NCBI GenBank assembly: GCA_902766005.1
Contig: CACXCB010000323.1
Span: 1 to 64,000, forward strand
DNA: 64,000 nucleotides
Origin: an uncultured Erysipelotrichaceae bacterium
Lineage (GTDB): Bacteria; Bacillota_I; Bacilli_A; Erysipelotrichales; Erysipelotrichaceae
Direction: 5' to 3'
The notes beneath the pieces are model-generated. The model made no database searches and had not been told where the DNA came from. It saw only the letters and a list, made by a program, of their open reading frames with translations. The translations under genes were made by a program, and so were the position numbers. Numbering within the stretch: position 1 is the stretch's first letter; every line of letters begins with the position of its first letter. Below are positions 1-64,000 of this stretch, piece after piece.

Positions 1-90
<90 letters not shown>

Positions 91-149
91 TTATTTTTCT
101 CCTTTTCTTTTATGCTTCTAGTATATCCGACAAAAGAAGGTCTTGTATA

Positions 150-176
150 GAAAGAAAAACTCCTCTCAGGAGTTTT
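150..176 (-). terminator. Rho-independent terminator of rarA
   Basis: Read on the minus strand, AAAACTCC and GGAGTTTT arms (8 bp) enclose a 5-nt loop and are followed by a T-rich run. The rarA stop codon TGA sits in the loop, so termination is placed directly at the end of the gene. Confidence 0.75.
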
Positions 177-1497
177 CTTTCTTTCTCATCTCTTCTTTCC
201 ACGCTTCAATCTGTTCTTTTCTTTCCCTGACTCTTTTTTCTGCTCCCTGGTTTGTCGGCAGATAATACTTTTTGTCTTTTAAAGAATCAGGCAGACACTG
301 CATGGTGGTAATCTTCTCTTCATAATCATGGGCATAACGGTAATCTTTTCCATAGCCGAGATCTTCCATAAGAGAAGTCACCGCATTTCTGATCTGCAAA
401 GGAACCGGTTCATTCAGCATATGTTTTGCATCCTTTTTGGCTTCCTCATAAGCCATATACAATGCATTGGATTTAGGTGCCAAAGAACAAAAGACAACCG
501 CATGGGTTAAATGCACAGAACACTCCGGCATTCCGATAAACTGGCATGCCTGAAAGGCAGCGATGCATACTTCAAGGGCCCTTGAATCAGCCATGCCGAT
601 ATCTTCCGAGGCAAAGCGGGTGACTCTTCTTGCGATATACAGCGGATCTTCACCTGCTTCCAGCATTCTTGCAAGCCAGTACACAGCCGCATCGGCATCG
701 CTGTTACGCATGGATTTATGCAGAGCAGAGATCAGGTTATAATGCTCTTCGCCGTTTTTATCATACAGAAGCATCTTTCCCGACACACATTGTTCAATGA
801 TTTCTTTCGTGATTTTGGAATGGACGCTGTCATATTGGCCGTTTGCGACAGCGAGTTCCAAAGTGTTATAAGCCGTTCTTGCATCGCCATTGGCATATAC
901 CGCAATCATATGGAGAAGATCATCGGAAGCATCAACCTCCAGATGGGCAAACCCTCTTTCATCATGCAGAGATTTTTTTAACAGCGTTTCAATTTCTTCC
1001 GTTTCCAAAGCATGTAAAACAAATACTTTGCACCGGGATAATAAAGCGCTGTTAATTTCAAATGAAGGATTTTCGGTTGTAGCACCGATTAATATAATTG
1101 TTCCTTTCTCCACATAAGGAAGGAATGCATCCTGCTGTGCTTTATTAAAGCGATGAATTTCATCCACGAAGAGGATCGTTTTTTCACCTGCTTTGCGATT
1201 GAGTTCGGCATCATTCATAACCTGTCGTATTTCCTTAATACCGCTGGTGACAGCGGAAAAGGTGATAAAACGGGATTTGGTGGATCTTGCAATGATGCCT
1301 GCCAATGTCGTTTTTCCTGATCCCGGGGGACCCCAGAAAATCATTGACTGTACTTCATCGTGATCAATCATCTGTTTTAAGAGTCTTCCTTCGGAGACAA
1401 GGTGTTTTTGCCCTATATATTCATCCAGGGATAAAGGACGCATGCGGTCGGCAAGCGGTCTGGATACTGCTGATTCAAATAAACTGGTCTGTTCCAT
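166..1497 (-). CDS. rarA: RarA/MgsA replication-associated recombination AAA+ ATPase
   Basis: 443-residue AAA+ protein of the RarA (MgsA/WHIP) family, a clamp-loader-like ATPase acting at stalled replication forks. The N-terminus holds RPLSLDEYIGQKHL, then a Walker A motif GPPGSGKTT, a Walker B motif ILFVDEIHRF and sensor 1 IGATTENPSF; the C-terminal half has the RarA tetramerisation region (ALHKSMRNSDADAA, YWLARMLEAGEDP, ARRVTRFASEDIG). The open frame extends 18 codons upstream, but family alignments start at MEQTSLFESA, so I place the start at 1497. No Shine-Dalgarno sequence precedes that ATG; a -10-like TAGAAT lies 7 nt upstream, so the mRNA may be leaderless. It is a single-gene unit between two terminators. 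Confidence 0.93.
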   Translation of the reverse strand: MEQTSLFESAVSRPLADRMRPLSLDEYIGQKHLVSEGRLLKQMIDHDEVQSMIFWGPPGSGKTTLAGIIARSTKSRFITFSAVTSGIKEIRQVMNDAELNRKAGEKTILFVDEIHRFNKAQQDAFLPYVEKGTIILIGATTENPSFEINSALLSRCKVFVLHALETEEIETLLKKSLHDERGFAHLEVDASDDLLHMIAVYANGDARTAYNTLELAVANGQYDSVHSKITKEIIEQCVSGKMLLYDKNGEEHYNLISALHKSMRNSDADAAVYWLARMLEAGEDPLYIARRVTRFASEDIGMADSRALEVCIAAFQACQFIGMPECSVHLTHAVVFCSLAPKSNALYMAYEEAKKDAKHMLNEPVPLQIRNAVTSLMEDLGYGKDYRYAHDYEEKITTMQCLPDSLKDKKYYLPTNQGAEKRVRERKEQIEAWKEEMRKKENS

Positions 1498-1512
1498 GTA
1501 TATTATTCTACA
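1498..1512 (-). promoter_or_regulatory. Candidate leaderless promoter of rarA
   Basis: Minus strand reads TG-TAGAAT-N7-ATG with no purine-rich ribosome binding site between the hexamer and the rarA start. The spacing places a transcription start at or next to the A of ATG. Weaker than the other cases in this window because TG abuts the hexamer directly. Confidence 0.4.
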
Positions 1513-1520
1513 TCCAAAAA

Positions 1521-1553
1521 GGAAAAAGAAAAACCATGCACTATGATGCATGG
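1521..1553 (-). terminator. Terminator of the DUF937 gene
   Basis: On the minus strand CCATGCA and TGCATGG pair around a 6-nt loop and are followed by TTTTTCTTTTTCC. It lies just past the DUF937 stop and just upstream of the rarA promoter, isolating the two genes. Confidence 0.75.
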
Positions 1554-1563
1554 CTTCTGAATC

Positions 1564-2151
1564 TTATTTTTTGAGGCCGAGTAGAGCAGTTAACAGATCT
1601 GTGCCGTTTGTGTTTGCATTGGCATTGGCATCTGTTTTCATAAATGCACTCATGATATCATTCATTCCGCCTGCTGTGCCACCGCCTAACAGTGAGGAAG
1701 CAAGGCTTGTGAAGTCAAATCCTGCTGCCTGTGTCTGTGGCTGAGCCTGTGTTGTAGCTGCAGATAAGCTGGAAAGAAGGGATGGAGCGATTGCACTGAG
1801 AATTGTGCTTACATCTGCAACGCTTGCACCGGATTCTTTCGCTATCTTTTCGACAGTTGCATTGGTGTTATCACCGAGAATGTGACCGATGATCTTTTCA
1901 CCGTCTTTCTGGTCAGCTGTGCTGATCTGATCGGCGATGGATTTGTTTGTGGAATGCTGTGTCAATGCACTCAGCAGGGATTGTGCACCTGCTTGTGAGG
2001 AAGCATTGCTTGTCATTGCTTTGGTCAGTAACGGTAAAGCATAAGACAAAATCGTTAATGCAGAAACACCGGAGATTCCTGTTTTCTTAGAGAGGGAATC
2101 CACAGATGAGTTTGAAGTCATGGAACTCATTAACATGCTAAGTAAATTCAT
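1564..2151 (-). CDS. DUF937 domain protein
   Basis: 195-residue protein rich in Ser, Ala, Thr and Asn, matching the DUF937 pattern: predicted helices with SLLSALTQHST, DQISTADQKDGEKIIGHILG and a hydrophobic Leu/Ser-rich middle, then a Gly/Asn-rich C-terminal stretch. There is no signal peptide and no clear transmembrane span. The family has no firmly established function. The ATG is preceded by GGAGGACAAAAA, an excellent ribosome binding site. It is monocistronic, with its own terminator downstream. Confidence 0.8.
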   Translation of the reverse strand: MNLLSMLMSSMTSNSSVDSLSKKTGISGVSALTILSYALPLLTKAMTSNASSQAGAQSLLSALTQHSTNKSIADQISTADQKDGEKIIGHILGDNTNATVEKIAKESGASVADVSTILSAIAPSLLSSLSAATTQAQPQTQAAGFDFTSLASSLLGGGTAGGMNDIMSAFMKTDANANANTNGTDLLTALLGLKK

Positions 2152-2214
2152 TTTTGTCCTCCGATTTTATTTACTTATATTGTAATACGGTTTTCGGAAA
2201 ATGAGGGGATAAAT

Positions 2215-2745
2215 TTACCGGTATATTGCACTTTCTGCAATCGGTCCCCAGTGTTTGCGGATCAGATTGTGAAACATTTTTTTGGTAACAAGGCCGTTAT
2301 GCGACAATAATTCGTAATCTACATGATAGAAATGATAAAAGATTCCGGTGCTTTGATAGCCGTTATGTATATAGAAGTTTCTTCTTCGGACTCTTTCTTC
2401 ATAGTTGTCTGCTTCAGGAAGCGCTTCTTCGATATCGATCACAAACGGATGATCAGGGTATTCATCCTGCAGATGTTTTAATACTTTTGAACCATATCCA
2501 TGATTGCGCAATGCCGGTATGATGGCCAGGTAGGAAAGATAAATCAGATTTTCATGAAGGAATACACAGGTTAAACCGATCAGGCGGTCTTCTTCATAGT
2601 ACGCTTGCATGATTCTGTCATCCGCAAGGGAATGATATAACCTTTCCCATGGGATTCTTTCATCAAAAGGGAAGCTGTTATTATACAATTTGATAACTTC
2701 TTCAATATCTTTTGTCTGTTTAGTAATGTTTATTGTTTTCATCAT
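2215..2745 (-). CDS. GNAT-family N-acetyltransferase
   Basis: 176-residue GCN5-related acetyltransferase. The acetyl-CoA-binding motif A is visible as YLAIIPALRNHGYGSKVLKHL (written here in parts: YLAIIPALRN then HGYGSKVLKHL), preceded by the beta-strand IGLTCVFLHENLIYLSY; EERVRRRNFYIHNGY is the usual C-terminal helix and strand. The substrate cannot be read from sequence. The open frame extends to 2772, but that would leave 3 nt to the divergent macro-domain gene and no promoter, so I start at the MM pair (2745). A TATAAT hexamer ends 6 nt before this ATG and there is no Shine-Dalgarno sequence, suggesting leaderless translation. Confidence 0.82.
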   Translation of the reverse strand: MMKTINITKQTKDIEEVIKLYNNSFPFDERIPWERLYHSLADDRIMQAYYEEDRLIGLTCVFLHENLIYLSYLAIIPALRNHGYGSKVLKHLQDEYPDHPFVIDIEEALPEADNYEERVRRRNFYIHNGYQSTGIFYHFYHVDYELLSHNGLVTKKMFHNLIRKHWGPIAESAIYR

Positions 2746-2775
2746 AGAACTATTATATCGTGATATAATCATGAT
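2746..2775. promoter_or_regulatory. Palindromic divergent promoter for GNAT and macro-domain genes
   Basis: The perfect palindrome ATTATATC-GT-GATATAAT (2752-2769) presents one TATAAT to each strand. On the plus strand it is an extended -10, TGATATAAT, 6 nt before the macro-gene ATG at 2776. On the minus strand TATAAT lies 6 nt before the GNAT ATG at 2745. No Shine-Dalgarno sequence fits on either side, so both messages would start at the start codon. Confidence 0.65.
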
Positions 2776-3777
2776 ATGCCATTACAAATGATCAGAAACA
2801 ATATCGCAAATGTAAAAGCGGATATCATTGTATGTCCTTGTAACCAGAATCCCGATAGTATCGGCGGTGCGCAGAAAGCTGTTTATGAGGCGGCAGGGGA
2901 AGCATTATTTCATGCCAGGCAGGGCATAGGATGGATGAAAACTGCAGAAGTACAGGCTACACCTGCATTTGGCTTACCGGCTGAATATGTTTTTCATGTT
3001 GCAACACCGGCATATATTGACGGAAAGCATGCAGAAGAAAGAAAATTGAAAAAATGCTACAGAAATGCATTGGCTAAAGCATCTGCATATAAATGTACAA
3101 GCATAGCTTTTCCGCTGCTTTCGAGCGGCACATATGGATATCCCAAGGAAGAAGCTTTTGAAATTGCCAAAAATGAGATTTTAAAGTATCCGGGAATCAA
3201 TGATGTAGATGTGATACTGGTTCTTTTTGATCCTGAGTCTTATCATATATCCCTGAAGAGAAAACAGGATATAGAATCTTATATCAATGATCGGAAGGTA
3301 AATCAGATCCTTGAACATGAATATCGCAAGCCATCTGCCATTTTCGAAGAAGCAATGTCTTCATATGCGGACAGGCCGAAGGCTGGTAACGCATATCATA
3401 GCGAAAAAAGAAGAAAGCTGGAGGATATTCTGTTTCGTCAGACAGAGACATTTCAGGAAATGCTGCTTAGAATGATTGATGAAAAAGGATATCTGGATAC
3501 AGAAGTTTATAAAAAGGCAAATATTGACCGGAAATTGTTTTCCAAAATACGTTCCAACCGCAATTATCATCCGAAAAAAGAAACAATCCTGGCTATTTCC
3601 TTCAGTTTGGAACTGACCAAAGATGAGACAGAGGATCTGTTAAGAAGGGCAGGATATGCCTTATCTCCTTCTTCTAAAATGGATCTGATTGTTTCTTATT
3701 GCCTGGATCGTGAGATCTATGATCTGATCGATGTCAACAGCTTGTTGTTTGAATACGGACAGCCGCTACTGCCATAA
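2776..3777 (+). CDS. Macro domain protein with C-terminal HTH-like domain
   Basis: 333-residue two-domain protein. Residues 1-155 form a macro domain: NNIANVKADIIVCPCNQNP at the ADP-ribose pocket, GGAQKAVYEAAG, and AFPLLSSGTYGYP for the distal phosphate loop. Macro domains bind or hydrolyse ADP-ribose derivatives. Residues about 210-333 form an all-helical region (YKKANIDRKLFSKIRSNRNY, then KETILAISFSLELTKDETEDLLRRAGYAL) resembling a lambda-repressor-type helix-turn-helix, a combination known in Bacillota but of unclear role. The start has no ribosome binding site; an extended -10 ends 6 nt upstream. Divergent from a GNAT gene, sharing a palindromic promoter. Confidence 0.85.
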   Translation: MPLQMIRNNIANVKADIIVCPCNQNPDSIGGAQKAVYEAAGEALFHARQGIGWMKTAEVQATPAFGLPAEYVFHVATPAYIDGKHAEERKLKKCYRNALAKASAYKCTSIAFPLLSSGTYGYPKEEAFEIAKNEILKYPGINDVDVILVLFDPESYHISLKRKQDIESYINDRKVNQILEHEYRKPSAIFEEAMSSYADRPKAGNAYHSEKRRKLEDILFRQTETFQEMLLRMIDEKGYLDTEVYKKANIDRKLFSKIRSNRNYHPKKETILAISFSLELTKDETEDLLRRAGYALSPSSKMDLIVSYCLDREIYDLIDVNSLLFEYGQPLLP

Positions 3778-3832
3778 AAAAAGGACGGGATATCCTTCTA
3801 TTCATAGAAGCCGTATCCGCAGCGTCCTTTTT
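3778..3832. terminator. Bidirectional terminator between convergent genes
   Basis: Arms AAAAAGGACG and CGTCCTTTTT enclose a second paired segment (GGATA with TATCC). A runs on the left and T runs on the right make it usable from both strands. It overlaps the last codons of the minus-strand GGDEF gene. Confidence 0.7.
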
Positions 3833-5150
3833 CTTTGACTTTGTATAAAGCACGGTCTGCATTTTTATAAATCTGATCAAAACTGATATTCTGATCTGTA
3901 AAGGCAATGCCGATACTTAAAGAAACAGGAGGGATATCATCCGATCTGCGCGGATGATTTAAAGAGTGGTTCAAATTCTCCATTTTTTCACTGATCAGTT
4001 CTTTCAGCTCAGGGCCTGCATGAATCATGATGATCGCAAATTCATCACCTCCGATACGGCATACATAGTCAATCGAACGGAAGGATGCACGCAAGTGATT
4101 AGCGACTTCGGTCAATACTTTATCACCTACCGCATGACCATATGTGTCATTGATGGTTTTGAACTTGTCTACATCAACAAGTATCAATGCAGCCTGCTGA
4201 TCATCAATGATTTCTTTCATGGATTCAAAGATTTTCCGATTGTACAATCCGGTTAAGGAATCATGAGTGGCTTCATAGGTAAGTTCTGATGCCTGTTTTT
4301 CTTTTTCATCATACATTTCATTATATGTAAGAGCTAAGAAGCGCATTTCTTCAGAACCTTTTATCGGTATTTTTTTCTGGCTTCGTATATTCAATACAGC
4401 CTGATGCAATGGAGAAAGAATCAGCCGGTTGGTGAATACTACAAGGAAGAAGACGATAATTAACAAAACAACAATCGTAATATTCTGCTTGTGCAGCTGG
4501 CCCAGCATTTCTGAGGAATTCTCTATTTGTTCATTCTTTGTGACAGAGATCAGTTCATCAATACTGTTATTGATGTTGGCGTAGATGTCTTGTTTCTGCT
4601 TTAAATAGCTTTCATTGAATACAAGATCTTGTGATAACAGGATTTTTTCTTCATTGCTTAATGCTTTTTCTTCTTCGGATAAAGATATATTCTGTAAAAC
4701 TTCCGGGAAGTCTTTGATGTCATAACCTCTTCCTTCGATGGAAAGAACTATGGAATGATATTCCTGCTCCAGAAGCTTATTGGAAGCTGCCAGGGCATTC
4801 TGCAAAGATTCATTGGCTCTGGTGCCGCTGAAATATCTTTCAAGATCAGCAATGGCATTATCCCTTCTTCTGGTTGATTCAATTTCGTTAAAGAAATCAT
4901 CTATGCAGGAAATATTGCCGTTGATCGAAAATTCTCTGACTTTGTTTGTCAGATAATCGGAAGCAGCCTGCATATCGGCCGCATCTTTCTGACAATCGAT
5001 ATATTTTGTCGTGATCTGTTCCGATAAACGGTAAATTCTTGTTGTCTGGTAATTGGAAAACAGAAGATAGACAGATAAAAGGCTTGCAATGATCATCATT
5101 ACAATATTCAGGTTTCTTACCACAATTCCTTTTCTGCTGTTTTCGTTCAT
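3798..5150 (-). CDS. Membrane diguanylate cyclase (GGDEF)
   Basis: 450-residue membrane sensor and c-di-GMP synthase. A first transmembrane helix lies at about residues 14-32 and a second at about 223-245, framing a roughly 185-residue extracytoplasmic, helix-rich sensor region. The C-terminal GGDEF domain is complete: HDSLTGLYNR, DVDKFKTINDTYGH and RIGGDEFAIIM, with SLSIGIA near the end. The intact GGDEF motif predicts activity. The ATG has no Shine-Dalgarno sequence; TGTTATAAT ends 6 nt before it. Its product would be substrate for the EAL domain encoded next to it at 5385, in opposite orientation. Confidence 0.92.
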   Translation of the reverse strand: MNENSRKGIVVRNLNIVMMIIASLLSVYLLFSNYQTTRIYRLSEQITTKYIDCQKDAADMQAASDYLTNKVREFSINGNISCIDDFFNEIESTRRRDNAIADLERYFSGTRANESLQNALAASNKLLEQEYHSIVLSIEGRGYDIKDFPEVLQNISLSEEEKALSNEEKILLSQDLVFNESYLKQKQDIYANINNSIDELISVTKNEQIENSSEMLGQLHKQNITIVVLLIIVFFLVVFTNRLILSPLHQAVLNIRSQKKIPIKGSEEMRFLALTYNEMYDEKEKQASELTYEATHDSLTGLYNRKIFESMKEIIDDQQAALILVDVDKFKTINDTYGHAVGDKVLTEVANHLRASFRSIDYVCRIGGDEFAIIMIHAGPELKELISEKMENLNHSLNHPRRSDDIPPVSLSIGIAFTDQNISFDQIYKNADRALYKVKEKGRCGYGFYE

Positions 5151-5165
5151 GTTTTAATTATAACA
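5151..5165 (-). promoter_or_regulatory. Leaderless extended -10 promoter of the GGDEF gene
   Basis: Minus strand: TG-T-TATAAT-TAAAAC-ATG, a consensus extended -10 ending 6 nt before the start codon, with no ribosome binding site. The start of transcription should coincide with the ATG. Confidence 0.6.
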
Positions 5166-5357
5166 TGCCTTAATTCAATCACACGGTATTTTTATGAATA
5201 CAGATAATAAATTTCAGTATGATTTCTTTTCTAAGGCAGGCTGGTATAAATAATAAAAGGATATTGTGATATACACAGGAAACATCGGAATACTTTCCTT
5301 GTCTATGGCGTAGAGTTGTGGCACAATAATGATAGTAAAACTGTAAGTAATAATGTC

Positions 5358-5366
5358 TGATAATAT
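5358..5366 (+). promoter_or_regulatory. Extended -10 promoter of the EAL gene
   Basis: TG-A-TAATAT lies 18 nt upstream of the ATG at 5385, leaving room for a short leader that contains the strong ribosome binding site AGGAGGGTGAC. Confidence 0.45.
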
Positions 5367-5384
5367 GATGCAGAGGAGGGTGAC

Positions 5385-8018
5385 ATGCCGAAAAATCATG
5401 TGAAATTTCATTCGTCCACCGGAAAAAGAAAAATCTTAGTGGCAGATGATGAAATGATCAATAGAGAACTTTTGGGTGCAGTTTTGGAAAGCGAATATGA
5501 TATTCTTTTTGCCAAAGATGGTGAGGAAGCTTTTGAATGCATACAGACTTACAGAGATACCATTTCTCTTGTTCTTCTGGATTTATTGATGCCGAAGATG
5601 ACCGGTATAGAAGTTTTGGAAAAGATGCGTCCGGATCCGGTTTTAAGAAAAATACCGGTAATTGTCATCACTTCGGATCAAAGTGCAGAAATAGAGTGTC
5701 TCCAGCTTGGAGCGATTGATTTTATTCCTAAACCATATCCGCAGCCGGGAGTTATTCTGGCACGAGTTTTGCGTACCATTGAATTGTCGGAAGACAGGGA
5801 TATTATTCAATATACCGAAAGAGATGCATTAACCGGCTTATACAATAAAGAGTATTTTTACCGTTATGCGATACAGTATGATCATCATCATAAAGAGGAA
5901 GAGATGGATGCCATTGTCATCGATGTCAATCACTTCCATATGATCAATGAACGCTTTGGCAAAGCATATGGTGACGATGTTTTAAAGAGGATTGCAGAAA
6001 AGGTCAGGGAAATTGTCAGAAATTCTGGCGGTATTGTATGCCGAAGGGAGAATGACACGTTTCTGGTCTATTGCCCGCATCGGGAGGACTATGAAAGCAT
6101 TCTTGAAAAATCTTCTATCGGCCTTGCCGGAGATGATAAAGCCTCTAACCGTGTGCGCTTGCGCATAGGAATCTATTCCCATGTTGATAAGACAATTGAT
6201 ATGGAGAGAAGATTTGACAGAGCCAAAGTAGCTGCGGATACCATTCGTAACAGTTATACAAACCAGATTGCTTTATACGATAACAACCTCCATGAAAAGG
6301 AATTGTACGCAGAGACGCTTCTGGAAGATTTTCATGAAGCCATCCGCACAAAACAGTTTAAAGTATTCTATCAGCCCAAATTTGATATTCGTACGAAGAT
6401 CCCTGTATTAAACAGTGCTGAAGCGCTTGTCCGCTGGTTTCATCCGTCTTTAGGCATGATCTCTCCGGGAATCTTTATTCCGCTCTTCGAAGAAAACGGA
6501 TTGATCCGTGAGCTGGATAATTATGTCTGGAGGCAGACGGCTGAACAGATTAAAGCGTGGAAGGAGAAATTTGATTTCACGGTTCCGGTATCGGTTAACG
6601 TATCACGTATCGATATGTATGATCCAAACCTGATTGATAATCTGACCGGTATTTTAAAAGAATATGATCTGACGCCAAACGAACTTTTACTGGAGATTAC
6701 CGAATCGGCTTATACCCAGGATTCTGCTCAGATTATACAGGTGGTGGAACACCTGCGTGAACTTGGCTTCCGCATTGAAATGGATGATTTCGGTACCGGC
6801 TATTCCTCTTTAAACATGATTTCCAAATTGCCGATCGATGCCTTGAAACTCGATATGATGTTTATTCGTTCTGCTTTCAGCAATGTCAGGGATACAAGAA
6901 TGATCGAAGTCATTATTGATATTGCAGATTATCTGTCTGTTCCGGTTATTGCCGAAGGTGTAGAAACAGAAGAACAGCTGAATGCTTTAAAAGCTATGGG
7001 GTGTGACATTGTACAGGGATATTACTTTTCAAAACCCGTTCCTTCCGATGAATATGAGAAATTCATTATCGGTAAAAAGGAAAGCGGTCTGAATACTTCT
7101 GCATTTGATGCCGGAAGCAGTCATTCCGGAAACGAAGAAAGACTGGGCAGAATTGTGCATGCCTTAACCAGCGGGTTTGAAAGCATTTATTATGTAGATA
7201 CGGATAATAATCACTATGTGGAATTCAATTCACATGGAAGGTATGAAGATCTTCAGATTGAAAGAAGCGGTAACGATTTCTTCGGTGATACACAGAAGAA
7301 TATGTCAAAACTCATTCACAAAGATGATGTCGAAAGGGTTATTCTTTCGATGCAGAAGGAAGTCTTGCTGACACACCTGAAACAAGAGGATTCTTTCTCC
7401 ATGACATATCGTCTGATGATCGAAGGGGAACCGGTATATTACAATTTGAAGGTGGTCAGGGCAAATTACGAAGACGGTCATCATATTGTCATAGGAATCA
7501 GCAATGTTAATGATTCCATGAAGCAGGCGATTGATGATGAAGAAAGCAAGCTCAGAAGTGTTGAATTCTTTAATATCGCCCAAGCCCTGTCACATGATTT
7601 TGAAAGCATTTACTACATTAATCTTTTAACCGATGAATACCGTGAGTTTACTACCCAAGGTGCTTACGAAACCGTTCCGATGGAAATGAGCGGGAATGAT
7701 TTCTTTAAAGAGTGTCAGGAAAACATGTGCAAAGTTGTCTATGAAGGTGACAGGGACAGAGTTTCTGCATATATGCAGAAAAATGCTCTGCTGGAGGGAT
7801 TGGAAATAAGCCCTGTTCTGTTCATTGAATATCATTTGATGGTTGATGATAAGCCTGTTCCTTTCCGTATGAAAATTGTCAAGAGTGATGATGGCAATCA
7901 TATGATCATCGGTGTAACGAATATCACTGTACAGATGGAGCAGGAAAAGGAATTTGATACAGTCAGAAAAGAAAGAATTACTTATTCTTCGATTGCCCAG
8001 GCTCTGGCAGCGGATTAA
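5385..8018 (+). CDS. Receiver-GGDEF(degenerate)-EAL-PAS protein, ended by an in-frame TAA
   Basis: 877 residues up to a TAA at 8016. Receiver domain: acidic pair D21-D22, phosphoacceptor D66 in VLLDLLMP, K116. Next a GGDEF-like domain (about 143-300) whose signature is RRENDTF at 220-226, so it cannot be catalytic. Then a full EAL phosphodiesterase: EAL at 346-348, DDFGTGYSS at 467-475, AEGVETEEQ and QGYYFSKP. From about 585 two tandem roughly 125-residue PAS-like modules follow, each opening FESIYY. The frame stays open after the TAA to 8858, adding a third module and an intact GGDEF domain. As encoded the product is a receiver-controlled c-di-GMP phosphodiesterase without its cyclase half. 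Start has AGGAGGGTGAC. Confidence 0.88.
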   Translation: MPKNHVKFHSSTGKRKILVADDEMINRELLGAVLESEYDILFAKDGEEAFECIQTYRDTISLVLLDLLMPKMTGIEVLEKMRPDPVLRKIPVIVITSDQSAEIECLQLGAIDFIPKPYPQPGVILARVLRTIELSEDRDIIQYTERDALTGLYNKEYFYRYAIQYDHHHKEEEMDAIVIDVNHFHMINERFGKAYGDDVLKRIAEKVREIVRNSGGIVCRRENDTFLVYCPHREDYESILEKSSIGLAGDDKASNRVRLRIGIYSHVDKTIDMERRFDRAKVAADTIRNSYTNQIALYDNNLHEKELYAETLLEDFHEAIRTKQFKVFYQPKFDIRTKIPVLNSAEALVRWFHPSLGMISPGIFIPLFEENGLIRELDNYVWRQTAEQIKAWKEKFDFTVPVSVNVSRIDMYDPNLIDNLTGILKEYDLTPNELLLEITESAYTQDSAQIIQVVEHLRELGFRIEMDDFGTGYSSLNMISKLPIDALKLDMMFIRSAFSNVRDTRMIEVIIDIADYLSVPVIAEGVETEEQLNALKAMGCDIVQGYYFSKPVPSDEYEKFIIGKKESGLNTSAFDAGSSHSGNEERLGRIVHALTSGFESIYYVDTDNNHYVEFNSHGRYEDLQIERSGNDFFGDTQKNMSKLIHKDDVERVILSMQKEVLLTHLKQEDSFSMTYRLMIEGEPVYYNLKVVRANYEDGHHIVIGISNVNDSMKQAIDDEESKLRSVEFFNIAQALSHDFESIYYINLLTDEYREFTTQGAYETVPMEMSGNDFFKECQENMCKVVYEGDRDRVSAYMQKNALLEGLEISPVLFIEYHLMVDDKPVPFRMKIVKSDDGNHMIIGVTNITVQMEQEKEFDTVRKERITYSSIAQALAAD

Positions 8019-8057
8019 TTCAGCATCTATTATGTCAATACAGAAACAGATGCTTTT

Positions 8058-8858
8058 GTGGAGTACAGTTCTAAAGGAAGCTATGAAACACTCGGAATTG
8101 AAAAGGAAGGGGATGATTTCTTCGACCTCAGCCGGAAGAATATCAAAAATGTCATTTATAAAGAGGACTGTGAAAAATTCCTGAATGCTTTTACCAAAGA
8201 GAATGTCTTAAAGTATGTTAAGAGAGATAAGACATTTACGATTACCTACCGCTTGGTTCTCGAAGGCATTCCGACATATGTCAGTATGAAAGTCATCGGT
8301 ATGGAAGATCCTGATGATCCGCACATCGTGGTTGGCATTAATAATGTTGATGCACAGATGAAAAGAGAACTGGAACTTGGCATTATTAAAGAAAAAGCAA
8401 ATCGAGATGCTCTTACAGGTGTCAAAAGCAAGCATGCTTATGAAGAAGAAGAGCTGGAAATTGATGAAAAGATTGCGAATAAGGAAATTGAATCATTCGC
8501 TTTGGCTTTTTGCGATGTCAACGGATTGAAAGAGATCAACGACCGATTCGGACATCAGGCAGGGGATCAGCATTTGAAAAACGCATGTATGATCATCTGT
8601 AATATCTTCACGCACAGTCCGGTTTATCGCATCGGCGGGGATGAGTTCCTGGTAATCTTAAGAGGAACCGATTTTGAAAACAGATGCCAGTTACTGAATG
8701 CGTTGATGGAAAGCAATGATACCGAAGGGACACCGGTAATAGCCTGCGGCATAGCCGAGTATGATCCCGAAAAAGATGTAAATGTTGCATCTGTATTCGG
8801 CAGGGCAGATGCTGTGATGTACCAGCATAAAAACGAATTAAAGAAGGAGGAATTATGA
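8058..8858 (+). CDS. Distal PAS-like/GGDEF fragment of the interrupted gene
   Basis: In the same frame as the gene at 5385 and separated from it only by the TAA at 8016-8018; coding continues at once with FSIYYVNTETDAFVEY, the third copy of the PAS-like module, then a complete GGDEF domain (RDALTGVKSKHAYEE, DVNGLKEINDRFGHQAGD, RIGGDEFLVILRG). The first start-like codon is GTG at 8058, without a convincing ribosome binding site, and it falls inside the module, so independent expression is doubtful. I regard 5385-8858 as one ancestral gene of 1157 codons split by one substitution. Its stop overlaps the cupin start by 4 nt. Confidence 0.75.
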   Translation: MEYSSKGSYETLGIEKEGDDFFDLSRKNIKNVIYKEDCEKFLNAFTKENVLKYVKRDKTFTITYRLVLEGIPTYVSMKVIGMEDPDDPHIVVGINNVDAQMKRELELGIIKEKANRDALTGVKSKHAYEEEELEIDEKIANKEIESFALAFCDVNGLKEINDRFGHQAGDQHLKNACMIICNIFTHSPVYRIGGDEFLVILRGTDFENRCQLLNALMESNDTEGTPVIACGIAEYDPEKDVNVASVFGRADAVMYQHKNELKKEEL

Positions 8859-9205
8859 TTCGCTACAGTAATGAGTGTAAAATAGAATACCGTGAGCACA
8901 TGAGAGACGGGGAAGGAACGGTTAAACTGACACACTTTATTAATGATCCGGAAGATCTGAATAATAAAGGAAGGCTGTTTGCCAAAATCACGCTGGAGCC
9001 CGGCTGCAGCATCGGGTATCATGTGCATGAGCATGATGCAGAATTATTTCATATTTTAAAAGGAACCGCAGAATACAGCGACAATGGTGAGATAAAAACT
9101 GTCAAAGCCGGTGATGTAACTATCTGCCCGGTAGGACAGGGACATTCCATTGCCAATCATTCGAATGAGACAGTTGAAGTGATTGCTGTTGTGATTTATG
9201 AATAA
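8855..9205 (+). CDS. Cupin domain protein
   Basis: 116-residue single-domain cupin. The conserved metal-binding set is visible: GYHVHEHDAELFHILKG supplies two His and a Glu, and PVGQGHSIANHS supplies the third His. The ligand or reaction cannot be inferred. AAGGAGGAATT precedes the ATG, which overlaps the previous stop as ATGA, so translation is likely coupled to the upstream GGDEF frame. The alcohol dehydrogenase gene follows after 9 nt, giving a cupin-dehydrogenase operon. Confidence 0.85.
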   Translation: MIRYSNECKIEYREHMRDGEGTVKLTHFINDPEDLNNKGRLFAKITLEPGCSIGYHVHEHDAELFHILKGTAEYSDNGEIKTVKAGDVTICPVGQGHSIANHSNETVEVIAVVIYE

Positions 9206-9214
9206 GAGGTAAAC

Positions 9215-10285
9215 ATGACATTTTACATGCCTGTGAAAGTATATGATGAAAAGAATTGCGTATTAAACCATGCCGGAGAAATTGCTTCATTCGGTACAAA
9301 AGCTTTATTGGTGACCGGAAGAAGTTCTGCCAAAAAAAGCGGTGCGCTGGATGATGTACAAAATGCATTATCACGATTTGAGACATCATATTGTTTATTT
9401 GATGAGATTGAAGAAAATCCATCTGTAGAAACGATTTGGAAAGCATATGAATATGCCAAAAAAGAAGATGTAGATTTTGTGATCGGCATCGGCGGAGGAT
9501 CACCGCTGGATGCTTCTAAAGCCATTGCTTTTCTTCTTGATCGGAAAGATGCTTCAAAGGAAGACTTATACAATGCAGATTTGCCTGCAGATGCATTGCC
9601 GGTCATCGCAATACCTACGACATGCGGTACCGGTTCGGAAGTGACGGGTGTATCGGTATTAACCGTGCATGAAAAGAAAACTAAAGTTTCCATACCGCAT
9701 AAGATCTTTCCGAAGATCGCATTGGTGGATGGAAAGTACTTAAAATCAGCACCAAAATCAATGATTGTCAGTACGGCAATTGATGCTTTGGCACATATGA
9801 TTGAAAGCTTTGAAAGCAACAAAGCAGATGATTACAGTAAAGCTGCTGTATTGGAAGGATTAAAGATCTGGGGGAGATCCAAAGATACTTTGTTGAATGG
9901 CCTGAATGAGGAATGCTTTGGAGATATGATGCGTGCATCCACATTTGCCGGAATAGCGATTGCCCAGACAGGCACTTCCATTCCTCATGCATTGAGTTAT
10001 ATTCTGACATATGAGGATAAAATTCCTCATGGTATGGCTTGCGGATACTTCTTAAAAGGATATCTGCAGAATGCAGATCCATCCGATCGGAAACAGATAT
10101 TGGATGCGGCAGGATTTCAGTCCATGGAAGAATTCTCTGCTTATATGGATCAAATCTTTTTGGATATGCATGTCAAAGAAGAAACTCTGCAAAGGGCATA
10201 TGAAGTTGTTTCTCAAAACAAAGCAAGATTAAAAGGATGCCGTTTCTTCGTGGATGAAGAAGTACTGAAGAAAATGGTGTTTTAG
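9215..10285 (+). CDS. Iron-containing alcohol dehydrogenase
   Basis: 356-residue group III (Fe-type) alcohol dehydrogenase. NAD-binding GIGGGSPLDASKA and the family signature PTTCGTGSEVTGVSVLT are clear; metal ligands come from the D/H pattern in AIDALAHMIES and IPHALSYIL with EDKIPHGMACG. The family reduces aldehydes or oxidises small alcohols and diols; the exact substrate is unknown. AAGAGGTAAAC precedes the ATG and the gene follows the cupin closely. A weak hairpin lies downstream. Confidence 0.88.
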   Translation: MTFYMPVKVYDEKNCVLNHAGEIASFGTKALLVTGRSSAKKSGALDDVQNALSRFETSYCLFDEIEENPSVETIWKAYEYAKKEDVDFVIGIGGGSPLDASKAIAFLLDRKDASKEDLYNADLPADALPVIAIPTTCGTGSEVTGVSVLTVHEKKTKVSIPHKIFPKIALVDGKYLKSAPKSMIVSTAIDALAHMIESFESNKADDYSKAAVLEGLKIWGRSKDTLLNGLNEECFGDMMRASTFAGIAIAQTGTSIPHALSYILTYEDKIPHGMACGYFLKGYLQNADPSDRKQILDAAGFQSMEEFSAYMDQIFLDMHVKEETLQRAYEVVSQNKARLKGCRFFVDEEVLKKMVF

Positions 10286-10296
10286 AAAACATTTAC

Positions 10297-10345
10297 AAAG
10301 CAGCATGCGGAAAGAAAAAATGCCTGAAGCTGCTGCTTTTATCTT
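10297..10345 (+). terminator. Possible terminator after the alcohol dehydrogenase gene
   Basis: AAAGCAGC and GCTGCTTT can pair over a long loop, followed by a T-rich stretch. The 27-nt loop makes it a weak candidate. Confidence 0.35.
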
Positions 10346-10444
10346 TCCCGAAGGGACATGCCGGTAGATGACTTCTATCTAAAAAGGGTATTTTTTTGCG
10401 GAAAAAAGCGTAAAATAATTTACATGCATGCAAAGGGGGATTTT

Positions 10445-11362
10445 ATGACTATACAACAGCTTTACTATGCAATTGTTATTGCAGATACAGGATCCATGAA
10501 CAAAGCGGCGGAGATATTGTATGTTTCCCAGCCTTCATTAACAAGCGCAATTCAGGATTTGGAAAAATCCATCGGCATAACCATCTTTAACAGAAGCGGA
10601 AGAGGTATAACCATTACCAATGACGGCAAAGAATTTCTTCTTTATGCGAGACAAGTATATTCTGAATTTGAAAATCTGCAGAAAAGATATAATGGCAGTG
10701 AAGACATTAAAATCAAATTCAGTATTTCTGCACAGCACTATTCTTTTGCGGTAAAAGCATTTGTGGAAATGGTAAAACAGTTTGATACATCCAAATATGA
10801 ATTTGCGATGATGGAGACGAAAACAAGAGATGTGATCAACGATGTAGCGAATGGAAAAAGTGAAATCGGCATCTTGTATCTTTCGGATTTTAATCGCAAT
10901 GTCATCTTGAAACAATTGCGTACCAACCGTTTGGATTTTCATAAACTGGTTGATTGTCAGCCGTTTGTCTATCTTTGGAAAGGACATCCTCTGGCAGATA
11001 AAAAATCCATCAGATTTGAAGAACTAAAGGATTATCCGTGTCTTGCCTTTGATCAGGGAGATAATGGCTCGTTCTATTTCACGGAAGAAATATTGAGCAC
11101 CAATGAATATGAAAGATTGATCCGTACCAATGACAGGGCAACCAATCTGAATCTGATGGTAGGATTAAACGGTTATACGCTGTGTTCCGGCATCATCTGT
11201 GAAGAACTCAATGGTGATGATTTTGTGGCTGTCCCTTATGAACCGGATGAAATGAATCCGGGTGATACAATGGAAATCGGGTATATTGTTCAGTCTAACA
11301 GTATTCTCAGCAATCCTGCTGAATTATATATTGAAGAATTAAAAAAATATCTGCATCTTTAA
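10445..11362 (+). CDS. LysR-family transcriptional regulator
   Basis: 305-residue LysR-type regulator. The N-terminal winged helix reads TIQQLYYAIVIADTGSMNKAAEILYVSQPSLT, with the usual recognition helix and the IFNRSGRGITITNDG wing; residues 90-300 form the periplasmic-binding-protein-like effector domain. The start at 10445 follows AAAGGGGGATTTT; the frame is open further upstream but that part is not family-like. It lies directly upstream of, and in the same direction as, a metY-type gene but with a strong terminator between, so control of sulfur-amino-acid genes is a guess from position only. Confidence 0.88.
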   Translation: MTIQQLYYAIVIADTGSMNKAAEILYVSQPSLTSAIQDLEKSIGITIFNRSGRGITITNDGKEFLLYARQVYSEFENLQKRYNGSEDIKIKFSISAQHYSFAVKAFVEMVKQFDTSKYEFAMMETKTRDVINDVANGKSEIGILYLSDFNRNVILKQLRTNRLDFHKLVDCQPFVYLWKGHPLADKKSIRFEELKDYPCLAFDQGDNGSFYFTEEILSTNEYERLIRTNDRATNLNLMVGLNGYTLCSGIICEELNGDDFVAVPYEPDEMNPGDTMEIGYIVQSNSILSNPAELYIEELKKYLHL

Positions 11363-11388
11363 GCTATAAGAAACTTATAGCTTTTTCT
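11361..11388 (+). terminator. Terminator of the LysR gene
   Basis: Arms AGCTATAAG and CTTATAGCT (9 bp) around AAA, followed by TTTTTC; the hairpin begins within the stop codon. Confidence 0.85.
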
Positions 11389-11472
11389 TATACCTTTGTA
11401 TTTGTTTTGAATATTGGGAAAAAGGAATAATCTAAAGCATAATATTCTCAAGAAAAAGGAAGGTAAAGAAAA

Positions 11473-12777
11473 ATGACAGATATCAGAAATTCAAAGAATT
11501 GGAGCATCGAGACAAAACAGGTACACATCGGACAAGAGCAGGCAGATCCTGCTACAGATGCAAGAGCTGTTCCGATTTACGCAACCGCTTCTTATGTATT
11601 CCATAATTCCCAGCACGCTGCAGATCGCTTTGGATTAAAAGATCCGGGCAATATCTACAGCCGTCTGACAAATCCGACAGAAGGTGTTTTTGAAGAAAGA
11701 ATCGCTGCTCTGGAAAATGGGTCAGCTGCTTTAGCAGTCGCTTCCGGTGCTGCCGCAATCACCTATACATTTCAGGCCTTAGCCAAGGCAGGAGAACATA
11801 TTGTTGCCGCAAAGACCATTTACGGAGGAACGTATAATCTTCTTGCACATACACTTCCGTTAACCTCCGGTATTATCACAACTTTTGTGGATCCGGAAGA
11901 AGAAGGCTCTTTTGAAAAAGCCATTCAGGAGAATACCAAAGCAATCTTTATTGAAGCTTTGGGCAACCCCAATTCCAATATCATCGATATTGAAAGCGTG
12001 GCAGAAATTGCGCATAAACATGGATTACCTCTTGTGATTGATTCCACGTTTGCTACACCGGTATTGCTGAGACCGATTGAATGGGGTGCAGATATTGTTG
12101 TGCATTCCGCTACAAAATTTATTAACGGCCATGGTACAGCTATAGGCGGCGTGATTATAGAATCGGGTAAATTCGATTGGAAGAAATCCGGAAGATATCC
12201 ATGGATCTCTGAACCAAATCCAAGTTATCACGGAATCTCCTTTTATGAGGCGACAGGGCCGGCAGCTTTTGTGACATATATCAGAGCAATTCTTTTAAGG
12301 GATACCGGTTCTACATTATCTCCGTTTGCAGCATTCTTGTTCTTGCAAGGTTTGGAAACTTTATCCTTAAGAGTAGAAAGACATGTAGAAAATGCGCTTG
12401 CCGTTGTCAATTATCTGAAGGATCATCCGCAAGTGGAGGCAGTCCATCATCCATCTCTGGAATCAGAACCTAGCCATAAATATTATGATAAGTATTTTCC
12501 AAACGGAGGCGGTTCCATCTTTACTTTTGAAATCAAAGGAGATGCGGAAAAAGCCAAGGCATTTATCGATCATTTACCGATCTTCTCTTTATTAGCTAAC
12601 GTGGCTGATGTCAAATCCCTGGTCATTCATCCGGCCAGTACAACACATTCTCAATTGACTGAAGAAGAGTTATTGGATCAGGGAATCAAACCGAATACAA
12701 TTCGTTTATCCATCGGTATAGAAAATAAAAATGATCTGATCGCTGCACTGGATGCTGCATTTGAAGCAGTCAGATAA
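11473..12777 (+). CDS. metY: O-acetylhomoserine aminocarboxypropyltransferase (MetY type)
   Basis: 434-residue PLP enzyme of the Cys/Met metabolism family. The PLP lysine is in VVHSATKFINGHGTAIGG, with phosphate-binding SGAAAITYTFQ and C-terminal SLVIHPASTTHSQL. Its length (about 430) and the NPSYHGISFYE insertion fit O-acetylhomoserine sulfhydrylases rather than the shorter cystathionine lyases. It would convert O-acetylhomoserine and sulfide to homocysteine in the cytoplasm. AGGAAGG precedes the ATG. A second, interrupted metY-type gene sits at 19601 beside metA; this intact copy may carry the activity. Terminator directly downstream. Confidence 0.9.
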   Translation: MTDIRNSKNWSIETKQVHIGQEQADPATDARAVPIYATASYVFHNSQHAADRFGLKDPGNIYSRLTNPTEGVFEERIAALENGSAALAVASGAAAITYTFQALAKAGEHIVAAKTIYGGTYNLLAHTLPLTSGIITTFVDPEEEGSFEKAIQENTKAIFIEALGNPNSNIIDIESVAEIAHKHGLPLVIDSTFATPVLLRPIEWGADIVVHSATKFINGHGTAIGGVIIESGKFDWKKSGRYPWISEPNPSYHGISFYEATGPAAFVTYIRAILLRDTGSTLSPFAAFLFLQGLETLSLRVERHVENALAVVNYLKDHPQVEAVHHPSLESEPSHKYYDKYFPNGGGSIFTFEIKGDAEKAKAFIDHLPIFSLLANVADVKSLVIHPASTTHSQLTEEELLDQGIKPNTIRLSIGIENKNDLIAALDAAFEAVR

Positions 12778-12782
12778 ATCAG

Positions 12783-12815
12783 AAAAGAAGCCCTGTATAT
12801 GAGCTTCTTTATTTT
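12783..12815 (+). terminator. Terminator of the intact metY gene
   Basis: AAAGAAGC and GCTTCTTT arms around an 11-nt loop, followed by ATTTTG. Confidence 0.65.
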
Positions 12816-12961
12816 GCTCATCCCATTTTCATCGACTCTTTTATCATCTTGTGCATTTAGGGAAGACTTTCAGAATGCTTTTGCCGCTAAACTGTATTTC
12901 CTTTGTGTTTGATTTTATATTGATCGCAAGCGCATAATAAACAGCTTGTTTTTTTCTTTTG

Positions 12962-12976
12962 TGGTATGATTTTGGT
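12962..12976 (+). promoter_or_regulatory. Leaderless extended -10 promoter of the esterase operon
   Basis: TG-G-TATGAT-TTTGGT-ATG: an extended -10 ending 6 nt before the start at 12977. The region upstream is T-rich and no Shine-Dalgarno sequence is present. Confidence 0.55.
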
Positions 12977-13651
12977 ATGAAAAAAGAATTAACAATAAAT
13001 CATAAGAAAGTGTTTGTGTTCGAACAGGAGAATGCAGAGTGTCTTCTGATTCAGCCGATTGATCGGATGGACAAAGAAACACCGGATATTGCAGTGAAGA
13101 ATATCCTTTCGGACAAACCGTATACATTGGTATGTTTCTGTGTGGATGACTGGAATACTGCATTATCTCCATGGAAGGCGAAAGCGGTATATAAAGATAA
13201 TGCATTCGGAGATGGTGCTAAAGAAACATTATCTTTTATTTTAAATGATCTGTTGCCGTTGTTTAATGGATATAAAAAGATTTATCTTGGGGGATACTCT
13301 TTAGCCGGATTATTCTGTTTATGGTCTTGTTATCAGACGGATGTATTTGATGGGGTTGCTGCCTGTTCGCCATCCGTATGGTTTGAAAACTGGTTAGCTT
13401 ATGTACAATCCAATTCCATAAAAACAAAGAAGATCTATCTCAGCTTGGGAAGAAAGGAAGAAAAAACAAGACATCCGGTAATGAAGACTGTCGGTGATAA
13501 CATTCGTTTCTTATATGACTATTATCAAAACAGTACTGACTGTGTTTTAGAGTGGAATGAAGGCAATCATTTCACGGATCCGGAAGGAAGAACAGCCAAA
13601 GGATTCTCTTGGCTTTTAAGGAGGAGAAATGAAACAATATCTTGTATTTGA
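12977..13651 (+). CDS. Alpha/beta-hydrolase, esterase-like
   Basis: 224-residue hydrolase of the putative-esterase (esterase D/enterochelin esterase) fold. The nucleophile elbow is GGYSLAGLF (Ser of GxSxxG); CSPSVWFENW follows, and the catalytic His is in EWNEGNHFTDP. No signal peptide, so it is cytoplasmic; the substrate is unknown. The frame is open 6 codons further upstream, but the ATG at 12977 matches a leaderless promoter. It is the first gene of an operon: its last 23 nt overlap the ROK kinase gene. Confidence 0.8.
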   Translation: MKKELTINHKKVFVFEQENAECLLIQPIDRMDKETPDIAVKNILSDKPYTLVCFCVDDWNTALSPWKAKAVYKDNAFGDGAKETLSFILNDLLPLFNGYKKIYLGGYSLAGLFCLWSCYQTDVFDGVAACSPSVWFENWLAYVQSNSIKTKKIYLSLGRKEEKTRHPVMKTVGDNIRFLYDYYQNSTDCVLEWNEGNHFTDPEGRTAKGFSWLLRRRNETISCI

Positions 13652-14531
13652 CTGGGGCGGAACCTTTTTGAAATATGCCTTGATGAATGAAGAAACAGAA
13701 ATACTGGAGAAGGGAAAAGTACCTGCTCCTTCCAGATATGGTACCAAAGAAGATTTTTTACGTGTTTTAGATGAGATTGTAAAATTATATTTTTTTGAAG
13801 GTATTGCAATATCTTCTCCCGGTATCTTAAACAGCGATACCGGTGAGGTTACTGCCATCGGTGTTTTTCCGTATTGGAACGGATTAAACCTGAAAGAGAT
13901 ATTATCCGAAAGATATCATACCAAAGTGACAATTGAAAATGACGCCAAAAGTGCAGCTCTTGCAGAACTCTGGAAGGGAAATCTGAAAGATTGTAAGGAT
14001 GGGGCAGTCATGATCCTTGGCACAGGTGTAGGCGGTGGAATCATTTTAGATGGCAAACTGAGAAGAGGTAAAGATTATTTTGCGGGTGAGTTTTCCTGTG
14101 TATGCATGGACATTTATCGTCCAAAGGATAATGCCGTATACTGGTCTTCTTTAGGGGCAAAGGGATTGATCCGCTTGGTATGCAAATACACAGGAGATAA
14201 TCCAAATACAATGTCTGGAGAGGAAGCGTTCGAAAAGATCAACGGACAGGATTCTGAAGCGGTTAAGGGACTAAAGGAATATACGGATCTGTTGGCAATA
14301 CAGTTATTTAATCTGAATATCTTATTGAACCTGGATAAAATCTGTATCGGCGGAGGCATATCTGCTCAGCCGGCACTGATGGAATCATTAAAACAATCCA
14401 TAGAGGATTTAAAGAATATTCATCCGGATATGACAAGCGGCCTGAATATTCCTCTTCCGATTGTCGATGTATGTGCTTTCCGCAATGATGCCAATCTGAT
14501 CGGTGCTTTATATCATTATCTGTATGAGTGA
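13629..14531 (+). CDS. ROK-family sugar kinase
   Basis: 300-residue ROK (repressor/ORF/kinase) protein without the DNA-binding part, so a kinase. The ATP site is LVFDWGGTFLKYAL, the catalytic base is in ENDAKSAALAE, and GTGVGGGIILDGKL is the second phosphate loop. The zinc-binding CxCGxxGC segment of classical glucokinases is missing (the region reads EFSCVCMDIYRPKDN), as in a subgroup of ROK proteins, so the sugar is uncertain. The start lies inside the preceding gene and has AAGGAGGAGAA. The helicase gene follows after 6 nt. Confidence 0.87.
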   Translation: MKQYLVFDWGGTFLKYALMNEETEILEKGKVPAPSRYGTKEDFLRVLDEIVKLYFFEGIAISSPGILNSDTGEVTAIGVFPYWNGLNLKEILSERYHTKVTIENDAKSAALAELWKGNLKDCKDGAVMILGTGVGGGIILDGKLRRGKDYFAGEFSCVCMDIYRPKDNAVYWSSLGAKGLIRLVCKYTGDNPNTMSGEEAFEKINGQDSEAVKGLKEYTDLLAIQLFNLNILLNLDKICIGGGISAQPALMESLKQSIEDLKNIHPDMTSGLNIPLPIVDVCAFRNDANLIGALYHYLYE

Positions 14532-14537
14532 GGTTTT

Positions 14538-16055
14538 ATGGCGAAGTACTATGCGGTAAAAGAAGGAAGAATACCAGGCATCTATGAAAACTGGGATCTA
14601 TGTAAACAACAGACAGATGGATACAGCGGTGCAATATTCAAAAGCTTTAAAACGAAGGAAGAGGCACAGGCATATCTTTCAGAAGAGCAGATCATTCCTG
14701 TACATGAGAAACAATTGCCTGAAGGAAAAAGTTTGGAAGAATTTCTGAATGAGGAACAAAAAGCTGTCTTTGAGGCAATGAAAAACGGAGAGAATATCTT
14801 TCTGACCGGTGAAGGCGGTACAGGTAAAAGCTTTCTTGTGGATGCTTTTACATTCTATTGTCAAAGTAACAGAATCAATCTTGTCAAAGCTGCTCCTACC
14901 GGGGTGGCTGCTGTCAATATCGGCGGATTAACATTGCATAAACTGTTCCGCTTACCGCCTCATCCGTTAATTGAAGAGCCAAGGTATGTCAATGAAATTG
15001 TCAGAAATGCAGATATCATCCTGATTGATGAGATCAGCATGTGCCGTATTGATATGTTTGAATACATCATCAAAACGATTCAGCTGGCAAATAAAAGAAG
15101 AAGAGGGAAAAGAAAAATCCAACTGATTCTTTCCGGTGATTTCTATCAGCTGCCTCCGGTTATCACAGAACAGGAGAAAGAGATTTTAAATGCGTATTAC
15201 GGCGTGGATGATTTAAAAGGGGCGTATGCCTTTATGTCTCCTTTGTGGAATGATTATGGGTTGAAAACATATACCCTGACAATTCCCATGCGGCAAAAGA
15301 ATGATGCTTTTGTTCATGCACTGAATCAGGCAAGAATCGGGGATCTTTCTTGTGTGGAATGGCTCAATGAAAATACATCCAAAACCCCTATGATAAATGC
15401 ACCTACGCTGTACGGGACAAACCGTGCAGCCAAAAAGAGAAATGAGGATGAATTAAAGAAACTGGATACACCGGTATATACATTTCAGGCATCGGTACTG
15501 GGAGAGTTTAAACCTTCACAATCCACGGCAGAAGAAAACCTGGAATTGAAAGAAGGGGCAAGAGTCATGTTTTTGGTGAATGATCCTGAAGGGGATGATT
15601 ACTACAATGGTTCCATGGGCGTAATCACAAAGATTGCAGATACACAGATTACCGTTAAATTGGATCATACTGAAAAAGAAGTCACCATCGGTACCTATGA
15701 ATGGAAATCATATGAATATCTTGTCGATACGGAAGTGGATGAGATGACCATGAAGGAAAGAAAGGTACTTGTTCCGGAAGAAACAGGGGCATTGATTCAG
15801 TTTCCGATTAAGCTTGCTTATGCCATTACGATTCATAAGTCACAGTCCCAGACACTGGATGCATTGAATGTTTTGCCGTATGCCTGGGCACCGGGACAAC
15901 TGTATGTGGCATTATCCCGATGTACAAATGCACAGAATCTGTATCTGCAAAGAAAACTGACCGGCAGGGAACTGGTTGTTTCTGATGAAGTCATTCAATT
16001 CGAAGAAGATCCGGAGCGATACAGCTTTTTTGAAGGAGAAGAATATGGAGATTAA
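14538..16055 (+). CDS. Viroplasmin-domain/Pif1-like helicase fusion
   Basis: 505-residue protein. Residues 1-47 form a caulimovirus viroplasmin/RNase H1 N-terminal type module (KYYAVKEGRIPGIYENWDLC, then GAIFKSFKTKEEA), which binds RNA:DNA hybrid or double-stranded RNA in RNases H1. From residue 73 a superfamily 1B helicase begins: FLTGEGGTGKSFLVDAF (Walker A), ILIDEISMCRIDMFE (Walker B), LILSGDFYQLPPV, and a C-terminal AITIHKSQSQTLD and YVALSRC. This matches Pif1/RecD-like helicases. The fusion suggests action on RNA:DNA hybrids such as R-loops, which is inference. Start follows GAGGTTTT. Confidence 0.85.
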   Translation: MAKYYAVKEGRIPGIYENWDLCKQQTDGYSGAIFKSFKTKEEAQAYLSEEQIIPVHEKQLPEGKSLEEFLNEEQKAVFEAMKNGENIFLTGEGGTGKSFLVDAFTFYCQSNRINLVKAAPTGVAAVNIGGLTLHKLFRLPPHPLIEEPRYVNEIVRNADIILIDEISMCRIDMFEYIIKTIQLANKRRRGKRKIQLILSGDFYQLPPVITEQEKEILNAYYGVDDLKGAYAFMSPLWNDYGLKTYTLTIPMRQKNDAFVHALNQARIGDLSCVEWLNENTSKTPMINAPTLYGTNRAAKKRNEDELKKLDTPVYTFQASVLGEFKPSQSTAEENLELKEGARVMFLVNDPEGDDYYNGSMGVITKIADTQITVKLDHTEKEVTIGTYEWKSYEYLVDTEVDEMTMKERKVLVPEETGALIQFPIKLAYAITIHKSQSQTLDALNVLPYAWAPGQLYVALSRCTNAQNLYLQRKLTGRELVVSDEVIQFEEDPERYSFFEGEEYGD

Positions 16056-16266
16056 AGAAAATACAAAATTGGCAGAGTTATTGAAGGATTATCCCTGGTT
16101 ATTGGATGAAGCTGTAAAATTGGATGAAAGATTCAAGATGCTAAATAACCCTTTGATGAAAACACTTGTACAAAATGCTACTATACAGGATATTGCCGAT
16201 AAAGGAAATCTGAATGTACAGGATGTGATTGAAGAGATTAAAAAGATGATTCAGAATCATAAGTAA
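16045..16266 (+). CDS. DUF1858 domain protein
   Basis: 73-residue protein built from one DUF1858 domain: TKLAELLKDYPWLLDEAVKLDERFKMLNNP, then a second helical part ATIQDIADKGNLNVQDVIEEIKKMI. The family is often found with redox or metabolic proteins but its role is not defined. The start at 16045 has AAGGAGAAGAAT and overlaps the helicase gene by 11 nt; the frame is open further upstream inside that gene. It is the last gene of the 12977-16266 operon. Confidence 0.8.
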   Translation: MEIKENTKLAELLKDYPWLLDEAVKLDERFKMLNNPLMKTLVQNATIQDIADKGNLNVQDVIEEIKKMIQNHK

Positions 16267-16347
16267 AAATGATGAAAAAACAGAAGTATTCGAATTGCGT
16301 GTTTTTTCCTATGGAAGTAAACTGATTGTCACAAGGGGAGGCGGATC

Positions 16348-17691
16348 ATGAAAAATAAAAACATCAACATGACTGAAGGCAAGATATCCACTTTGATTAT
16401 CCGTTTTGCCATTCCGTTATTATTAGGCAATATCTTCCAGCAATTCTATAATATGGTGGATACCTGGGTAGTAGGCAACTATGTCAGCAATGAGGCATTC
16501 TCTGCCGTAGGAACGGTAGGACCGATCATCAACATGTTAATCGGATTTTTTATGGGCTTATCCAGCGGTACCGGTGTTATTGTAGCCCAGTACTTCGGTG
16601 CACAGAAGGAAGATGAAGTACAAAATACCGTACATACCGCAATTGTCATGACCTTTATTCTTTCCGTTGTGATGACGGTTGCAGGACTGGTATTAATGCC
16701 ATTCATGCTGAAGCTGATGAATGTGCCTGCAGAAGTCATGGCTGATGCGACAAAGTATTTAACGATTTATTTTTCAGGCGTATGCGGTCTTCTTTTCTAT
16801 AATATCGGCGCTTCTATTCTGCAGGGAATCGGTGATTCCAGACATCCTTTTTATTACCTTGCAACGGCAGCAGTCATGAATATTGTATTGGACCTTGTAT
16901 TTGTATTGGTGTTCCATATGGGGGTTGAAGGTGTTGCCTATGCGACAATTATCTCTCAGGTATGCTCAGCCATCCTAACTGTAGCTACGTTATTTACCAC
17001 GAAATCCTGTGTGAAATTGCATATGAACAAGATGAAGATCCATTTTGACAAGATTACAAGAATCTTCCGTATGGGTATTCCTGCCGCTTTACAGATGGCA
17101 ATTATTTCCTTCTCCAATGTCTTTGTACAGTCTTATATCAACCAGTTCGGTGCCGACTGCATGTCCGGCTGGACAGCTTATTCCAAAATAGACCAGTTGA
17201 TGTTACTGCCGATGCAATCCATCGGTTTAGCTACGACAACCTTTGTCGGACAAAACTGCGGCGTGGGAAAGATCGATCGTGTAAAAGAAGGCGTCAGAAC
17301 CGCTCTTGTATTATCTTTCTTTGCGACAATCATTCCGATGATTCCTGTCATGATTTTTGCACCTCAGCTTGTTGCTTTCTTTAACAGTAAAGAAGAAGTT
17401 GTCTATTATGGCACATTGATTCTCAGATGGTTATCCCCGTTCTATGTTCTTTCCTGTTCCAACAACATTCATGCAAGTGCACTGAGAGGATCCGGAAATC
17501 CAAGAATTCCAATGGTTATCATGGTGTTTTCCTTCGTGATCTTCCGTCAGATTTATCTGTTTGTCATGTCACATTTTATCTCCAATCATATCATTCCTAT
17601 CGCAATGGGCTACCCGGCAGGATGGATGGTATGTTCCATACTGATGATGATTTATTACCGCAAAGCGGATCTTGGAAAGGGAAGCGTCTAA
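16348..17691 (+). CDS. MATE-family efflux transporter
   Basis: 447-residue multidrug and toxin extrusion transporter with 12 predicted transmembrane helices in two halves. The N-terminal FAIPLLLGNIFQQFYNMVDTW and the matching second half GIPAALQMAIISFSNVFVQS are typical of the DinF/NorM-like bacterial MATE group. It exports cationic drugs or metabolites with Na+ or H+. AGGGGAGGCGGATC precedes the ATG. A possible hairpin (GAAAAAAC with GTTTTTTC) in the 81-nt gap upstream may separate it from the DUF1858 gene. Confidence 0.92.
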   Translation: MKNKNINMTEGKISTLIIRFAIPLLLGNIFQQFYNMVDTWVVGNYVSNEAFSAVGTVGPIINMLIGFFMGLSSGTGVIVAQYFGAQKEDEVQNTVHTAIVMTFILSVVMTVAGLVLMPFMLKLMNVPAEVMADATKYLTIYFSGVCGLLFYNIGASILQGIGDSRHPFYYLATAAVMNIVLDLVFVLVFHMGVEGVAYATIISQVCSAILTVATLFTTKSCVKLHMNKMKIHFDKITRIFRMGIPAALQMAIISFSNVFVQSYINQFGADCMSGWTAYSKIDQLMLLPMQSIGLATTTFVGQNCGVGKIDRVKEGVRTALVLSFFATIIPMIPVMIFAPQLVAFFNSKEEVVYYGTLILRWLSPFYVLSCSNNIHASALRGSGNPRIPMVIMVFSFVIFRQIYLFVMSHFISNHIIPIAMGYPAGWMVCSILMMIYYRKADLGKGSV

Positions 17692-17745
17692 TAATACTTG
17701 CATGATATAGCAAGAATCAATAGAATAGCTGTGAAAGGAAAAAAC

Positions 17746-18567
17746 ATGGAAAGAGAATTTAAAGTGGTTGTTGCGGACATCGACCGCACATTGAGAGACA
17801 GGAATACAGAGTTTGGCGAAATCAACCGCAAGGCTTTGATTGAACTGCATAACAGAGGCGTAAAGCTTGGATTAGCATCAGGAAGACCTTTATGGCAAAG
17901 GCTGATGGAACATTATGAAGAGTGGAATTTAGGGTTTCAGTTTGACTTTATCATCGGATTAAACGGTGGCGAGATCTATGACCTGGAAACAGATTCCGTA
18001 CAAAAGCTAAATCTTTTGCAGCCTGAAACAATCAAAAAAATTATCCTTGGCATGGAACCATCCAAATGTAATCCGTTTATCTACAGGGAAGGCTATATGC
18101 TTGCAAGATGGGATGATGAACTCTTACAAGCAAGTGCCAAAAGAAACCAGAATGAATCCCGCACGGTAAAAAATATCGAGGAATTCTGGGAAGAACCGGT
18201 AGGAAAAATCATGTATCGTACATGGACGGTGGAGGAAATGGACAGGGATGTTGTACCGTTAGCTAAATCCATTGAAGATGATATCTTCTTCTCTTTTAAG
18301 ACAAGGGTGGATCTCTTGGAATTCCAGGACCGCCGCAACAACAAAGGAAATGCGGTAAAGGAATATTGTAAACAGCACAACATCGACATGAAAGATGTCA
18401 TGGCATTCGGTGATGCCGAAAATGACATGGAAATGATGGAAATGGCCGGTTACAGCGTATGCTTATGCAATGGCATGGCTGAAAACAAGGCTATTGCTGA
18501 TGCAGTAACAGAATATCCTGCAGGTGAAGACGGATTCGGAAGATGGCTGTTTGAACATTATCTGTAA
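17746..18567 (+). CDS. Cof-type HAD hydrolase
   Basis: 273-residue haloacid dehalogenase superfamily phosphatase of the Cof/YkrA type. Motif I is VVADIDRTLRDRN (both Asp present), motif II is LGLASGRPL, motif IV is MAFGDAENDMEMMEMAGY. The C2-type cap lies between. Such enzymes hydrolyse sugar phosphates, pyridoxal phosphate or nucleotide substrates; the specific one is unknown. I start at MEREF because AAAGGAA precedes it; the frame is open 16 codons upstream. A strong terminator follows. Confidence 0.9.
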   Translation: MEREFKVVVADIDRTLRDRNTEFGEINRKALIELHNRGVKLGLASGRPLWQRLMEHYEEWNLGFQFDFIIGLNGGEIYDLETDSVQKLNLLQPETIKKIILGMEPSKCNPFIYREGYMLARWDDELLQASAKRNQNESRTVKNIEEFWEEPVGKIMYRTWTVEEMDRDVVPLAKSIEDDIFFSFKTRVDLLEFQDRRNNKGNAVKEYCKQHNIDMKDVMAFGDAENDMEMMEMAGYSVCLCNGMAENKAIADAVTEYPAGEDGFGRWLFEHYL

Positions 18568-18596
18568 TATTTGTTAAATCTTTATTATAATCAGAG

Positions 18597-18625
18597 GTTT
18601 TCTGTTGATGCAGAAAACTTTTTTT
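18597..18625 (+). terminator. Terminator of the HAD hydrolase gene
   Basis: Arms GTTTTCTG and CAGAAAAC around TTGATG, followed by seven or more T. Confidence 0.85.
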
Positions 18626-18659
18626 GTTTATAATTTTTGATATTGAAAGGGATATTGTT

Positions 18660-19208
18660 ATGGAGCTTTTACATGGATCACCAACTGATATGACAGGAAG
18701 AGAAGATAGGGAAATACGTACATATGCTTTTTTGGATTCTTTAGGCATATCCTTTGATCGTACAGATCATCCTGATGAACCCGCTACAAGCATGGAAGTG
18801 TGTGCCGAAGTGGATGCTATATTAGATGTACATATCTGTAAAAACCTGTTTCTTTGCAACAGGCAGGAAACCGATTTCTATCTCTTGGTTATGCCCGGTG
18901 ATAAGCCGTTTAAGACAAAGGAGATATCTCATCAATTGGGCATCAGCAGATTATCCTTTGCGAAAGAATGCTACATGGAACAATACCTTGATCTGCATCC
19001 GGGAAGTGTGTCTGTGTTAGGGCTGATAAATGACAAGGATCACAGGGTGACACTATTGCTGGATGAGGATATTCAAAAAGAAGAGATGTTCGGGTGTCAT
19101 CCATGCATGAATACAAGCTCTATCCGTTTTCAGACAAGAGACTTATTTGAAAAGATATTGCCTGCATTACATGTACAACCGGTGCTTGTAAAGCTTGGAA
19201 CAGAATAA
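18660..19208 (+). CDS. proX: Prolyl-tRNA editing protein (YbaK/ProX family)
   Basis: 182-residue YbaK/ProX-type trans-editing protein, which deacylates mischarged aminoacyl-tRNA such as Ala-tRNA(Pro). Family features are SFDRTDHPDEPATSMEV, KNLFLCNRQETDFYLLVMPGDK with the conserved lysine, and SVLGLINDKDHRVTLLLDEDI. The start at 18660 has GAAAGGGATATT upstream; the frame is open 12 codons more. It sits just before a small tRNA cluster on the other strand. Confidence 0.88.
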   Translation: MELLHGSPTDMTGREDREIRTYAFLDSLGISFDRTDHPDEPATSMEVCAEVDAILDVHICKNLFLCNRQETDFYLLVMPGDKPFKTKEISHQLGISRLSFAKECYMEQYLDLHPGSVSVLGLINDKDHRVTLLLDEDIQKEEMFGCHPCMNTSSIRFQTRDLFEKILPALHVQPVLVKLGTE

Positions 19209-19270
19209 AACATGCCAGTCAGGAAGGATTTGCAGAAATGAATATATGATCGTATATCCATCAGATAAAC

Positions 19271-19298
19271 AAAAAACCTCTGTATCATCAGAGGTTTT
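19271..19298 (-). terminator. Terminator of the tRNA-Glu/tRNA-Trp transcript
   Basis: Minus strand: AACCTCTG and CAGAGGTT pair around a 6-nt loop and are followed by a run of T. It lies 15 nt past the 3' end of tRNA-Trp. Confidence 0.85.
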
Positions 19299-19312
19299 AT
19301 TGACCGCAAGTA

Positions 19313-19383
19313 CAGGGGTGGAGAGAATCGAACTCCCATCAGCGGTTTTGGAGACCGATGTACTACCATTGTACGACACCCCT
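19313..19383 (-). tRNA. tRNA-Trp (anticodon CCA)
   Basis: 71 nt on the minus strand. Acceptor AGGGGTG pairs with CACCCCT, discriminator G; the D arm is GTAC-AATGGTA-GTAC; the anticodon loop CTCCAAA gives CCA; the T arm is GGGAG-TTCGATT-CTCTC. The 27:43 pair of the anticodon stem is a T-C mismatch. The 3' CCA is not encoded. Confidence 0.93.
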
Positions 19384-19397
19384 ATAAACACTAAAAA

Positions 19398-19471
19398 TGA
19401 CGTGTACGGGATTCGAACCCGTGAATGCCGCCGTGAAAGGGCGGTGTGTTAAGCCGCTTCACCAACACGCC
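19398..19471 (-). tRNA. tRNA-Glu (anticodon TTC)
   Basis: 74 nt on the minus strand. Acceptor GGCGTGT pairs with ACACGTC (one G-U), discriminator A; anticodon stem CCGCC/GGCGG holds CTTTCAC, anticodon TTC; T arm ACGGG-TTCGAAT-CCCGT. It lies 14 nt upstream of tRNA-Trp in the same transcript. CCA is not encoded. Confidence 0.94.
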
Positions 19472-19485
19472 ATATCAGCCTAAGT

Positions 19486-19514
19486 ATATTATCACGAACA
19501 TTTTGGAATTACAA
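19486..19514 (-). promoter_or_regulatory. Promoter of the tRNA cluster
   Basis: Minus strand -35 TTGTAA and -10 TAATAT separated by 17 nt, 14 nt upstream of tRNA-Glu. Confidence 0.6.
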
Positions 19515-19543
19515 CACTTTTTTTTAAACTTTTTTCGTTTTTT

Positions 19544-19581
19544 CTGACTTTTAATTTAGAATGTGATATATTAATCACATT
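19544..19581 (+). promoter_or_regulatory. Promoter and palindromic operator of metY-metA
   Basis: A -35-like CTGACT and -10 TATATT are 17 nt apart. The -10 lies inside a perfect inverted repeat, AATGTGAT-ATATTA-ATCACATT (19560-19581). A dimeric regulator bound here would block RNA polymerase. The half-sites resemble CRP/FNR-type TGTGA/TCACA, but the spacing is 8 rather than 6, so the regulator is not assigned. Confidence 0.6.
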
Positions 19582-19600
19582 GATGCATGGAGGATAGAAA

Positions 19601-20878
19601 ATGAAGAGAGAAACATTGTGTATCCAGGCGGGATACGAGCCGAAAAACGGCGAATCCAGAATGATGCCAATCGTACAAAGTACAACATTTAAATATGATA
19701 CAAGTGAAGACATGGGAAAACTGTTTGACCTTGAGGCAAGCGGATATTTCTACACAAGATTACAGAATCCTACCAATGACTAGGTTGCCGCAAAGATTGC
19801 CGCATTAGAAGGCGGAACAGCAGGCATGCTGACAAGCAGCGGCCAGGCTGCTACATTCTTCTCCGTATTTAATCTGGCGGGAGCAGGAGATCACGTTATT
19901 TCATCTTCTACAATCTATGGCGGAAGCTATAATTTATTCAACGTCACAATGCGCCGAATGGGCATTGACTTTACCTTTGTTGATCCGGACTGCTCTGATG
20001 AAGAACTCGAAGCTGCATTCAAGCCAAACACGAAATGTGTATTCGGTGAGACCCTTGCAAATCCTGCACTCATCGTATTCGACATTGAGAGATTCGCAAA
20101 AGCTGCACATGCTCATGGCGTGCCGTTAATCATTGATAATACATTTGCAACACCGATCAACTGCCGTCCGATCGAATGGGGTGCAGATATTGTTACCCAT
20201 TCCACCACAAAATATCTGGATGGACATGATGCAACTGTCGGCGGATGTATTGTTGATTCCGGGAAGTTTGACTGGATGGCGCATGCGGACAAGTTTCCGG
20301 GATTGACAACACCGGATGAGTCTTATCATGGAATCACCTATGCGGAAAAATTCGGCCTTGAAGGTGCATTCATCACAAAGGCAACAGCACAGCTGATGAG
20401 AGACCTTGGTTCCATCCAGGCACCAATGAACGCATACTTTTTGAATCTTGGTATCGAATCCCTGGCAGTCAGAATGCAGAGACATTGTGAAAACGGACAG
20501 AAGGTCGCAGAATTCTTGGAAAATCACAAGAATGTTACATGGGTGAATTATCCGGGTCTCAAATCCAACAAGTATTATGAAAGAGCACAAAAATATATGC
20601 CGGATGGAACATGCGGCGTTGTCTCTTTTGGCGTAAAGGGCGGAAGAAAAGCTGCTGAAGAATTCATGAAGCATCTAAAGATTGCCATGATCGCAACACA
20701 CGTGGCAGATGCACATACATGCGTTCTGCACCCTGCATCCTCGACGCATCGCCAGATGACAGATGAGGAGCTGATTGCTGCAGGAGTAGGACCGGATCTG
20801 ATCAGATTGTCTGTCGGTATTGAAAGCATTGATGATATCCTCGAGGATCTCGCACAGGCTTTGCGTTCCATTGACTGA
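19601..20878 (+). pseudogene. metY: O-acetylhomoserine sulfhydrylase-type gene interrupted by in-frame TAG
   Basis: A 426-codon PLP-enzyme frame broken by one TAG at 19781-19783 (codon 61), between QNPTND and VAAKIAALEGG. Both sides are intact and in the same frame, so this is a single substitution, not a frameshift. The rest is well preserved: LTSSGQAATFFSVFNLA, VTHSTTKYLDGHDATVGG with the PLP lysine, and CVLHPASSTHRQMTDEEL. The 60-residue first part alone cannot fold as an enzyme; the part from 19826 has a possible late start but lacks the N-terminal arm. Excellent ribosome binding site GGAGGATAGAAA at 19601. metA follows after 8 nt, so nonsense polarity may affect it. Confidence 0.85.
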
Positions 20879-20886
20879 GGTGGGTG

Positions 20887-21825
20887 ATGCCGATCAAGAT
20901 CCAGAAAGGGCTTCCGGCAAGAGAAACCCTGGAAAAAGAAAACATCTTTGTCATGGATACGGATCGTGCCGAAACACAGGATATTCGTCCGTTACGCATC
21001 ATCATTTTAAATCTGATGCCGACAAAGATAACAACCGAAACACAACTTGCAAGGTTATTGGGGAATACACCTCTGCAGGTGGAACTGGAACTCATGCGTA
21101 CCGATACGCATATCGGTACACATGTCAGCTATGACCATCTGATGACCTTCTATAAAACATTTGCGGAAATCAAAGACCAGATGTTTGACGGCATGATCAT
21201 TACCGGTGCACCTGTAGAACATTTGGAATTCGAAGAAGTGTCCTATTGGCAAGAACTCTGTGAAATCATGGAATGGTCAAAGACCCATGTCTACAGCACA
21301 TTCCACATCTGTTGGGGGGCACAGGCTGCACTGTACTATCACTATGGTGTTCCGAAGATCCCTCTGGATGAAAAGCTGTTTGGCATTTTCGAACACAAGG
21401 TTACCCATCAGAATTCCATCCTGTTTCGTGGTTTTGATGACACATTCCTGACACCGCATTCCCGTCATACGACAATCCGCAAGGAGGATATCCTGAAGGT
21501 AAAGGAACTGAAGATTCTTTCTGAAAGCGATAAGGCAGGCGTGTATGCCATCTCAACCGATGGAGGTTCACAGATTTTTATCACAGGGCACTCTGAGTAT
21601 GATACCTTGACGCTGGATGCCGAATACCGCAGGGACAAGAATGCCGGATTACCGATTCATGTTCCCGAAAACTATTACCCGGATGACGATGATACAAAAA
21701 TGCCGATGAATACATGGCGCTCAGCCGCCAATCTGTTGTATTCCAACTGGCTGAATTATTTTGTCTATCAGGCAACACCATATGATCTGGATACATTGCC
21801 ATCTTTAAAAGAAAGGGGATTATAA
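20887..21825 (+). CDS. metA: Homoserine O-acetyltransferase (MetA)
   Basis: 312-residue MetA-family acyltransferase for the first committed step of methionine synthesis. The catalytic Cys is residue 142 in [10 protein letters not shown], with His and Glu in the [12 protein letters not shown] and later segments. Residue 111 is Glu, in [11 protein letters not shown]; in studied MetA proteins Glu111 selects acetyl-CoA and Gly111 succinyl-CoA. I therefore call it an acetyltransferase although many databases name the family succinyltransferase. GAGGTGGGTG precedes the ATG at 20887; an adjacent GTG at 20884 is less likely. It is cotranscribed with the interrupted metY gene. Confidence 0.92.
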
Positions 21826-22343
21826 AAAGATACAGAGCTTTCTGTATCTTTTTTGATGATATGGATTGTATCGATATCCGCAAAGGGGATTCTCTGATCA
21901 TCAATTTGTAAAAACTGTTCATGCTCATCGACCGTAAGAACCATGCCGGTAGCAGTCTGATATGTTCCTTCTTTGTGATAGGAATCATTATGTGGATCAT
22001 CGCAGATCACAAAGAAACTGACGGATGCAATGACATGATTGTGATATGCTTTTTTTCTTGTGATTGTCTTCTCTTTTAATTCATTCAGCTGTTCGTTCAG
22101 ATGCCTCAGGCTTTCCTCGTCTTTGTCTTTTTTCACTGTATAGCGGATTTCCTTGGCACTGATTTCTTCGTCAAATCCCCTTAGGGCTGCAAACGGTGCG
22201 AACAGCTTTGCACGCTTGGAAGAAGGCATGTGAGGATGGCGCAATGAGAAATAATCACCTGTATGCGTGCTTTTGCCACGCTGGTAGATTTCCCGATAGG
22301 CAAAATCTTCCGGCATGGGAAGATAACCGATATTTTCACTCAA
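21768..22343 (-). CDS. YolD-like protein
   Basis: 191-residue protein. The segment [23 protein letters not shown] is the hallmark of YolD-like proteins, which are encoded beside Y-family (UvrX/UmuC-like) polymerases in Bacillota and are thought to work with them in damage tolerance. A DUF-type beta-rich C-terminus ([15 protein letters not shown]) follows. The start is TTG, forming a TTGA overlap with the polymerase stop, with GGAGG about 9 nt upstream, so translation is coupled. The 3' end overlaps metA antisense by 58 nt. Confidence 0.85.
21824..21854 (+). terminator. Terminator of metA
   Basis: GATACAGA and TCTGTATC around GCTT, flanked by A on the left and at least six T on the right. It overlaps the 3' coding end of the minus-strand YolD gene. 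Confidence 0.8.
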
Positions 22344-23737
22344 GCTTTATGACCTCCGATCTGTTCATTTCTTTCTTTGGCGGTAGCGTTTTCCATCAGG
22401 TTCATGCCTTTCAATACGGCATTGGTACCGTATTTCTTCCGGATGGTTAAAATTGCTTTCTGCATGTTTTTGTTTTTCTCAAGTTCTTCGTAATCCGTAA
22501 AAAAATCCAATTGAAAGATTCCTGTTCCTTTAACGATGTCAGCTGCACAAATGCCCATTTTGCGGATATATAAACGATGATCCACCTTTTGATCAAACAG
22601 ATTCAAAAGGGCGGTGGCAATATAACCGCTGTGGCTTGTCCTGTTGCGGAAACGAACCGTTGCGACTGTATGTTTAGGATGCAATCTTCCATAATAATCC
22701 ATAACCACAGGTCCTTTGTAAGAAGGCACCTTGTCTAAGGATATATGATCATAGCTGACCCAGAAGGAAAAACAACGGGAAGAGATATCTTTTGAAGCCA
22801 TGTTTATGGCGAGATCGTCTGTCATCTCGCGGAAGACAAGACGGGCATCGGTATAGTTGTATGCTCTTGGCAGAACCTGACCGAGGCTTAAGCTGTTGGC
22901 AACAGGTTTGAAGCCCTTGATGTCTTTCATTGTCACCGGCTCAATGCCCCATGCATGATCAATAATGATCTCTGCATTCACGCCGAATTCCTTGTAAAAC
23001 CATTCCTCATCAAATTGGGAAAGGGCAGCTATATCGCCCATTGTATATAAGCCGTGGTGATTGAGTCTTGTGGATATGCCAAGGCCGATCTGCCAGAAAT
23101 CTGTTAAAGGCTGATGATCCCACAACAGGAACTTATAGCTGTCTTCGTTTAACTCGGCAATACGCACGCCATCCTTGTCCGCCTTGCTTTTTTTAGCAAC
23201 AATATCCATTGCCACTTTGGCAAGATACAGATTGGTGCCGATACCGGCAGTAGCAGTAATGCCGGTTTCCGCTAATACATTGCGGATCATTGTTAAAGCC
23301 ATGTAATGGGCAGCATTCATATGCATCTTCTGCGCCTGATCACGATATAAATGCAGATAGGGGGTTACATCGATAAAACACTCATCAATACTGTAGACAT
23401 GAATGTCTTCTTCTGCAACATATCGCAGATAGATGGAATAAATCTCAGCAGAGATTCTTTCGTATTCTGCCATTCGCGGAACAGCAATAATATAATCTAT
23501 TTTGCAGTGATGTTCCCATTCATATTGCCGTATTTTCTGTTTGGCTTCAAAAAGCCGCGGTCTTCCCGGTACGCCGATTGCTTTTAAACTGGGCGATACC
23601 GCAAGGCAGATCGTCTGATCTGATCTGCTTTCATCGGCGACAAGCAGATTTGTCTGCAGGGGATCCAGGTGTCTGTAAACACACTCAACCGATGCATAGT
23701 AGGATTTTAAATCTATACAAATGTATATACGTTCCAT
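22340..23737 (-). CDS. Y-family DNA polymerase (UvrX/UmuC-like)
   Basis: 465-residue translesion polymerase of the ImpB/MucB/SamB family. MERIYICIDLKSYYASVECV supplies the first catalytic Asp, SIDECFIDVT the Asp-Glu pair of the palm, and TATAGIGTNLYLAKVAMD the thumb-side signature. Little-finger region from about 250. I start at the MERIY methionine since homologues begin there; an upstream GTG at 23788, 4 nt after the XRE stop, is a possible coupled alternative. Middle gene of an XRE-polymerase-YolD operon, consistent with an inducible mutagenic repair cassette. Confidence 0.88.
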   Translation of the reverse strand: MERIYICIDLKSYYASVECVYRHLDPLQTNLLVADESRSDQTICLAVSPSLKAIGVPGRPRLFEAKQKIRQYEWEHHCKIDYIIAVPRMAEYERISAEIYSIYLRYVAEEDIHVYSIDECFIDVTPYLHLYRDQAQKMHMNAAHYMALTMIRNVLAETGITATAGIGTNLYLAKVAMDIVAKKSKADKDGVRIAELNEDSYKFLLWDHQPLTDFWQIGLGISTRLNHHGLYTMGDIAALSQFDEEWFYKEFGVNAEIIIDHAWGIEPVTMKDIKGFKPVANSLSLGQVLPRAYNYTDARLVFREMTDDLAINMASKDISSRCFSFWVSYDHISLDKVPSYKGPVVMDYYGRLHPKHTVATVRFRNRTSHSGYIATALLNLFDQKVDHRLYIRKMGICAADIVKGTGIFQLDFFTDYEELEKNKNMQKAILTIRKKYGTNAVLKGMNLMENATAKERNEQIGGHKA

Positions 23738-23791
23738 ATTCTTAAAGGCATGATAAAAAAATCTTTTACAAAGATACATTGTTAACACAGT

Positions 23792-24187
23792 CTATTGCTT
23801 TCCGGCATACTTCCGGTTTTTCTTTTTTGCATCCCAATAGGCTTTCTGCATTGCCTGCATGATTGCATCCATGTCTTCCGGCGCAAGCTGTCCGCCGGCC
23901 CACAATGCTTTGACATCGGATACAAGCTTCCATGCCTGATCCATGGCAGAACTGCCATATTCTTCATAAGCTTTTAAGACGAAAGAAGCATTCTCATCCA
24001 GCAGGATATTTTCATCTATATCCAATACATCTGCCAGCTTCGTATAAGTCTCTTTCTTTTTAGGCAGTCTTTGGCTTGCCTCATAGTTTTGAATGGTGCG
24101 TAAAGAAATGCCGGATCTTTTTGCCAGATCGCTCTGAGACCAGTTTTTGGCTATGCGCGCATTTTTAATCTTTTCGCCAAAGTTCAT
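23792..24187 (-). CDS. XRE-family regulator of the polymerase operon
   Basis: 131-residue regulator. Residues 4-58 form a Cro/CI-type helix-turn-helix (KIKNARIAKNWSQSDLAKRS, then GISLRTIQNYEASQRLP); the C-terminal 70 residues are helical with no LexA-type Ser/Lys peptidase. ATTTATCTCC on the plus strand gives the ribosome binding site GGGAGATAA before the ATG. A large palindrome just upstream is a likely operator for this protein. How damage is sensed is not visible. Confidence 0.83.
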   Translation of the reverse strand: MNFGEKIKNARIAKNWSQSDLAKRSGISLRTIQNYEASQRLPKKKETYTKLADVLDIDENILLDENASFVLKAYEEYGSSAMDQAWKLVSDVKALWAGGQLAPEDMDAIMQAMQKAYWDAKKKNRKYAGKQ

Positions 24188-24200
24188 TTATCTCCCTCTT

Positions 24201-24223
24201 AAGTTGCATAAAATACGCAACTT
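24201..24223 (-). promoter_or_regulatory. Palindromic operator upstream of the XRE operon
   Basis: Two 10-nt arms, AAGTTGCRTA and TAYGCAACTT, flank AAA/TTT; 9 of 10 positions are symmetric. It starts 13 nt upstream of the XRE start codon and covers a T/A-rich -10-like element. Size and symmetry suit an XRE dimer, so autoregulation is likely. Confidence 0.65.
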
Positions 24224-24595
24224 ACAGGAACATATTACACAAAAAAATCCTTTTAGTCAATACAGCCCATCCGTGTGGATGGGTTGTTTCTGAAAATCGG
24301 ACAGTATATTCTGAACGGTTTTTATGGATTCATCCGTATTTAGCAGCAGCTTCATACATAAAGCAACATTTCTGTTTTTTGATCTGTTCATACATTTTTG
24401 TCCATTCCTTTCTTTCGTACATATGAAAGCAGACCGTTTATTGATTCCTTCTCTTTGCTTGAATGGGTTCGCATTTTCTGATTATTATCATAACGATCTC
24501 AAATAACTATCCTTCATGAATAATGTTTCAATGTCAAAAACAGGCAGATAATTTGTTTGACCGGATAGGCAATATAACTCATACTCAGCCTTTTA
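24224..24595. other. Intergenic region with an isolated hairpin
   Basis: I find no credible gene here. A 10-bp hairpin CAGCCCATCC-GTGT-GGATGGGTTG spans 24263-24286, followed by TTTC; no gene ends just upstream of it on the plus strand, so it is an orphan terminator or an RNA element. A 60-codon open frame at 24324 lacks a ribosome binding site and coding character. Confidence 0.5.
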
Positions 24596-24604
24596 TGCTA
24601 GAAT
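24596..24604 (+). promoter_or_regulatory. Extended -10 promoter of the peptide export cassette
   Basis: TG-C-TAGAAT lies 42 nt upstream of a short upstream reading frame and 91 nt upstream of the HlyD-like gene. No clear -35 hexamer is visible. Confidence 0.4.
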
Positions 24605-24646
24605 ATTGACGAAATTATTGAATGAAGCAGAAGGGGATTTCTCCAT

Positions 24647-24694
24647 ATGCTTGAGATGACATTGAAGATCACTGACAATAGAGGGAGAAGATAA
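24647..24694 (+). CDS. Short upstream reading frame before the export cassette
   Basis: 15 codons plus stop, encoding MLEMTLKITDNRGRR. AAGGGGA lies about 9 nt upstream of its ATG, and its TAA ends one base before the start of the HlyD-like gene, whose ribosome binding site GAGGGAGAAG lies inside this frame. The arrangement suits translational coupling. It has no homology I recognise and may be fortuitous. Confidence 0.35.
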   Translation: MLEMTLKITDNRGRR

Positions 24695-24695
24695 T

Positions 24696-25130
24696 ATGGC
24701 ACAAACACAAGAATCAACACTGTTCCGTAAAAAAGCGATGGCACGTATATCATCACCGGAGGATCTGACAAGCTATCTCCGTGTAACAAGTCCCGGTATG
24801 TGGCTGATCCTGGCAGCAGTAATCTGTTTGCTGGCAGGGGTCCTGGCTTGGTCGGCAGTGGGTGTTTTGGAAACAACTGTGGATGCTACTGTTGTTGTAG
24901 ATGACCATACGGCAATCATTGTTGCTGCAGGCGATGGCACTGATACCATTCAGTCAGGCATGCCTTTACGTATTGCATCACAGGATTTTGTTATTGCATC
25001 GGTAGATTATGATGAATATGGCAGGGCAACAGCGCATGCCGAAGTATCATTGCCGGATGGTACATATGATGCAGAAATTGTTATAGATCAAACAAGACCT
25101 ATTGAATTTCTGCTGGAAAGCAGGTCATAG
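24696..25130 (+). CDS. Short HlyD-like secretion protein of a bacteriocin export system
   Basis: 144 residues. SSPEDLTSYLRVTSPGMW followed by a transmembrane helix at about 36-57 is the N-terminus of NHLM-type bacteriocin secretion (HlyD-like membrane fusion) proteins. The usual long coiled coil and lipoyl domain are absent: after the helix only about 85 residues follow, with one beta-rich part (IIVAAGDGTDTIQSGMPLRI). It should sit in the membrane next to the two ABC proteins encoded downstream. The stop is 2 nt before the next gene. Confidence 0.82.
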   Translation: MAQTQESTLFRKKAMARISSPEDLTSYLRVTSPGMWLILAAVICLLAGVLAWSAVGVLETTVDATVVVDDHTAIIVAAGDGTDTIQSGMPLRIASQDFVIASVDYDEYGRATAHAEVSLPDGTYDAEIVIDQTRPIEFLLESRS

Positions 25131-25132
25131 AA

Positions 25133-27307
25133 ATGGCTGAGAAAAAAATTGCACCTACATTGACAAAAGGCGTCGCTAAAGTTCCGGTTGTCATGCAGCT
25201 TGAAGCATTGGAATGCGGTGCCGCTTCTCTTACAATGATCATGGCTTATTATGGCAAATGGGTTCCCTTGGAAGAAGTGCGTCTTACCTGCGGCGTATCC
25301 CGTGATGGCTCCAATGCCAAAAATATTTATCTTGCTGCACAGCACTACGGCTTTAAGGTCAAAGCGATGCGCATGTCACCGGAATCATTACAGACAAATG
25401 GGGAATTTCCATGCATCCTTCATTGGAACATGAATCACTTTGTAGTATTAGACGGATTCCGAGGGAAATATGCATATCTGAACGATCCCGCAAGAGGTAC
25501 GGTCAAAGTCACCATGGAGGAGTTTGATCATTCTTTTACCGGTATTGTCCTGATTCCTGAACCATCTGAAGATTTCCATCCGGATGGAAAAAGAAGAAGT
25601 ACCATTGATTTTGCCCGCAAGCGTTTGACCGGCGCAGGTGCCGCAGTTGCTTTTGTCATGCTGGCAACGGTAATTTCCTATCTTTTCGGCATTATCAATT
25701 CTGTGACTTCGCGCATTTTCATGGACCGTCTTTTAACCGGAAAGAATCCGGAATGGCTGTATCCGTTTCTGACGGTATTGATTGTTCTTGCGGTAATACA
25801 GATTACGGTTGCCTGGGTACAGGCAGTCTACTCTTTGAAAATCAACGGGAAGATGGCTGTTATCGGCAGTACAAGTTATATGTGGAAAGTATTGCATTTA
25901 CCGATGGAGTTCTTTTCCCAGCGCATGGCAGGAGATATCCAATCCAGACTTTCACTAAACAGTTCTATTGCCACAACGTTAGTCAATACATTTGCACCGG
26001 TGCTGTTAAATTCCGTCATGATGATATTTTATCTGGTACTGATGTTAAGACAAAGCCCGCTACTGACACTGGTCGGCATTTCTACATTGGTTCTGAATGC
26101 AATCCTTTCAAAGATTATTTCCGACAAGCGGATGAATGTGGCAAGGGTGCAGATGCGTGATGCAGGAATGATGGAAGCAACTGCAGTTTCCGGCATTGAA
26201 ATGATTGAAACCATCAAGGCAAGCGGTGCCGAAAACGGCTTCTTCCAGAAATGGGCAGGACATCAGGCAGCAGTCAATTCCCAATCCGTGGAAGCTGCCA
26301 AAACCCAGCAGACGATCGGTATTCTTCCGGCTTTTGTCGCAACAGTTGCGAACTATGCCGTATTGGTTCTCGGTGTATGGCTGACCATGCAGGGAAAATT
26401 CACTCTCGGTGCAGTCATGATGTTCCAGGGATTCCTCAGCTCCTTCATGTCTCCGGCGATGACACTTGTTAATGCAGGACAGACAATCCAGGAGATGCGT
26501 ACCCAGATGGAAAGGGTGGAAGATGTCATGGAGTATCCCGATGATGTGAATTTCACAAACCAGACTGATACAGAAACACTTAAAAAGCTGAGTGGTACCA
26601 TTGAGTTAAAAAATATTACATTTGGTTACTCCCGTCTGGCAGAACCTCTGATTAAAGATTTTTCACTTTCCATGAAAACCGGAGACCGTATTGCATTAGT
26701 CGGTGCATCCGGTTGCGGAAAGTCTACAATTTCCAAACTTATCTCAGGCATGTATCAGCCATGGAGCGGCGAGATCCTTTTTGATGGCAAGCCACGCAGT
26801 GCTTATCCGCGTGATGTCATGACCGGATCTCTTGCCGTGGTTGATCAGGATATCATTCTTTTTGAAGATACGATCGAAAACAACATCAAGATGTGGGATG
26901 ACACCATCATGGATTTTGAAGTTATATTAGCTGCCAGGGATGCACAGATCCACGAGGATATCATGCAGATGCCGGGCGGGTATCGGCATAAGCTGAATTC
27001 CGGCGGAAGAAATCTCTCCGGCGGACAAAGACAGCGTTTGGAGATTGCTCGTGTACTGGCGCAGGATCCTACCATTATTATTCTGGATGAGGCTACCAGT
27101 GCATTAGATGCGAAAACGGAATATGAAGTTGTCAATGCGATTAAAGATCGCGGAATTACATGTATCGTGATTGCACACAGGCTTTCTACCGTGCGTGATT
27201 GTGATGAAATCATTGTGCTTGATCACGGCAATGTTGTTGAACGCGGTAAACACGAAGATCTGATCCGTAAAGGCGGAGCCTATGCAGATCTGGTCACAAA
27301 TGAATAG
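25133..27307 (+). CDS. C39 peptidase-containing ABC exporter (PCAT)
   Basis: 724-residue peptidase/permease/ATPase of the NHLP bacteriocin export type. The C39 peptidase (1-135) has its catalytic Cys28 in MQLEALECGAASL, His in ILHWNMNHFVVLDG and Asp in AYLNDPARG; it cleaves leaders after double glycine. Residues about 160-440 form a six-helix permease. The ATPase has GASGCGKSTISKL, LSGGQRQRLEIARVLA and IIILDEATSALD. It should process and export the small protein encoded at 29519. Coupled to the HlyD-like gene upstream; the second ABC gene follows after 11 nt with AGGAGGAAAG. Confidence 0.94.
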   Translation: MAEKKIAPTLTKGVAKVPVVMQLEALECGAASLTMIMAYYGKWVPLEEVRLTCGVSRDGSNAKNIYLAAQHYGFKVKAMRMSPESLQTNGEFPCILHWNMNHFVVLDGFRGKYAYLNDPARGTVKVTMEEFDHSFTGIVLIPEPSEDFHPDGKRRSTIDFARKRLTGAGAAVAFVMLATVISYLFGIINSVTSRIFMDRLLTGKNPEWLYPFLTVLIVLAVIQITVAWVQAVYSLKINGKMAVIGSTSYMWKVLHLPMEFFSQRMAGDIQSRLSLNSSIATTLVNTFAPVLLNSVMMIFYLVLMLRQSPLLTLVGISTLVLNAILSKIISDKRMNVARVQMRDAGMMEATAVSGIEMIETIKASGAENGFFQKWAGHQAAVNSQSVEAAKTQQTIGILPAFVATVANYAVLVLGVWLTMQGKFTLGAVMMFQGFLSSFMSPAMTLVNAGQTIQEMRTQMERVEDVMEYPDDVNFTNQTDTETLKKLSGTIELKNITFGYSRLAEPLIKDFSLSMKTGDRIALVGASGCGKSTISKLISGMYQPWSGEILFDGKPRSAYPRDVMTGSLAVVDQDIILFEDTIENNIKMWDDTIMDFEVILAARDAQIHEDIMQMPGGYRHKLNSGGRNLSGGQRQRLEIARVLAQDPTIIILDEATSALDAKTEYEVVNAIKDRGITCIVIAHRLSTVRDCDEIIVLDHGNVVERGKHEDLIRKGGAYADLVTNE

Positions 27308-27318
27308 GAGGAAAGAAA

Positions 27319-29502
27319 ATGGGATGGTTTGAAAATCAAATCCAGGACAGGCGTGATGCCGACCAACAGCTCCTTGAGGATTCTTTTCTCCGCATTGCAA
27401 GTGTGATCATGGGTGAGGAAAGCGCTGAACGCATTGCAGACGACAGAATCATCACCAAAAATGCGATCGATGAAATACTGAAGTATTATCATTATAAATC
27501 TTCAGATCTGCCGGAGAATATACAGGATCCAAATGAACAGCTGGATTACTGCCTGCGTCCCCATGGCATGATGTATCGCTCCATAGAATTGAAAAAAGGG
27601 TGGTATAAAGATGCCTACGGACCTGTTCTTGCCTTCTATAAAGAGGGTGGAAACCCTGTTGCTCTGCTGCCGGGAGCAGTTTATGGATATTATTTCAAAG
27701 ATAATGCAGGTAAGAGTATACATCTGAATGGGGAGACAGAGAAACTGTTCGATACCGATGCAATATGCTTCTATCGTCCTCTTCCTTTAAGAAAGATCGG
27801 CATACCGGATTTACTGCTGTATATGAAGAGGTGTGTATCTACCAGTGATATGATCATGATCGTATTTGCGGCAATCTCTGTATCAGGGGTAGGACTGCTG
27901 ATACCTCGTCTGACGAAAGCTTTAAGCGGACCTGTCCTTGCAAGCGGACAAAGCAGGGCATTAATCGGTATTGCGATTTCCCTGGTTTGTATCTCTTTAT
28001 CCACACAATTGTTTTCTTCGGTGAATGCCATGGTAAGCAGCCGTTTGGAATCTAAGACATCTCTCGGTGTTCAGGCATCGATGATGATGCGTCTGATGTC
28101 CTTGCCGGCAAGTTTTTTCAGACAATACAGTCCGGGAGAATTGAAAAGCAGATCCATGTCGGTGAATATGCTTTGTTCAATGCTGCTGGGCATGGTAATG
28201 ACAACGGGATTAACAAGTCTTACATCGCTCTTGTATGTTACCCAGATCTTCCGGTTTGCCCCGATGCTTGTTATTCCTTCGCTGATTATCGTTTTGGTGA
28301 CAGTTGGTTTTTCCATTGTGACAACTTTTGTGCAGGCGGATATCAACCGTAGAAAAATGGAACATTCCGCAAAAGAATCCGGCATGAGTTATTCGATGAT
28401 TTCCGGTATACAAAAGATCAAACTTGCCGGTGCAGAAAAACGAATCTTTGCAAGATGGCTGGGTCTGTACGCTGAAGGTGCAGAACTTACGTATAATACG
28501 CCAATGTTTCTCAGGGCAAACTATGCTATCAGTTCCGGTATCTCTGTATTTTCTTCCGTTATTCTGTATTATCTTGCCATAAAAGGCGGTCTGAATCCGT
28601 CTTCGTATTTTGCTTTTACGGCAGCTTACGGATCCTTGATGGGGGCTTTCTCTACATTGGCAGGAACAGCGATGACGGCTGCACAGATCAGGCCGATTCT
28701 GGAAATGGCTGAACCGTTTTTGAAAGCGGAACCGGAGATTCAGGAAAAGAAGGAAATTGTCACTAACCTGAATGGAGCAGTGGAACTCAGCCATGTCAGC
28801 TTCCGGTATGATGAGGATTCACCGTATATCTTGAATGATCTATCTCTTAAGATTAAACCCGGTGAATATGTAGCGATTGTCGGCAGAACAGGCTGTGGAA
28901 AATCAACACTTATGCGACTGCTTCTCGGCTTTGAAAAACCGGAAAAAGGTGCTGTCTACTATGACGGCAAGGATATTGAAAGACTGGATTTAGGATCTTT
29001 GCGCAGAAGGATCGGCACAGTCATGCAGCAGAGCGGTTTATTCCAAGGTGATATTTATTCCAATATTGTTCTTACCTCTCCAGGCCTTCCCGTAGAAGAA
29101 GCATGGGATGCAGCCGAAAAAGCAGGCATTGCCGATGATATCCGTGCCATGCCGATGGGCATGTATACAATGGTATCAGAGGGCGGAGGAGGAATCTCCG
29201 GCGGCCAGAAACAGCGTCTGATGATCGCCAGAGCAATTGCACCGAAACCTAAGATTCTGTTCTTTGATGAAGCAACAAGCGCTCTTGATAATAAGACACA
29301 GAAGCAGGTTTCCGAAGCATTGGATGCGATGGGCTGTACTCGTGTGGTGATTGCCCACAGGCTTTCTACGATCCGCCATTGCGATCGTATCCTTGTCCTT
29401 GAAGGAGGACGGATTATTGAGGATGGTAGTTATGATGAACTATTGGAAAAAGGCGGATACTTCGCTGATCTTGTATCACGACAGCGAGTGGATAATGAAT
29501 AA
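27319..29502 (+). CDS. NHLP-type bacteriocin export ABC permease/ATPase
   Basis: 727-residue partner ABC protein. Residues 1-165 form the family's N-terminal cytoplasmic region, which carries no C39 Cys-His-Asp set; about 175-450 is the transmembrane part (SASMMMRLMSLPASFFRQYSPGEL is the coupling region, shown here as seen with one residue uncertain); the ATPase has GRTGCGKSTLMRLLLG, ISGGQKQRLMIARAIA and ILFFDEATSALD. Such proteins pair with a PCAT to export one peptide family. The precursor gene follows 16 nt downstream. Confidence 0.92.
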   Translation: MGWFENQIQDRRDADQQLLEDSFLRIASVIMGEESAERIADDRIITKNAIDEILKYYHYKSSDLPENIQDPNEQLDYCLRPHGMMYRSIELKKGWYKDAYGPVLAFYKEGGNPVALLPGAVYGYYFKDNAGKSIHLNGETEKLFDTDAICFYRPLPLRKIGIPDLLLYMKRCVSTSDMIMIVFAAISVSGVGLLIPRLTKALSGPVLASGQSRALIGIAISLVCISLSTQLFSSVNAMVSSRLESKTSLGVQASMMMRLMSLPASFFRQYSPGELKSRSMSVNMLCSMLLGMVMTTGLTSLTSLLYVTQIFRFAPMLVIPSLIIVLVTVGFSIVTTFVQADINRRKMEHSAKESGMSYSMISGIQKIKLAGAEKRIFARWLGLYAEGAELTYNTPMFLRANYAISSGISVFSSVILYYLAIKGGLNPSSYFAFTAAYGSLMGAFSTLAGTAMTAAQIRPILEMAEPFLKAEPEIQEKKEIVTNLNGAVELSHVSFRYDEDSPYILNDLSLKIKPGEYVAIVGRTGCGKSTLMRLLLGFEKPEKGAVYYDGKDIERLDLGSLRRRIGTVMQQSGLFQGDIYSNIVLTSPGLPVEEAWDAAEKAGIADDIRAMPMGMYTMVSEGGGGISGGQKQRLMIARAIAPKPKILFFDEATSALDNKTQKQVSEALDAMGCTRVVIAHRLSTIRHCDRILVLEGGRIIEDGSYDELLEKGGYFADLVSRQRVDNE

Positions 29503-29518
29503 GGAAAGGAGAAAATCT

Positions 29519-29788
29519 ATGAAAACTGTAAAAGAAGGTATTGAATTAAACCTGGATGATCTGATGAAAGTTGCCGGAGGAACAGGAAATTCTAAAGAGA
29601 CAATGCGCATTGAAGTTGATGAGCTGGATCTGATTGCCGGCGGTACAGGTATTGACTGGGGCGATCCTTCAAAGCTTCCGTATACATGTCCTATATGTAA
29701 TGCGGTTATGACAACCAAAGAAGAAGTACTTTCGCATATGACTGCTGAAGTGTCAAAAGCCATGCAAATAAATCCATCTAAGATATAG
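29519..29788 (+). CDS. Secreted peptide precursor with two tandem double-glycine leaders
   Basis: 89 residues. Two leader units repeat with a 21-residue period: IELNLDDLMKVAGGTG (GG at 20-21) and IEVDELDLIAGGTG (GG at 41-42). Each has the acidic/hydrophobic helix and AGG expected by a C39 peptidase. The part after the second GG is 47 residues: DWGDPSKLPYTCPICNAV, then MTTKEEVLSHM and a lysine-bearing tail. C57, C60 and H73 reproduce the first three ligands of a C2H2 zinc finger; the fourth is missing. AAGGAAAGGAGAAAATCT precedes the ATG. The cassette encodes no lanthipeptide, radical SAM or cyclodehydratase enzyme, so the product is probably unmodified. A 15-bp terminator follows. Family unknown to me. 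Confidence 0.82.
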   Translation: MKTVKEGIELNLDDLMKVAGGTGNSKETMRIEVDELDLIAGGTGIDWGDPSKLPYTCPICNAVMTTKEEVLSHMTAEVSKAMQINPSKI

Positions 29789-29838
29789 CAGTGGATGAGA
29801 CTGCGGAAGAGGTTTTCAAAGAAGTCCAAAAGAAGATC

Positions 29839-29875
29839 AATAAAAGCCTATGGGGTTGAACCATAGGCTTTTATT
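29839..29875. terminator. Strong bidirectional terminator
   Basis: Perfect 15-bp stem (AATAAAAGCCTATGG with its complement) around GGTTGAA. It ends the export cassette on the plus strand and the nucleotidyltransferase gene on the minus strand. Confidence 0.9.
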
Positions 29876-29887
29876 AACAATGATTTT

Positions 29888-30793
29888 TTACCACAGCTGA
29901 TCAGGATAGATGCCGTCGTCTTTCATCTTCTGGATTCTTGCGACAACACTCGGCTTATCTTCACGATACGTAACGCCGAACCATTTATCCTTGGATGCAA
30001 GTACCTTGACAGAGCATTTCTTATCTCTGACAAGATCACCGATTGCGGTTGGGATAACGTGCTCGCACTTCATCGGATTTTCTTTGATTGCCTTTTCAAG
30101 ATACGAAGCAAAGATTGGCTCGCAATCATCGAAGATCTTCGGTGTGAAGCCCCAGAAGTTCATGGAAACGAGTGTATCATCTTCAAGCGGTTTCCATTCT
30201 TCGCCATCGAGATATACCGGCTTGCCTTCCTGTAAAGCAATTTTCTGAATTTCTGTGATGGCTGTCAGATAGCCGTTTTCATTCTTTTCACAGATGCCTC
30301 TTGTAACGGTTCCGTTTTCTGTCAGGGTATTGATGCATGGATAGCCAACCATTGCATAATTGCCGTCGGATACTTCTGTCGTCAGATAATTGTAGATGAC
30401 TTTGTAAGCATCTTTGCCATAGAAGTCATCGGCATTGATGATCGCAAACGGTTCATTGACGACACCTTTGCAAGCTAACAGGGCATGCGTTGTTCCCCAA
30501 GGTTTTTCTCTTCCTTCAGGAACTTCAATTCCTTCCGGAATATTCTGCATATCCTGATAAGCAAAAGCAACTTCCATATGCTGGGATATTTTGTCTGTCA
30601 GCGCTTTTCTGAATGCTTCTTCATGTTCTTTGCGGATAATTAAAACGACTTTTTCGAAACCTGCTTCTTTTGCATCATAGATGGAGAATTCAATGATCGG
30701 CTCTCCGTGATTTCCAACGCCGTCAATCTGTTTCATTCCTCCGTAGCGGCTTCCCATGCCGGCGGCAAGAATGACCAATGTTGGTTTCTTCAT
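29888..30793 (-). CDS. Sugar nucleotidyltransferase
   Basis: 301-residue NTP-transferase. The nucleotide-binding N-terminus is LVILAAGMGSRYGGMKQID, followed by GEPIIEFSIYDAKEAGF; the metal-binding Asp is in AIINADDFYG. It joins a sugar phosphate to a nucleotide to give an NDP-sugar; GalU-like but divergent (the region after GSRYGG lacks the usual LPxTKxxPK form), so the sugar is not assigned. CAGGAGGAAAAG precedes the ATG. Single gene, in opposite orientation to the cassette. Confidence 0.83.
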   Translation of the reverse strand: MKKPTLVILAAGMGSRYGGMKQIDGVGNHGEPIIEFSIYDAKEAGFEKVVLIIRKEHEEAFRKALTDKISQHMEVAFAYQDMQNIPEGIEVPEGREKPWGTTHALLACKGVVNEPFAIINADDFYGKDAYKVIYNYLTTEVSDGNYAMVGYPCINTLTENGTVTRGICEKNENGYLTAITEIQKIALQEGKPVYLDGEEWKPLEDDTLVSMNFWGFTPKIFDDCEPIFASYLEKAIKENPMKCEHVIPTAIGDLVRDKKCSVKVLASKDKWFGVTYREDKPSVVARIQKMKDDGIYPDQLW

Positions 30794-30869
30794 GATAATT
30801 CTTTTCCTCCTGAATTACTGTGCTATCATTATACATCTTTTCAGAAATGTTTGGCTAAAAAGAAAGAGA

Positions 30870-30885
30870 TGCTATAATGGATGGG
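30870..30885 (+). promoter_or_regulatory. Leaderless extended -10 promoter of the cell-wall-repeat protein
   Basis: TG-C-TATAAT-N7-ATG, a consensus extended -10 seven bases before the ATG at 30886. An earlier ATG at 30877 overlaps the hexamer itself and cannot be the start. GGATGGG in the spacer could act weakly as a ribosome binding site if transcription began earlier. Confidence 0.5.
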
Positions 30886-32655
30886 ATGAAAAAGACAGTT
30901 AGATTCATATTAATAGCTGTATTTGCGATAGTCTGTTGCGGATTCAGCTTGTCAGATTTTGATTTAAGCCAGCTGGCTGCCTATGAAAAACCATATGGCG
31001 GACAGTCATTTACCGCATGTAAAATATCCGGGGAGAATTACGGAATAAATAAGACATATGAGGACTATACACTGATCGATTATGAGGGATCGGCACAATA
31101 CCAATATATTAAAGCACATATGACGGTTGATCCAAAGACCGGTCTTTTGTATGATGAAGACGGTTTTATCGGTGTTGCACTTGGGTATAATTTCGGTAAT
31201 ATCGGTTCAAGATATTACATGATACTAGATACCGGAAATATTATTCCGGTGATAAAAATTGATGCCAAGGCCAGTAAGGATGCTTCTGACGGATGTAAGG
31301 GAAATAATGAAGATTTACAAGATGTCATCGAATTTGTGATTGATACCGAAAAGGCAAAAAAGTTCTTCGGCTCATCCAATGGCTATGCTTCTAACGGCAA
31401 TTTCAACAACTACAAGTATTTCAGAGGAAACATCAAAGCTATCGAAAAAGTGCCCGGCTACAGTGTGACTTCCAAATATGACGGTTGGGTCACGGAAGGA
31501 AACCGCACTTACTACTATCTCAATCAGAAAAGAATAACCGGCTGGTTCAAAGACAGCAACAAATGGTACTACTTTGACAAAGAAGGCATCATGCAAAAAG
31601 GATGGCTCAAAAATAACGGAAAGTGGTATTACTTGAATACAGACGGAACGATGGCTGTCGGCTGGAAAAAAGTCAGTAACGTTTGGTATTACCTGAATGG
31701 CTCTGGAGCTATGGAGACAGGATGGATCAAACAGGGAAATACATGGTACTTCTTAAAATCATCCGGTGCAATGGCAACCGGATGGCTGTTACGAGGCAGC
31801 ACGTGGTATTACCTAGACAGCAGCGGTGCAATGGTCACAGGCACACAAACCATTCAGAATAAAACGTATCTGTTTAATGATTCCGGTGCAATGCATACCG
31901 GATGGCTGCAGACAGATGGCACATGGTATTACTATAATTCTTCCGGTGCGATGGCAACCGGCTGGCAGGCGGTCGGAAATACATGGTATTACTTTGATAC
32001 AGACGGAACGATGGCTGTCGGCTGGAAAAAAGTCAGTAACGTTTGGTATTACCTGAATGGCTCTGGAGCTATGGCGACAGGATGGATCAAACAGGGAAAT
32101 ACATGGTACTTCTTAAAATCATCCGGTGCAATGGCAACCGGCTGGCAGGCGGTCGGAAATACATGGTATTACTTCGATACAGACGGAAGAATGCTGACAG
32201 GCTGGCAGAAAGTCGGCAAACAATGGTACTATATGAATCCATCCGGATCCATGGCGACAGGGTGGAAGAAGATCAATGGTACGTGGTACTATTTAAATCC
32301 ATCCGGTTCCATGAAAACCGGCTGGCTGAAAAAGGGTGATACATGGTATTACCTGAAAGGTTCCGGCGCGATGGCTACCGGTTGGCAACAGGTAGGAAAC
32401 CATACATATTATTTCAATGATTCCGGAGCGATGGTGACAGGCGTATGGCAAATCGGTGAGCACTATTATTACTTCAACAGTTCCGGTGAGATGACAACCG
32501 GCTGGCAGAAGATCAGAAACCATAATGGCGATACCAAGTGGTATTACATGAATGAAAAAGGCGAAATGCAGGCAGGCTGGATTGAGGTTGACGGTAAATC
32601 CTATTATCTGAATCCGGATGGCTCGTGGAATGAAGAAGGAAATCCTGAAGAATAA
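30886..32655 (+). CDS. Secreted protein with about 18 choline-binding-type repeats
   Basis: 589 residues. A signal peptide (KKTVRFILIAVFAIVCCGFS) leads to a roughly 180-residue N-terminal domain with LGYNFGNIGSRYYMIL and DTGNIIPVIKIDAKASKDA, which looks like a 3D/double-psi barrel type fold but is not securely assigned. From about residue 197 there are 18 to 19 repeats of about 20 residues (TWYYLNSSGAMATGW pattern), the cell-wall binding repeats that attach proteins to choline or related wall polymers. Extracellular, wall-bound. Repeats are nearly identical at DNA level in places. Terminator follows; the lysozyme gene is next. Confidence 0.88.
   Translation: MKKTVRFILIAVFAIVCCGFSLSDFDLSQLAAYEKPYGGQSFTACKISGENYGINKTYEDYTLIDYEGSAQYQYIKAHMTVDPKTGLLYDEDGFIGVALGYNFGNIGSRYYMILDTGNIIPVIKIDAKASKDASDGCKGNNEDLQDVIEFVIDTEKAKKFFGSSNGYASNGNFNNYKYFRGNIKAIEKVPGYSVTSKYDGWVTEGNRTYYYLNQKRITGWFKDSNKWYYFDKEGIMQKGWLKNNGKWYYLNTDGTMAVGWKKVSNVWYYLNGSGAMETGWIKQGNTWYFLKSSGAMATGWLLRGSTWYYLDSSGAMVTGTQTIQNKTYLFNDSGAMHTGWLQTDGTWYYYNSSGAMATGWQAVGNTWYYFDTDGTMAVGWKKVSNVWYYLNGSGAMATGWIKQGNTWYFLKSSGAMATGWQAVGNTWYYFDTDGRMLTGWQKVGKQWYYMNPSGSMATGWKKINGTWYYLNPSGSMKTGWLKKGDTWYYLKGSGAMATGWQQVGNHTYYFNDSGAMVTGVWQIGEHYYYFNSSGEMTTGWQKIRNHNGDTKWYYMNEKGEMQAGWIEVDGKSYYLNPDGSWNEEGNPEE
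31473..32637 (+). repeat. Tandem 60-nt cell-wall-binding repeats with a 360-nt duplication
   Basis: The coding repeats have a 60-nt period. The block 31636-31780 recurs at 31996-32140, exactly 360 nt (six repeats) downstream, with one difference in the central 60-nt unit; another run near 31950-32000 recurs near 32130-32180. Such identity indicates recent duplication or gene conversion and a locus prone to change in repeat number. Confidence 0.85.
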
Positions 32656-32659
32656 AATA

Positions 32660-32690
32660 ACAAAAGGGGCATGGATTGTCCCTTTTGTTT
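32660..32690 (+). terminator. Terminator of the cell-wall-repeat gene
   Basis: CAAAAGGG and CCCTTTTG around an 11-nt loop, followed by TTTTC. Confidence 0.75.
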
Positions 32691-32766
32691 TCATGCATGT
32701 ACTCTGCTTTTTTCAAAAAAGTGCTGAGATTTGCCAGTTTTGGAAGAATGTTGTAGGATATAGGGC

Positions 32767-33774
32767 ATGGTAGAAACGTTAAACAGGAAAATATATTTGA
32801 TTGTGGCACTGCTTATCCTTTTTGGCCTTGGAACAGGCTATATACTGTGTGAAAAGGATGCAAGGGTAAAAGAAGAAAAAAGAGAAGCATACAAGGAAGT
32901 GTATGATGCATTGCAGATCGATGTCGAAGAATTGGTAGGAGAGTATGGTGAAGATATCAATGTGCAGGATTTTGTCAAATCCTCTGTGGGAGATTTGACA
33001 ATAGAAGAGGATATCGATCCCGACAAGCCGGGAGATTACATTGTTACATTTATTCTTTCCGATACGGAAGAGCAGTTTGATCAGGAAGTCGAAAAGAAGA
33101 CAAAAAGAATATTTACAGTAGAAGATACGCAATACCCCGAGATCGAAATTGATCAGGAAGAGATTCTGATCCGTCAGGGAACGGAAACAGATCTAAAGGA
33201 AAATGTTCTTTCGGCAACCGATCCGGTTGATGGCGATGTGGAATTTGCGATTGAAAGCGAGCTGGATATAGATACACCCGGTGAATACGAAGCAAAGGTC
33301 GTTGCTACAGACAAAAACGGCAATTCATCCGAAAAAACCTTTATGGTAAATGTCAAAGCCAAGCCTTCCCTGAATGCGGCATTTGATCAGATTTATGATT
33401 ACATCACACAAGAGATGGGTCTTAACAGTGCGGCAGCTTGCGGGATTCTCGCAAATATACGCAGGGAATCTTCCTTCAGCCCGACCGCCGGTACATCCTA
33501 TTACGGCCTGTGCCAATGGGGCGGGGGAAGAAGAGCCAACCTGCAAAGCTGGTGCGGGGCAAACGGATATGATTATACAACAATCAAAGGCCAGCTTGCC
33601 TTTATGGATCATGAGCTGAATACCTCCTATACAACCTGCCTGAATCTTCTGAAAGAAGTCGAAGACACGGAAGACGGTGCATATGAAGCAGCTTTGATCT
33701 TCGTCAGAAGATATGAAGGAGCAGCCAGTGCCGGCGACAGAGCATCATTGGCAAAAACTTACTTCAATTTATAA
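32767..33774 (+). CDS. Membrane-anchored lysozyme with phage-tail-lysozyme domain
   Basis: 335 residues. One N-terminal transmembrane helix (about 8-28) anchors the protein outside the cell. A charged stalk (35-115) and an Ig-like beta domain (about 118-200; EIEIDQEEILIRQGTETDL, DKNGNSSEKTFMVNV) lead to the C-terminal phage-tail lysozyme-type domain: GILANIRRESSFSPTA with the catalytic Glu, SYYGLCQWGGGRRANL and GQLAFMDHEL. It probably cuts peptidoglycan during wall growth. No clear ribosome binding site; TGTAGGAT ends 7 nt before the ATG, another possible leaderless start. Follows the cell-wall-repeat gene. Confidence 0.87.
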   Translation: MVETLNRKIYLIVALLILFGLGTGYILCEKDARVKEEKREAYKEVYDALQIDVEELVGEYGEDINVQDFVKSSVGDLTIEEDIDPDKPGDYIVTFILSDTEEQFDQEVEKKTKRIFTVEDTQYPEIEIDQEEILIRQGTETDLKENVLSATDPVDGDVEFAIESELDIDTPGEYEAKVVATDKNGNSSEKTFMVNVKAKPSLNAAFDQIYDYITQEMGLNSAAACGILANIRRESSFSPTAGTSYYGLCQWGGGRRANLQSWCGANGYDYTTIKGQLAFMDHELNTSYTTCLNLLKEVEDTEDGAYEAALIFVRRYEGAASAGDRASLAKTYFNL

Positions 33775-33803
33775 AAAATAATGACTATGATTTGTTCCTT
33801 GCA

Positions 33804-33812
33804 TGATATACT
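33804..33812 (+). promoter_or_regulatory. Extended -10 promoter of the TelA gene
   Basis: TG-A-TATACT 26 nt upstream of the ATG, giving a short leader that contains AGAAGGAG. Confidence 0.45.
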
Positions 33813-33838
33813 ATTTATGATTAAGAAGGAGTAGAAAA

Positions 33839-35041
33839 ATGAGCGAAGTGAATAATAATGTACAGGCACAGGCAGAGACAGAAATCAAACTGACTTTGAC
33901 ACCGGATGAAGTTGAAGAAGAAAATGCAAAGCAGCTTGCAGAACTGGAGGCTAAGCAGAATGAGAAGGATACAAGAGATCCTTTGAATGAAATTCCTCTC
34001 AGCGATGCTGAAAGAAAAACAGTTGATGAATTCTCCAAGAAAATCGATATTACCGAATCCAATACGGTTTTACAGTATGGTGCTTCCGCACAAAAGAAAG
34101 TCACGGATTTTTCCAACACGGCATTACAGAATGTCAGAACAAAAGATCTCGGCGAGATCGGTGACCTGCTCGGAAACCTTGTTGTTGAACTGAAGGATTT
34201 CAACAGTGATACAGATGAGAAGAAAGGTTTCTTCTCCGGTCTGTTTGACAAGGGCAAAGACAAAGTTTCCAACTTCAAGGTCCGTTATGACAAGGCAGAG
34301 GCAAATGTCAACAAGATTGCCAACGTCCTGGAAGATCATCAGATCACATTATTGAAGGACATCGCATTATTGGATGAACTGTATGAAAGAAATGCCACAA
34401 ACACAAAAGAACTGGCAATGTATATTCTTGCAGGAAGAAAAAAATTGCAGGATGTTCGTGCAAATGAATTGCCTGCATTGATTGAAAAGGCAAAGAAGTC
34501 CGGTCTGCCGGAAGATGCTCAGGCTGCAAATGACCTTGAGCAGGCATGTGTCAGATTTGAAAAGAAGCTGTATGATCTGGAACTCACAAGACAGGTTGCC
34601 ATCCAGATGGCTCCGCAGATCCGTCTTGTACAGAACAATGATACATTGATGACAGAAAAGATTCAGAGCACATTGGTTAATACAATTCCGCTCTGGAAAA
34701 ACCAGATTGTCTTGTCTCTCGGTATCAGCCATTCCAAAGAGGCTATGGAAGCACAGCGTGCTGTTACGAATATGACCAATGAGCTTCTCAAGAAGAATGC
34801 AGAGACATTGCATCAGGCTACAGTTGAGACGGCAAGAGAAAGCGAGAGAGGCATCGTTGATATCGAAACGCTCCAGCATACAAACGAACAGCTGATCTCC
34901 ACACTGGATGAAGTTCTCACAATTCAGAAAGACGGTCACGAAAAGCGTGAAGCTGCCGAGATGGAACTCAGAAGAATTGAGAACCAGCTGACAGACAAAC
35001 TGTTACAAATCAACAACGAAAGAGATATCACAAAGAGATAA
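33839..35041 (+). CDS. telA: TelA/KlaA family toxic-anion-resistance protein
   Basis: 400-residue, mostly helical cytoplasmic protein of the TelA family. The conserved core is FFSGLFDKGKDKVSNFKVRYDKAE, then LYERNATNTKELAMYILAG and a C-terminal RQVAIQMAPQIRLVQNND with NTIPLWKNQIVLSLG. Members were named for tellurite resistance, and in Bacillota are linked to envelope stress and resistance to cell-envelope antimicrobials; the biochemical role is unresolved. AGAAGGAGTAG precedes the ATG. It follows a lysozyme gene, fitting an envelope theme. Confidence 0.9.
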   Translation: MSEVNNNVQAQAETEIKLTLTPDEVEEENAKQLAELEAKQNEKDTRDPLNEIPLSDAERKTVDEFSKKIDITESNTVLQYGASAQKKVTDFSNTALQNVRTKDLGEIGDLLGNLVVELKDFNSDTDEKKGFFSGLFDKGKDKVSNFKVRYDKAEANVNKIANVLEDHQITLLKDIALLDELYERNATNTKELAMYILAGRKKLQDVRANELPALIEKAKKSGLPEDAQAANDLEQACVRFEKKLYDLELTRQVAIQMAPQIRLVQNNDTLMTEKIQSTLVNTIPLWKNQIVLSLGISHSKEAMEAQRAVTNMTNELLKKNAETLHQATVETARESERGIVDIETLQHTNEQLISTLDEVLTIQKDGHEKREAAEMELRRIENQLTDKLLQINNERDITKR

Positions 35042-35044
35042 AAA

Positions 35045-35075
35045 ACAAATCCTCAGTACAAACTGGGGATTTTCT
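35045..35075 (+). terminator. Terminator of telA
   Basis: AAATCCTCAGT and ACTGGGGATTT form an 11-bp stem (one T-G) with loop ACAA, followed by TTCTTT. Confidence 0.7.
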
Positions 35076-36164
35076 TTAAGGATACAGAATCAGGGGAACA
35101 TATCTTTCTTCTTCCACAAGGCCTGCATGATTGCCCTTTATCTGATATCCTTTTTTGTAATCCAGCTGTAAAGGGGTTTTGGCGATTGCAACAAAATCTC
35201 CTAAAAAATCTTCGATTCGCTTATGCGGAATACCCTCACCGAGAATCCCGGAAGAAAGCATTTCTTCTTTTGTCAGCAGAAGAAATTGATCTGCAAATTT
35301 TTTGATAAAAGCCTCTTTGAATTCTTTTTTCCTGCCTTCTTTAATGAAGAAGGCGGTAGTCCTCGGCTCAAGGGAAGGAGCTTTCCTTAAGCATGAACAC
35401 AGCTCTTCATCAGATGCAAGATCATAGTGCTGAATGTTGATCTGGCTGTGATCTGCAATCACCATCAAGGAAACATCTTCCGCAAGCGTCTGCACAAAAG
35501 CTTCCAGTTTGTCATTGTACTCCTGCAGCTGCTTTTTGATAATTATGGATTCTGTTCCGTTCTCATGCAGAAGATCATCAAAAGCGTCCCAATAGGCATA
35601 TAGGAAACGGTTGGTTTGGGATAATTGCCGGATATTTTCAAGAAGATCATCAAATGTATCGGAAGGATTATGTTGACTCCAAAAAGGCCATATGGAATCA
35701 GCCGGTATGCCTTTCTCATTTAATGCATCATAGATTTTCTCTGCAGGCAATTTTGTTTCTGACCATCCGGGTACATAGAAAATATCCTTGTACTGGGATT
35801 TGTTTAAGAAAAGAATCACCTGATCATCCACTTCGTCAAAATACTGGTTCCATCCGATCCAGCCATTTTCTAAAGGGCTTTTTCCGCTTAAAAAAGAGGT
35901 GGTAGCGGCTGTTGTGGTCGGAGGAAAGACAGTTGAAACAGATTTTCTCATATGTTTTCTGAGGAAGGCGTCTTTAGGAAGATGTTTCTCCAGTATGCTT
36001 GTTCCCATTGCGTCAATTAACAGGGCAACAATGCAGGAAGGTTTGTTCTTTAACCATGCATCAACGTCCTGATCCGTGCCATGTCCCCGGTCTATGCCGA
36101 AATAGTGAAACAATGATCCGCTGACCTGCAGAAGGGAATGGTGATAATTCCATAACTTTGCCAT
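35076..36164 (-). CDS. Alkaline-phosphatase-superfamily phosphodiesterase
   Basis: 362 residues of the type I phosphodiesterase/nucleotide pyrophosphatase fold. ALLIDAMGTSIL carries the first metal Asp; the nucleophile is expected at FPPTTTAATTSFLSG; LMVIADHSQINIQH supplies Asp and His, and IKGNHAGL the last His. No signal peptide, so probably cytoplasmic; the substrate is unknown. AAAGGAGCTTTTT precedes the ATG. It is divergent from the tocopherol-cyclase-like gene. Confidence 0.82.
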   Translation of the reverse strand: MAKLWNYHHSLLQVSGSLFHYFGIDRGHGTDQDVDAWLKNKPSCIVALLIDAMGTSILEKHLPKDAFLRKHMRKSVSTVFPPTTTAATTSFLSGKSPLENGWIGWNQYFDEVDDQVILFLNKSQYKDIFYVPGWSETKLPAEKIYDALNEKGIPADSIWPFWSQHNPSDTFDDLLENIRQLSQTNRFLYAYWDAFDDLLHENGTESIIIKKQLQEYNDKLEAFVQTLAEDVSLMVIADHSQINIQHYDLASDEELCSCLRKAPSLEPRTTAFFIKEGRKKEFKEAFIKKFADQFLLLTKEEMLSSGILGEGIPHKRIEDFLGDFVAIAKTPLQLDYKKGYQIKGNHAGLVEEERYVPLILYP

Positions 36165-36247
36165 AAAAAGCTCCTTTGATTCAGCTTAACCTCTTGTGAG
36201 TGGATTTGCAAGAAACAAAAGCGTAAAATAGAAAACCGGGGGATGAG

Positions 36248-37384
36248 ATGATGTTCAATACACATGATATACAAAGAGATTCCTGCATGCTGAAAGGGCT
36301 GCTTCGCAAGCAGGGCTATGACTGGTGGTGGCATTCCTTTACAGGTTATGAGGAAAATACACACGAAGAAAGAAGCTTCTTTGTTGAATACTTCTTATGC
36401 AATCCGGATCTTGCGGAAGAGAAACCGGTATTGGGACAGCTGGAAGAAAACAGAGAAAAAGGGAAAAAACCATCCTACCTGATGGTTAAGGCAGGCAGCT
36501 GGGGAAAAGATCATGCACAGCTTCACCGATTTTATTCCTGGAAGGAAATTGAAGTCAGTGAAAGTTTTCCATATGTCATTCTTGGGCAAGATTGCTATGC
36601 ATCGGAAACGGAGCTCAGGGGCAATATTTCAATCAGCGAAGTGGAAGCGCGGAATCATCCCGAATGGATGTGTGATGCCGGTGAGATGTCATGGCGTCTT
36701 TCACTGGACAAGCAGATTGCATTCAATGTCGGTTACGGTGCATCCAAACCTTTGCAGGATGCAGAAGCATTTGCGATGTACTGGCATGCAGAAGGCATGA
36801 AGACCGCATATCTCGGTGATGTCATCTATAACGGGAAAAGATATCTAGTCACACCGGAAAAATGCTATGGGTACGCAGACAAGAACTGGGGAAGGGATTT
36901 TACCAGCCCGTGGTTGTGGCTGTCTTCCAATGACCTTGTCAGCCGAAAGACAGGAGAAAGACTGTCTAACAGTGTATTTGACATCGGTGGAGGAAGACCG
37001 AAAATCTACATGGTTCCTTTGGACAGAAGGCTGTTAGGTGCTTTCTATTATGAAGGGAAGGAATACGATTTCAATTTTTCCAAACTGCATCTTGGCGTGA
37101 AGACAATGTTTTCGTTTACGGAAGATGAGGAAACCTGTTATTGGAAAGTTGTACAGACCAATCATCATGCCAGGATGGAAACGGATATTACCTGTAAGAA
37201 AAAAGACATGCTGCTGGTGAATTATGAATCTCCGGATGGAAAGAAGAGGCATAACCGTTTATGGAACGGAGGCAATGGGACGGGTGTCATCCGCCTGTAC
37301 GACAAAGGGAAGAACGGCTATGAGCTGGTGGATGAGATAGAAGCGAATCATATCGGCTGTGAATACGGCGAATATGATGAATAA
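36248..37384 (+). CDS. Tocopherol-cyclase-like protein
   Basis: 378 residues matching the tocopherol cyclase/carotenoid hydratase-like lipocalin family: DWWWHSFTGYEENT at the N-terminus, SLDKQIAFNVGYGASKPLQD, then KCYGYADKNWGRDFTSPWLWL, and a C-terminal half of beta strands. Bacterial members in anaerobes do not make tocopherol; their substrate is unknown, probably a hydrophobic molecule. No signal peptide. GGGGGATGAG precedes the ATG. Single gene with a terminator. Confidence 0.8.
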   Translation: MMFNTHDIQRDSCMLKGLLRKQGYDWWWHSFTGYEENTHEERSFFVEYFLCNPDLAEEKPVLGQLEENREKGKKPSYLMVKAGSWGKDHAQLHRFYSWKEIEVSESFPYVILGQDCYASETELRGNISISEVEARNHPEWMCDAGEMSWRLSLDKQIAFNVGYGASKPLQDAEAFAMYWHAEGMKTAYLGDVIYNGKRYLVTPEKCYGYADKNWGRDFTSPWLWLSSNDLVSRKTGERLSNSVFDIGGGRPKIYMVPLDRRLLGAFYYEGKEYDFNFSKLHLGVKTMFSFTEDEETCYWKVVQTNHHARMETDITCKKKDMLLVNYESPDGKKRHNRLWNGGNGTGVIRLYDKGKNGYELVDEIEANHIGCEYGEYDE

Positions 37385-37396
37385 GTTTTATCACAT

Positions 37397-37426
37397 AAAA
37401 GGATCAAGTGCTAAATGATCCTTTTT
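37397..37426 (+). terminator. Terminator of the tocopherol-cyclase-like gene
   Basis: AAAAGGATCA and TGATCCTTTT arms (10 bp) followed by further T. Confidence 0.8.
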
Positions 37427-37475
37427 ATACACTCCTATTTAGATGCGAAAATACAGGGAAATAATTAAAAAATTT

Positions 37476-37517
37476 TTAGCACTCAAGTATTGACAGTGCT
37501 AAAAATCTGATTATACT
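37476..37517 (+). promoter_or_regulatory. CIRCE operator and promoter of the Hsp20 genes
   Basis: TTAGCACTC-N9-CAGTGCTAA (37476-37502) matches the HrcA-binding CIRCE element at 17 of 18 arm positions. A consensus -35 TTGACA (37490-37495) lies within it and a -10 TATACT (37512-37517) follows after 16 nt, so bound HrcA would block polymerase. This predicts heat-shock repression by HrcA. Confidence 0.93.
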
Positions 37518-37558
37518 AATAGGTGTGAGGTAAAAGGAAGACCTCAGGAGGTATAAAT

Positions 37559-37978
37559 ATGAGATATATGACTAACAGAAAAAACAATTACTTTGATGAC
37601 ATTTTTGATAACATGTTCACAGCGCCTGTTTTCGGTGGAGAGTCCTTAATGAAAACAGATATCCATGAAAAAGACGGCAAGTACATCCTGGATGTTGAAA
37701 TCCCGGGTTACAAAAAGGAAGATGTGCAGATCAGCCTGTACAACGGAACTTTGACAATCAATGCTACGCATAATGAAACAAATGAAGAAAAAGATGCCAA
37801 GGGAAGAGTTTTGAGACAGGAACGTTATTCCGGCAACTGCACAAGAAGCTTCTATGTCGGTGATGCAATCCGTGATACGGATATTCACGCATCGTTTGAA
37901 AACGGCATTCTGAAGATTGAATTGCCGACGGAACAGAAGAAAGAGGAAGAAGAAAAGAAATTCATTGATATTCTTTGA
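37559..37978 (+). CDS. Hsp20/alpha-crystallin small heat-shock protein (first copy)
   Basis: 139 residues. The alpha-crystallin domain spans about 30-125 (KTDIHEKDGKYILDVEIPGYKKEDVQISL, shown in two parts here: KTDIHEKDGKYIL and DVEIPGYKKEDV), with GNCTRSFYVGD and FENGILKIELP near the end. It is an ATP-independent holdase for unfolded proteins. CTCAGGAGGTATAAAT precedes the ATG; a CIRCE element controls transcription. The second copy follows after 24 nt. Confidence 0.94.
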   Translation: MRYMTNRKNNYFDDIFDNMFTAPVFGGESLMKTDIHEKDGKYILDVEIPGYKKEDVQISLYNGTLTINATHNETNEEKDAKGRVLRQERYSGNCTRSFYVGDAIRDTDIHASFENGILKIELPTEQKKEEEEKKFIDIL

Positions 37979-38002
37979 TGAAAAGAAGAGGAGGTATTGA
38001 TC

Positions 38003-38419
38003 ATGAGATTTATGCCAATGATGAGAAACGATGATTTTGATCTGTTTGATGATGTCTTCAACAGACCGTTCTACAAACAGGAACCATTGATGAAAACGGA
38101 TGTTGAGGAAAAAGACGGAAATTACATTCTCAAGATGGATCTGCCCGGTTACGATAAGGAAGATATTAAGATCAGCCTGTATAACGGCAACCTCTCCATC
38201 CAGGCTCAAAGCCATCGCGAAAAGGAAGAAAAAGATGCTCATGGAAGAGTCATCCGCAAAGAGCGTTTCAACGGCAACTGCTCCAGAAGCTTTTACGTAG
38301 GGGAAGGTGTCAGGGAAACAGACATCCGTGCAGGATTTGAAAACGGTGTATTAACCATTTCTGTTCCTGCAGAAGCACCGAAACAGATTGAAGAAAAGAA
38401 ATTCATACAGATTCAGTAA
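38003..38419 (+). CDS. Hsp20/alpha-crystallin small heat-shock protein (second copy)
   Basis: 138 residues, a tandem paralogue of the first copy: MKTDVEEKDGNYILKMDLPG, YDKEDIKISLYNGNLSI and GNCSRSFYVGEGVRETDI align throughout. The start is the ATG at 38003 with GAGGAGGTATTGATC; an in-frame TTG at 37997 is rejected. The two proteins may form mixed oligomers. Transcribed from the CIRCE promoter; ends at a strong terminator. Confidence 0.93.
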   Translation: MRFMPMMRNDDFDLFDDVFNRPFYKQEPLMKTDVEEKDGNYILKMDLPGYDKEDIKISLYNGNLSIQAQSHREKEEKDAHGRVIRKERFNGNCSRSFYVGEGVRETDIRAGFENGVLTISVPAEAPKQIEEKKFIQIQ

Positions 38420-38443
38420 AAAAAGAGCTTTGGCTCTTTTTTT
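38418..38443. terminator. Bidirectional terminator between Hsp20 and DUF4097 genes
   Basis: AAAAAAAGAGC and GCTCTTTTTTT around TTTG; A and T tracts allow use from both sides of these convergent genes. Confidence 0.85.
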
Positions 38444-39617
38444 ATCGTATGGTAATATCTCCCGAGACAGACAGGAGCGTTATTTCGCCGCTTCCCTCAC
38501 CGACCGTGATATTTCTTTTGTTCAGCTTGTCGGCAGGAAGATGAGCTTTGTTTGCAAGGCTGCCGGATACTGTAGACAGGGTAGCTGTATAATTCTTGTC
38601 TTTGGATTTGATATCGATGTCTCCGGATTTGGTTTCTGCCTTCAGATAGATCAAAGCAGAGGCGCATTTGATGTCGATATCTCCCGAGATGCTTTTGGCG
38701 ATGATTTCAGATGCGGTTGTATCAATATCAAGATCTCCGGAAGTGATTTTTGCGGTGATGTGGTTTCCTTCATGGCGGCTGATGTCAATATCACCGGATA
38801 AGGAGTCTGCCTGTATGTCGCCATGACAACGCTCAGCTTCAATATCTCCGGATTTTGTAGAAAGGGCAATATTTGAGGCGTTGACATGCTTGACCGTGAT
38901 ATCTCCCGAAGAAGCTTTCAGCGTCATCGTGTCACATTGAATTTCTTCAGCTTTGATGTCTCCGGAGAAAGTGCGGATATCAAATTCCGTACAGGCAAGA
39001 TCCTTGAAAGTACAATCACCTGAGGCCGATTGTATTTCGATGGATTGCACGGAATCCGGAACAGTCAGAAGCAACTTTGCACTGCCGTTATGGATGAGAA
39101 ATTCCGTGGTATTTCCTTCCTGGATTTCAAGCTCTGCCTGCTTTGAGGAAAAAAGGCTGAAAACAGGCTGGAATTGATAAGTGAGCTGTGTGCCGTAACG
39201 CATTAGAATATCGCAATTGGATGTGCCGGCATAGATGGCGATCCTAGCCGGTTTGGCGAGGGTGCCGGAATCCGAAGACAGGCGATCTTCCTTGTTCTCT
39301 GAAATGTTTGTTACGGCAGAATTGATCCCGTCAATGACAACATTTGAAACCGACTGTAAAGCATCTATAAATGTACCGGATAATTCTTCCAGATTTTGCC
39401 GTAAAGGATCTTTACCCGGAAGGTCATGCATCATGCGAATGTTCTCGAGGACATCTTCAACAGTGCCGAGTTCATTCATAATTTCTTCTTCACTTTTTCC
39501 CTGTTCCATGCCGTCCATGAAATGATCTTCGAAATCTGACAGAATTTCATTCTGGAATTCGGCAGGGTAATCGCCCAGCGACATGCGCAATTGTGTCAAG
39601 TATTCTTCTTTTGTCAT
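38442..39617 (-). CDS. DUF1700/DUF4097 protein with SGDI repeat ladder
   Basis: 391 residues. The N-terminal 70 residues are a DUF1700-type helical module (TKEEYLTQLRMSLGDYPAEF, then MNELGTVEDVLENIR). From about 165 a DUF4097 beta-solenoid contains about ten SGDI/SGDL/SGEI motifs spaced 15-25 residues, as a stacked beta-helix. No signal peptide or membrane span is clear. Paired with PadR regulators in many Bacillota. The ATG overlaps the PadR stop as ATGA and has GGAGAAATTATT. The start at 39653 is rejected because it lies inside padR. Confidence 0.86.
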   Translation of the reverse strand: MTKEEYLTQLRMSLGDYPAEFQNEILSDFEDHFMDGMEQGKSEEEIMNELGTVEDVLENIRMMHDLPGKDPLRQNLEELSGTFIDALQSVSNVVIDGINSAVTNISENKEDRLSSDSGTLAKPARIAIYAGTSNCDILMRYGTQLTYQFQPVFSLFSSKQAELEIQEGNTTEFLIHNGSAKLLLTVPDSVQSIEIQSASGDCTFKDLACTEFDIRTFSGDIKAEEIQCDTMTLKASSGDITVKHVNASNIALSTKSGDIEAERCHGDIQADSLSGDIDISRHEGNHITAKITSGDLDIDTTASEIIAKSISGDIDIKCASALIYLKAETKSGDIDIKSKDKNYTATLSTVSGSLANKAHLPADKLNKRNITVGEGSGEITLLSVSGDITIR

Positions 39618-39916
39618 AATAATTTCTCCACTTTCTTGATGAAGGAAAGCCATTCCTGTTTCTGGCTATCCTGATATTCTTTTCCTTTTTCGGTAATGTG
39701 ATAATACTTCCGTGCAGGTCCGCTGTCGGATTCCTGCAGATAGGTTTCCAGATATCCGTAGTCTTTCAGCCGCTTCAATACCAGATATAAAGTGCCGGCA
39801 GTAACCGCTATTTCCTGTGATATTTTTTCGGTTAATTCATAGCCGTACCGGTCTTTATCAAGCAGCTGGGAAAGCACGCACAGATCCAGAACGCCTTTTT
39901 TATACTGTGCATCCAT
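39614..39916 (-). CDS. PadR-family transcriptional regulator
   Basis: 100-residue winged-helix PadR repressor: KKGVLDLCVLSQLLDKDRYGYEL, TAGTLYLVLKRLKDYGYLE and the wing GPARKYYHITEKGKE (each seen as a separate piece). Short PadR-s subtype. The start at 39916 follows GGAGGTTGAA; the frame runs 35 codons further but through the promoter. It lies upstream of the DUF1700/DUF4097 gene with a 4-nt overlap and probably represses both. Confidence 0.9.
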   Translation of the reverse strand: MDAQYKKGVLDLCVLSQLLDKDRYGYELTEKISQEIAVTAGTLYLVLKRLKDYGYLETYLQESDSGPARKYYHITEKGKEYQDSQKQEWLSFIKKVEKLL

Positions 39917-39932
39917 TTCAACCTCCAACTGT

Positions 39933-39967
39933 ATTGTATCACATACTATATTGTAATGCAATATAGT
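39933..39967 (-). promoter_or_regulatory. Promoter and palindromic operator of the padR operon
   Basis: Minus strand -35 TTGCAT and -10 TACAAT, 17 nt apart. A perfect 9-bp inverted repeat ACTATATTG-N5-CAATATAGT (39945-39967) covers the -35. It is a good candidate PadR autorepression site. Confidence 0.7.
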
Positions 39968-39974
39968 TAGCATT

Positions 39975-40000
39975 AAAAAACAGGTATTTCCTACCTGTTT
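39975..40000 (-). terminator. Terminator of azlCD
   Basis: Minus strand AAACAGGTA and TACCTGTTT around 5 nt, followed by TTTAATG. Confidence 0.7.
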
Positions 40001-40304
40001 ATAAAACGAGTTGTAAAACAAGAACCACCAGACAGCATGCTACCGCAATCGATAACAGGGGCTTGTTATACCAGGCAAGGATAATACCGACAAGAAGTGC
40101 AGCAATACCGGTATAAAGGCTGTTAGTGGCATAGATCATTGCAGGAAATGTCATAACCGCAAGCGTGGCATAGGGGACATAGTGCAAAAAGGAACGCAGG
40201 AACCGGTTTGTGATCGGCTTGCGGATCAGTGTCAGCGGTATAACACGGATACTGTAGGAAACAAGAGCGGATACAAGTATATAGATCCAGATATTGTGCG
40301 TCAT
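39999..40304 (-). CDS. azlD: AzlD-type branched-chain amino acid exporter subunit
   Basis: 101-residue small membrane protein with about four transmembrane helices: NIWIYILVSALVSYSIRVIPL, then FLHYVPYATLAVMTFPAMIY and a hydrophobic C-terminus. It fits AzlD, the small partner of AzlC. The start at 40304 overlaps the azlC stop as ATGA, and GGAGGATGC precedes it. Confidence 0.88.
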   Translation of the reverse strand: MTHNIWIYILVSALVSYSIRVIPLTLIRKPITNRFLRSFLHYVPYATLAVMTFPAMIYATNSLYTGIAALLVGIILAWYNKPLLSIAVACCLVVLVLQLVL

Positions 40305-40999
40305 GATGCATCCTCCTGTACCGGATGTAAAACAGAAGCAACAGCTGAAAGGACAACCGTAAGAATGATAATGCGCGTGCCTTCCGGAATGTATGGAAGA
40401 AAACGGAATGCGAGCCAGCTTGAGACGAATCCTGCAATGACGACAGAACGGATGGAAAGATCCTTTCTGCATGGCGGAATGATAATGGCAAGAAACATGC
40501 CGTAAAGGGCAACGCTCAATGCATTGACAAGAATCGGCGGCAGAATATTGCCGGCAATGATGCCGACGCTTGTGCCGATGGACCATCCGGGAATGGATAC
40601 TGCCATTGCCCCGTAATAATAAAACGGATCAAAAGGATTCTGCCGTATGCCCAGCGCAAATAATTCATCCGTTATTGCCATACCGTTAAAATAGCGGTGT
40701 ATGACAGGAATATCTTCAGTATACTTCTGGCTGAAAGCACAACTCATCAGAAGATATCTTGCATTGGCGACAAATGTCATCAAGGCCATCTGCAGATACG
40801 ATCCGTTAGAGGCAATCACCCGCAAGCCCGCATATTCACCGGCAGAAGCCAGATTCAGCATGCTCATGAAAAAACCCTGTATCGGATTTATTCCGGCATT
40901 TTTCATGGCGATACCCAAAGAAAAAGAAACAGCCGCATAACCCAGACATACTGGCATGCATTCTTCCATGCCTTTTTTCAATGCATCCATTCGATTCAT
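40301..40999 (-). CDS. azlC: AzlC-type branched-chain amino acid exporter
   Basis: 232 residues of the AzlC family: LPVCLGYAAVSFSLGIAM-like N-terminus (CMPVCLGYAAVSFSLG), ANARYLLMSCAFSQK and FNGMAITDELFALG, about six transmembrane helices. AzlCD exports branched-chain amino acids or analogues. No Shine-Dalgarno sequence is evident; TG-G-TATCCT lies 7 nt before the ATG, a possible leaderless start with a poor hexamer. Confidence 0.88.
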   Translation of the reverse strand: MNRMDALKKGMEECMPVCLGYAAVSFSLGIAMKNAGINPIQGFFMSMLNLASAGEYAGLRVIASNGSYLQMALMTFVANARYLLMSCAFSQKYTEDIPVIHRYFNGMAITDELFALGIRQNPFDPFYYYGAMAVSIPGWSIGTSVGIIAGNILPPILVNALSVALYGMFLAIIIPPCRKDLSIRSVVIAGFVSSWLAFRFLPYIPEGTRIIILTVVLSAVASVLHPVQEDAS

Positions 41000-41161
41000 G
41001 AGTTATAGGATACCACCGAAAAAGAAATTAGGAAATGAAAATATGTTTATGGTTTGTTTCTTTTTTGCATGGAAAATAGCGTGTATAATAATATAAACAG
41101 TCACATGCAGGCGATACGCCTGTACAACATCAATCATTATATTTATGAAAGAGGTACGCAT

Positions 41162-42397
41162 ATGGCAGATATTATCGAACGCAACCGGCTTCAGGACAAA
41201 ATGTTAAAGGAACGCCTGGAAACCGTCATCCCGAAAATCATGAAGGAAACAGGAACAGAATTCTGGATCATCGCCTCAAGGGAATACAATGAGGATCCTG
41301 TTTTTTCCTGCATCACGCCAACTGCCTATCCTACCGCCAGGAGGATTTCGATATTTGTGTTTGCACAAAAGAACGGCTTCACCGACTGCATCAGCCTCTG
41401 CATGCCGGATGAGAGCCTGAAGAAGTATTACCGCATGGAATATGACCGCACAAAAGAAAGCCAGATGGAAGCTTTGGAAAGGGTCATCCGCCAATATGAG
41501 CCTACAAAGATCTCCGTGGATATCTCAGAAAACTATGCCTGCTGTGACGGACTTTCCGTAGGCCTTTACAGGAAGTTCATGAAAGAGCTGCCGGAAGATA
41601 TCACAAAGCGTTTTGTGAGTGCCGAAGATGCGGTCATTCGTTTGATTGAGACAAGAACCGGGACGGAAATCAAATACTATCCTGAGATCTGCAATATTGC
41701 AGCGGATATCATTGCGGAGGCATTCAGCGAAAAAGTGATCCAGCCGGGCATTACCACCTGTAATGATGTCGTGAATTTCATGAAGCGAAAGGTCAATAAA
41801 GCCGGCTTGACTACCTGGTTTGATCCCACGATCGATCTGCAGAACGAAAAGGGCATGGCGGAGGGAGAAACCGTCATTCAAAAGGGAGATCTTGTGCATT
41901 GTGATTTCGGCATTGTATGCATGGGACTGCATACGGATATGCAAAAGCTCTGTTATATACTGAAGGATAACGAGAAGGAAGCGCCGTATGAACTGCAAAG
42001 GGCATTGAAGAGAAACAACGCATTCCAGGATATTGTCCGCAGCTGCATGAAGGAAGGTAAAAGCGGTAATGAAGTTTTCTTTGCTGCCGTACAGGAAGGC
42101 AAAAAAGAAGGGTTAAGACCTGTACTGTATACGCATCCGTTAGGTTTGTTCGGCCATTCGTGCGGACCGACAATCGGCTTGTGGACCAACCAGAATGCGA
42201 TATATCCGGCCGGAGAAAACAAGATACACAATTGCACCGCATACGCATTGGAACTGAGCGTTATTGAATATCTGGAAATGTATCAAAGGGATACATACAT
42301 CTTTACCGAAGAATCTGTTCTGTTTGAAAACAATTATGTCCGCTTCCTGAATGAAGGAAGGGAAAAGCTGTATACAGTGGGAGGAAATCGTGAATAG
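41162..42397 (+). CDS. M24-family Xaa-Pro aminopeptidase-like peptidase
   Basis: 411-residue pita-bread metallopeptidase. The C-terminal M24 domain shows the metal ligands in turn: HCDFG, LHTDMQ, LFGHSCGPTIG, ALELSV and FTEESV. The N-terminal 160 residues form a creatinase-like domain (FWIIASREYNEDPVF). Cytoplasmic; it could release residues N-terminal to proline, but specificity is not proved. The start at 41162 follows GAAAGAGGTACGCAT; the frame is open 36 codons upstream through the promoter. The lactonase gene overlaps the stop by 8 nt. Confidence 0.85.
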   Translation: MADIIERNRLQDKMLKERLETVIPKIMKETGTEFWIIASREYNEDPVFSCITPTAYPTARRISIFVFAQKNGFTDCISLCMPDESLKKYYRMEYDRTKESQMEALERVIRQYEPTKISVDISENYACCDGLSVGLYRKFMKELPEDITKRFVSAEDAVIRLIETRTGTEIKYYPEICNIAADIIAEAFSEKVIQPGITTCNDVVNFMKRKVNKAGLTTWFDPTIDLQNEKGMAEGETVIQKGDLVHCDFGIVCMGLHTDMQKLCYILKDNEKEAPYELQRALKRNNAFQDIVRSCMKEGKSGNEVFFAAVQEGKKEGLRPVLYTHPLGLFGHSCGPTIGLWTNQNAIYPAGENKIHNCTAYALELSVIEYLEMYQRDTYIFTEESVLFENNYVRFLNEGREKLYTVGGNRE

Positions 42398-43610
42398 GGT
42401 CATCTATGCCGGCTCTGTCGGCACGCTTGGGAAAAAGGCAAGTGTCAATGGGTGCGGGGAGGGTGTCTATACGATTTATTTAGATGATCTTTCCTTTGTG
42501 AAATATGATGTTGCACCAAGTGAAAATGCGGGAATCATATGCATGTCCAATGACAGGAAATATGTCTATGCCGCAAACGAGACAAGGGATTTCGGCGGAC
42601 TGAATGGTGATGGCGGAGGTATCAGCGCTTACCGTATTGATGAAAAGGGAAAACTGGTCTTTATCAATCAGTCTCTTTCCTACGGATCAAGACCATCCTA
42701 TGTTTCGGTTACGGAAGATAACCGCTATCTCCTGGTATCCAACCATGGTTCCCATTCATCGGTCGTATGTCATTATGTACCTGACGGACAAGGCGGATTT
42801 GTCCTAAAGAGGGGATTCGATGATTCTTCCATTGCCATGTTTGCACTGGAAGAAAACGGTGCGATCGGCAGACTTTTGGATCTAAAGGTATTTGAAGGAC
42901 ATGGTTACTGGTGCCATGGCGGCGGGCAGTCCACAAGCCATCTTCACTCGGTGAAAGCAAGAGGAAATCTGGTCTTTGCGTGCAATCGGGGTACCGATGA
43001 AATTGAAGTCATGAAAATTGAAGATGACAGGCTGGTAATCCTGAACCGCTTCCATACAAGAAGCGGGTATGCTCCAAGGCATTTCGTTTTCCATCCAAAG
43101 AAAAACATACTGTATGCATGCAATGAGAACTATCCGTCCCTCAGTGCATTTTCCTTTGACGAAAAGGGGAACATGGAAGAGATACAGATGACGGGGACGA
43201 TGGATCAGAAATACTATGCAGAACATCCATTGCCTGTCTTTGACAAACCATGTGCAGACAGGGAAGAAAAAAATACCTCCGCAATGGGAGACAGAACATC
43301 CTATATGCCGGCAGATATTCATATCACTTCTGACGGAAGGTTCCTCTATGTTTCCAACCGTCATTTTTCCGGGCATGGAAATGTCGCCTGTTTTATAATT
43401 GCAGAGGATGGAACGGCGGACTATGTCATGAACCGCGAAGTATGCGGAAAGGATCCGAGAGGTTTTCGGATGATGGATGACCGGTATCTGATCTGCGGTA
43501 TTTTGGATCAGAACAAAGTGCAGATCTTTCCGATTGATTTTAAAACCGGAGGGCTGGATGAAGCTGTATCAGAATTTGATTTGCCGTCTTCCGCTTCTTT
43601 TGTGTTATAA
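42390..43610 (+). CDS. Lactonase-family beta-propeller protein
   Basis: 406 residues of the 6-phosphogluconolactonase (Pgl/YvrE-type) seven-bladed propeller family: VIYAGSVGTLG, YVSVTEDNRYLLVSNHGSHS, SAGYAPRHFVFHP-like HTRSGYAPRHFVFHPKK and DIHITSDGRFLYVSNRH. An insertion DKPCADREEKNTSAMGD occurs before the last blades. It may hydrolyse a sugar lactone. The start is GTG at 42390, with GGGAGGAAATC, overlapping the peptidase stop; the frame is open slightly upstream. Confidence 0.82.
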   Translation: MNRVIYAGSVGTLGKKASVNGCGEGVYTIYLDDLSFVKYDVAPSENAGIICMSNDRKYVYAANETRDFGGLNGDGGGISAYRIDEKGKLVFINQSLSYGSRPSYVSVTEDNRYLLVSNHGSHSSVVCHYVPDGQGGFVLKRGFDDSSIAMFALEENGAIGRLLDLKVFEGHGYWCHGGGQSTSHLHSVKARGNLVFACNRGTDEIEVMKIEDDRLVILNRFHTRSGYAPRHFVFHPKKNILYACNENYPSLSAFSFDEKGNMEEIQMTGTMDQKYYAEHPLPVFDKPCADREEKNTSAMGDRTSYMPADIHITSDGRFLYVSNRHFSGHGNVACFIIAEDGTADYVMNREVCGKDPRGFRMMDDRYLICGILDQNKVQIFPIDFKTGGLDEAVSEFDLPSSASFVL

Positions 43611-43623
43611 AAGGAAATCGTTA

Positions 43624-43632
43624 TGGTATAAT
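43624..43632 (+). promoter_or_regulatory. Extended -10 promoter of cdaA
   Basis: TG-G-TATAAT, a consensus extended -10, 38 nt upstream of the TTG start of cdaA. Confidence 0.6.
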
Positions 43633-43670
43633 AGAGCGGTATTTCATCCGATGAGAAAGGGGGATGCATC

Positions 43671-45113
43671 TTGTCAACCTATAGTTTAAACTGGACACTG
43701 GAGAACATCCGTACAATAACGGTCATGTTCCTGGATATATTCATTATTTGGCTGATCCTATATTATACCTTGCGTATTATACGTAATAATGCCAGAACCA
43801 TTCAGATATTTAAAGGAATTATATTTGTCGTTGTCATTGACGGCTTAGCCAAAGTTTTCGGCTTAAAGACATTGCAGCTTTTAACAGGCATCTTCATCAA
43901 CTGGGGATTCTTGGCGGTCATTATTATCTTCCAGCCGGAGATCCGCTCTTTGCTGGAGAGGATGGGCAAAACAAATGTCTTTTCCCGTATTACAACACTG
44001 ACCGGAAATGAAAAAGAAAATCTTGTCGACCAGATTGTTACGGCAGTCATGCTGTTGAGCAAGGATCAGACAGGCGCGCTGATTTCGATCGAACAGTCAC
44101 ACTCCCTGGAGGATTTTATTGCTACGGGAACAAGGATGAATTCCGATGTTACGGCAGAACTGCTGACATCCATTTTCGTTACATCGACACCGTTGCATGA
44201 TGGTGCAGTAATTATTCAGGGTGATAAGATTGCGTGTGCAAGTGCTTATTTTCCACCGACAAATATGGAACTTCCTTCCCGTTACGGTGCAAGACACAGA
44301 GCTGCTATCGGTATCAGTGAGATCACAGACTGTGTAACCGTCATTGTTTCCGAAGAGACGGGTGCAATCTCGATTACGGAAGGCGGAAAGATTTTCCACG
44401 TTGACCGTCAGCAGTTGCGTGACTATCTGTTAAGGGTCATTTGCGGCGAAGTAACGGAAGTTCATGGACGCAAGACTCCGGCACCTGTCGATGTGCATAC
44501 AGTTGTTGTCGATGAGGAAGAACAAATGGGACGCACCGGTGTTTTGAGCAAGCTGGCTCTGAAAAAACAGACGGCACCTCTCACAAATAAGATTGAAACG
44601 GAGGAGGTCATTCCTGCAGATAAGACAGAAGTGCCTGATCCTGTCGTAAAGGATAAGCTGGAAGATTCCGGTGAGAGAGAAAAACTGTATAAAGCTGCTG
44701 ATGCCGAAGCTTCTGCAGCGGAAATCAAGCTGCCGCATAAGAGAAAGCGCAAGACGCCGAGCTATCCGGTACAACCGGAGAAGCCTGTACCGCAACCGGT
44801 CAACGATTATACAACAGGATTGCAGAAGGCCAAGCCGACCAATGTCGGCAGGATGAGTGCGGAGGATGTCAAAGTGGCAAGGGAAGCTTCCGCAAAGAGA
44901 TATTCCCACAATGAGGAGCCATTGCCGGTTCCTGAGCCAATCATTGATCTGGATATGATTAATGAGGAGGAAGAAAGAAAATACGACACATCCAAACTGG
45001 ATATTTCCAAGATTGTCGGATTCAATGATGAGCTGGACAGACAGTTTGAGATGATTGACCGTCTTCCTGATACAAAGAAGACCTCCCAGAAAAACAAAGG
45101 AGGTGAGCAGTAA
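43671..45113 (+). CDS. cdaA: Diadenylate cyclase CdaA with long C-terminal extension
   Basis: 480 residues. Three N-terminal transmembrane helices (about 12-95) precede the DAC domain (about 100-265), with PLHDGAVII and GARHRAAIG, the two catalytic signatures for making c-di-AMP from ATP. The family usually ends near residue 275; here about 205 residues follow, rich in Glu, Lys and Pro (EKPVPQPVNDYTT; DKTEVPDPVVKDK), probably disordered, ending in a short conserved-looking helix DELDRQFEMIDRL. The start is TTG with AAAGGGGGAT upstream; no other in-frame start fits. Overlaps cdaR by 1 nt (TAATG). Confidence 0.93.
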   Translation: MSTYSLNWTLENIRTITVMFLDIFIIWLILYYTLRIIRNNARTIQIFKGIIFVVVIDGLAKVFGLKTLQLLTGIFINWGFLAVIIIFQPEIRSLLERMGKTNVFSRITTLTGNEKENLVDQIVTAVMLLSKDQTGALISIEQSHSLEDFIATGTRMNSDVTAELLTSIFVTSTPLHDGAVIIQGDKIACASAYFPPTNMELPSRYGARHRAAIGISEITDCVTVIVSEETGAISITEGGKIFHVDRQQLRDYLLRVICGEVTEVHGRKTPAPVDVHTVVVDEEEQMGRTGVLSKLALKKQTAPLTNKIETEEVIPADKTEVPDPVVKDKLEDSGEREKLYKAADAEASAAEIKLPHKRKRKTPSYPVQPEKPVPQPVNDYTTGLQKAKPTNVGRMSAEDVKVAREASAKRYSHNEEPLPVPEPIIDLDMINEEEERKYDTSKLDISKIVGFNDELDRQFEMIDRLPDTKKTSQKNKGGEQ

Positions 45114-46531
45114 TGAGCGAACAGGAAAGAAAAGAGCTGATGGACGAGGAAACCAATAAAACGGAACTCGCCTACAGAATTGCGGAACAATCCAAGAAAG
45201 TCGCCAATACATACCAGCATCTTGAAGACAGCCTTCTCAGGGTGTTCCGCTGGTTCTCGACTTTTATTGACAAGATTCTGTTCAACCACAAACACTCCAA
45301 ACTCGTTGCTCTTGTATTGGCGATCCTGATGTATGTCGTTGTGAATTTTGATACGATGACAGCTGTATATACATCGAGTTTCCGCTATGCAAGACCTTTA
45401 AATGATGTTACTGTGACAGCTAAGTATAACTCCGATACATTTGAAATCAGCGGATTACCTGAAAAGGTCAACATCAATATTATCGGTGATGCGACAAACG
45501 TAACCAATGCGATTACTTCGGACGGTGTCGTTGTGGCAGATCTTGAAGGAATGACAGAAGGAACACATGTAGCCCAGTTTACAACCGAAGGTTTCGGCAG
45601 TAATGTCGAAGTAGTGATCACGCCAAGCAATGCAACTGTTACCCTGAAAAAGAAAACAACAAGACAGTTCGATTTGTCTTACGATTTCATCAACCAGGCA
45701 GCAATGGACAACATTTACAGTGTCGGCACGCCTGTATTTGAATATACCAAGGTTAATGTACGTGCTTCCAAGGATACGCTCGATACCATTGCCTTTGTTA
45801 AAGCATTGATCGATGTCAGCGGCCAGGCGGCAGACTTTGAACAGGATGCAAAGCTGATTGCCTATGACTCCAACGGTATGCCTGTTTCGGCGGATATTGT
45901 CCCGGATACGGTACATGTGACAGTTCCGGTTACTTCACCGAACAAGACCGTGCCGATCGAGATCCAGGTCAGCGGAGAAGTGGCTGAAGGAATGGCAATT
46001 GAAAACATTACCGCAGACCAGCAGACGGTAACCATCTACGGATCTGAAGCCGTACTTGGTGAAATTGACAGGGTTATTGTGACGCTGAACGCTTCCACCA
46101 TCACCAAAGACTCGACCGTGCTGAGACCGGTAGTATTGCCGACTGGGGTCAACAGTGCAAACATCAACCAGATTACGATGAATGTGACGCTCGCGGAGGC
46201 CTCTACCAGAGTCATCGATGATGTTCCGATTCATTACCGCAACAACACAAATAACTACAAGGCATCTCAGCCTGACAATAAGACAACGACTTCCGTTACG
46301 GTTGTCGGTGCCCAGAGCAACATCGATGCGGTCAATCCGGAGGATATCAACGTTTACGTCGACATGATTGACGCTAAACCCGGCTTGCAGGAATTCCAGT
46401 TATTTGTGGATCAGCCGACCAATGGACTGGTGAAATACCAGCTCAATGAATCCACATTCGAACTGAACGTTCTCGGTGAAACGACCGATGATGACAGTGA
46501 TACTGGTACAACTGAAGAAAACAACGGATGA
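45113..46531 (+). CDS. cdaR: CdaR (YbbR-domain regulator of CdaA)
   Basis: 472 residues: an N-terminal cytoplasmic segment of about 65 residues, one transmembrane helix (about 65-84), then four YbbR beta domains outside the membrane (the first at NDVTVTAKYNSDTFEISGLP; another at KTVPIEIQVSGEVAEG). YbbR/CdaR proteins bind and modulate CdaA. Start codon overlaps the cdaA stop. The C-terminus is acidic (ETTDDDSDTGTTEENNG). glmM, the usual third gene of this operon, is absent; a strong terminator follows. Confidence 0.92.
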   Translation: MSEQERKELMDEETNKTELAYRIAEQSKKVANTYQHLEDSLLRVFRWFSTFIDKILFNHKHSKLVALVLAILMYVVVNFDTMTAVYTSSFRYARPLNDVTVTAKYNSDTFEISGLPEKVNINIIGDATNVTNAITSDGVVVADLEGMTEGTHVAQFTTEGFGSNVEVVITPSNATVTLKKKTTRQFDLSYDFINQAAMDNIYSVGTPVFEYTKVNVRASKDTLDTIAFVKALIDVSGQAADFEQDAKLIAYDSNGMPVSADIVPDTVHVTVPVTSPNKTVPIEIQVSGEVAEGMAIENITADQQTVTIYGSEAVLGEIDRVIVTLNASTITKDSTVLRPVVLPTGVNSANINQITMNVTLAEASTRVIDDVPIHYRNNTNNYKASQPDNKTTTSVTVVGAQSNIDAVNPEDINVYVDMIDAKPGLQEFQLFVDQPTNGLVKYQLNESTFELNVLGETTDDDSDTGTTEENNG

Positions 46532-46537
46532 TTTAAG

Positions 46538-46567
46538 CGGATATCGTAATGCGATATCCGTTTTTTT
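46538..46567 (+). terminator. Terminator of cdaA-cdaR
   Basis: CGGATATCG and CGATATCCG around 5 nt, followed by TTTTTTT. Confidence 0.9.
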
Positions 46568-46576
46568 GCACTTATG

Positions 46577-46585
46577 TGCTAAAAT
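46577..46585 (+). promoter_or_regulatory. Extended -10 promoter of the two-component operon
   Basis: TG-C-TAAAAT 16 nt upstream of the ATG at 46602; the short leader contains GGGTGAG as ribosome binding site. Confidence 0.5.
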
Positions 46586-46601
46586 ATCATGGGTGAGATT
46601 T

Positions 46602-47261
46602 ATGAAAAAAGTAATTGGAATTGTAGAAGATGAAAAAGATCTGAATGAGCTTGTGAAAAGATACCTGGAAAAAGAGGGCTATGAAGTCCGCTCTTTTCTC
46701 ACATTTGATGAGGCAAGCCCTCATACAGATGATGAAGATATCAATCTCTGGATTCTCGATATCATGCTTGGCAATAAGAGCGGATTTGACCTGATTGAAG
46801 ATATCCGTTCCTATGATCCGAATGTGCCTGTCATCTTCATGTCCGCAAGGGATAAGGAATTTGACAGAATTATCGGACTGGAAAAAGGAAGCGATGACTA
46901 CATCACTAAACCGTTCTCTCCCAAAGAGCTTGTTTTGCGTGTCAACAATGTCATCCGCAGAACATACAGGGATGATGATGCCAAGATCACGGTTGACGGG
47001 TATGTTGTGGATGAAAACCAGCGTACTGTGAGTTATGGAGATGAAGAAATCGAGCTTACAACGAAGGAATTTGAATTATTAATGCTGTTTGTAAATAACA
47101 GGGGGACTGCTTTTCCGCGTGATCAGATTCTGGAGAAGGTCTGGGAGCAGAATTACTATGGATCTGACCGTGTTGTTGATGATACGCTGCGCCGCTTGAG
47201 AAAGAAGATGCCTCACTTGAGCATCCATACGATTTACGGATTCGGATACAGGTTGAGCTGA
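46602..47261 (+). CDS. OmpR-type response regulator
   Basis: 219 residues. Receiver domain 1-115 with acidic EDE, phosphoacceptor Asp in LWILDIMLGNKSGFDL and Lys in DDYITKPFSPKEL; winged-helix output domain about 125-218 (ELTTKEFELLMLFVNNRG, then GSDRVVDDTLRRLRKKM and YGFGYRL). DNA-binding, activated by the kinase encoded next (1-nt overlap). The start at 46602 is chosen over the long open frame from 46476, which runs back into cdaR. First gene of a five-gene operon. Confidence 0.92.
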   Translation: MKKVIGIVEDEKDLNELVKRYLEKEGYEVRSFLTFDEASPHTDDEDINLWILDIMLGNKSGFDLIEDIRSYDPNVPVIFMSARDKEFDRIIGLEKGSDDYITKPFSPKELVLRVNNVIRRTYRDDDAKITVDGYVVDENQRTVSYGDEEIELTTKEFELLMLFVNNRGTAFPRDQILEKVWEQNYYGSDRVVDDTLRRLRKKMPHLSIHTIYGFGYRLS

Positions 47262-48646
47262 TGAAAAGAATGAGGATGTGGCTCAGGGAAATGACCCTGA
47301 CCCAGCAGTTGCTGACAATTATTTTTGCGTTTGTTTCTTTTTTCGCAGGCTTTGTCATGCTGTTTTTATCCCCGAAAATCGATGAGTTCTCCGAAACGGA
47401 AATGTACCGCATCCTGCATAGCTCACAGGAAAGCGTCATTCATTACCTGGAGGAAAATCCGGAAGGATCCTTTTTTGTTGCGGATTATGAAGCAACAATC
47501 ACCCAGGTTTTGTATATTCCCGCAAAGCAGAGTTTTGAGATCTTTTCCGGAGAAGCAATTCCCAATGTACTGCAGGAAGATATTCAAAACAAGCTCTGGA
47601 ATTCATTTTCGGGAACCCAGGATTTCAAGCTTTCCATCCAGGATGAGGAAGGACCGCATACATATCTGTATTCCATCACACCTTTGAAGGACGGCAGATA
47701 TCTGATTGCGTTGATTGCCGATGCATACAGGATTGAGTTCCGTACCTCATTGGTCAATGGTGTTGTCTGGATGAATATTCTCATTGTTTCCATTTTGTTT
47801 GTTCTGCTGATGATCTGGGTTGGATCATTGATTATTCCTTTGGGTTTAATCAAGAATTATGTCAACAAAATACGAAACGGTGATGAAAATGCCGTGCTGA
47901 ACATTGCCAGAAATGATGAGATCGGTGAGGTGGCCGATGCCATCAGGGATATGTACAAGGAACTGGGCAGAGAGAATCGTGAAAAACAGGAGATGATCCA
48001 GAACATTTCTCATGATTTAAAGACGCCGATTGCCACAATCAAATCCTATGGCGAGTCGATCAAGGATGGCATTTACCCATACGATACCCTGGAGAAATCA
48101 GTCGATGTCATTATCGAACATGCCGACCGTTTGGAAAAGAAGGTTAAAAGCTTGATTATTCTCAACAAGATGGGATATCTTCTGGATGATTGCGAAGAAG
48201 GCGATCATCTGGATATGAATAGTGTCATTGACAAAGTGCTTTTGTCGTTGAAGGTCATTCGACCGGAAATTACGTTTATCAAGGAACTGGAGGAAGGCGT
48301 CTGCTTTCATGGAGAAGAAGAGCCATGGCGCATTGTGGTGGAGAATCTGATTGATAACGCATTGCGTTATGCCGACAGTTCTGTCACGATTACCCTGAAA
48401 CCAAGGGAGTTATGCGTGATTAATGACGGCAAACCGATTCCGATGGATTCATTGGAGAAAATCTTTCACCCGTATGAGAAAGGCAGCAACGGGCAGTTTG
48501 GTCTGGGGCTATCCATTGTTTACAGAGTGGTGAATACATATGGCTATCACGTAAATGCAGAAAATCTAAGGCAGGGGGTCTGCTTTAGAGTTTGGCGTGA
48601 GGCGACAAAGAAGGAAAAGAGAAAAGAGAAGAACAGAAAGGCATAG
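47261..48646 (+). CDS. Membrane sensor histidine kinase
   Basis: 461 residues. Two transmembrane helices (about 18-38 and 164-186) flank a roughly 125-residue extracellular sensor. A HAMP-like linker leads to the dimerisation helix with the phospho-His in QNISHDLKTPIATIKSYG, then the HATPase domain: NLIDNALRYAD, VINDGKPI and FGLGLSIVYRVV. It should sense an envelope signal and phosphorylate the regulator encoded upstream. The ATG overlaps the previous stop. Confidence 0.93.
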   Translation: MKRMRMWLREMTLTQQLLTIIFAFVSFFAGFVMLFLSPKIDEFSETEMYRILHSSQESVIHYLEENPEGSFFVADYEATITQVLYIPAKQSFEIFSGEAIPNVLQEDIQNKLWNSFSGTQDFKLSIQDEEGPHTYLYSITPLKDGRYLIALIADAYRIEFRTSLVNGVVWMNILIVSILFVLLMIWVGSLIIPLGLIKNYVNKIRNGDENAVLNIARNDEIGEVADAIRDMYKELGRENREKQEMIQNISHDLKTPIATIKSYGESIKDGIYPYDTLEKSVDVIIEHADRLEKKVKSLIILNKMGYLLDDCEEGDHLDMNSVIDKVLLSLKVIRPEITFIKELEEGVCFHGEEEPWRIVVENLIDNALRYADSSVTITLKPRELCVINDGKPIPMDSLEKIFHPYEKGSNGQFGLGLSIVYRVVNTYGYHVNAENLRQGVCFRVWREATKKEKRKEKNRKA

Positions 48647-48651
48647 TTTTC

Positions 48652-49410
48652 ATGGAAGAAATCAGAGAGATATACGGTGTCAATACATCCTATAAACATG
48701 AAGGGGATGGACATCCGATGATCCTGCTGCACGGGTGGGGACAGAACAAGGAAATGATGGATGCAGTCTTTGAACATTTCAAGGACAGGTTTCATGTATA
48801 CAGCCTTGATTTTCCCGGTTTTGGCAAAAGCGACAATCCACCCGAAGCCTGGGGTGTAATGGATTACATGTATTTCCTGGAAGCTTTCATCAACATGTTT
48901 GATTTAGAGAATCCGATACTGATCGGCCATTCCTTCGGATGCCGCGTGGCAATCCGCTACGCTGCAACCCATGAGGTACGAAAGATGTGCCTGACCGGTG
49001 CGGCAGGTATCCGTCCGAAAAGAGGTCTGGATTATCATATCCGCACAAAGACGTACAAAGCAGGAAAATGGCTTTTGAAGGTTACCGGGCAGAAAGAGAA
49101 GCTGGAAGAGTTACAGAAGAACTCCGGTTCGGAGGATTACCGCAATGCACAAGGCATTATGAAGCCTACTTTTGTCAAAGTGGTCAATGATGATGTCAGT
49201 GATATCTTGAAAGATGTCAAGTGTTCTGTTTTGCTTGTATGGGGTGAGTATGATACTGCTGCACCTTTATGGATGGGACAGATGATGGAAAAGGAAATGC
49301 CGGATGCAGGCTTAGCTATCTTTGAAGGGGATGACCATTGGGCATACTGGCATCAGGCAGACCGGTTTAACCGCGTCTTGGATATATTTTTGAAAGAGGA
49401 TGTTTTATGA
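48652..49410 (+). CDS. Alpha/beta hydrolase
   Basis: 252 residues. HGWGQNKEMMDAVF is the oxyanion region, LIGHSFGCRVAIRYA the nucleophile elbow with Ser, LVWGEYDTAAP the Asp strand, and EGDDHWAYW the catalytic His. Cytoplasmic, no signal peptide; substrate unknown. Its gene lies in an operon with envelope-related genes: 6 nt after the kinase gene and overlapping the MurF-like gene by 4 nt. Confidence 0.88.
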   Translation: MEEIREIYGVNTSYKHEGDGHPMILLHGWGQNKEMMDAVFEHFKDRFHVYSLDFPGFGKSDNPPEAWGVMDYMYFLEAFINMFDLENPILIGHSFGCRVAIRYAATHEVRKMCLTGAAGIRPKRGLDYHIRTKTYKAGKWLLKVTGQKEKLEELQKNSGSEDYRNAQGIMKPTFVKVVNDDVSDILKDVKCSVLLVWGEYDTAAPLWMGQMMEKEMPDAGLAIFEGDDHWAYWHQADRFNRVLDIFLKEDVL

Positions 49411-50978
49411 CAATATTGAAAGTGATTTTATGGATTGTAACGGCTTTGACGATGCTGGTGCCGGCCAAAAGAGCATTGCATATGTTTCAACAAAACCGTT
49501 ATGAAACCGGCAGGTTTATCAAATGGATAAAAGAAAGCATTCGCATACAGACATCGAAGTCTTTCATTCCTTTGACTCTTGTGATAGACGCAGTGTTCAT
49601 CCCTCTGTTTTTTAAAAAGGCAGGCTTGATCATAGAAATCATTATTCTGATATTGCTTTGCATTTATTTATTCCACCAGGAAAAAAACCAGAAATATATC
49701 AAGCCTCTGGTTTATACAGCACGAGTCAAGAGACAGATCGTCGTTCTTTCTTTATTAACAATACTTGTATTCATCCTGTTATGGATTGCAGATATAAAGT
49801 GGCTTTTACCTGTTTGCGCTTATTTGCTGCCGTGGATACTGGTATTTCCGATGGCATGGATTACATCGCCTGTTGAAGCGTTGGTCAGAAACCGTTACCT
49901 GAATGAGGCAAAGGAGATTCTCAGAGATCATAAGGATTTGATCAAAATCGGTATTACGGGAAGCTACGGAAAAACAAGCACAAAGAATATCATGCAGGCA
50001 ATGATATCCGAACAGTTTTATTCTCTGATGACACCTGCTTCTTATAATACTCCTATGGGAATTACAAGAACCATCCGTGAGATGCTCAAGCCTGTCTATC
50101 AGGTGTTTGTATGTGAAATGGGTGCGGACCATGTCGGGGATATCGAAGAACTGATGAACTTTGTCCATCCGACAATCGGCGTTGTCACCTCCATCGGTCC
50201 CCAGCATCTGAATACATTCGGATCACAGGAAAACATCACGAAGGAAAAAATGAAGATGATTGAAATGCTGCCGACAGACGGCTTTGGCATCTTGAACTAT
50301 GATAACCCGTTTATTCGTGAGTATAAAATCCAAAGCAATGTTGAAGTGGTTACGTATGGTATTGATAATAAAGATGTCGACTATCATGCGGAAGATATCA
50401 AATATACGCCGAATGGTTCTTTCTTTACAGTTGTCCATGGGGAAGAAAGGGTACAGATTGAAACAAAGCTGTTAGGAGGCTTGAATATTCTGAATATTCT
50501 TTCCGCAATCGCCTGTGCGAGACATCTTGGTGTTAACTGGAATGTGATTCAAAGAGCTGCCAAGACAATGAAACAGGTTGAACATCGTCTGGAATTAAAG
50601 AAGATTAACGGTTATCGCTTTATTGATGATGCATTTAATGCCAATCCATCCGGATCGGCGATGGCATTGGAAGTTTTGTCCATGATGCCTAACAAGCGCT
50701 TTATTGTAACGCCCGGCATGATTGACTTGGGACCGAAACAGGAAGAAATCAATCAGCATTTCGGCACATTAATGAAAGATAAAGCGGATTATGTCATTCT
50801 TGTCGGTGAGCAGCAGACAAAACCGATCGTAAATGGCTTACAGGAATCCGGATTTGATATGGATCATGTCAAAGTTGTAAAAACGGTAAAGGAGGCATTC
50901 GGGCTGGTATATGCACAAGCTACACCGGAAGATACGATTCTTTTAGAAAATGACCTGCCGGACGCATTCAGCCATTAA
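49407..50978 (+). CDS. MurF-like Mur ligase with N-terminal membrane domain
   Basis: 523 residues. The first about 150 carry four or more hydrophobic helices (for example KAGLIIEIIILILLCIYLF and QIVVLSLLTILVFILLWI), which canonical MurF lacks. The rest is a Mur ligase: IKIGITGSYGKTSTKNIM (ATP loop), VCEMGADHVGDIEELM, NILSAIACARHLGV and FIDDAFNANPSGSAMALE. It may add D-Ala-D-Ala or a similar group to a wall precursor at the membrane. Whether it is the main MurF cannot be judged without the genome. ATGA overlap with the hydrolase gene. Confidence 0.85.
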   Translation: MTILKVILWIVTALTMLVPAKRALHMFQQNRYETGRFIKWIKESIRIQTSKSFIPLTLVIDAVFIPLFFKKAGLIIEIIILILLCIYLFHQEKNQKYIKPLVYTARVKRQIVVLSLLTILVFILLWIADIKWLLPVCAYLLPWILVFPMAWITSPVEALVRNRYLNEAKEILRDHKDLIKIGITGSYGKTSTKNIMQAMISEQFYSLMTPASYNTPMGITRTIREMLKPVYQVFVCEMGADHVGDIEELMNFVHPTIGVVTSIGPQHLNTFGSQENITKEKMKMIEMLPTDGFGILNYDNPFIREYKIQSNVEVVTYGIDNKDVDYHAEDIKYTPNGSFFTVVHGEERVQIETKLLGGLNILNILSAIACARHLGVNWNVIQRAAKTMKQVEHRLELKKINGYRFIDDAFNANPSGSAMALEVLSMMPNKRFIVTPGMIDLGPKQEEINQHFGTLMKDKADYVILVGEQQTKPIVNGLQESGFDMDHVKVVKTVKEAFGLVYAQATPEDTILLENDLPDAFSH

Positions 50979-50980
50979 GT

Positions 50981-51880
50981 ATGAAGTGGGCAGTATTAGC
51001 GACATGGAAAATGTCGGAAAATGGCAATCGGATTGCTTCTCAAATCCTTGCAGAAAACAGAAAAGCATCAGAAGCCATCTTGCACGGAATCTCGGACGTT
51101 GAAGATAATCCAAGTTTTCACTCTGTCGGCTATGGCGGCAGGCCTGATACCAATTGCAGAGTGATTCTGGATGGTGGATACATGGATGGTGACACATTGC
51201 ATTTTGGTGCAGTCGGTGCCATTGAAGGCTTCCGTTCACCGATTCATATCGCCTATTCCCTTAGGGAAGGCGATGCCAACAATTTCTTGGTAGGCCAAGG
51301 CGCAGAAGAATATGCGTCGAAGCATCATTTTGAAAAAAGAGACAATCTGACAGAAGAAATGATTGTCCTCTATGAACAGGAGAAGGAAAAAAGAAAACAG
51401 CTCAGTGCATATGACGGGCATGATACTGTCTGTTTTCTGGCCAAAGACAGCTTCAACAGTATTTGTGCAGGAACATCTACTTCCGGTCTTTTCATGAAGG
51501 AAAAAGGAAGGCTGGGAGATACGCCTGTTGTCGGAAACGGCTTTTATGCCGATTCCAAAACCGGTGCGGCGGCAGCAACCGGCATGGGTGAAGAGATCAT
51601 GAAAGGCTGTCTCAGCTATGCAGCTGTCATGTATATGAAAATAGGAATGCCTGTTCAGGAGGCTGCCGATAAAGCCTTGTTGCAGCTGCATCAGGAACTG
51701 ATTGAAAGAAACGGATATGCCAATCCGATGTCATTGATCGTTCTGGATAAAGAAGGCAACTTCGGTGTCAGCACAAATATCGATTTTACGTTTACATATG
51801 GAAGTGATGAACAGTCAACCGAAAACTATATCGCAAAGCTGCAGAACGGAAAAACAGTCATCACGAAGCTGACAGAATAA
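50981..51880 (+). CDS. Isoaspartyl peptidase/asparaginase-family Ntn hydrolase
   Basis: 299 residues. The autocleavage and nucleophile site is YDGHDTVCFLA (His-Asp-Thr), as in N4-glycosylasparaginase and isoaspartyl peptidases; GGYMDGDTLHFGAVGAIEG lies in the alpha chain and VGNGFYADSKTGAAAATGMGE holds the substrate loop (as separate pieces). It would mature into two chains. Starts 3 nt after the MurF-like gene; last gene of the 46602-51880 operon. Confidence 0.86.
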   Translation: MKWAVLATWKMSENGNRIASQILAENRKASEAILHGISDVEDNPSFHSVGYGGRPDTNCRVILDGGYMDGDTLHFGAVGAIEGFRSPIHIAYSLREGDANNFLVGQGAEEYASKHHFEKRDNLTEEMIVLYEQEKEKRKQLSAYDGHDTVCFLAKDSFNSICAGTSTSGLFMKEKGRLGDTPVVGNGFYADSKTGAAAATGMGEEIMKGCLSYAAVMYMKIGMPVQEAADKALLQLHQELIERNGYANPMSLIVLDKEGNFGVSTNIDFTFTYGSDEQSTENYIAKLQNGKTVITKLTE

Positions 51881-51910
51881 AACGATCGTCAAATGAAACG
51901 ATCGTTTTTC
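51879..51910 (+). terminator. Terminator of the two-component/MurF operon
   Basis: AAACGATCGT and ACGATCGTTT around 8 nt, followed by T. Overlaps the end of the asparaginase-family gene. Confidence 0.8.
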
Positions 51911-51949
51911 TTTTACTCATAAAAACATCCGGGTGTTCTGCATCGATAT

Positions 51950-53134
51950 CTATTTGATTACGATTTTTATCTTACAGTCGGAAAGAGGATATGTTGAGCA
52001 GGCATGGTAGTAAGAATATTTCTTATCAGCCCATCTTCTGCCGTCTCCTTCTTCAGGCACAAATACATTTCCTGCAAGAAGCTTGCATCTGCAGAAACCG
52101 CATGCACCGCTTCTGCAACGGGAGTTGTTCGGAATGCCTGCTCTTTCCAGGGCAACAGTGAGCGGCTCTAAAGGATTTGCCTCAATGATATCTTCCTGAA
52201 TGCCGCGAAGAACAGTCAGCTTGACAGGTGCAGGATTGAAGTCCTTCGGCCAGCCATCTGCTTTTGTGATGTCCCTTGGTGCGCCGAAGATCTCCATGCG
52301 GATTCTTCTTCGCGGAACATGCATTTCTGCAAGCTGTTCTTTGACAAAGTGATACATCGGAAGCGGTCCGCAGATGAAGTAGGAACAATCCTCTGCAGAA
52401 TACTTCTGAATGATCTCTTTGGTCAGGAAACCTTTTTCACCTTCATAGTCTTCTTCACCGGAAATAACGTTAATGAACTTCACTTTGTCGGATTGGATGG
52501 CTTTCAGCTGTTTTTCAAGAATGATATCTTTTGTCGAAACAGATCCATAAAGGATGGTTAACTGAATATCCAGTGTTCCGTTTTCGATTTCCTTTGCCAT
52601 GGAATAAAATGGGGTAATGCCGGATCCGCCTGCAAGGGCAACGATATTTTTGGAATCTCTTAACGGCTCATAACAGAATTCGCCAAATGGCAGATGCGCT
52701 GTAAAGGTATCGCCTTCTTTGGCATTGTCATAGAGCCAGCTGGAGACAAAACCCTCGTTTGGCTTTCCCTGACGGATTGTCAGTTCAAAGTAAGGATCTT
52801 CGGATCTTGCCTGGAAAGGTGCACTGCAGATGGAATAAGGCCTTGTGGTGATTGTATTACCAATCTGCAATTCCAGAGAACAATACTGTCCGGCTTTAAA
52901 GGGCGGGAGGATATCTCCGTTAATGGCTTTGAATGTGTATTTTTTGGCGGTAGGGGATACTTCTTCAACCTTTGTAATCATGACGTCTGTCTTTTCCGGA
53001 TGCAGCTCTTTGGCGGTTTCACGGATCGGGTCACGATAGATATTGTTGGGGTCGCCATGCTGGATCAAAGATCTTCTTGCCTTGGTGACACGGGAAGCAC
53101 CGGTTACGTCTTTTAAAAATCCATTGACTTTCAT
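51950..53134 (-). CDS. FAD/2Fe-2S ferredoxin reductase-like oxidoreductase
   Basis: 394 residues. After a roughly 45-residue N-terminal extension there is a ferredoxin-reductase type FAD domain (TTRPYSICSAP) and an NAD domain (IVALAGGSGITPFYSMA; FICGPLPMYHF), then a C-terminal 2Fe-2S domain with CRSGACGFCRCKL and a fourth Cys in HACSTYP. It shuttles electrons between NAD(P)H and a partner. The start overlaps the stop of the preceding flavoprotein gene by 4 nt (ATGA), so the two products likely work together. Confidence 0.9.
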   Translation of the reverse strand: MKVNGFLKDVTGASRVTKARRSLIQHGDPNNIYRDPIRETAKELHPEKTDVMITKVEEVSPTAKKYTFKAINGDILPPFKAGQYCSLELQIGNTITTRPYSICSAPFQARSEDPYFELTIRQGKPNEGFVSSWLYDNAKEGDTFTAHLPFGEFCYEPLRDSKNIVALAGGSGITPFYSMAKEIENGTLDIQLTILYGSVSTKDIILEKQLKAIQSDKVKFINVISGEEDYEGEKGFLTKEIIQKYSAEDCSYFICGPLPMYHFVKEQLAEMHVPRRRIRMEIFGAPRDITKADGWPKDFNPAPVKLTVLRGIQEDIIEANPLEPLTVALERAGIPNNSRCRSGACGFCRCKLLAGNVFVPEEGDGRRWADKKYSYYHACSTYPLSDCKIKIVIK

Positions 53135-54684
53135 GATTCTGCCTCCTTCATCCAGGTAAGAATTGTTCTTGCGGCAATCCTGCCGTTATTGATGTTACAG
53201 GCCATGCCGTCACCGACAAGCTGATGGCTTGCACATCCGACGAGGCCTTTGATGTAGAATTCTTTTTCGATGTCTTCCAGTCTTGCCACCACGGAGTTGT
53301 CCATGGAGTGCTGATAGCCATAGATGCCTCCTCTGTAATCGCTTGTATAATGGGACATGGTGACAGGTGTTTCAATTTCGATTTCCACGATATGATCCAG
53401 AAGATTAACGCCGAGGTGATCGGATACACGTTCGATCATTTCCTTGGCAACCTTGTTTTTGATCGCAAAGTAGTCGTCTGCCTTGACATCCATGAAACAT
53501 TCCGGTAGCGGAAGATAGGTGATAGACAAAGATGTCATGCCCTCTTTTACACAATCCGGATTTGCATAGTTCAGGCAGATGGTTGTCAGATAATCCCAAC
53601 CGCCAAGCTGTCTGCCTTCTTTCCAGAAGACATCCGTATCAAAAGGAATATCACTGGAGAAGACGGAATAATCATGGATGTTCAGGTCTTCCGGTTTCTG
53701 ATCGAGCAATAAGACAACACTGAAGTTTGTGACACTCATCGGCATGGCATTGGCATACTTTCTTGCCTGTGGGGGAACTTCGCTTTGCGGCTCAATCATC
53801 TTTCCGTAGACGGTATTCGGATATGGAGCAGAAGCGATATAATCCGTATGGATTTCATCGCCTCTGGAAGTTCTTACACCGTAAACTTTACCGTCTTTGA
53901 CAAGTATCTTGTCAACATTTTGTCCGTATTCAAACTGCACACCGAGTTCTTCGCATTTTTCCGCCATGGCAACAGACATTTCGTGAGAAAAACCTCTTGC
54001 GACATAGCTGCCTCCGATCATATAGTCTGCCATCAGGAAGGCATAGATCGTAAACGGAAGAGTGCTCAAAGGCTGTCCGACATAAATCCAGTAGGCACTC
54101 AGGATCTTTTTGACGGCTAACGGCAGATCGAATGTTTTGTCGATGACTTCTTTTGCACTGTAGCCGGCTGTTTTGACGAGAGGTTCATGCTGTAAAAGCA
54201 TCTGTGCTTTGGAAATGGAGTGATCGTTTAAGAATAATACGGATTCATAGACATTCTTGCACAATTCCAACAGGCGGTTGACTTCACCTTTTGTACCCGG
54301 ATACTGTTCTTCAATTTCATCCGCACAGATCCATGTTCCGTCCTCTCTTCTTCCCGCATGTAATTCAATGTCGATATCATCTTTCGGGGAGTAGAGGTTA
54401 TAAGCCTCAGGTACCCTCAGCCAGTCAATAGCGACTTTCATCTCGTCCAGGTATTCCCGGATGTACAAAGGATCTTCAGCCGGACCCAGAGACATCATTT
54501 CATGGAGGGTTGCCTCCATTTCCATCCCGTTACGGACAAAGCTTGTTGCCATGCCGCCGGGAAGGTTATGTCTTTCCAAAATTAAAACATCTTTACCTTC
54601 ACTGGCCAATTTCATAGCACAGCTCATGCCTGCAAGGGCACCACCGATGACGATGGCATCATACTTATCTTTATAAAATGGCAT
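53131..54684 (-). CDS. Phytoene-desaturase-like FAD oxidoreductase
   Basis: 517 residues. The N-terminal Rossmann signature is YDAIVIGGALAGMSCAMKLA with VLILERHNLPGGMATSF; the C-terminal flavin motif is VGCASHQLVGDGMACNINNGR (seen in parts). This is the CrtI/carotenoid-isomerase-like group; in non-pigmented anaerobes such proteins act on other lipids or unknown substrates. It is cotranscribed with an FAD/2Fe-2S reductase that could reduce it. AAGGAGC precedes the ATG. Confidence 0.87.
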   Translation of the reverse strand: MPFYKDKYDAIVIGGALAGMSCAMKLASEGKDVLILERHNLPGGMATSFVRNGMEMEATLHEMMSLGPAEDPLYIREYLDEMKVAIDWLRVPEAYNLYSPKDDIDIELHAGRREDGTWICADEIEEQYPGTKGEVNRLLELCKNVYESVLFLNDHSISKAQMLLQHEPLVKTAGYSAKEVIDKTFDLPLAVKKILSAYWIYVGQPLSTLPFTIYAFLMADYMIGGSYVARGFSHEMSVAMAEKCEELGVQFEYGQNVDKILVKDGKVYGVRTSRGDEIHTDYIASAPYPNTVYGKMIEPQSEVPPQARKYANAMPMSVTNFSVVLLLDQKPEDLNIHDYSVFSSDIPFDTDVFWKEGRQLGGWDYLTTICLNYANPDCVKEGMTSLSITYLPLPECFMDVKADDYFAIKNKVAKEMIERVSDHLGVNLLDHIVEIEIETPVTMSHYTSDYRGGIYGYQHSMDNSVVARLEDIEKEFYIKGLVGCASHQLVGDGMACNINNGRIAARTILTWMKEAES

Positions 54685-54711
54685 GTTTTTTTTTGCTCCT
54701 TATTTGTATTA

Positions 54712-54747
54712 ATTATAAATACGGTTGCATGTTCACGTCAATGAACA
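54712..54747 (-). promoter_or_regulatory. Promoter with -35-centred palindrome, flavoprotein operon
   Basis: Minus strand -35 TTGACG and -10 TATAAT, 18 nt apart. The -35 hexamer is exactly the 6-nt spacer of the perfect inverted repeat TGTTCA-TTGACG-TGAACA (54730-54747), so a repressor or activator dimer would sit on the -35. Confidence 0.65.
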
Positions 54748-54840
54748 AGAGAAAGTTTGCGAAAGATTTCACAGGAAGCGAAATGCTTTTCTTCCGGAAA
54801 AAGATTGATTATGATGGAAATACAATACCGGAGGTGAATG

Positions 54841-55143
54841 ATGCAGTTTGTTGTGACAGCGTATGACGGAAAGGACATGCTGGAAAAAAGAATGTTCGTC
54901 AGGGGAAGACATCTTGAAAACATTGCCAAAGTGAAAGAAAAAGGACATGTAGTATGTGCAGGCGGCATTCTGGATGAACAGGGAAAACCAAAAGGATCGG
55001 TTCTTGTTCTGGATTTTGAAAATGAAGATCTTTTTAATGAATATCTTGCCAATGAGCCGTACATTACGGAAAAGGTATGGGAAGATATCAGAGTGGAAAA
55101 GATGAATGTCGTCATTGTCAATGACGAGAAAGTCGGGAAATAA
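54841..55143 (+). CDS. YciI-like protein
   Basis: 100-residue ferredoxin-like-fold protein of the YciI family: QFVVTAYDGKDMLEKR, RGRHLENIAKVKEKGHVVC, AGGILDEQGKPKGSVLV and FENEDLFNEYLANEPYI. YciI proteins are proposed to act on small metabolites; no reaction is established. GGAGGTGA precedes two adjacent ATGs (54838, 54841); spacing favours the second. Divergent from the flavoprotein operon. Confidence 0.85.
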   Translation: MQFVVTAYDGKDMLEKRMFVRGRHLENIAKVKEKGHVVCAGGILDEQGKPKGSVLVLDFENEDLFNEYLANEPYITEKVWEDIRVEKMNVVIVNDEKVGK

Positions 55144-55253
55144 TCCTTTGCATGAGATGGAATATAACCCTCTCTTTTTTTGTGGCAATTCATGTTGTTG
55201 CACGGACGGAGTACATTTATAATATAAGGCAGAAAATGAGGTGACAGACCTGT

Positions 55254-55652
55254 ATGGGAAAAAAGCAGTTTCTATTATTTGCGATCGTTATGGGATTAAT
55301 ATCTCTTGGATTTGGCATATATATTGTCGTATTTGAAGCACAGGGTTTCAAAACGACAACGGCAGTGATTGATCATGTGGATGAGACATGGACCGGCACG
55401 GATGCGGATGGTATTTCGGAGTATACATATGATGTGTATGTTGATTATACGGTAGACGGAAAACAGTATCACGGAAGAAGTGATTTTTACGCTGACGGGT
55501 ATGAAGCAGGAAAGAAAATCAAAATTTACTACAACCCTGAAAATCCCGAAGAGATCCATGGGGATGCGAAAGGATTCGGGATATATTTGATTATTCTTGG
55601 ACCGGTTCTGATTGCAGCAGCAGGCTTGATGTCATTAAGAGGGGGTGCATAA
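55254..55652 (+). CDS. DUF3592 membrane protein
   Basis: 132 residues: transmembrane helix at about 6-26, a beta-rich extracellular domain (GFKTTTAVIDHVDETWTG; VDYTVDGKQYHGRS; IKIYYNPENPEEIH) and a second helix at about 108-128. This is the DUF3592 pattern; function unknown. GAGGTGACAGACCTGT precedes the ATG and TATAAT lies about 30 nt further up. The next gene starts on its stop codon. Confidence 0.8.
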   Translation: MGKKQFLLFAIVMGLISLGFGIYIVVFEAQGFKTTTAVIDHVDETWTGTDADGISEYTYDVYVDYTVDGKQYHGRSDFYADGYEAGKKIKIYYNPENPEEIHGDAKGFGIYLIILGPVLIAAAGLMSLRGGA

Positions 55653-56077
55653 TGGCAGGAATGCAAAGTATTCCGCTATTGCTTTGCGGCATATTCTATG
55701 CGGTTTTATGTGTTTTCAGTATTGTTACGGGAATGATCTACATGAGTGGGAAAAAAGAGCTAAATCCATTGGAACTGTCTGACAGATTCATGGAAAAACT
55801 ATCCGATCCTCAGAAAAGAACAGCCTTTGCGAAGAAGATGGGCTTTGTCACATTTGTGGTCGGTATTGTACAGGGAATGACTTCTTATTGCCTCTTAAAA
55901 GCAGGAGGTCCGGTATTGTACTGGATCGCGCTTGGTTTTACCGTTTTTTCCATCGGGTCGGTATCTGTCAAACTCAAAGGAAAGATCAATGCCTTTCCAT
56001 TATTGAAATCTGTTGCCTATATCAGCATACTGATTGTTCTGCTGATGGGAAGTACAAGAGCTTTGTTTTTTCATTGA
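55652..56077 (+). CDS. Small membrane protein of unknown function
   Basis: 141 residues with four predicted transmembrane helices (about 7-29, 67-87, 92-108, 119-138) and a cytoplasmic-looking loop LELSDRFMEKLSDPQKRTAF. I do not recognise a family. The start overlaps the DUF3592 stop by one base (TAATGG), so the two are coexpressed and may act together. Terminator directly after. Confidence 0.72.
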   Translation: MAGMQSIPLLLCGIFYAVLCVFSIVTGMIYMSGKKELNPLELSDRFMEKLSDPQKRTAFAKKMGFVTFVVGIVQGMTSYCLLKAGGPVLYWIALGFTVFSIGSVSVKLKGKINAFPLLKSVAYISILIVLLMGSTRALFFH

Positions 56078-56103
56078 CCGAAGATTAGCTTTCGGTCTTT
56101 TTT
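56075..56103 (+). terminator. Terminator of the DUF3592 operon
   Basis: GACCGAA and TTCGGTC around 8 nt, followed by TTTTTT; overlaps the stop codon. Confidence 0.8.
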
Positions 56104-56130
56104 AAAAATGAAGCACTTTTGTGCTTCATT
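56104..56130 (-). terminator. Terminator of iadA
   Basis: Minus strand AATGAAGCAC and GTGCTTCATT around AAAA, followed by TTT; the iadA stop codon is in the stem. Confidence 0.75.
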
Positions 56131-57268
56131 CATAGTTATAGTAGTTTTTAGCTTTTAATTGTTTGTCTTGTACCGCAATCCTGCCCATGACAATTACCGT
56201 ATCGATATCCAGATTTTCATCCAACAGGACAAGATCGGCATCAGCGTCTTTTTGAATCCTGCCTTTCTGTTTCAATAGAAGGGCATCTGCAACATTTTCA
56301 GTGATGACGGAGATTGCATCGGAAACCAGTGCATGCTTATCTTTGATCAGACAGCGGATGGTATCATACAGCGTTTCCATCTTTCCTACGCCCATGCCGA
56401 TAATCTTTTTATCTGCACTCCAGACAGGAAAGCTGCCGTTGGAATCGGAACTGAGCGTGATTTGCGAAAGAGGAACCCTTTCCATGGCCTTGGCAAGTAT
56501 TTCGGCAGTCTTATCTGTTTCTGTGCCGGAAGTAAAGTCGATATATCCGCCCATATCCGCAAATGCATATGCATCTTCAAGCTGGTTGGCAACATGGGTA
56601 GGACGGAAATGAAATATCGGAATATCCGTTTCTTTAACGATTTCCATCACTTTTTTATAACCGTCTTTTCCTCTGCCCGTATGCATATGGACAACACCCG
56701 GTTTTTTTGCCAGCAGGCCTGCAGTCCTTGCTTCTGTGGCAATTCTTGCAAGCTCTTCTTTGGAAATGTTGCTGGAGCGATGATCGCTGATCGCAATCTT
56801 GACACCGATGATTTCATCGATAAAGGCAATATCTCTTCCGATGGAACCCGTCAGTGTATTGGAAGGGTAAACGTAGGAACCGGTCAGGCAATACGCGGAC
56901 ATGCCCTGTTCTCTGAGCGCTTTTGTTCTTGCAACAAGGGTTTCCACGCTTTTGGCATGGTGATCTGTTCCTAACAGTCCGACAACGGTTGTTACACCAT
57001 AACGGATACAATCCGTAAACTGGATTTCACGGATCAGGCTGGAGAATCCATCCTCGCCACCGCCGCCGATAATATGGACGTGCTGGTCGAGAAAACCCGG
57101 AACCATGATTTTTCCTTCCGCATTGATGATTGTAAAATCTTCATCCCATGTAAAGTCAATGTGCGGCGCAATCCGGATGATCTTCTGGTTGCAGACCAGA
57201 ACATCCTGTATGCCGAGATCCTTTGGCGCATAGACATGTGCATTCTGAATCAGCAGGAACATTGTCAT
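56126..57268 (-). CDS. iadA: Isoaspartyl dipeptidase
   Basis: 380-residue amidohydrolase. The metal site begins with PGFLDQHVHIIGGGGEDGF; HMHTGRG and FHFRPTHV supply further His, and SLSSDSNGSFPVW the catalytic Asp. This is the beta-aspartyl dipeptidase family, which clears isoaspartyl dipeptides from aged proteins. The ATG overlaps the aminotransferase stop as ATGA; an internal ATG two codons later is less likely. In operon with a class IV aminotransferase. Confidence 0.92.
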   Translation of the reverse strand: MTMFLLIQNAHVYAPKDLGIQDVLVCNQKIIRIAPHIDFTWDEDFTIINAEGKIMVPGFLDQHVHIIGGGGEDGFSSLIREIQFTDCIRYGVTTVVGLLGTDHHAKSVETLVARTKALREQGMSAYCLTGSYVYPSNTLTGSIGRDIAFIDEIIGVKIAISDHRSSNISKEELARIATEARTAGLLAKKPGVVHMHTGRGKDGYKKVMEIVKETDIPIFHFRPTHVANQLEDAYAFADMGGYIDFTSGTETDKTAEILAKAMERVPLSQITLSSDSNGSFPVWSADKKIIGMGVGKMETLYDTIRCLIKDKHALVSDAISVITENVADALLLKQKGRIQKDADADLVLLDENLDIDTVIVMGRIAVQDKQLKAKNYYNYE

Positions 57269-58125
57269 TCACCCATCCAGTGTCCTGTTTCTTCCCTGAC
57301 CATATAAAAGTATGCATTCTGTATCTTCAGATATGTTTCTTCATCTTTCATACCCAGGGATCTTCCATCCAAAGTATCAGCACGTTTGATCAGCTTGCTG
57401 GAAGAGAGGACGATTAATTCATCTGCTTCATCGAGTTCTTCAAGGCCGATTCTTCTGTGTATGACGGGAATATGTAAATCCTTACAGATTTTTTCCACAT
57501 GCTTTCGGGAAATGGATGGCAGAATCAGCTCATCCAGAGGCGGAGCAATCAAAGTCTGATCTTTCAGGATCACTAATGAGCTGTGTGCACATTCCGTGAC
57601 ATTGTTTCCCCTGTGGAAAACAGCCTCTTGGCAACCGGCTTCCTCAGCTCTTTGGGCAGCCATGACATTGGGAATTAAATTCAATGTCTTGATATTGCAG
57701 TGGAAGAAGCGGGTATCCTCTATAGTGATCAGTTTTAATGCATCTGTCACAGAAAGCTTTTTGAGGGGACTGACGGTAATCAAAAGGGTGGAAGGTGTTC
57801 CTGCGGGCGGGAAGATATGGTTTCTGGCACAGTTTCCGCGGGAAGTCTGCCAGTAGATGGATAATCCCTCATCAGAATCTGCCGCATCAACACATTTCTG
57901 TAATGTCTTTTTTAATTCTTCCCTGTCCATCGGCGGAGCAATTTCCATGAGTCGCAAAGAGTTCTCAAAGCGATCCAGGTGATCCTCAATCGCAAACATC
58001 TTTCTGTTGAAAGCGAAGGTGAAGTCGTATACACCATCTCCGAAAAAGAGGGCTCTGTCCTGCATGGGAATCTGTATTTCTTCCACATTCCCCATAATGC
58101 CATTGTAGTAACCAATTCTGTTCAT
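57265..58125 (-). CDS. Class IV aminotransferase (D-amino-acid transaminase-like)
   Basis: 286 residues of fold-type IV PLP enzymes: IPMQDRALFFGDGVYDFTFA at the N-terminus, PLP lysine in NIKTLNLIPNVMA, and GNNVTECAHSSLVIL with the cofactor-binding Glu. Closest in style to D-alanine aminotransferase; branched-chain or lyase alternatives remain. GAGGTATAAAAC precedes the ATG. A consensus promoter lies upstream; iadA is coupled downstream, suggesting use of D- or isoaspartyl-derived amino acids. Confidence 0.88.
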   Translation of the reverse strand: MNRIGYYNGIMGNVEEIQIPMQDRALFFGDGVYDFTFAFNRKMFAIEDHLDRFENSLRLMEIAPPMDREELKKTLQKCVDAADSDEGLSIYWQTSRGNCARNHIFPPAGTPSTLLITVSPLKKLSVTDALKLITIEDTRFFHCNIKTLNLIPNVMAAQRAEEAGCQEAVFHRGNNVTECAHSSLVILKDQTLIAPPLDELILPSISRKHVEKICKDLHIPVIHRRIGLEELDEADELIVLSSSKLIKRADTLDGRSLGMKDEETYLKIQNAYFYMVREETGHWMGE

Positions 58126-58148
58126 GTTTTATACCTCGTTGAAAAAAG

Positions 58149-58175
58149 AGTATACCTATTAAAAAAAGGTGTCAA
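58149..58175 (-). promoter_or_regulatory. Promoter of the aminotransferase-iadA operon
   Basis: Minus strand -35 TTGACA and -10 TATACT separated by 15 nt, 23 nt upstream of the start codon. Confidence 0.7.
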
Positions 58176-58184
58176 TTTTTTTGT

Positions 58185-58209
58185 AAAAAAGCATCCCGAA
58201 ACGGGATAC
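58185..58209 (-). terminator. Terminator of the lipoprotein gene
   Basis: Minus strand GTATCCCG and CGGGATGC around TTT, followed by six T. Confidence 0.8.
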
Positions 58210-58955
58210 TATTTCATTTGGATTCTTGAAAAAGTGATCTTCTTTTTCTGCAGTTCTTCCGGAAGGGTATGATCTGCATATTTGCGGAATGCATCATCTG
58301 TCAGTTTGATGTAGCCATCATCTGCACCTGTAGCGGCCAGGCTTTCTGCTTCAAAATATTTCATGTTTTCACATGTGGCAACATAGATGACAGGATTGGA
58401 AACATCTTCTTCCGCTGTCGTTTCCAAGGTTTCTTCAAAATGGTATGAGGCAAAAGAAATTTGCCTGTTTTTTCGAAATGCGGTATCAATCAGGGTATCC
58501 ACATCCAAGCCCATGAGTGCATCTTCTTCCAGAAAGGATTGCATCGTATCGATTTCTTCATCTGTCAGTGTGTCAGGCAGAAGATACAGTCTTACACCTT
58601 CATGTATCATCGCAGACTGCTCTTCGGAAAGGGTATACCCTCTGTCCTTCAGATAGTTTTCCGATACGACAAAATAGCAGAAACCTTTATCAGGTACAGA
58701 TTGATAAAGATTGTTCTCTTTCCATTCCAGCAACAGATCATCACTGTAATAATCGGAATGCAGAATATAAACGCCATCTTCTCCTTCAATGGATTTATAC
58801 CAGTTGTATGTGTCGATTGTCATTTCATCAAAGGACTTTCGAAAGGCATCGCCTTCTTCGGAAATGTAAAAATGATCAATGATGTAATAATCATAATTTG
58901 CTGAGCAGCCCGCAAAGAAACATGTCATTGCCAGAATCAAACCTGTTTTTTTCAT
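58209..58955 (-). CDS. Lipoprotein of unknown function
   Basis: 248 residues. The signal peptide KKTGLILAMTCFFAGC ends in a lipobox (FAGC), predicting a diacylglyceryl-anchored extracellular protein. The mature part is acidic, with SDYYSDDLLLEWKENNLYQS, LSEEQSAMIHEGVRLYLLPD and TYxAT-like VIYVATCENM; I do not recognise a family with confidence. GGAGAAAGCAT precedes the ATG. Divergent from the radical SAM/ABC operon, which may indicate a related envelope role. Confidence 0.78.
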   Translation of the reverse strand: MKKTGLILAMTCFFAGCSANYDYYIIDHFYISEEGDAFRKSFDEMTIDTYNWYKSIEGEDGVYILHSDYYSDDLLLEWKENNLYQSVPDKGFCYFVVSENYLKDRGYTLSEEQSAMIHEGVRLYLLPDTLTDEEIDTMQSFLEEDALMGLDVDTLIDTAFRKNRQISFASYHFEETLETTAEEDVSNPVIYVATCENMKYFEAESLAATGADDGYIKLTDDAFRKYADHTLPEELQKKKITFSRIQMK

Positions 58956-58972
58956 ATGCTTTCTCCAAAATC

Positions 58973-58981
58973 ATTTTATCA
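58973..58981 (-). promoter_or_regulatory. Extended -10 promoter of the lipoprotein gene
   Basis: Minus strand TG-A-TAAAAT, 17 nt upstream of the lipoprotein ATG. Confidence 0.45.
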
Positions 58982-59050
58982 TGAGCCAAAGACGAAAAAG
59001 ATTAAGCACATTTTAAGATTCTTAATCATTATGCCGACAAATAGCCTTAA

Positions 59051-59082
59051 TTGTCTAAAATATTTTATGCAATTATATTGCA
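59051..59082 (+). promoter_or_regulatory. Promoter and palindrome of the radical SAM/ABC operon
   Basis: -35 TTGTCT and -10 TATATT, 17 nt apart. The -10 overlaps a perfect inverted repeat TGCAAT-TAT-ATTGCA (59068-59082), a candidate operator for an unknown dimeric regulator. Confidence 0.6.
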
Positions 59083-59124
59083 AAAAACATAAAAATAAGA
59101 GATGATAATGATGAGGTAATAGAC

Positions 59125-60219
59125 ATGGGAAAAGAATTTGATATTCAGGAATATATGACAAAAGGCGTAGAAAGAGTTGTCAAAGATGCCATCAAGGCAG
59201 TTTTCAAAGATCCAAGAGAAAGCAAATTCATGATGCAGTTTTCACTTGCATCAAAAAGGGCAACCGATATCCGCAGAAAACAGGAAAAGGAGGGACTGCA
59301 TGTCCCGCCGTTTCTGATTGCCAGCATTACGAGTAGCTGCAACCTGCATTGTGCAGGATGCTATTCAAGAAGCAACCACGCTACTGTGGATGAAAAACCT
59401 GTCAGGCAGCTGACCAGTCAGGAATGGTTTGCCATTTTCGAAGAGGCACATGAGCTGGGCATCAGCTTTATTCTTCTGGCTGGCGGTGAGCCGACCATGC
59501 GCAGGGATATCATTCAGGAAGCCGGAAAGATGCAGGATATCCTGTTTCCGATTTTTACCAATGGTATCTTTCTGGATGAGAGATACATGCAGTTATTTGA
59601 TGAATGCCGCAACCTGATTCCGGTTTTAAGCATCGAGGGAGACCGAAAGATCACCGATGAAAGAAGAGGAGAGGGCATCTACGAAAAGCTGACTGCAAAT
59701 ATGGCTGAAATGCAAAGAAGAAACCTGATCTTTGGCATTTCCATCACGGTCACCAGGGAAAACCTGAAAGAGGTTACCTCCATGGAATACATACGGAAGA
59801 TGAAGGCAAGAGGATGCAAGCTGATCATCTATGTGGAATTTGTCCCTGTAACAGATGAGGCAAAGGAATTGGCCCTCACAGAAGAGGAGCAGGTATATCT
59901 GCATCAAATGGTTGATACAAACAGAACAGAGGAAGACGGTATTGTGATTGTTTCCTTCCCGGGTGATGAAAAGAGCTCCGGAGGTTGTATTGCTGCAGGA
60001 AGAGGCTTCTTTCATATCAATTCCCATGGCGGGGCGGAACCCTGTCCTTTCTCTCCCTATTCAGATGTCAACGTTAAAGATACTTCCTTAAAAGAGGCAA
60101 TGGGGTCAAAACTGTTCCATGCGCTTCAAGATGGTGGTATTCTTATGGATGACCATCTCGGCGGTTGTGTTCTTTTTGAAAAAAAGGAGATGGTCGAAGA
60201 ACTTTTACGAGGTGAATAA
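59125..60219 (+). CDS. Radical SAM protein
   Basis: 364 residues. The 4Fe-4S/SAM site is SSCNLHCAGCYSRSN (CxxxCxxC), followed by LLAGGEPTMRRD. The C-terminal part has extra cysteines (GGCIAAG, EPCPFSPYS, GGCVLFEKK), as in SPASM-type or twitch domains that hold an auxiliary cluster. A 60-residue helical N-terminus precedes the barrel. No precursor peptide or known RiPP gene is next to it; the substrate is unknown. GAGGTAATAG precedes the ATG; the ABC gene starts right after its stop. Confidence 0.9.
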   Translation: MGKEFDIQEYMTKGVERVVKDAIKAVFKDPRESKFMMQFSLASKRATDIRRKQEKEGLHVPPFLIASITSSCNLHCAGCYSRSNHATVDEKPVRQLTSQEWFAIFEEAHELGISFILLAGGEPTMRRDIIQEAGKMQDILFPIFTNGIFLDERYMQLFDECRNLIPVLSIEGDRKITDERRGEGIYEKLTANMAEMQRRNLIFGISITVTRENLKEVTSMEYIRKMKARGCKLIIYVEFVPVTDEAKELALTEEEQVYLHQMVDTNRTEEDGIVIVSFPGDEKSSGGCIAAGRGFFHINSHGGAEPCPFSPYSDVNVKDTSLKEAMGSKLFHALQDGGILMDDHLGGCVLFEKKEMVEELLRGE

Positions 60220-63200
60220 ATGCTTCAAATCAAAGATATATCAAAAGAATATCGCACGGGAAGCCTGGTTCAGAAAGCACTGGACCATGTTTCTTTGAAT
60301 TTGAGGGATAATGAGTTTGTCGCAATTCTCGGACCCAGCGGATCCGGAAAGACAACACTTTTAAATATTATCGGCGGTCTTGACCGGTATGACAGCGGAG
60401 ATCTGATTATCAATGGTGTTTCCACCAGGAAATACAAGGATCGTGACTGGGATTCCTACAGAAACCATACAATCGGTTTTGTCTTTCAAAGCTATAACCT
60501 GATTCCTCATCAGACCGTTTTGGCCAATGTCGAACTGGCTTTGACCATCGGCGGCATTTCCAGGGCGGAAAGAAAAAGAAGAGCACAAGAGGCATTAAAG
60601 CAGGTTGGCCTGGGTGATCAGATGCACAAGAAACCTGCACAGATGTCCGGCGGACAGATGCAGAGAGTCGCCATTGCAAGAGCGTTGGTCAATGATCCCG
60701 ATATTCTTCTTACCGATGAGCCTACAGGTGCTCTTGACAGTGAAACAAGCGTACAGGTCATGGATCTTTTAAAAGCGGTGGCAAAGGACAGGCTGGTTGT
60801 CATGGTTACCCATAACCCGGAACTTGCGGAACGGTATGCCACAAGAATCGTGCGCTTGAAAGACGGTGTGATCCGTTCGGATACGGATCCGTTTGATGTG
60901 GAAGAAACGGACATACCCGAACACAGAAATCTCGGCAAGGCATCCATGTCTTTCCTGACGGCTTTATCCCTGTCCTTCAACAACCTCAGGACCAAGCTTG
61001 CCAGAACCGTTCTTGTTGCTTTTGCCGGATCTATCGGCATTATCGGCATCGCTTTGATCCTGTCATTATCGAATGGTGTTAACCGTTATATTCATGATGT
61101 TGAAGAAGATACGCTGAGCGAGTATCCCCTCGCCATTCAAAGTGCAAGCTTTGATCTTTCTTCCTTCTTTGAACCGATGGGGCAGGTGGATGAAGAAAAC
61201 AGCGATAAAGTGCAGGAGATGCGTGTTGCTTCTTCCATGTTCACCAACACATCCTCCAACGACCTGAAGTCCTTAAAGAAGTATTTTGATACCGATGGCA
61301 AGGTCGTGAATACCTATGCCAAGGCAATTGAATATACCTATAACCTGTCTCCGCAGATTTATACGAATTTTAACGGGAAGGTAAGACAGGTTAATCCGGA
61401 TCAGACCTTTTCTGCGATGGGTTTTTCCACTTCTTCCTCTAACAGTATGATGTCCTTTATGACAAGTACGGATCTGTTCTATGCCTTGCCCAGAGAAAAA
61501 GCTCTGTATGAGGAACAGTATGATATCAAGGCGGGAAGATGGCCTGAAAAATATAATGAGCTTGTTCTGGTTGTTTCACCACTTGGAAAAGTCAATGATC
61601 TGACTTTATATGCCATGGGATTAAAAGACAGCGATGAACTGGATGCGATGATTGATGCCTTCTCGCGTAATGAAGACGTCGGTGAAGATGACAGTGCTTT
61701 GCAGGTATTTGATTATGAAGATTTTATCGGTATTACCTTTAAGCTGATCAATGCCAGCGATTATTATGTCTATGATGCAAACTACAACATCTATACCGAT
61801 AAGTCACAGGATGTCACCTTTATGAGGAATCTTGTAAACAACGGCGAGGATCTTACCATTGTCGGCGTTGTAAAGCAAAAGGAGGATGCCAATGCAGCCA
61901 TGCTGGAAAGGGGCCTCCATTATCCGGCAGAACTTCTGGATCATGTTCTGGAAAATGCCTTAAACAGCGAGCTTGTGCAGAAGCAGCTTGCTTCCGATGA
62001 TGTCAATGTCATCACAAACAAGAAGTTCGGCGAAGAGGATGAAGGAAATGACTTTGACATGACATCACTGTTTACCGTTGATGAAGATGCCATGCAGAAA
62101 GCTTTTTCGTTTGACACTTCTGCATTGAATATGGATTTTTCCTCCATGGACATGTCCAACCTGGATTTCGGATCACTTTTGAATCCTTCCGATTTGCAGC
62201 TGTCTGCTCCCGATCTTGATTTCAGCAGCTTGTTGTCCTCGATCAAATTCAATATTGCCCAAGAGGATATGCAGGAATTGTTTTCCACTCTGTTAAACGG
62301 ATATTTGGAATATTCTTCTCAAGATCCTTCCACGGATTATCAGAAGCTTCCCGAGTCCCTGCAGAAATACCTGGAAACGGATGAAGCAAAAGGATTGCTG
62401 TTGAAAGATGTACAGGAGATCTGGAATGCCAGTGCTGTCTCCTCCATTACACAGGAAGATGTGACGGCAGTGATTGCAAAGGCTTTCTCGGGTTTTCAGG
62501 AATATGCCGAACAGAACAATTTTGATGATGCATCAAAGCTGAATGAATATATTCAGGCATATCTTGCCACCGAGGAATTTCAGAATCTGGCTAATGAAGC
62601 TGTAAATGATCTTGTGCAAAAGATCATGACAACAACAATGACACAGGAAGATGTGGAAAAGATGGCGAATGACCTGCTGGAAAGCTATACCGGTTTTGCA
62701 AACGAAAATGCTTATCCGGACCTCACAAAGCTATCGGATTCCTTTGCTTCCTATATGGATCAGGAAACGACAAAGAAAGTCCTTATGGATGGGGTGACGA
62801 AAGCTGTCGACACATCGGAGCTTGAAAGCAAAGTAACAGAGATGATCGGCTCCTATTCAAAGACGATGACGGAACAGATCACAAAGATGATTACCAATGC
62901 GATGACATCCTTTGCCCAACAGATTTCCGAAAGCATTCAGAGTGGCATGAAAAAAGCTTTTGCGAATATCGGCAATGCATTCTCCTTTGATGCCAATGCA
63001 TTTTCAAGCGCAATTCATGTAGAGATGAATGAGGAAGAGCTCAGCGAATTATTTGCTTCCCTGATGTCGAAAGACAGATCTTCCTATGAAAGCAATCTGC
63101 GCAGGCTGGGTTATGCCGATCTTGAAAATCCTTCCATGATCACGATCTATCCGGTTGATTTCGAAGGAAAGACGGAGATCAAAAACATTCTCAGTGAATA

Positions 63201-63705
63201 CAATGAAAGAATGCAGGAGAATGGGGAAGAGGAGAAGATCATCAATTATACCGATATTGTCGGCACAATGATGTCATCCGTTACGGATATTATCAACGCA
63301 ATCAGTTATGTGCTTGTGGCCTTCGTTGCCATCTCCTTAGTGGTATCTTCAATCATGATCGGTGTTATTACCTATATCTCCGTATTGGAGCGAAAAAAGG
63401 AAATCGGCATCTTGCGTGCAATCGGCGCTTCCAAGAGAAATATCTCCGAAGTTTTCAACGCCGAGACATTCATCATCGGTATTCTTGCCGGCCTGTTCGG
63501 TGTTGTCATATCCCTTCTGCTGCTGATACCGGGCAACTATATTATTCATTCCCTGACAGGGCATACGGATATTAATGCTGCTTTGCCGTTTGCGGCAGGG
63601 GTAGCGCTGGTCACTTTGAGTGTCATTCTGACATTGATCGGCGGAATTATACCTTCACGAAAAGCAGCAAAGAGCGATCCTGTAGAGGCTTTGCGTACGG
63701 AGTAA
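60220..63705 (+). CDS. ABC ATPase-FtsX permease fusion with giant extracellular domain
   Basis: 1161 residues. ATPase 1-225: ILGPSGSGKTTLLN, MSGGQMQRVAIARAL, DILLTDEPTGALD, MacB/LolD-like. The FtsX-type permease has one helix at about 265-285, then roughly 740 extracellular residues, then three helices in the last 140 with ISVLERKKEIGILRAIGASK and PVEALRTE. Four helices make it a type VII (mechanotransmission) ABC protein. The extracellular part holds Ser/Asp/Leu-rich stretches (MDFSSMDMSNLDFGSLL) and three 64-residue helical repeats at 677-868. It directly follows the radical SAM gene with GAGGTGAA. Confidence 0.92.
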   Translation: MLQIKDISKEYRTGSLVQKALDHVSLNLRDNEFVAILGPSGSGKTTLLNIIGGLDRYDSGDLIINGVSTRKYKDRDWDSYRNHTIGFVFQSYNLIPHQTVLANVELALTIGGISRAERKRRAQEALKQVGLGDQMHKKPAQMSGGQMQRVAIARALVNDPDILLTDEPTGALDSETSVQVMDLLKAVAKDRLVVMVTHNPELAERYATRIVRLKDGVIRSDTDPFDVEETDIPEHRNLGKASMSFLTALSLSFNNLRTKLARTVLVAFAGSIGIIGIALILSLSNGVNRYIHDVEEDTLSEYPLAIQSASFDLSSFFEPMGQVDEENSDKVQEMRVASSMFTNTSSNDLKSLKKYFDTDGKVVNTYAKAIEYTYNLSPQIYTNFNGKVRQVNPDQTFSAMGFSTSSSNSMMSFMTSTDLFYALPREKALYEEQYDIKAGRWPEKYNELVLVVSPLGKVNDLTLYAMGLKDSDELDAMIDAFSRNEDVGEDDSALQVFDYEDFIGITFKLINASDYYVYDANYNIYTDKSQDVTFMRNLVNNGEDLTIVGVVKQKEDANAAMLERGLHYPAELLDHVLENALNSELVQKQLASDDVNVITNKKFGEEDEGNDFDMTSLFTVDEDAMQKAFSFDTSALNMDFSSMDMSNLDFGSLLNPSDLQLSAPDLDFSSLLSSIKFNIAQEDMQELFSTLLNGYLEYSSQDPSTDYQKLPESLQKYLETDEAKGLLLKDVQEIWNASAVSSITQEDVTAVIAKAFSGFQEYAEQNNFDDASKLNEYIQAYLATEEFQNLANEAVNDLVQKIMTTTMTQEDVEKMANDLLESYTGFANENAYPDLTKLSDSFASYMDQETTKKVLMDGVTKAVDTSELESKVTEMIGSYSKTMTEQITKMITNAMTSFAQQISESIQSGMKKAFANIGNAFSFDANAFSSAIHVEMNEEELSELFASLMSKDRSSYESNLRRLGYADLENPSMITIYPVDFEGKTEIKNILSEYNERMQENGEEEKIINYTDIVGTMMSSVTDIINAISYVLVAFVAISLVVSSIMIGVITYISVLERKKEIGILRAIGASKRNISEVFNAETFIIGILAGLFGVVISLLLLIPGNYIIHSLTGHTDINAALPFAAGVALVTLSVILTLIGGIIPSRKAAKSDPVEALRTE
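62248..62823 (+). repeat. Three 192-nt coding repeats in the ABC extracellular domain
   Basis: The Gln-Glu/Asp pair of the motif IAQEDMQELF, ITQEDVTAVI and MTQEDVEKMA recurs at exactly 192-nt spacing (62260, 62452, 62644). Each 64-residue unit continues with an aromatic helix (GYLEYSS, GFQEYAE, SYTGFAN), a KL motif and a second helix ending KDVQEI, EAVNDLV or DGVTKAV. DNA identity between copies is low, so the duplication is old. Confidence 0.75.
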
Positions 63706-63733
63706 AACAATATATAAATCCATGATTCTGTTG

Positions 63734-63758
63734 AAAGAGGAAGCATTTCCTCTTTTTT
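63734..63758 (+). terminator. Terminator of the radical SAM/ABC operon
   Basis: AAAGAGGAA and TTCCTCTTT around GCAT, followed by further T. Confidence 0.8.
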
Positions 63759-63803
63759 ATTGAGTCTTGTTTTGATAAGATATTACAGAAGAGGTAAGAG
63801 ATT

Positions 63804-64000
63804 ATGATGATTGATAGACTGAACAAGAGCCTTCATGAGAATGCACCAACCACAAAAAGCTACGTGATGACGGAGTTTATTTGTGAGCATCTGTTTGACA
63901 TTCCTTCATGGACAATCAAAGAACTGGCTTCTCAATGTGATGTATCCGAAAAGGAAATGAAAGAACACATCAAAGGACTTGGTTACGAAGACTACAACAG
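63804..64000 (+). CDS. RpiR/MurR-type regulator, N-terminal part
   Basis: 65 codons before the right edge. The translation (MIDRLNKSLHENAPTTKSY, then EFICEHLFDIPSWTIKELAS and CDVSEKEMKEHIKGLGY) matches the N-terminal helix-turn-helix of RpiR-family regulators, which usually carry a C-terminal sugar-isomerase (SIS) domain, outside the window. AAGAGGTAAGAG precedes two ATGs (63804, 63807). It likely controls sugar or amino-sugar genes to the right, which is inference. Confidence 0.75.
   Translation, partial: MMIDRLNKSLHENAPTTKSYVMTEFICEHLFDIPSWTIKELASQCDVSEKEMKEHIKGLGYEDYN

Follow-up and report, generated by a model that had tools for sequence, protein, structure and literature searches.

The locus considered here raises the question of whether a single nonsense codon has recently removed one half of an enzyme that both makes and degrades c-di-GMP, or whether the gene is in reality intact, divided into two working proteins, or still translated through the stop. 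The window, that is, the whole stretch of DNA that was analysed, comprises 64,000 nucleotides from an uncultured, gut-type Erysipelotrichaceae bacterium, and within it the plus-strand frame at 5385-8858 extends over 1158 codons, from an ATG at 5385, preceded at 5 nt by the Shine-Dalgarno (SD) sequence AGGAGG, to a TGA at 8856-8858. Translation confirmed the original prediction that a lone TAA at 8016 splits this one long frame: the TAA at 8016-8018 (codon 878) is the only internal stop and breaks an otherwise long coding frame, and the 279 codons behind it contain neither a further stop nor a frameshift. The TAA was read in one assembly, that of the window's own genome (G000), which is a draft of 366 contigs with an estimated contamination of 6.5%, and no second, intact allele of the broken gene was found elsewhere in that assembly. 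The features of the frame are as follows.

5385..8018, plus strand: truncated open reading frame of 877 amino acids with receiver (REC), degenerate GGDEF, EAL and PAS-like modules 1 and 2 (translation, Pfam)
5433..5744, plus strand: receiver with the canonical Asp, DD, Ser/Thr and Lys residues as read from the translation (PF00072, E 2.1e-20)
5820..6260, plus strand: degenerate GGDEF domain with RRENDTF at the motif (PF00990; alignment to MucR, PDB 5m3c)
6327..7037, plus strand: EAL phosphodiesterase domain in which the catalytic residues are present (PF00563, E 8.2e-68; alignment with MucR)
7143..7550, plus strand: PAS-like module 1 (module HMM, E 5e-55)
7563..7967, plus strand: PAS-like module 2 (module HMM; AlphaFold2 model, mean pLDDT 87)
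7977..8390, plus strand: PAS-like module 3, which the stop interrupts shortly after the module begins (E 9e-55 for 8019-8390 with the module HMM)
8016..8018, plus strand: premature TAA, at a codon for Tyr in the sister species and in two other homologues (orthologue alignment)
8397..8840, plus strand: C-terminal GGDEF domain with intact motif, behind the stop (PF00990, E 4.8e-24; alignments)

The domain order that had been read from the letters, with a receiver, an inactive GGDEF, an EAL and two modules ahead of the stop and a third module and a GGDEF after it, was borne out by Pfam, which places the receiver, GGDEF and EAL at residues 17-120, 146-292, and 315-551, respectively, and by the module HMM. 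The first GGDEF domain has RRENDTF in place of the GGDEF motif, is degenerate in all orthologues, and is predicted to make no c-di-GMP. The EAL domain has all of the residues for hydrolysis when compared with MucR (EAL, N, the Glu of ITES, DDFG, Lys, EGVE, and Q). The C-terminal GGDEF has the domain and the motif (RIGGDEF) of a diguanylate cyclase, and by sequence reading it lacks the RxxD inhibitory site, with THSP at its place. The three modules, proposed originally as alignable repeats, indeed constitute one homologous repeat family, as a common HMM matches each of them at E below 1e-50, and no Pfam model matches them above threshold. The AlphaFold2 model of module 2 was compared with solved structures, and nearly all of its matches are PAS or LOV domains; the Z values are middling at ∼8 (best 8.4) but the top rows agree, which is why the three modules are predicted to have the PAS fold and the PAS-like label is right. 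PAS-fold modules that are invisible to Pfam stand in tandem at 7143-8390 of the window, at 7466-9889 of locus L105 and at many related loci, and such tandem modules occur in several c-di-GMP proteins of the group.

Among 70 genomes of the genus, that of a sister species (G033) carries an orthologue whose protein is 78% identical and which is open over its full length. At the stop site the window reads GCG GAT TAA TTC AGC and the sister reads GCG GAT TAT TTC AGC, the rest of the 15 bases being identical. Tyr also occupies this position in two more distant full-length homologues (L040, 58% identical; L041, 48%), and of the 53 modules with a residue in this column, 50 have Tyr or Phe, a count that includes some repeat copies of the same module. 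The stop is therefore explained by one substitution, and both the origin in a Tyr codon and the aromatic nature of the position, which had been deduced from the three modules of the window, are upheld by these comparisons. With the frame open in relatives, as is expected of a nonsense pseudogene, the stop is the derived state. Neither another copy bearing a stop at this codon nor a further close full-length orthologue was found in 272 family genomes, and a search of viral contigs gave no further copy of the stop site. Internal stops reported in some other relatives (G027, G031, and G047) were considered and rejected as parallels on the basis of the three fetched loci (L013, L014, and L017), at each of which the open frame closes before the reported match ends and the stop looks like an ordinary gene end.

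The stop also appears to be young. Lineage-specific amino-acid changes total 49 in the window copy and 59 in the sister, and they are distributed in the same manner about the stop, with 35 before and 14 behind it in the window and 43 and 16, respectively, in the sister (Fisher p = 1). As no relaxed selection is seen behind the stop, the change is recent, and if the tail has been free of selection since then, the largest excess of changes compatible with the counts would place it roughly within the last ∼3-4% of the branch, an estimate for which the branch length is itself rough because synonymous sites are saturated. The same picture would be expected from a sequencing error or from a polymorphism of very recent origin. 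The conservation of the tail is just as compatible with continued translation of the frame in some form, and to this extent it counts against a pseudogene.

What would be made from the broken frame depends on the starts available behind the stop and on the neighboring genes, which are conserved on both sides in the sister species.

3798..5150, minus strand: membrane diguanylate cyclase, intact and divergent (PF00990, E 1.5e-40), 76% identical and syntenic in the sister
8855..9205, plus strand: cupin protein with its own SD, AAGGAGG (PF07883), sister orthologue 89% identical
9215..10285, plus strand: iron-containing alcohol dehydrogenase, the gene that follows in the conserved order (PF00465), 84% identical in the sister

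The first candidate starts in frame after the stop (GTG 8058, TTG 8253, ATG 8286, and ATG 8301) all lack a proper SD, and those after 8058 fall within module 3. The GTG at 8058 is the first start of any kind and the ATG at 8286 is the first ATG, such that the 260 bases behind the stop are free of in-frame ATG codons. An independent gene beginning there was rejected for want of an SD. The comparisons above show the base change and that it is both derived and recent, whereas what is made from the frame, how active it is and any effect on the cell are inferred: as had been anticipated, the product would keep the EAL catalytic residues and lose the only intact GGDEF of the polypeptide (Pfam and MucR alignment). 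That it would function as a phosphodiesterase only is plausible, if unproven, and is weakened both by the intact membrane cyclase that adjoins it and by homologues of the phosphodiesterase core that are naturally devoid of a cyclase.

The expectation that translation coupling to the cupin gene would be lost has not fared as well. The broken frame and the cupin ATG do share an ATGA overlap in the window (8855-8858), but in the sister species the frame ends with a TAA ∼10 bases before the cupin ATG, with no overlap, and in both species a strong SD stands before the cupin ATG itself (four bases upstream in the window). The ATGA coupling is not conserved and its loss is therefore no strong prediction. 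Polarity via the 0.8 kb of untranslated RNA is possible.

The core formed by REC, degenerate GGDEF, and EAL is found among relatives in five settings.

Followed by three PAS modules and a GGDEF: the window, the sister species, L040 and L041
Fused in frame to a membrane cyclase: L042-L045, L103 and L104
Fused to a GGDEF alone: L096-L099
Ending with a single module and directly abutted by a cyclase encoded as a separate gene: L095
Standing alone: L102, in the window's own genome

The fused membrane cyclases are 33-36% identical to that of the window (3798-5150) in the membrane half and ∼50% in the GGDEF. In L095 (4411-8906, genome G008, contig C65) the gene for a phosphodiesterase of 767 amino acids abuts a separate gene for a protein of 737 amino acids, the GGDEF of which is 57% identical to the GGDEF lost in the window. 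Natural homologues without a cyclase domain are the 767-residue protein of G008 and one of 564 residues in the window's own genome. Given these varied settings, phosphodiesterase-only forms are normal in this group. The same core pairs with different cyclases, either as a fused domain or as an adjacent gene, and this pairing predicts a working partnership between the truncated phosphodiesterase of the window and the membrane cyclase at 3798-5150. Fusion and synteny together suggest that this cyclase, which by sequence reading has RSID at the RxxD position, is a functional partner of the core gene (5385-7080).

The window contains a second nonsense codon, a TAG at 19781-19783 in place of a Tyr of the sister, 12 kb from the first stop and on the same contig.

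19602..20873, plus strand: O-acetylhomoserine sulfhydrylase-like gene with the TAG at 19781-19783, 94.8% identical to the sister

An intact relative of this gene lies at 11473-12777, and the putative sulfhydrylase-like family name of both was assigned by reading their sequences. When 507 kb of the window's own genome was scanned for stops flanked by coding sequence on both sides, only 8016 and 19781 proved to be stops inside genes, the other hits being ordinary gene junctions with an SD, and no premature stops were found in about 430 kb of the other sampled contigs. The same type of scan in a control genome (G027) yielded many false positives from antisense ORFs and thus no usable baseline. 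A junction that mimics a nonsense codon is seen in L086 at 11487 (G000, C323:71487), where two tandem MgtC-like genes lie in the same frame with a lone TAA between them; an SD and an ATG follow the TAA, as at a normal junction.

We consider that the gene is probably a recent nonsense pseudogene, or a truncated allele, of a bifunctional c-di-GMP enzyme. Since the two stops are clustered on one contig, the main rival is an assembly or sequencing error, or a minority allele from a strain mixture, with the real gene intact, and we regard this as unlikely. It would agree with the draft state and estimated contamination of the assembly, with the occurrence of the second Tyr-to-stop change 12 kb away and of none in the ∼430 kb elsewhere, and with the unrelaxed tail, which is what an intact gene would show. 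However, the window copy has no excess of lineage-specific amino-acid changes over the sister, which indicates that the contig is not generally error-rich, and no intact second allele was found in the assembly. Readthrough of the stop by a suppressor tRNA or leaky termination, to give the full-length enzyme, would be consistent with the replacement of Tyr by both stops (TAA at 8016, TAG at 19781) and with the normal conservation behind the first of them, but it is hardly credible. The sole tRNA-Tyr found has the anticodon GTA, no UUA, CUA, or UCA anticodon occurs among the tRNAs scanned (all but two of those predicted), and 48 long ORFs of the window end in TAA (26), TGA (15), and TAG (7); on this tRNA content and normal stop usage, genome-wide recoding or a suppressor tRNA was rejected. 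Two Tyr-derived stops out of two are also unremarkable because Tyr codons provide 23% of the one-step routes to a stop in the broken gene. Rfam elements in the window consist of two tRNAs and nothing else.

There is a small chance that the stop has instead split the gene into two working proteins, a phosphodiesterase and a cyclase made from an internal start. Cyclase genes of Shigella flexneri with nonsense codons before the GGDEF (dgcE, dgcQ, and dgcN) still yield c-di-GMP and several proteins (PMC11327459), a natural two-gene version is present in G008, and the C-terminal GGDEF of the window is intact. Several of the Shigella genes have a start codon beside the stop (PMC11327459), with a Met within a few codons, whereas here there is the long ATG-free interval described above and the candidates that follow the stop are without a proper SD. 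Slighter still is the chance that the truncation is adaptive and acts as a switch, in a lineage where phosphodiesterase and cyclase have repeatedly been joined and parted; the partnership would then pass to the divergent membrane cyclase, which has a homologue as the fused partner in related species.

For the preferred reading, a recent nonsense pseudogene or truncated allele, we propose that the ancestral gene would have encoded a single polypeptide with a receiver, a degenerate and probably regulatory GGDEF, an EAL, three sensory modules of PAS-like type and a second GGDEF that was apparently an active cyclase. A substitution at base 8018 would have changed the codon for the Tyr that is conserved in PAS module 3 to TAA, and translation most likely stops at residue 877, giving a phosphodiesterase that is controlled by its receiver, keeps two whole PAS modules and has no cyclase part; the genes downstream would retain the ribosome-binding sites that they have. 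One cyclase output free of the RxxD feedback site would disappear from the cell, and with it the physical tie between that cyclase and the phosphodiesterase. Because the divergent membrane cyclase next to it and further GGDEF proteins are still there, c-di-GMP as a whole is probably affected only modestly and locally.

The stop by itself is an ordinary kind of mutation, and the locus matters as a clean case in which a two-way c-di-GMP enzyme has recently lost one half in a single step while the sister species keeps the intact version. The closest parallel to the mutation is found in dgcE, dgcQ, dgcN, and dgcM of Shigella, which likewise have a nonsense codon ahead of an intact GGDEF and intact copies in relatives. 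The Shigella genes differ in having a start near the stop, with some alleles making c-di-GMP, whereas the window gene has no nearby start, only a GTG at 8058 that lacks an SD before the first ATG at 8286; they are also mainly cyclases while the window gene has in addition an EAL ahead of the stop. In view of this precedent, calling such an allele dead needs experiment. In architecture, the best matches among solved structures are GGDEF-EAL phosphodiesterases such as MucR (PDB 5m3c) and DosP, in which a catalytic EAL likewise comes after a GGDEF that is degenerate or regulatory, but the window protein adds a receiver at the front, PAS modules and a second, intact GGDEF, and no sequence match supports orthology. 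The REC-GGDEF-EAL proteins of the same genus and of related MAGs (L042-L045, L095, and L102) have a related core, with about 47-75% identity per domain, and occur naturally with a fused cyclase, with an adjacent separate cyclase gene, or with no cyclase. All of these have normal gene ends, however, while the stop in the window lies inside a conserved module.
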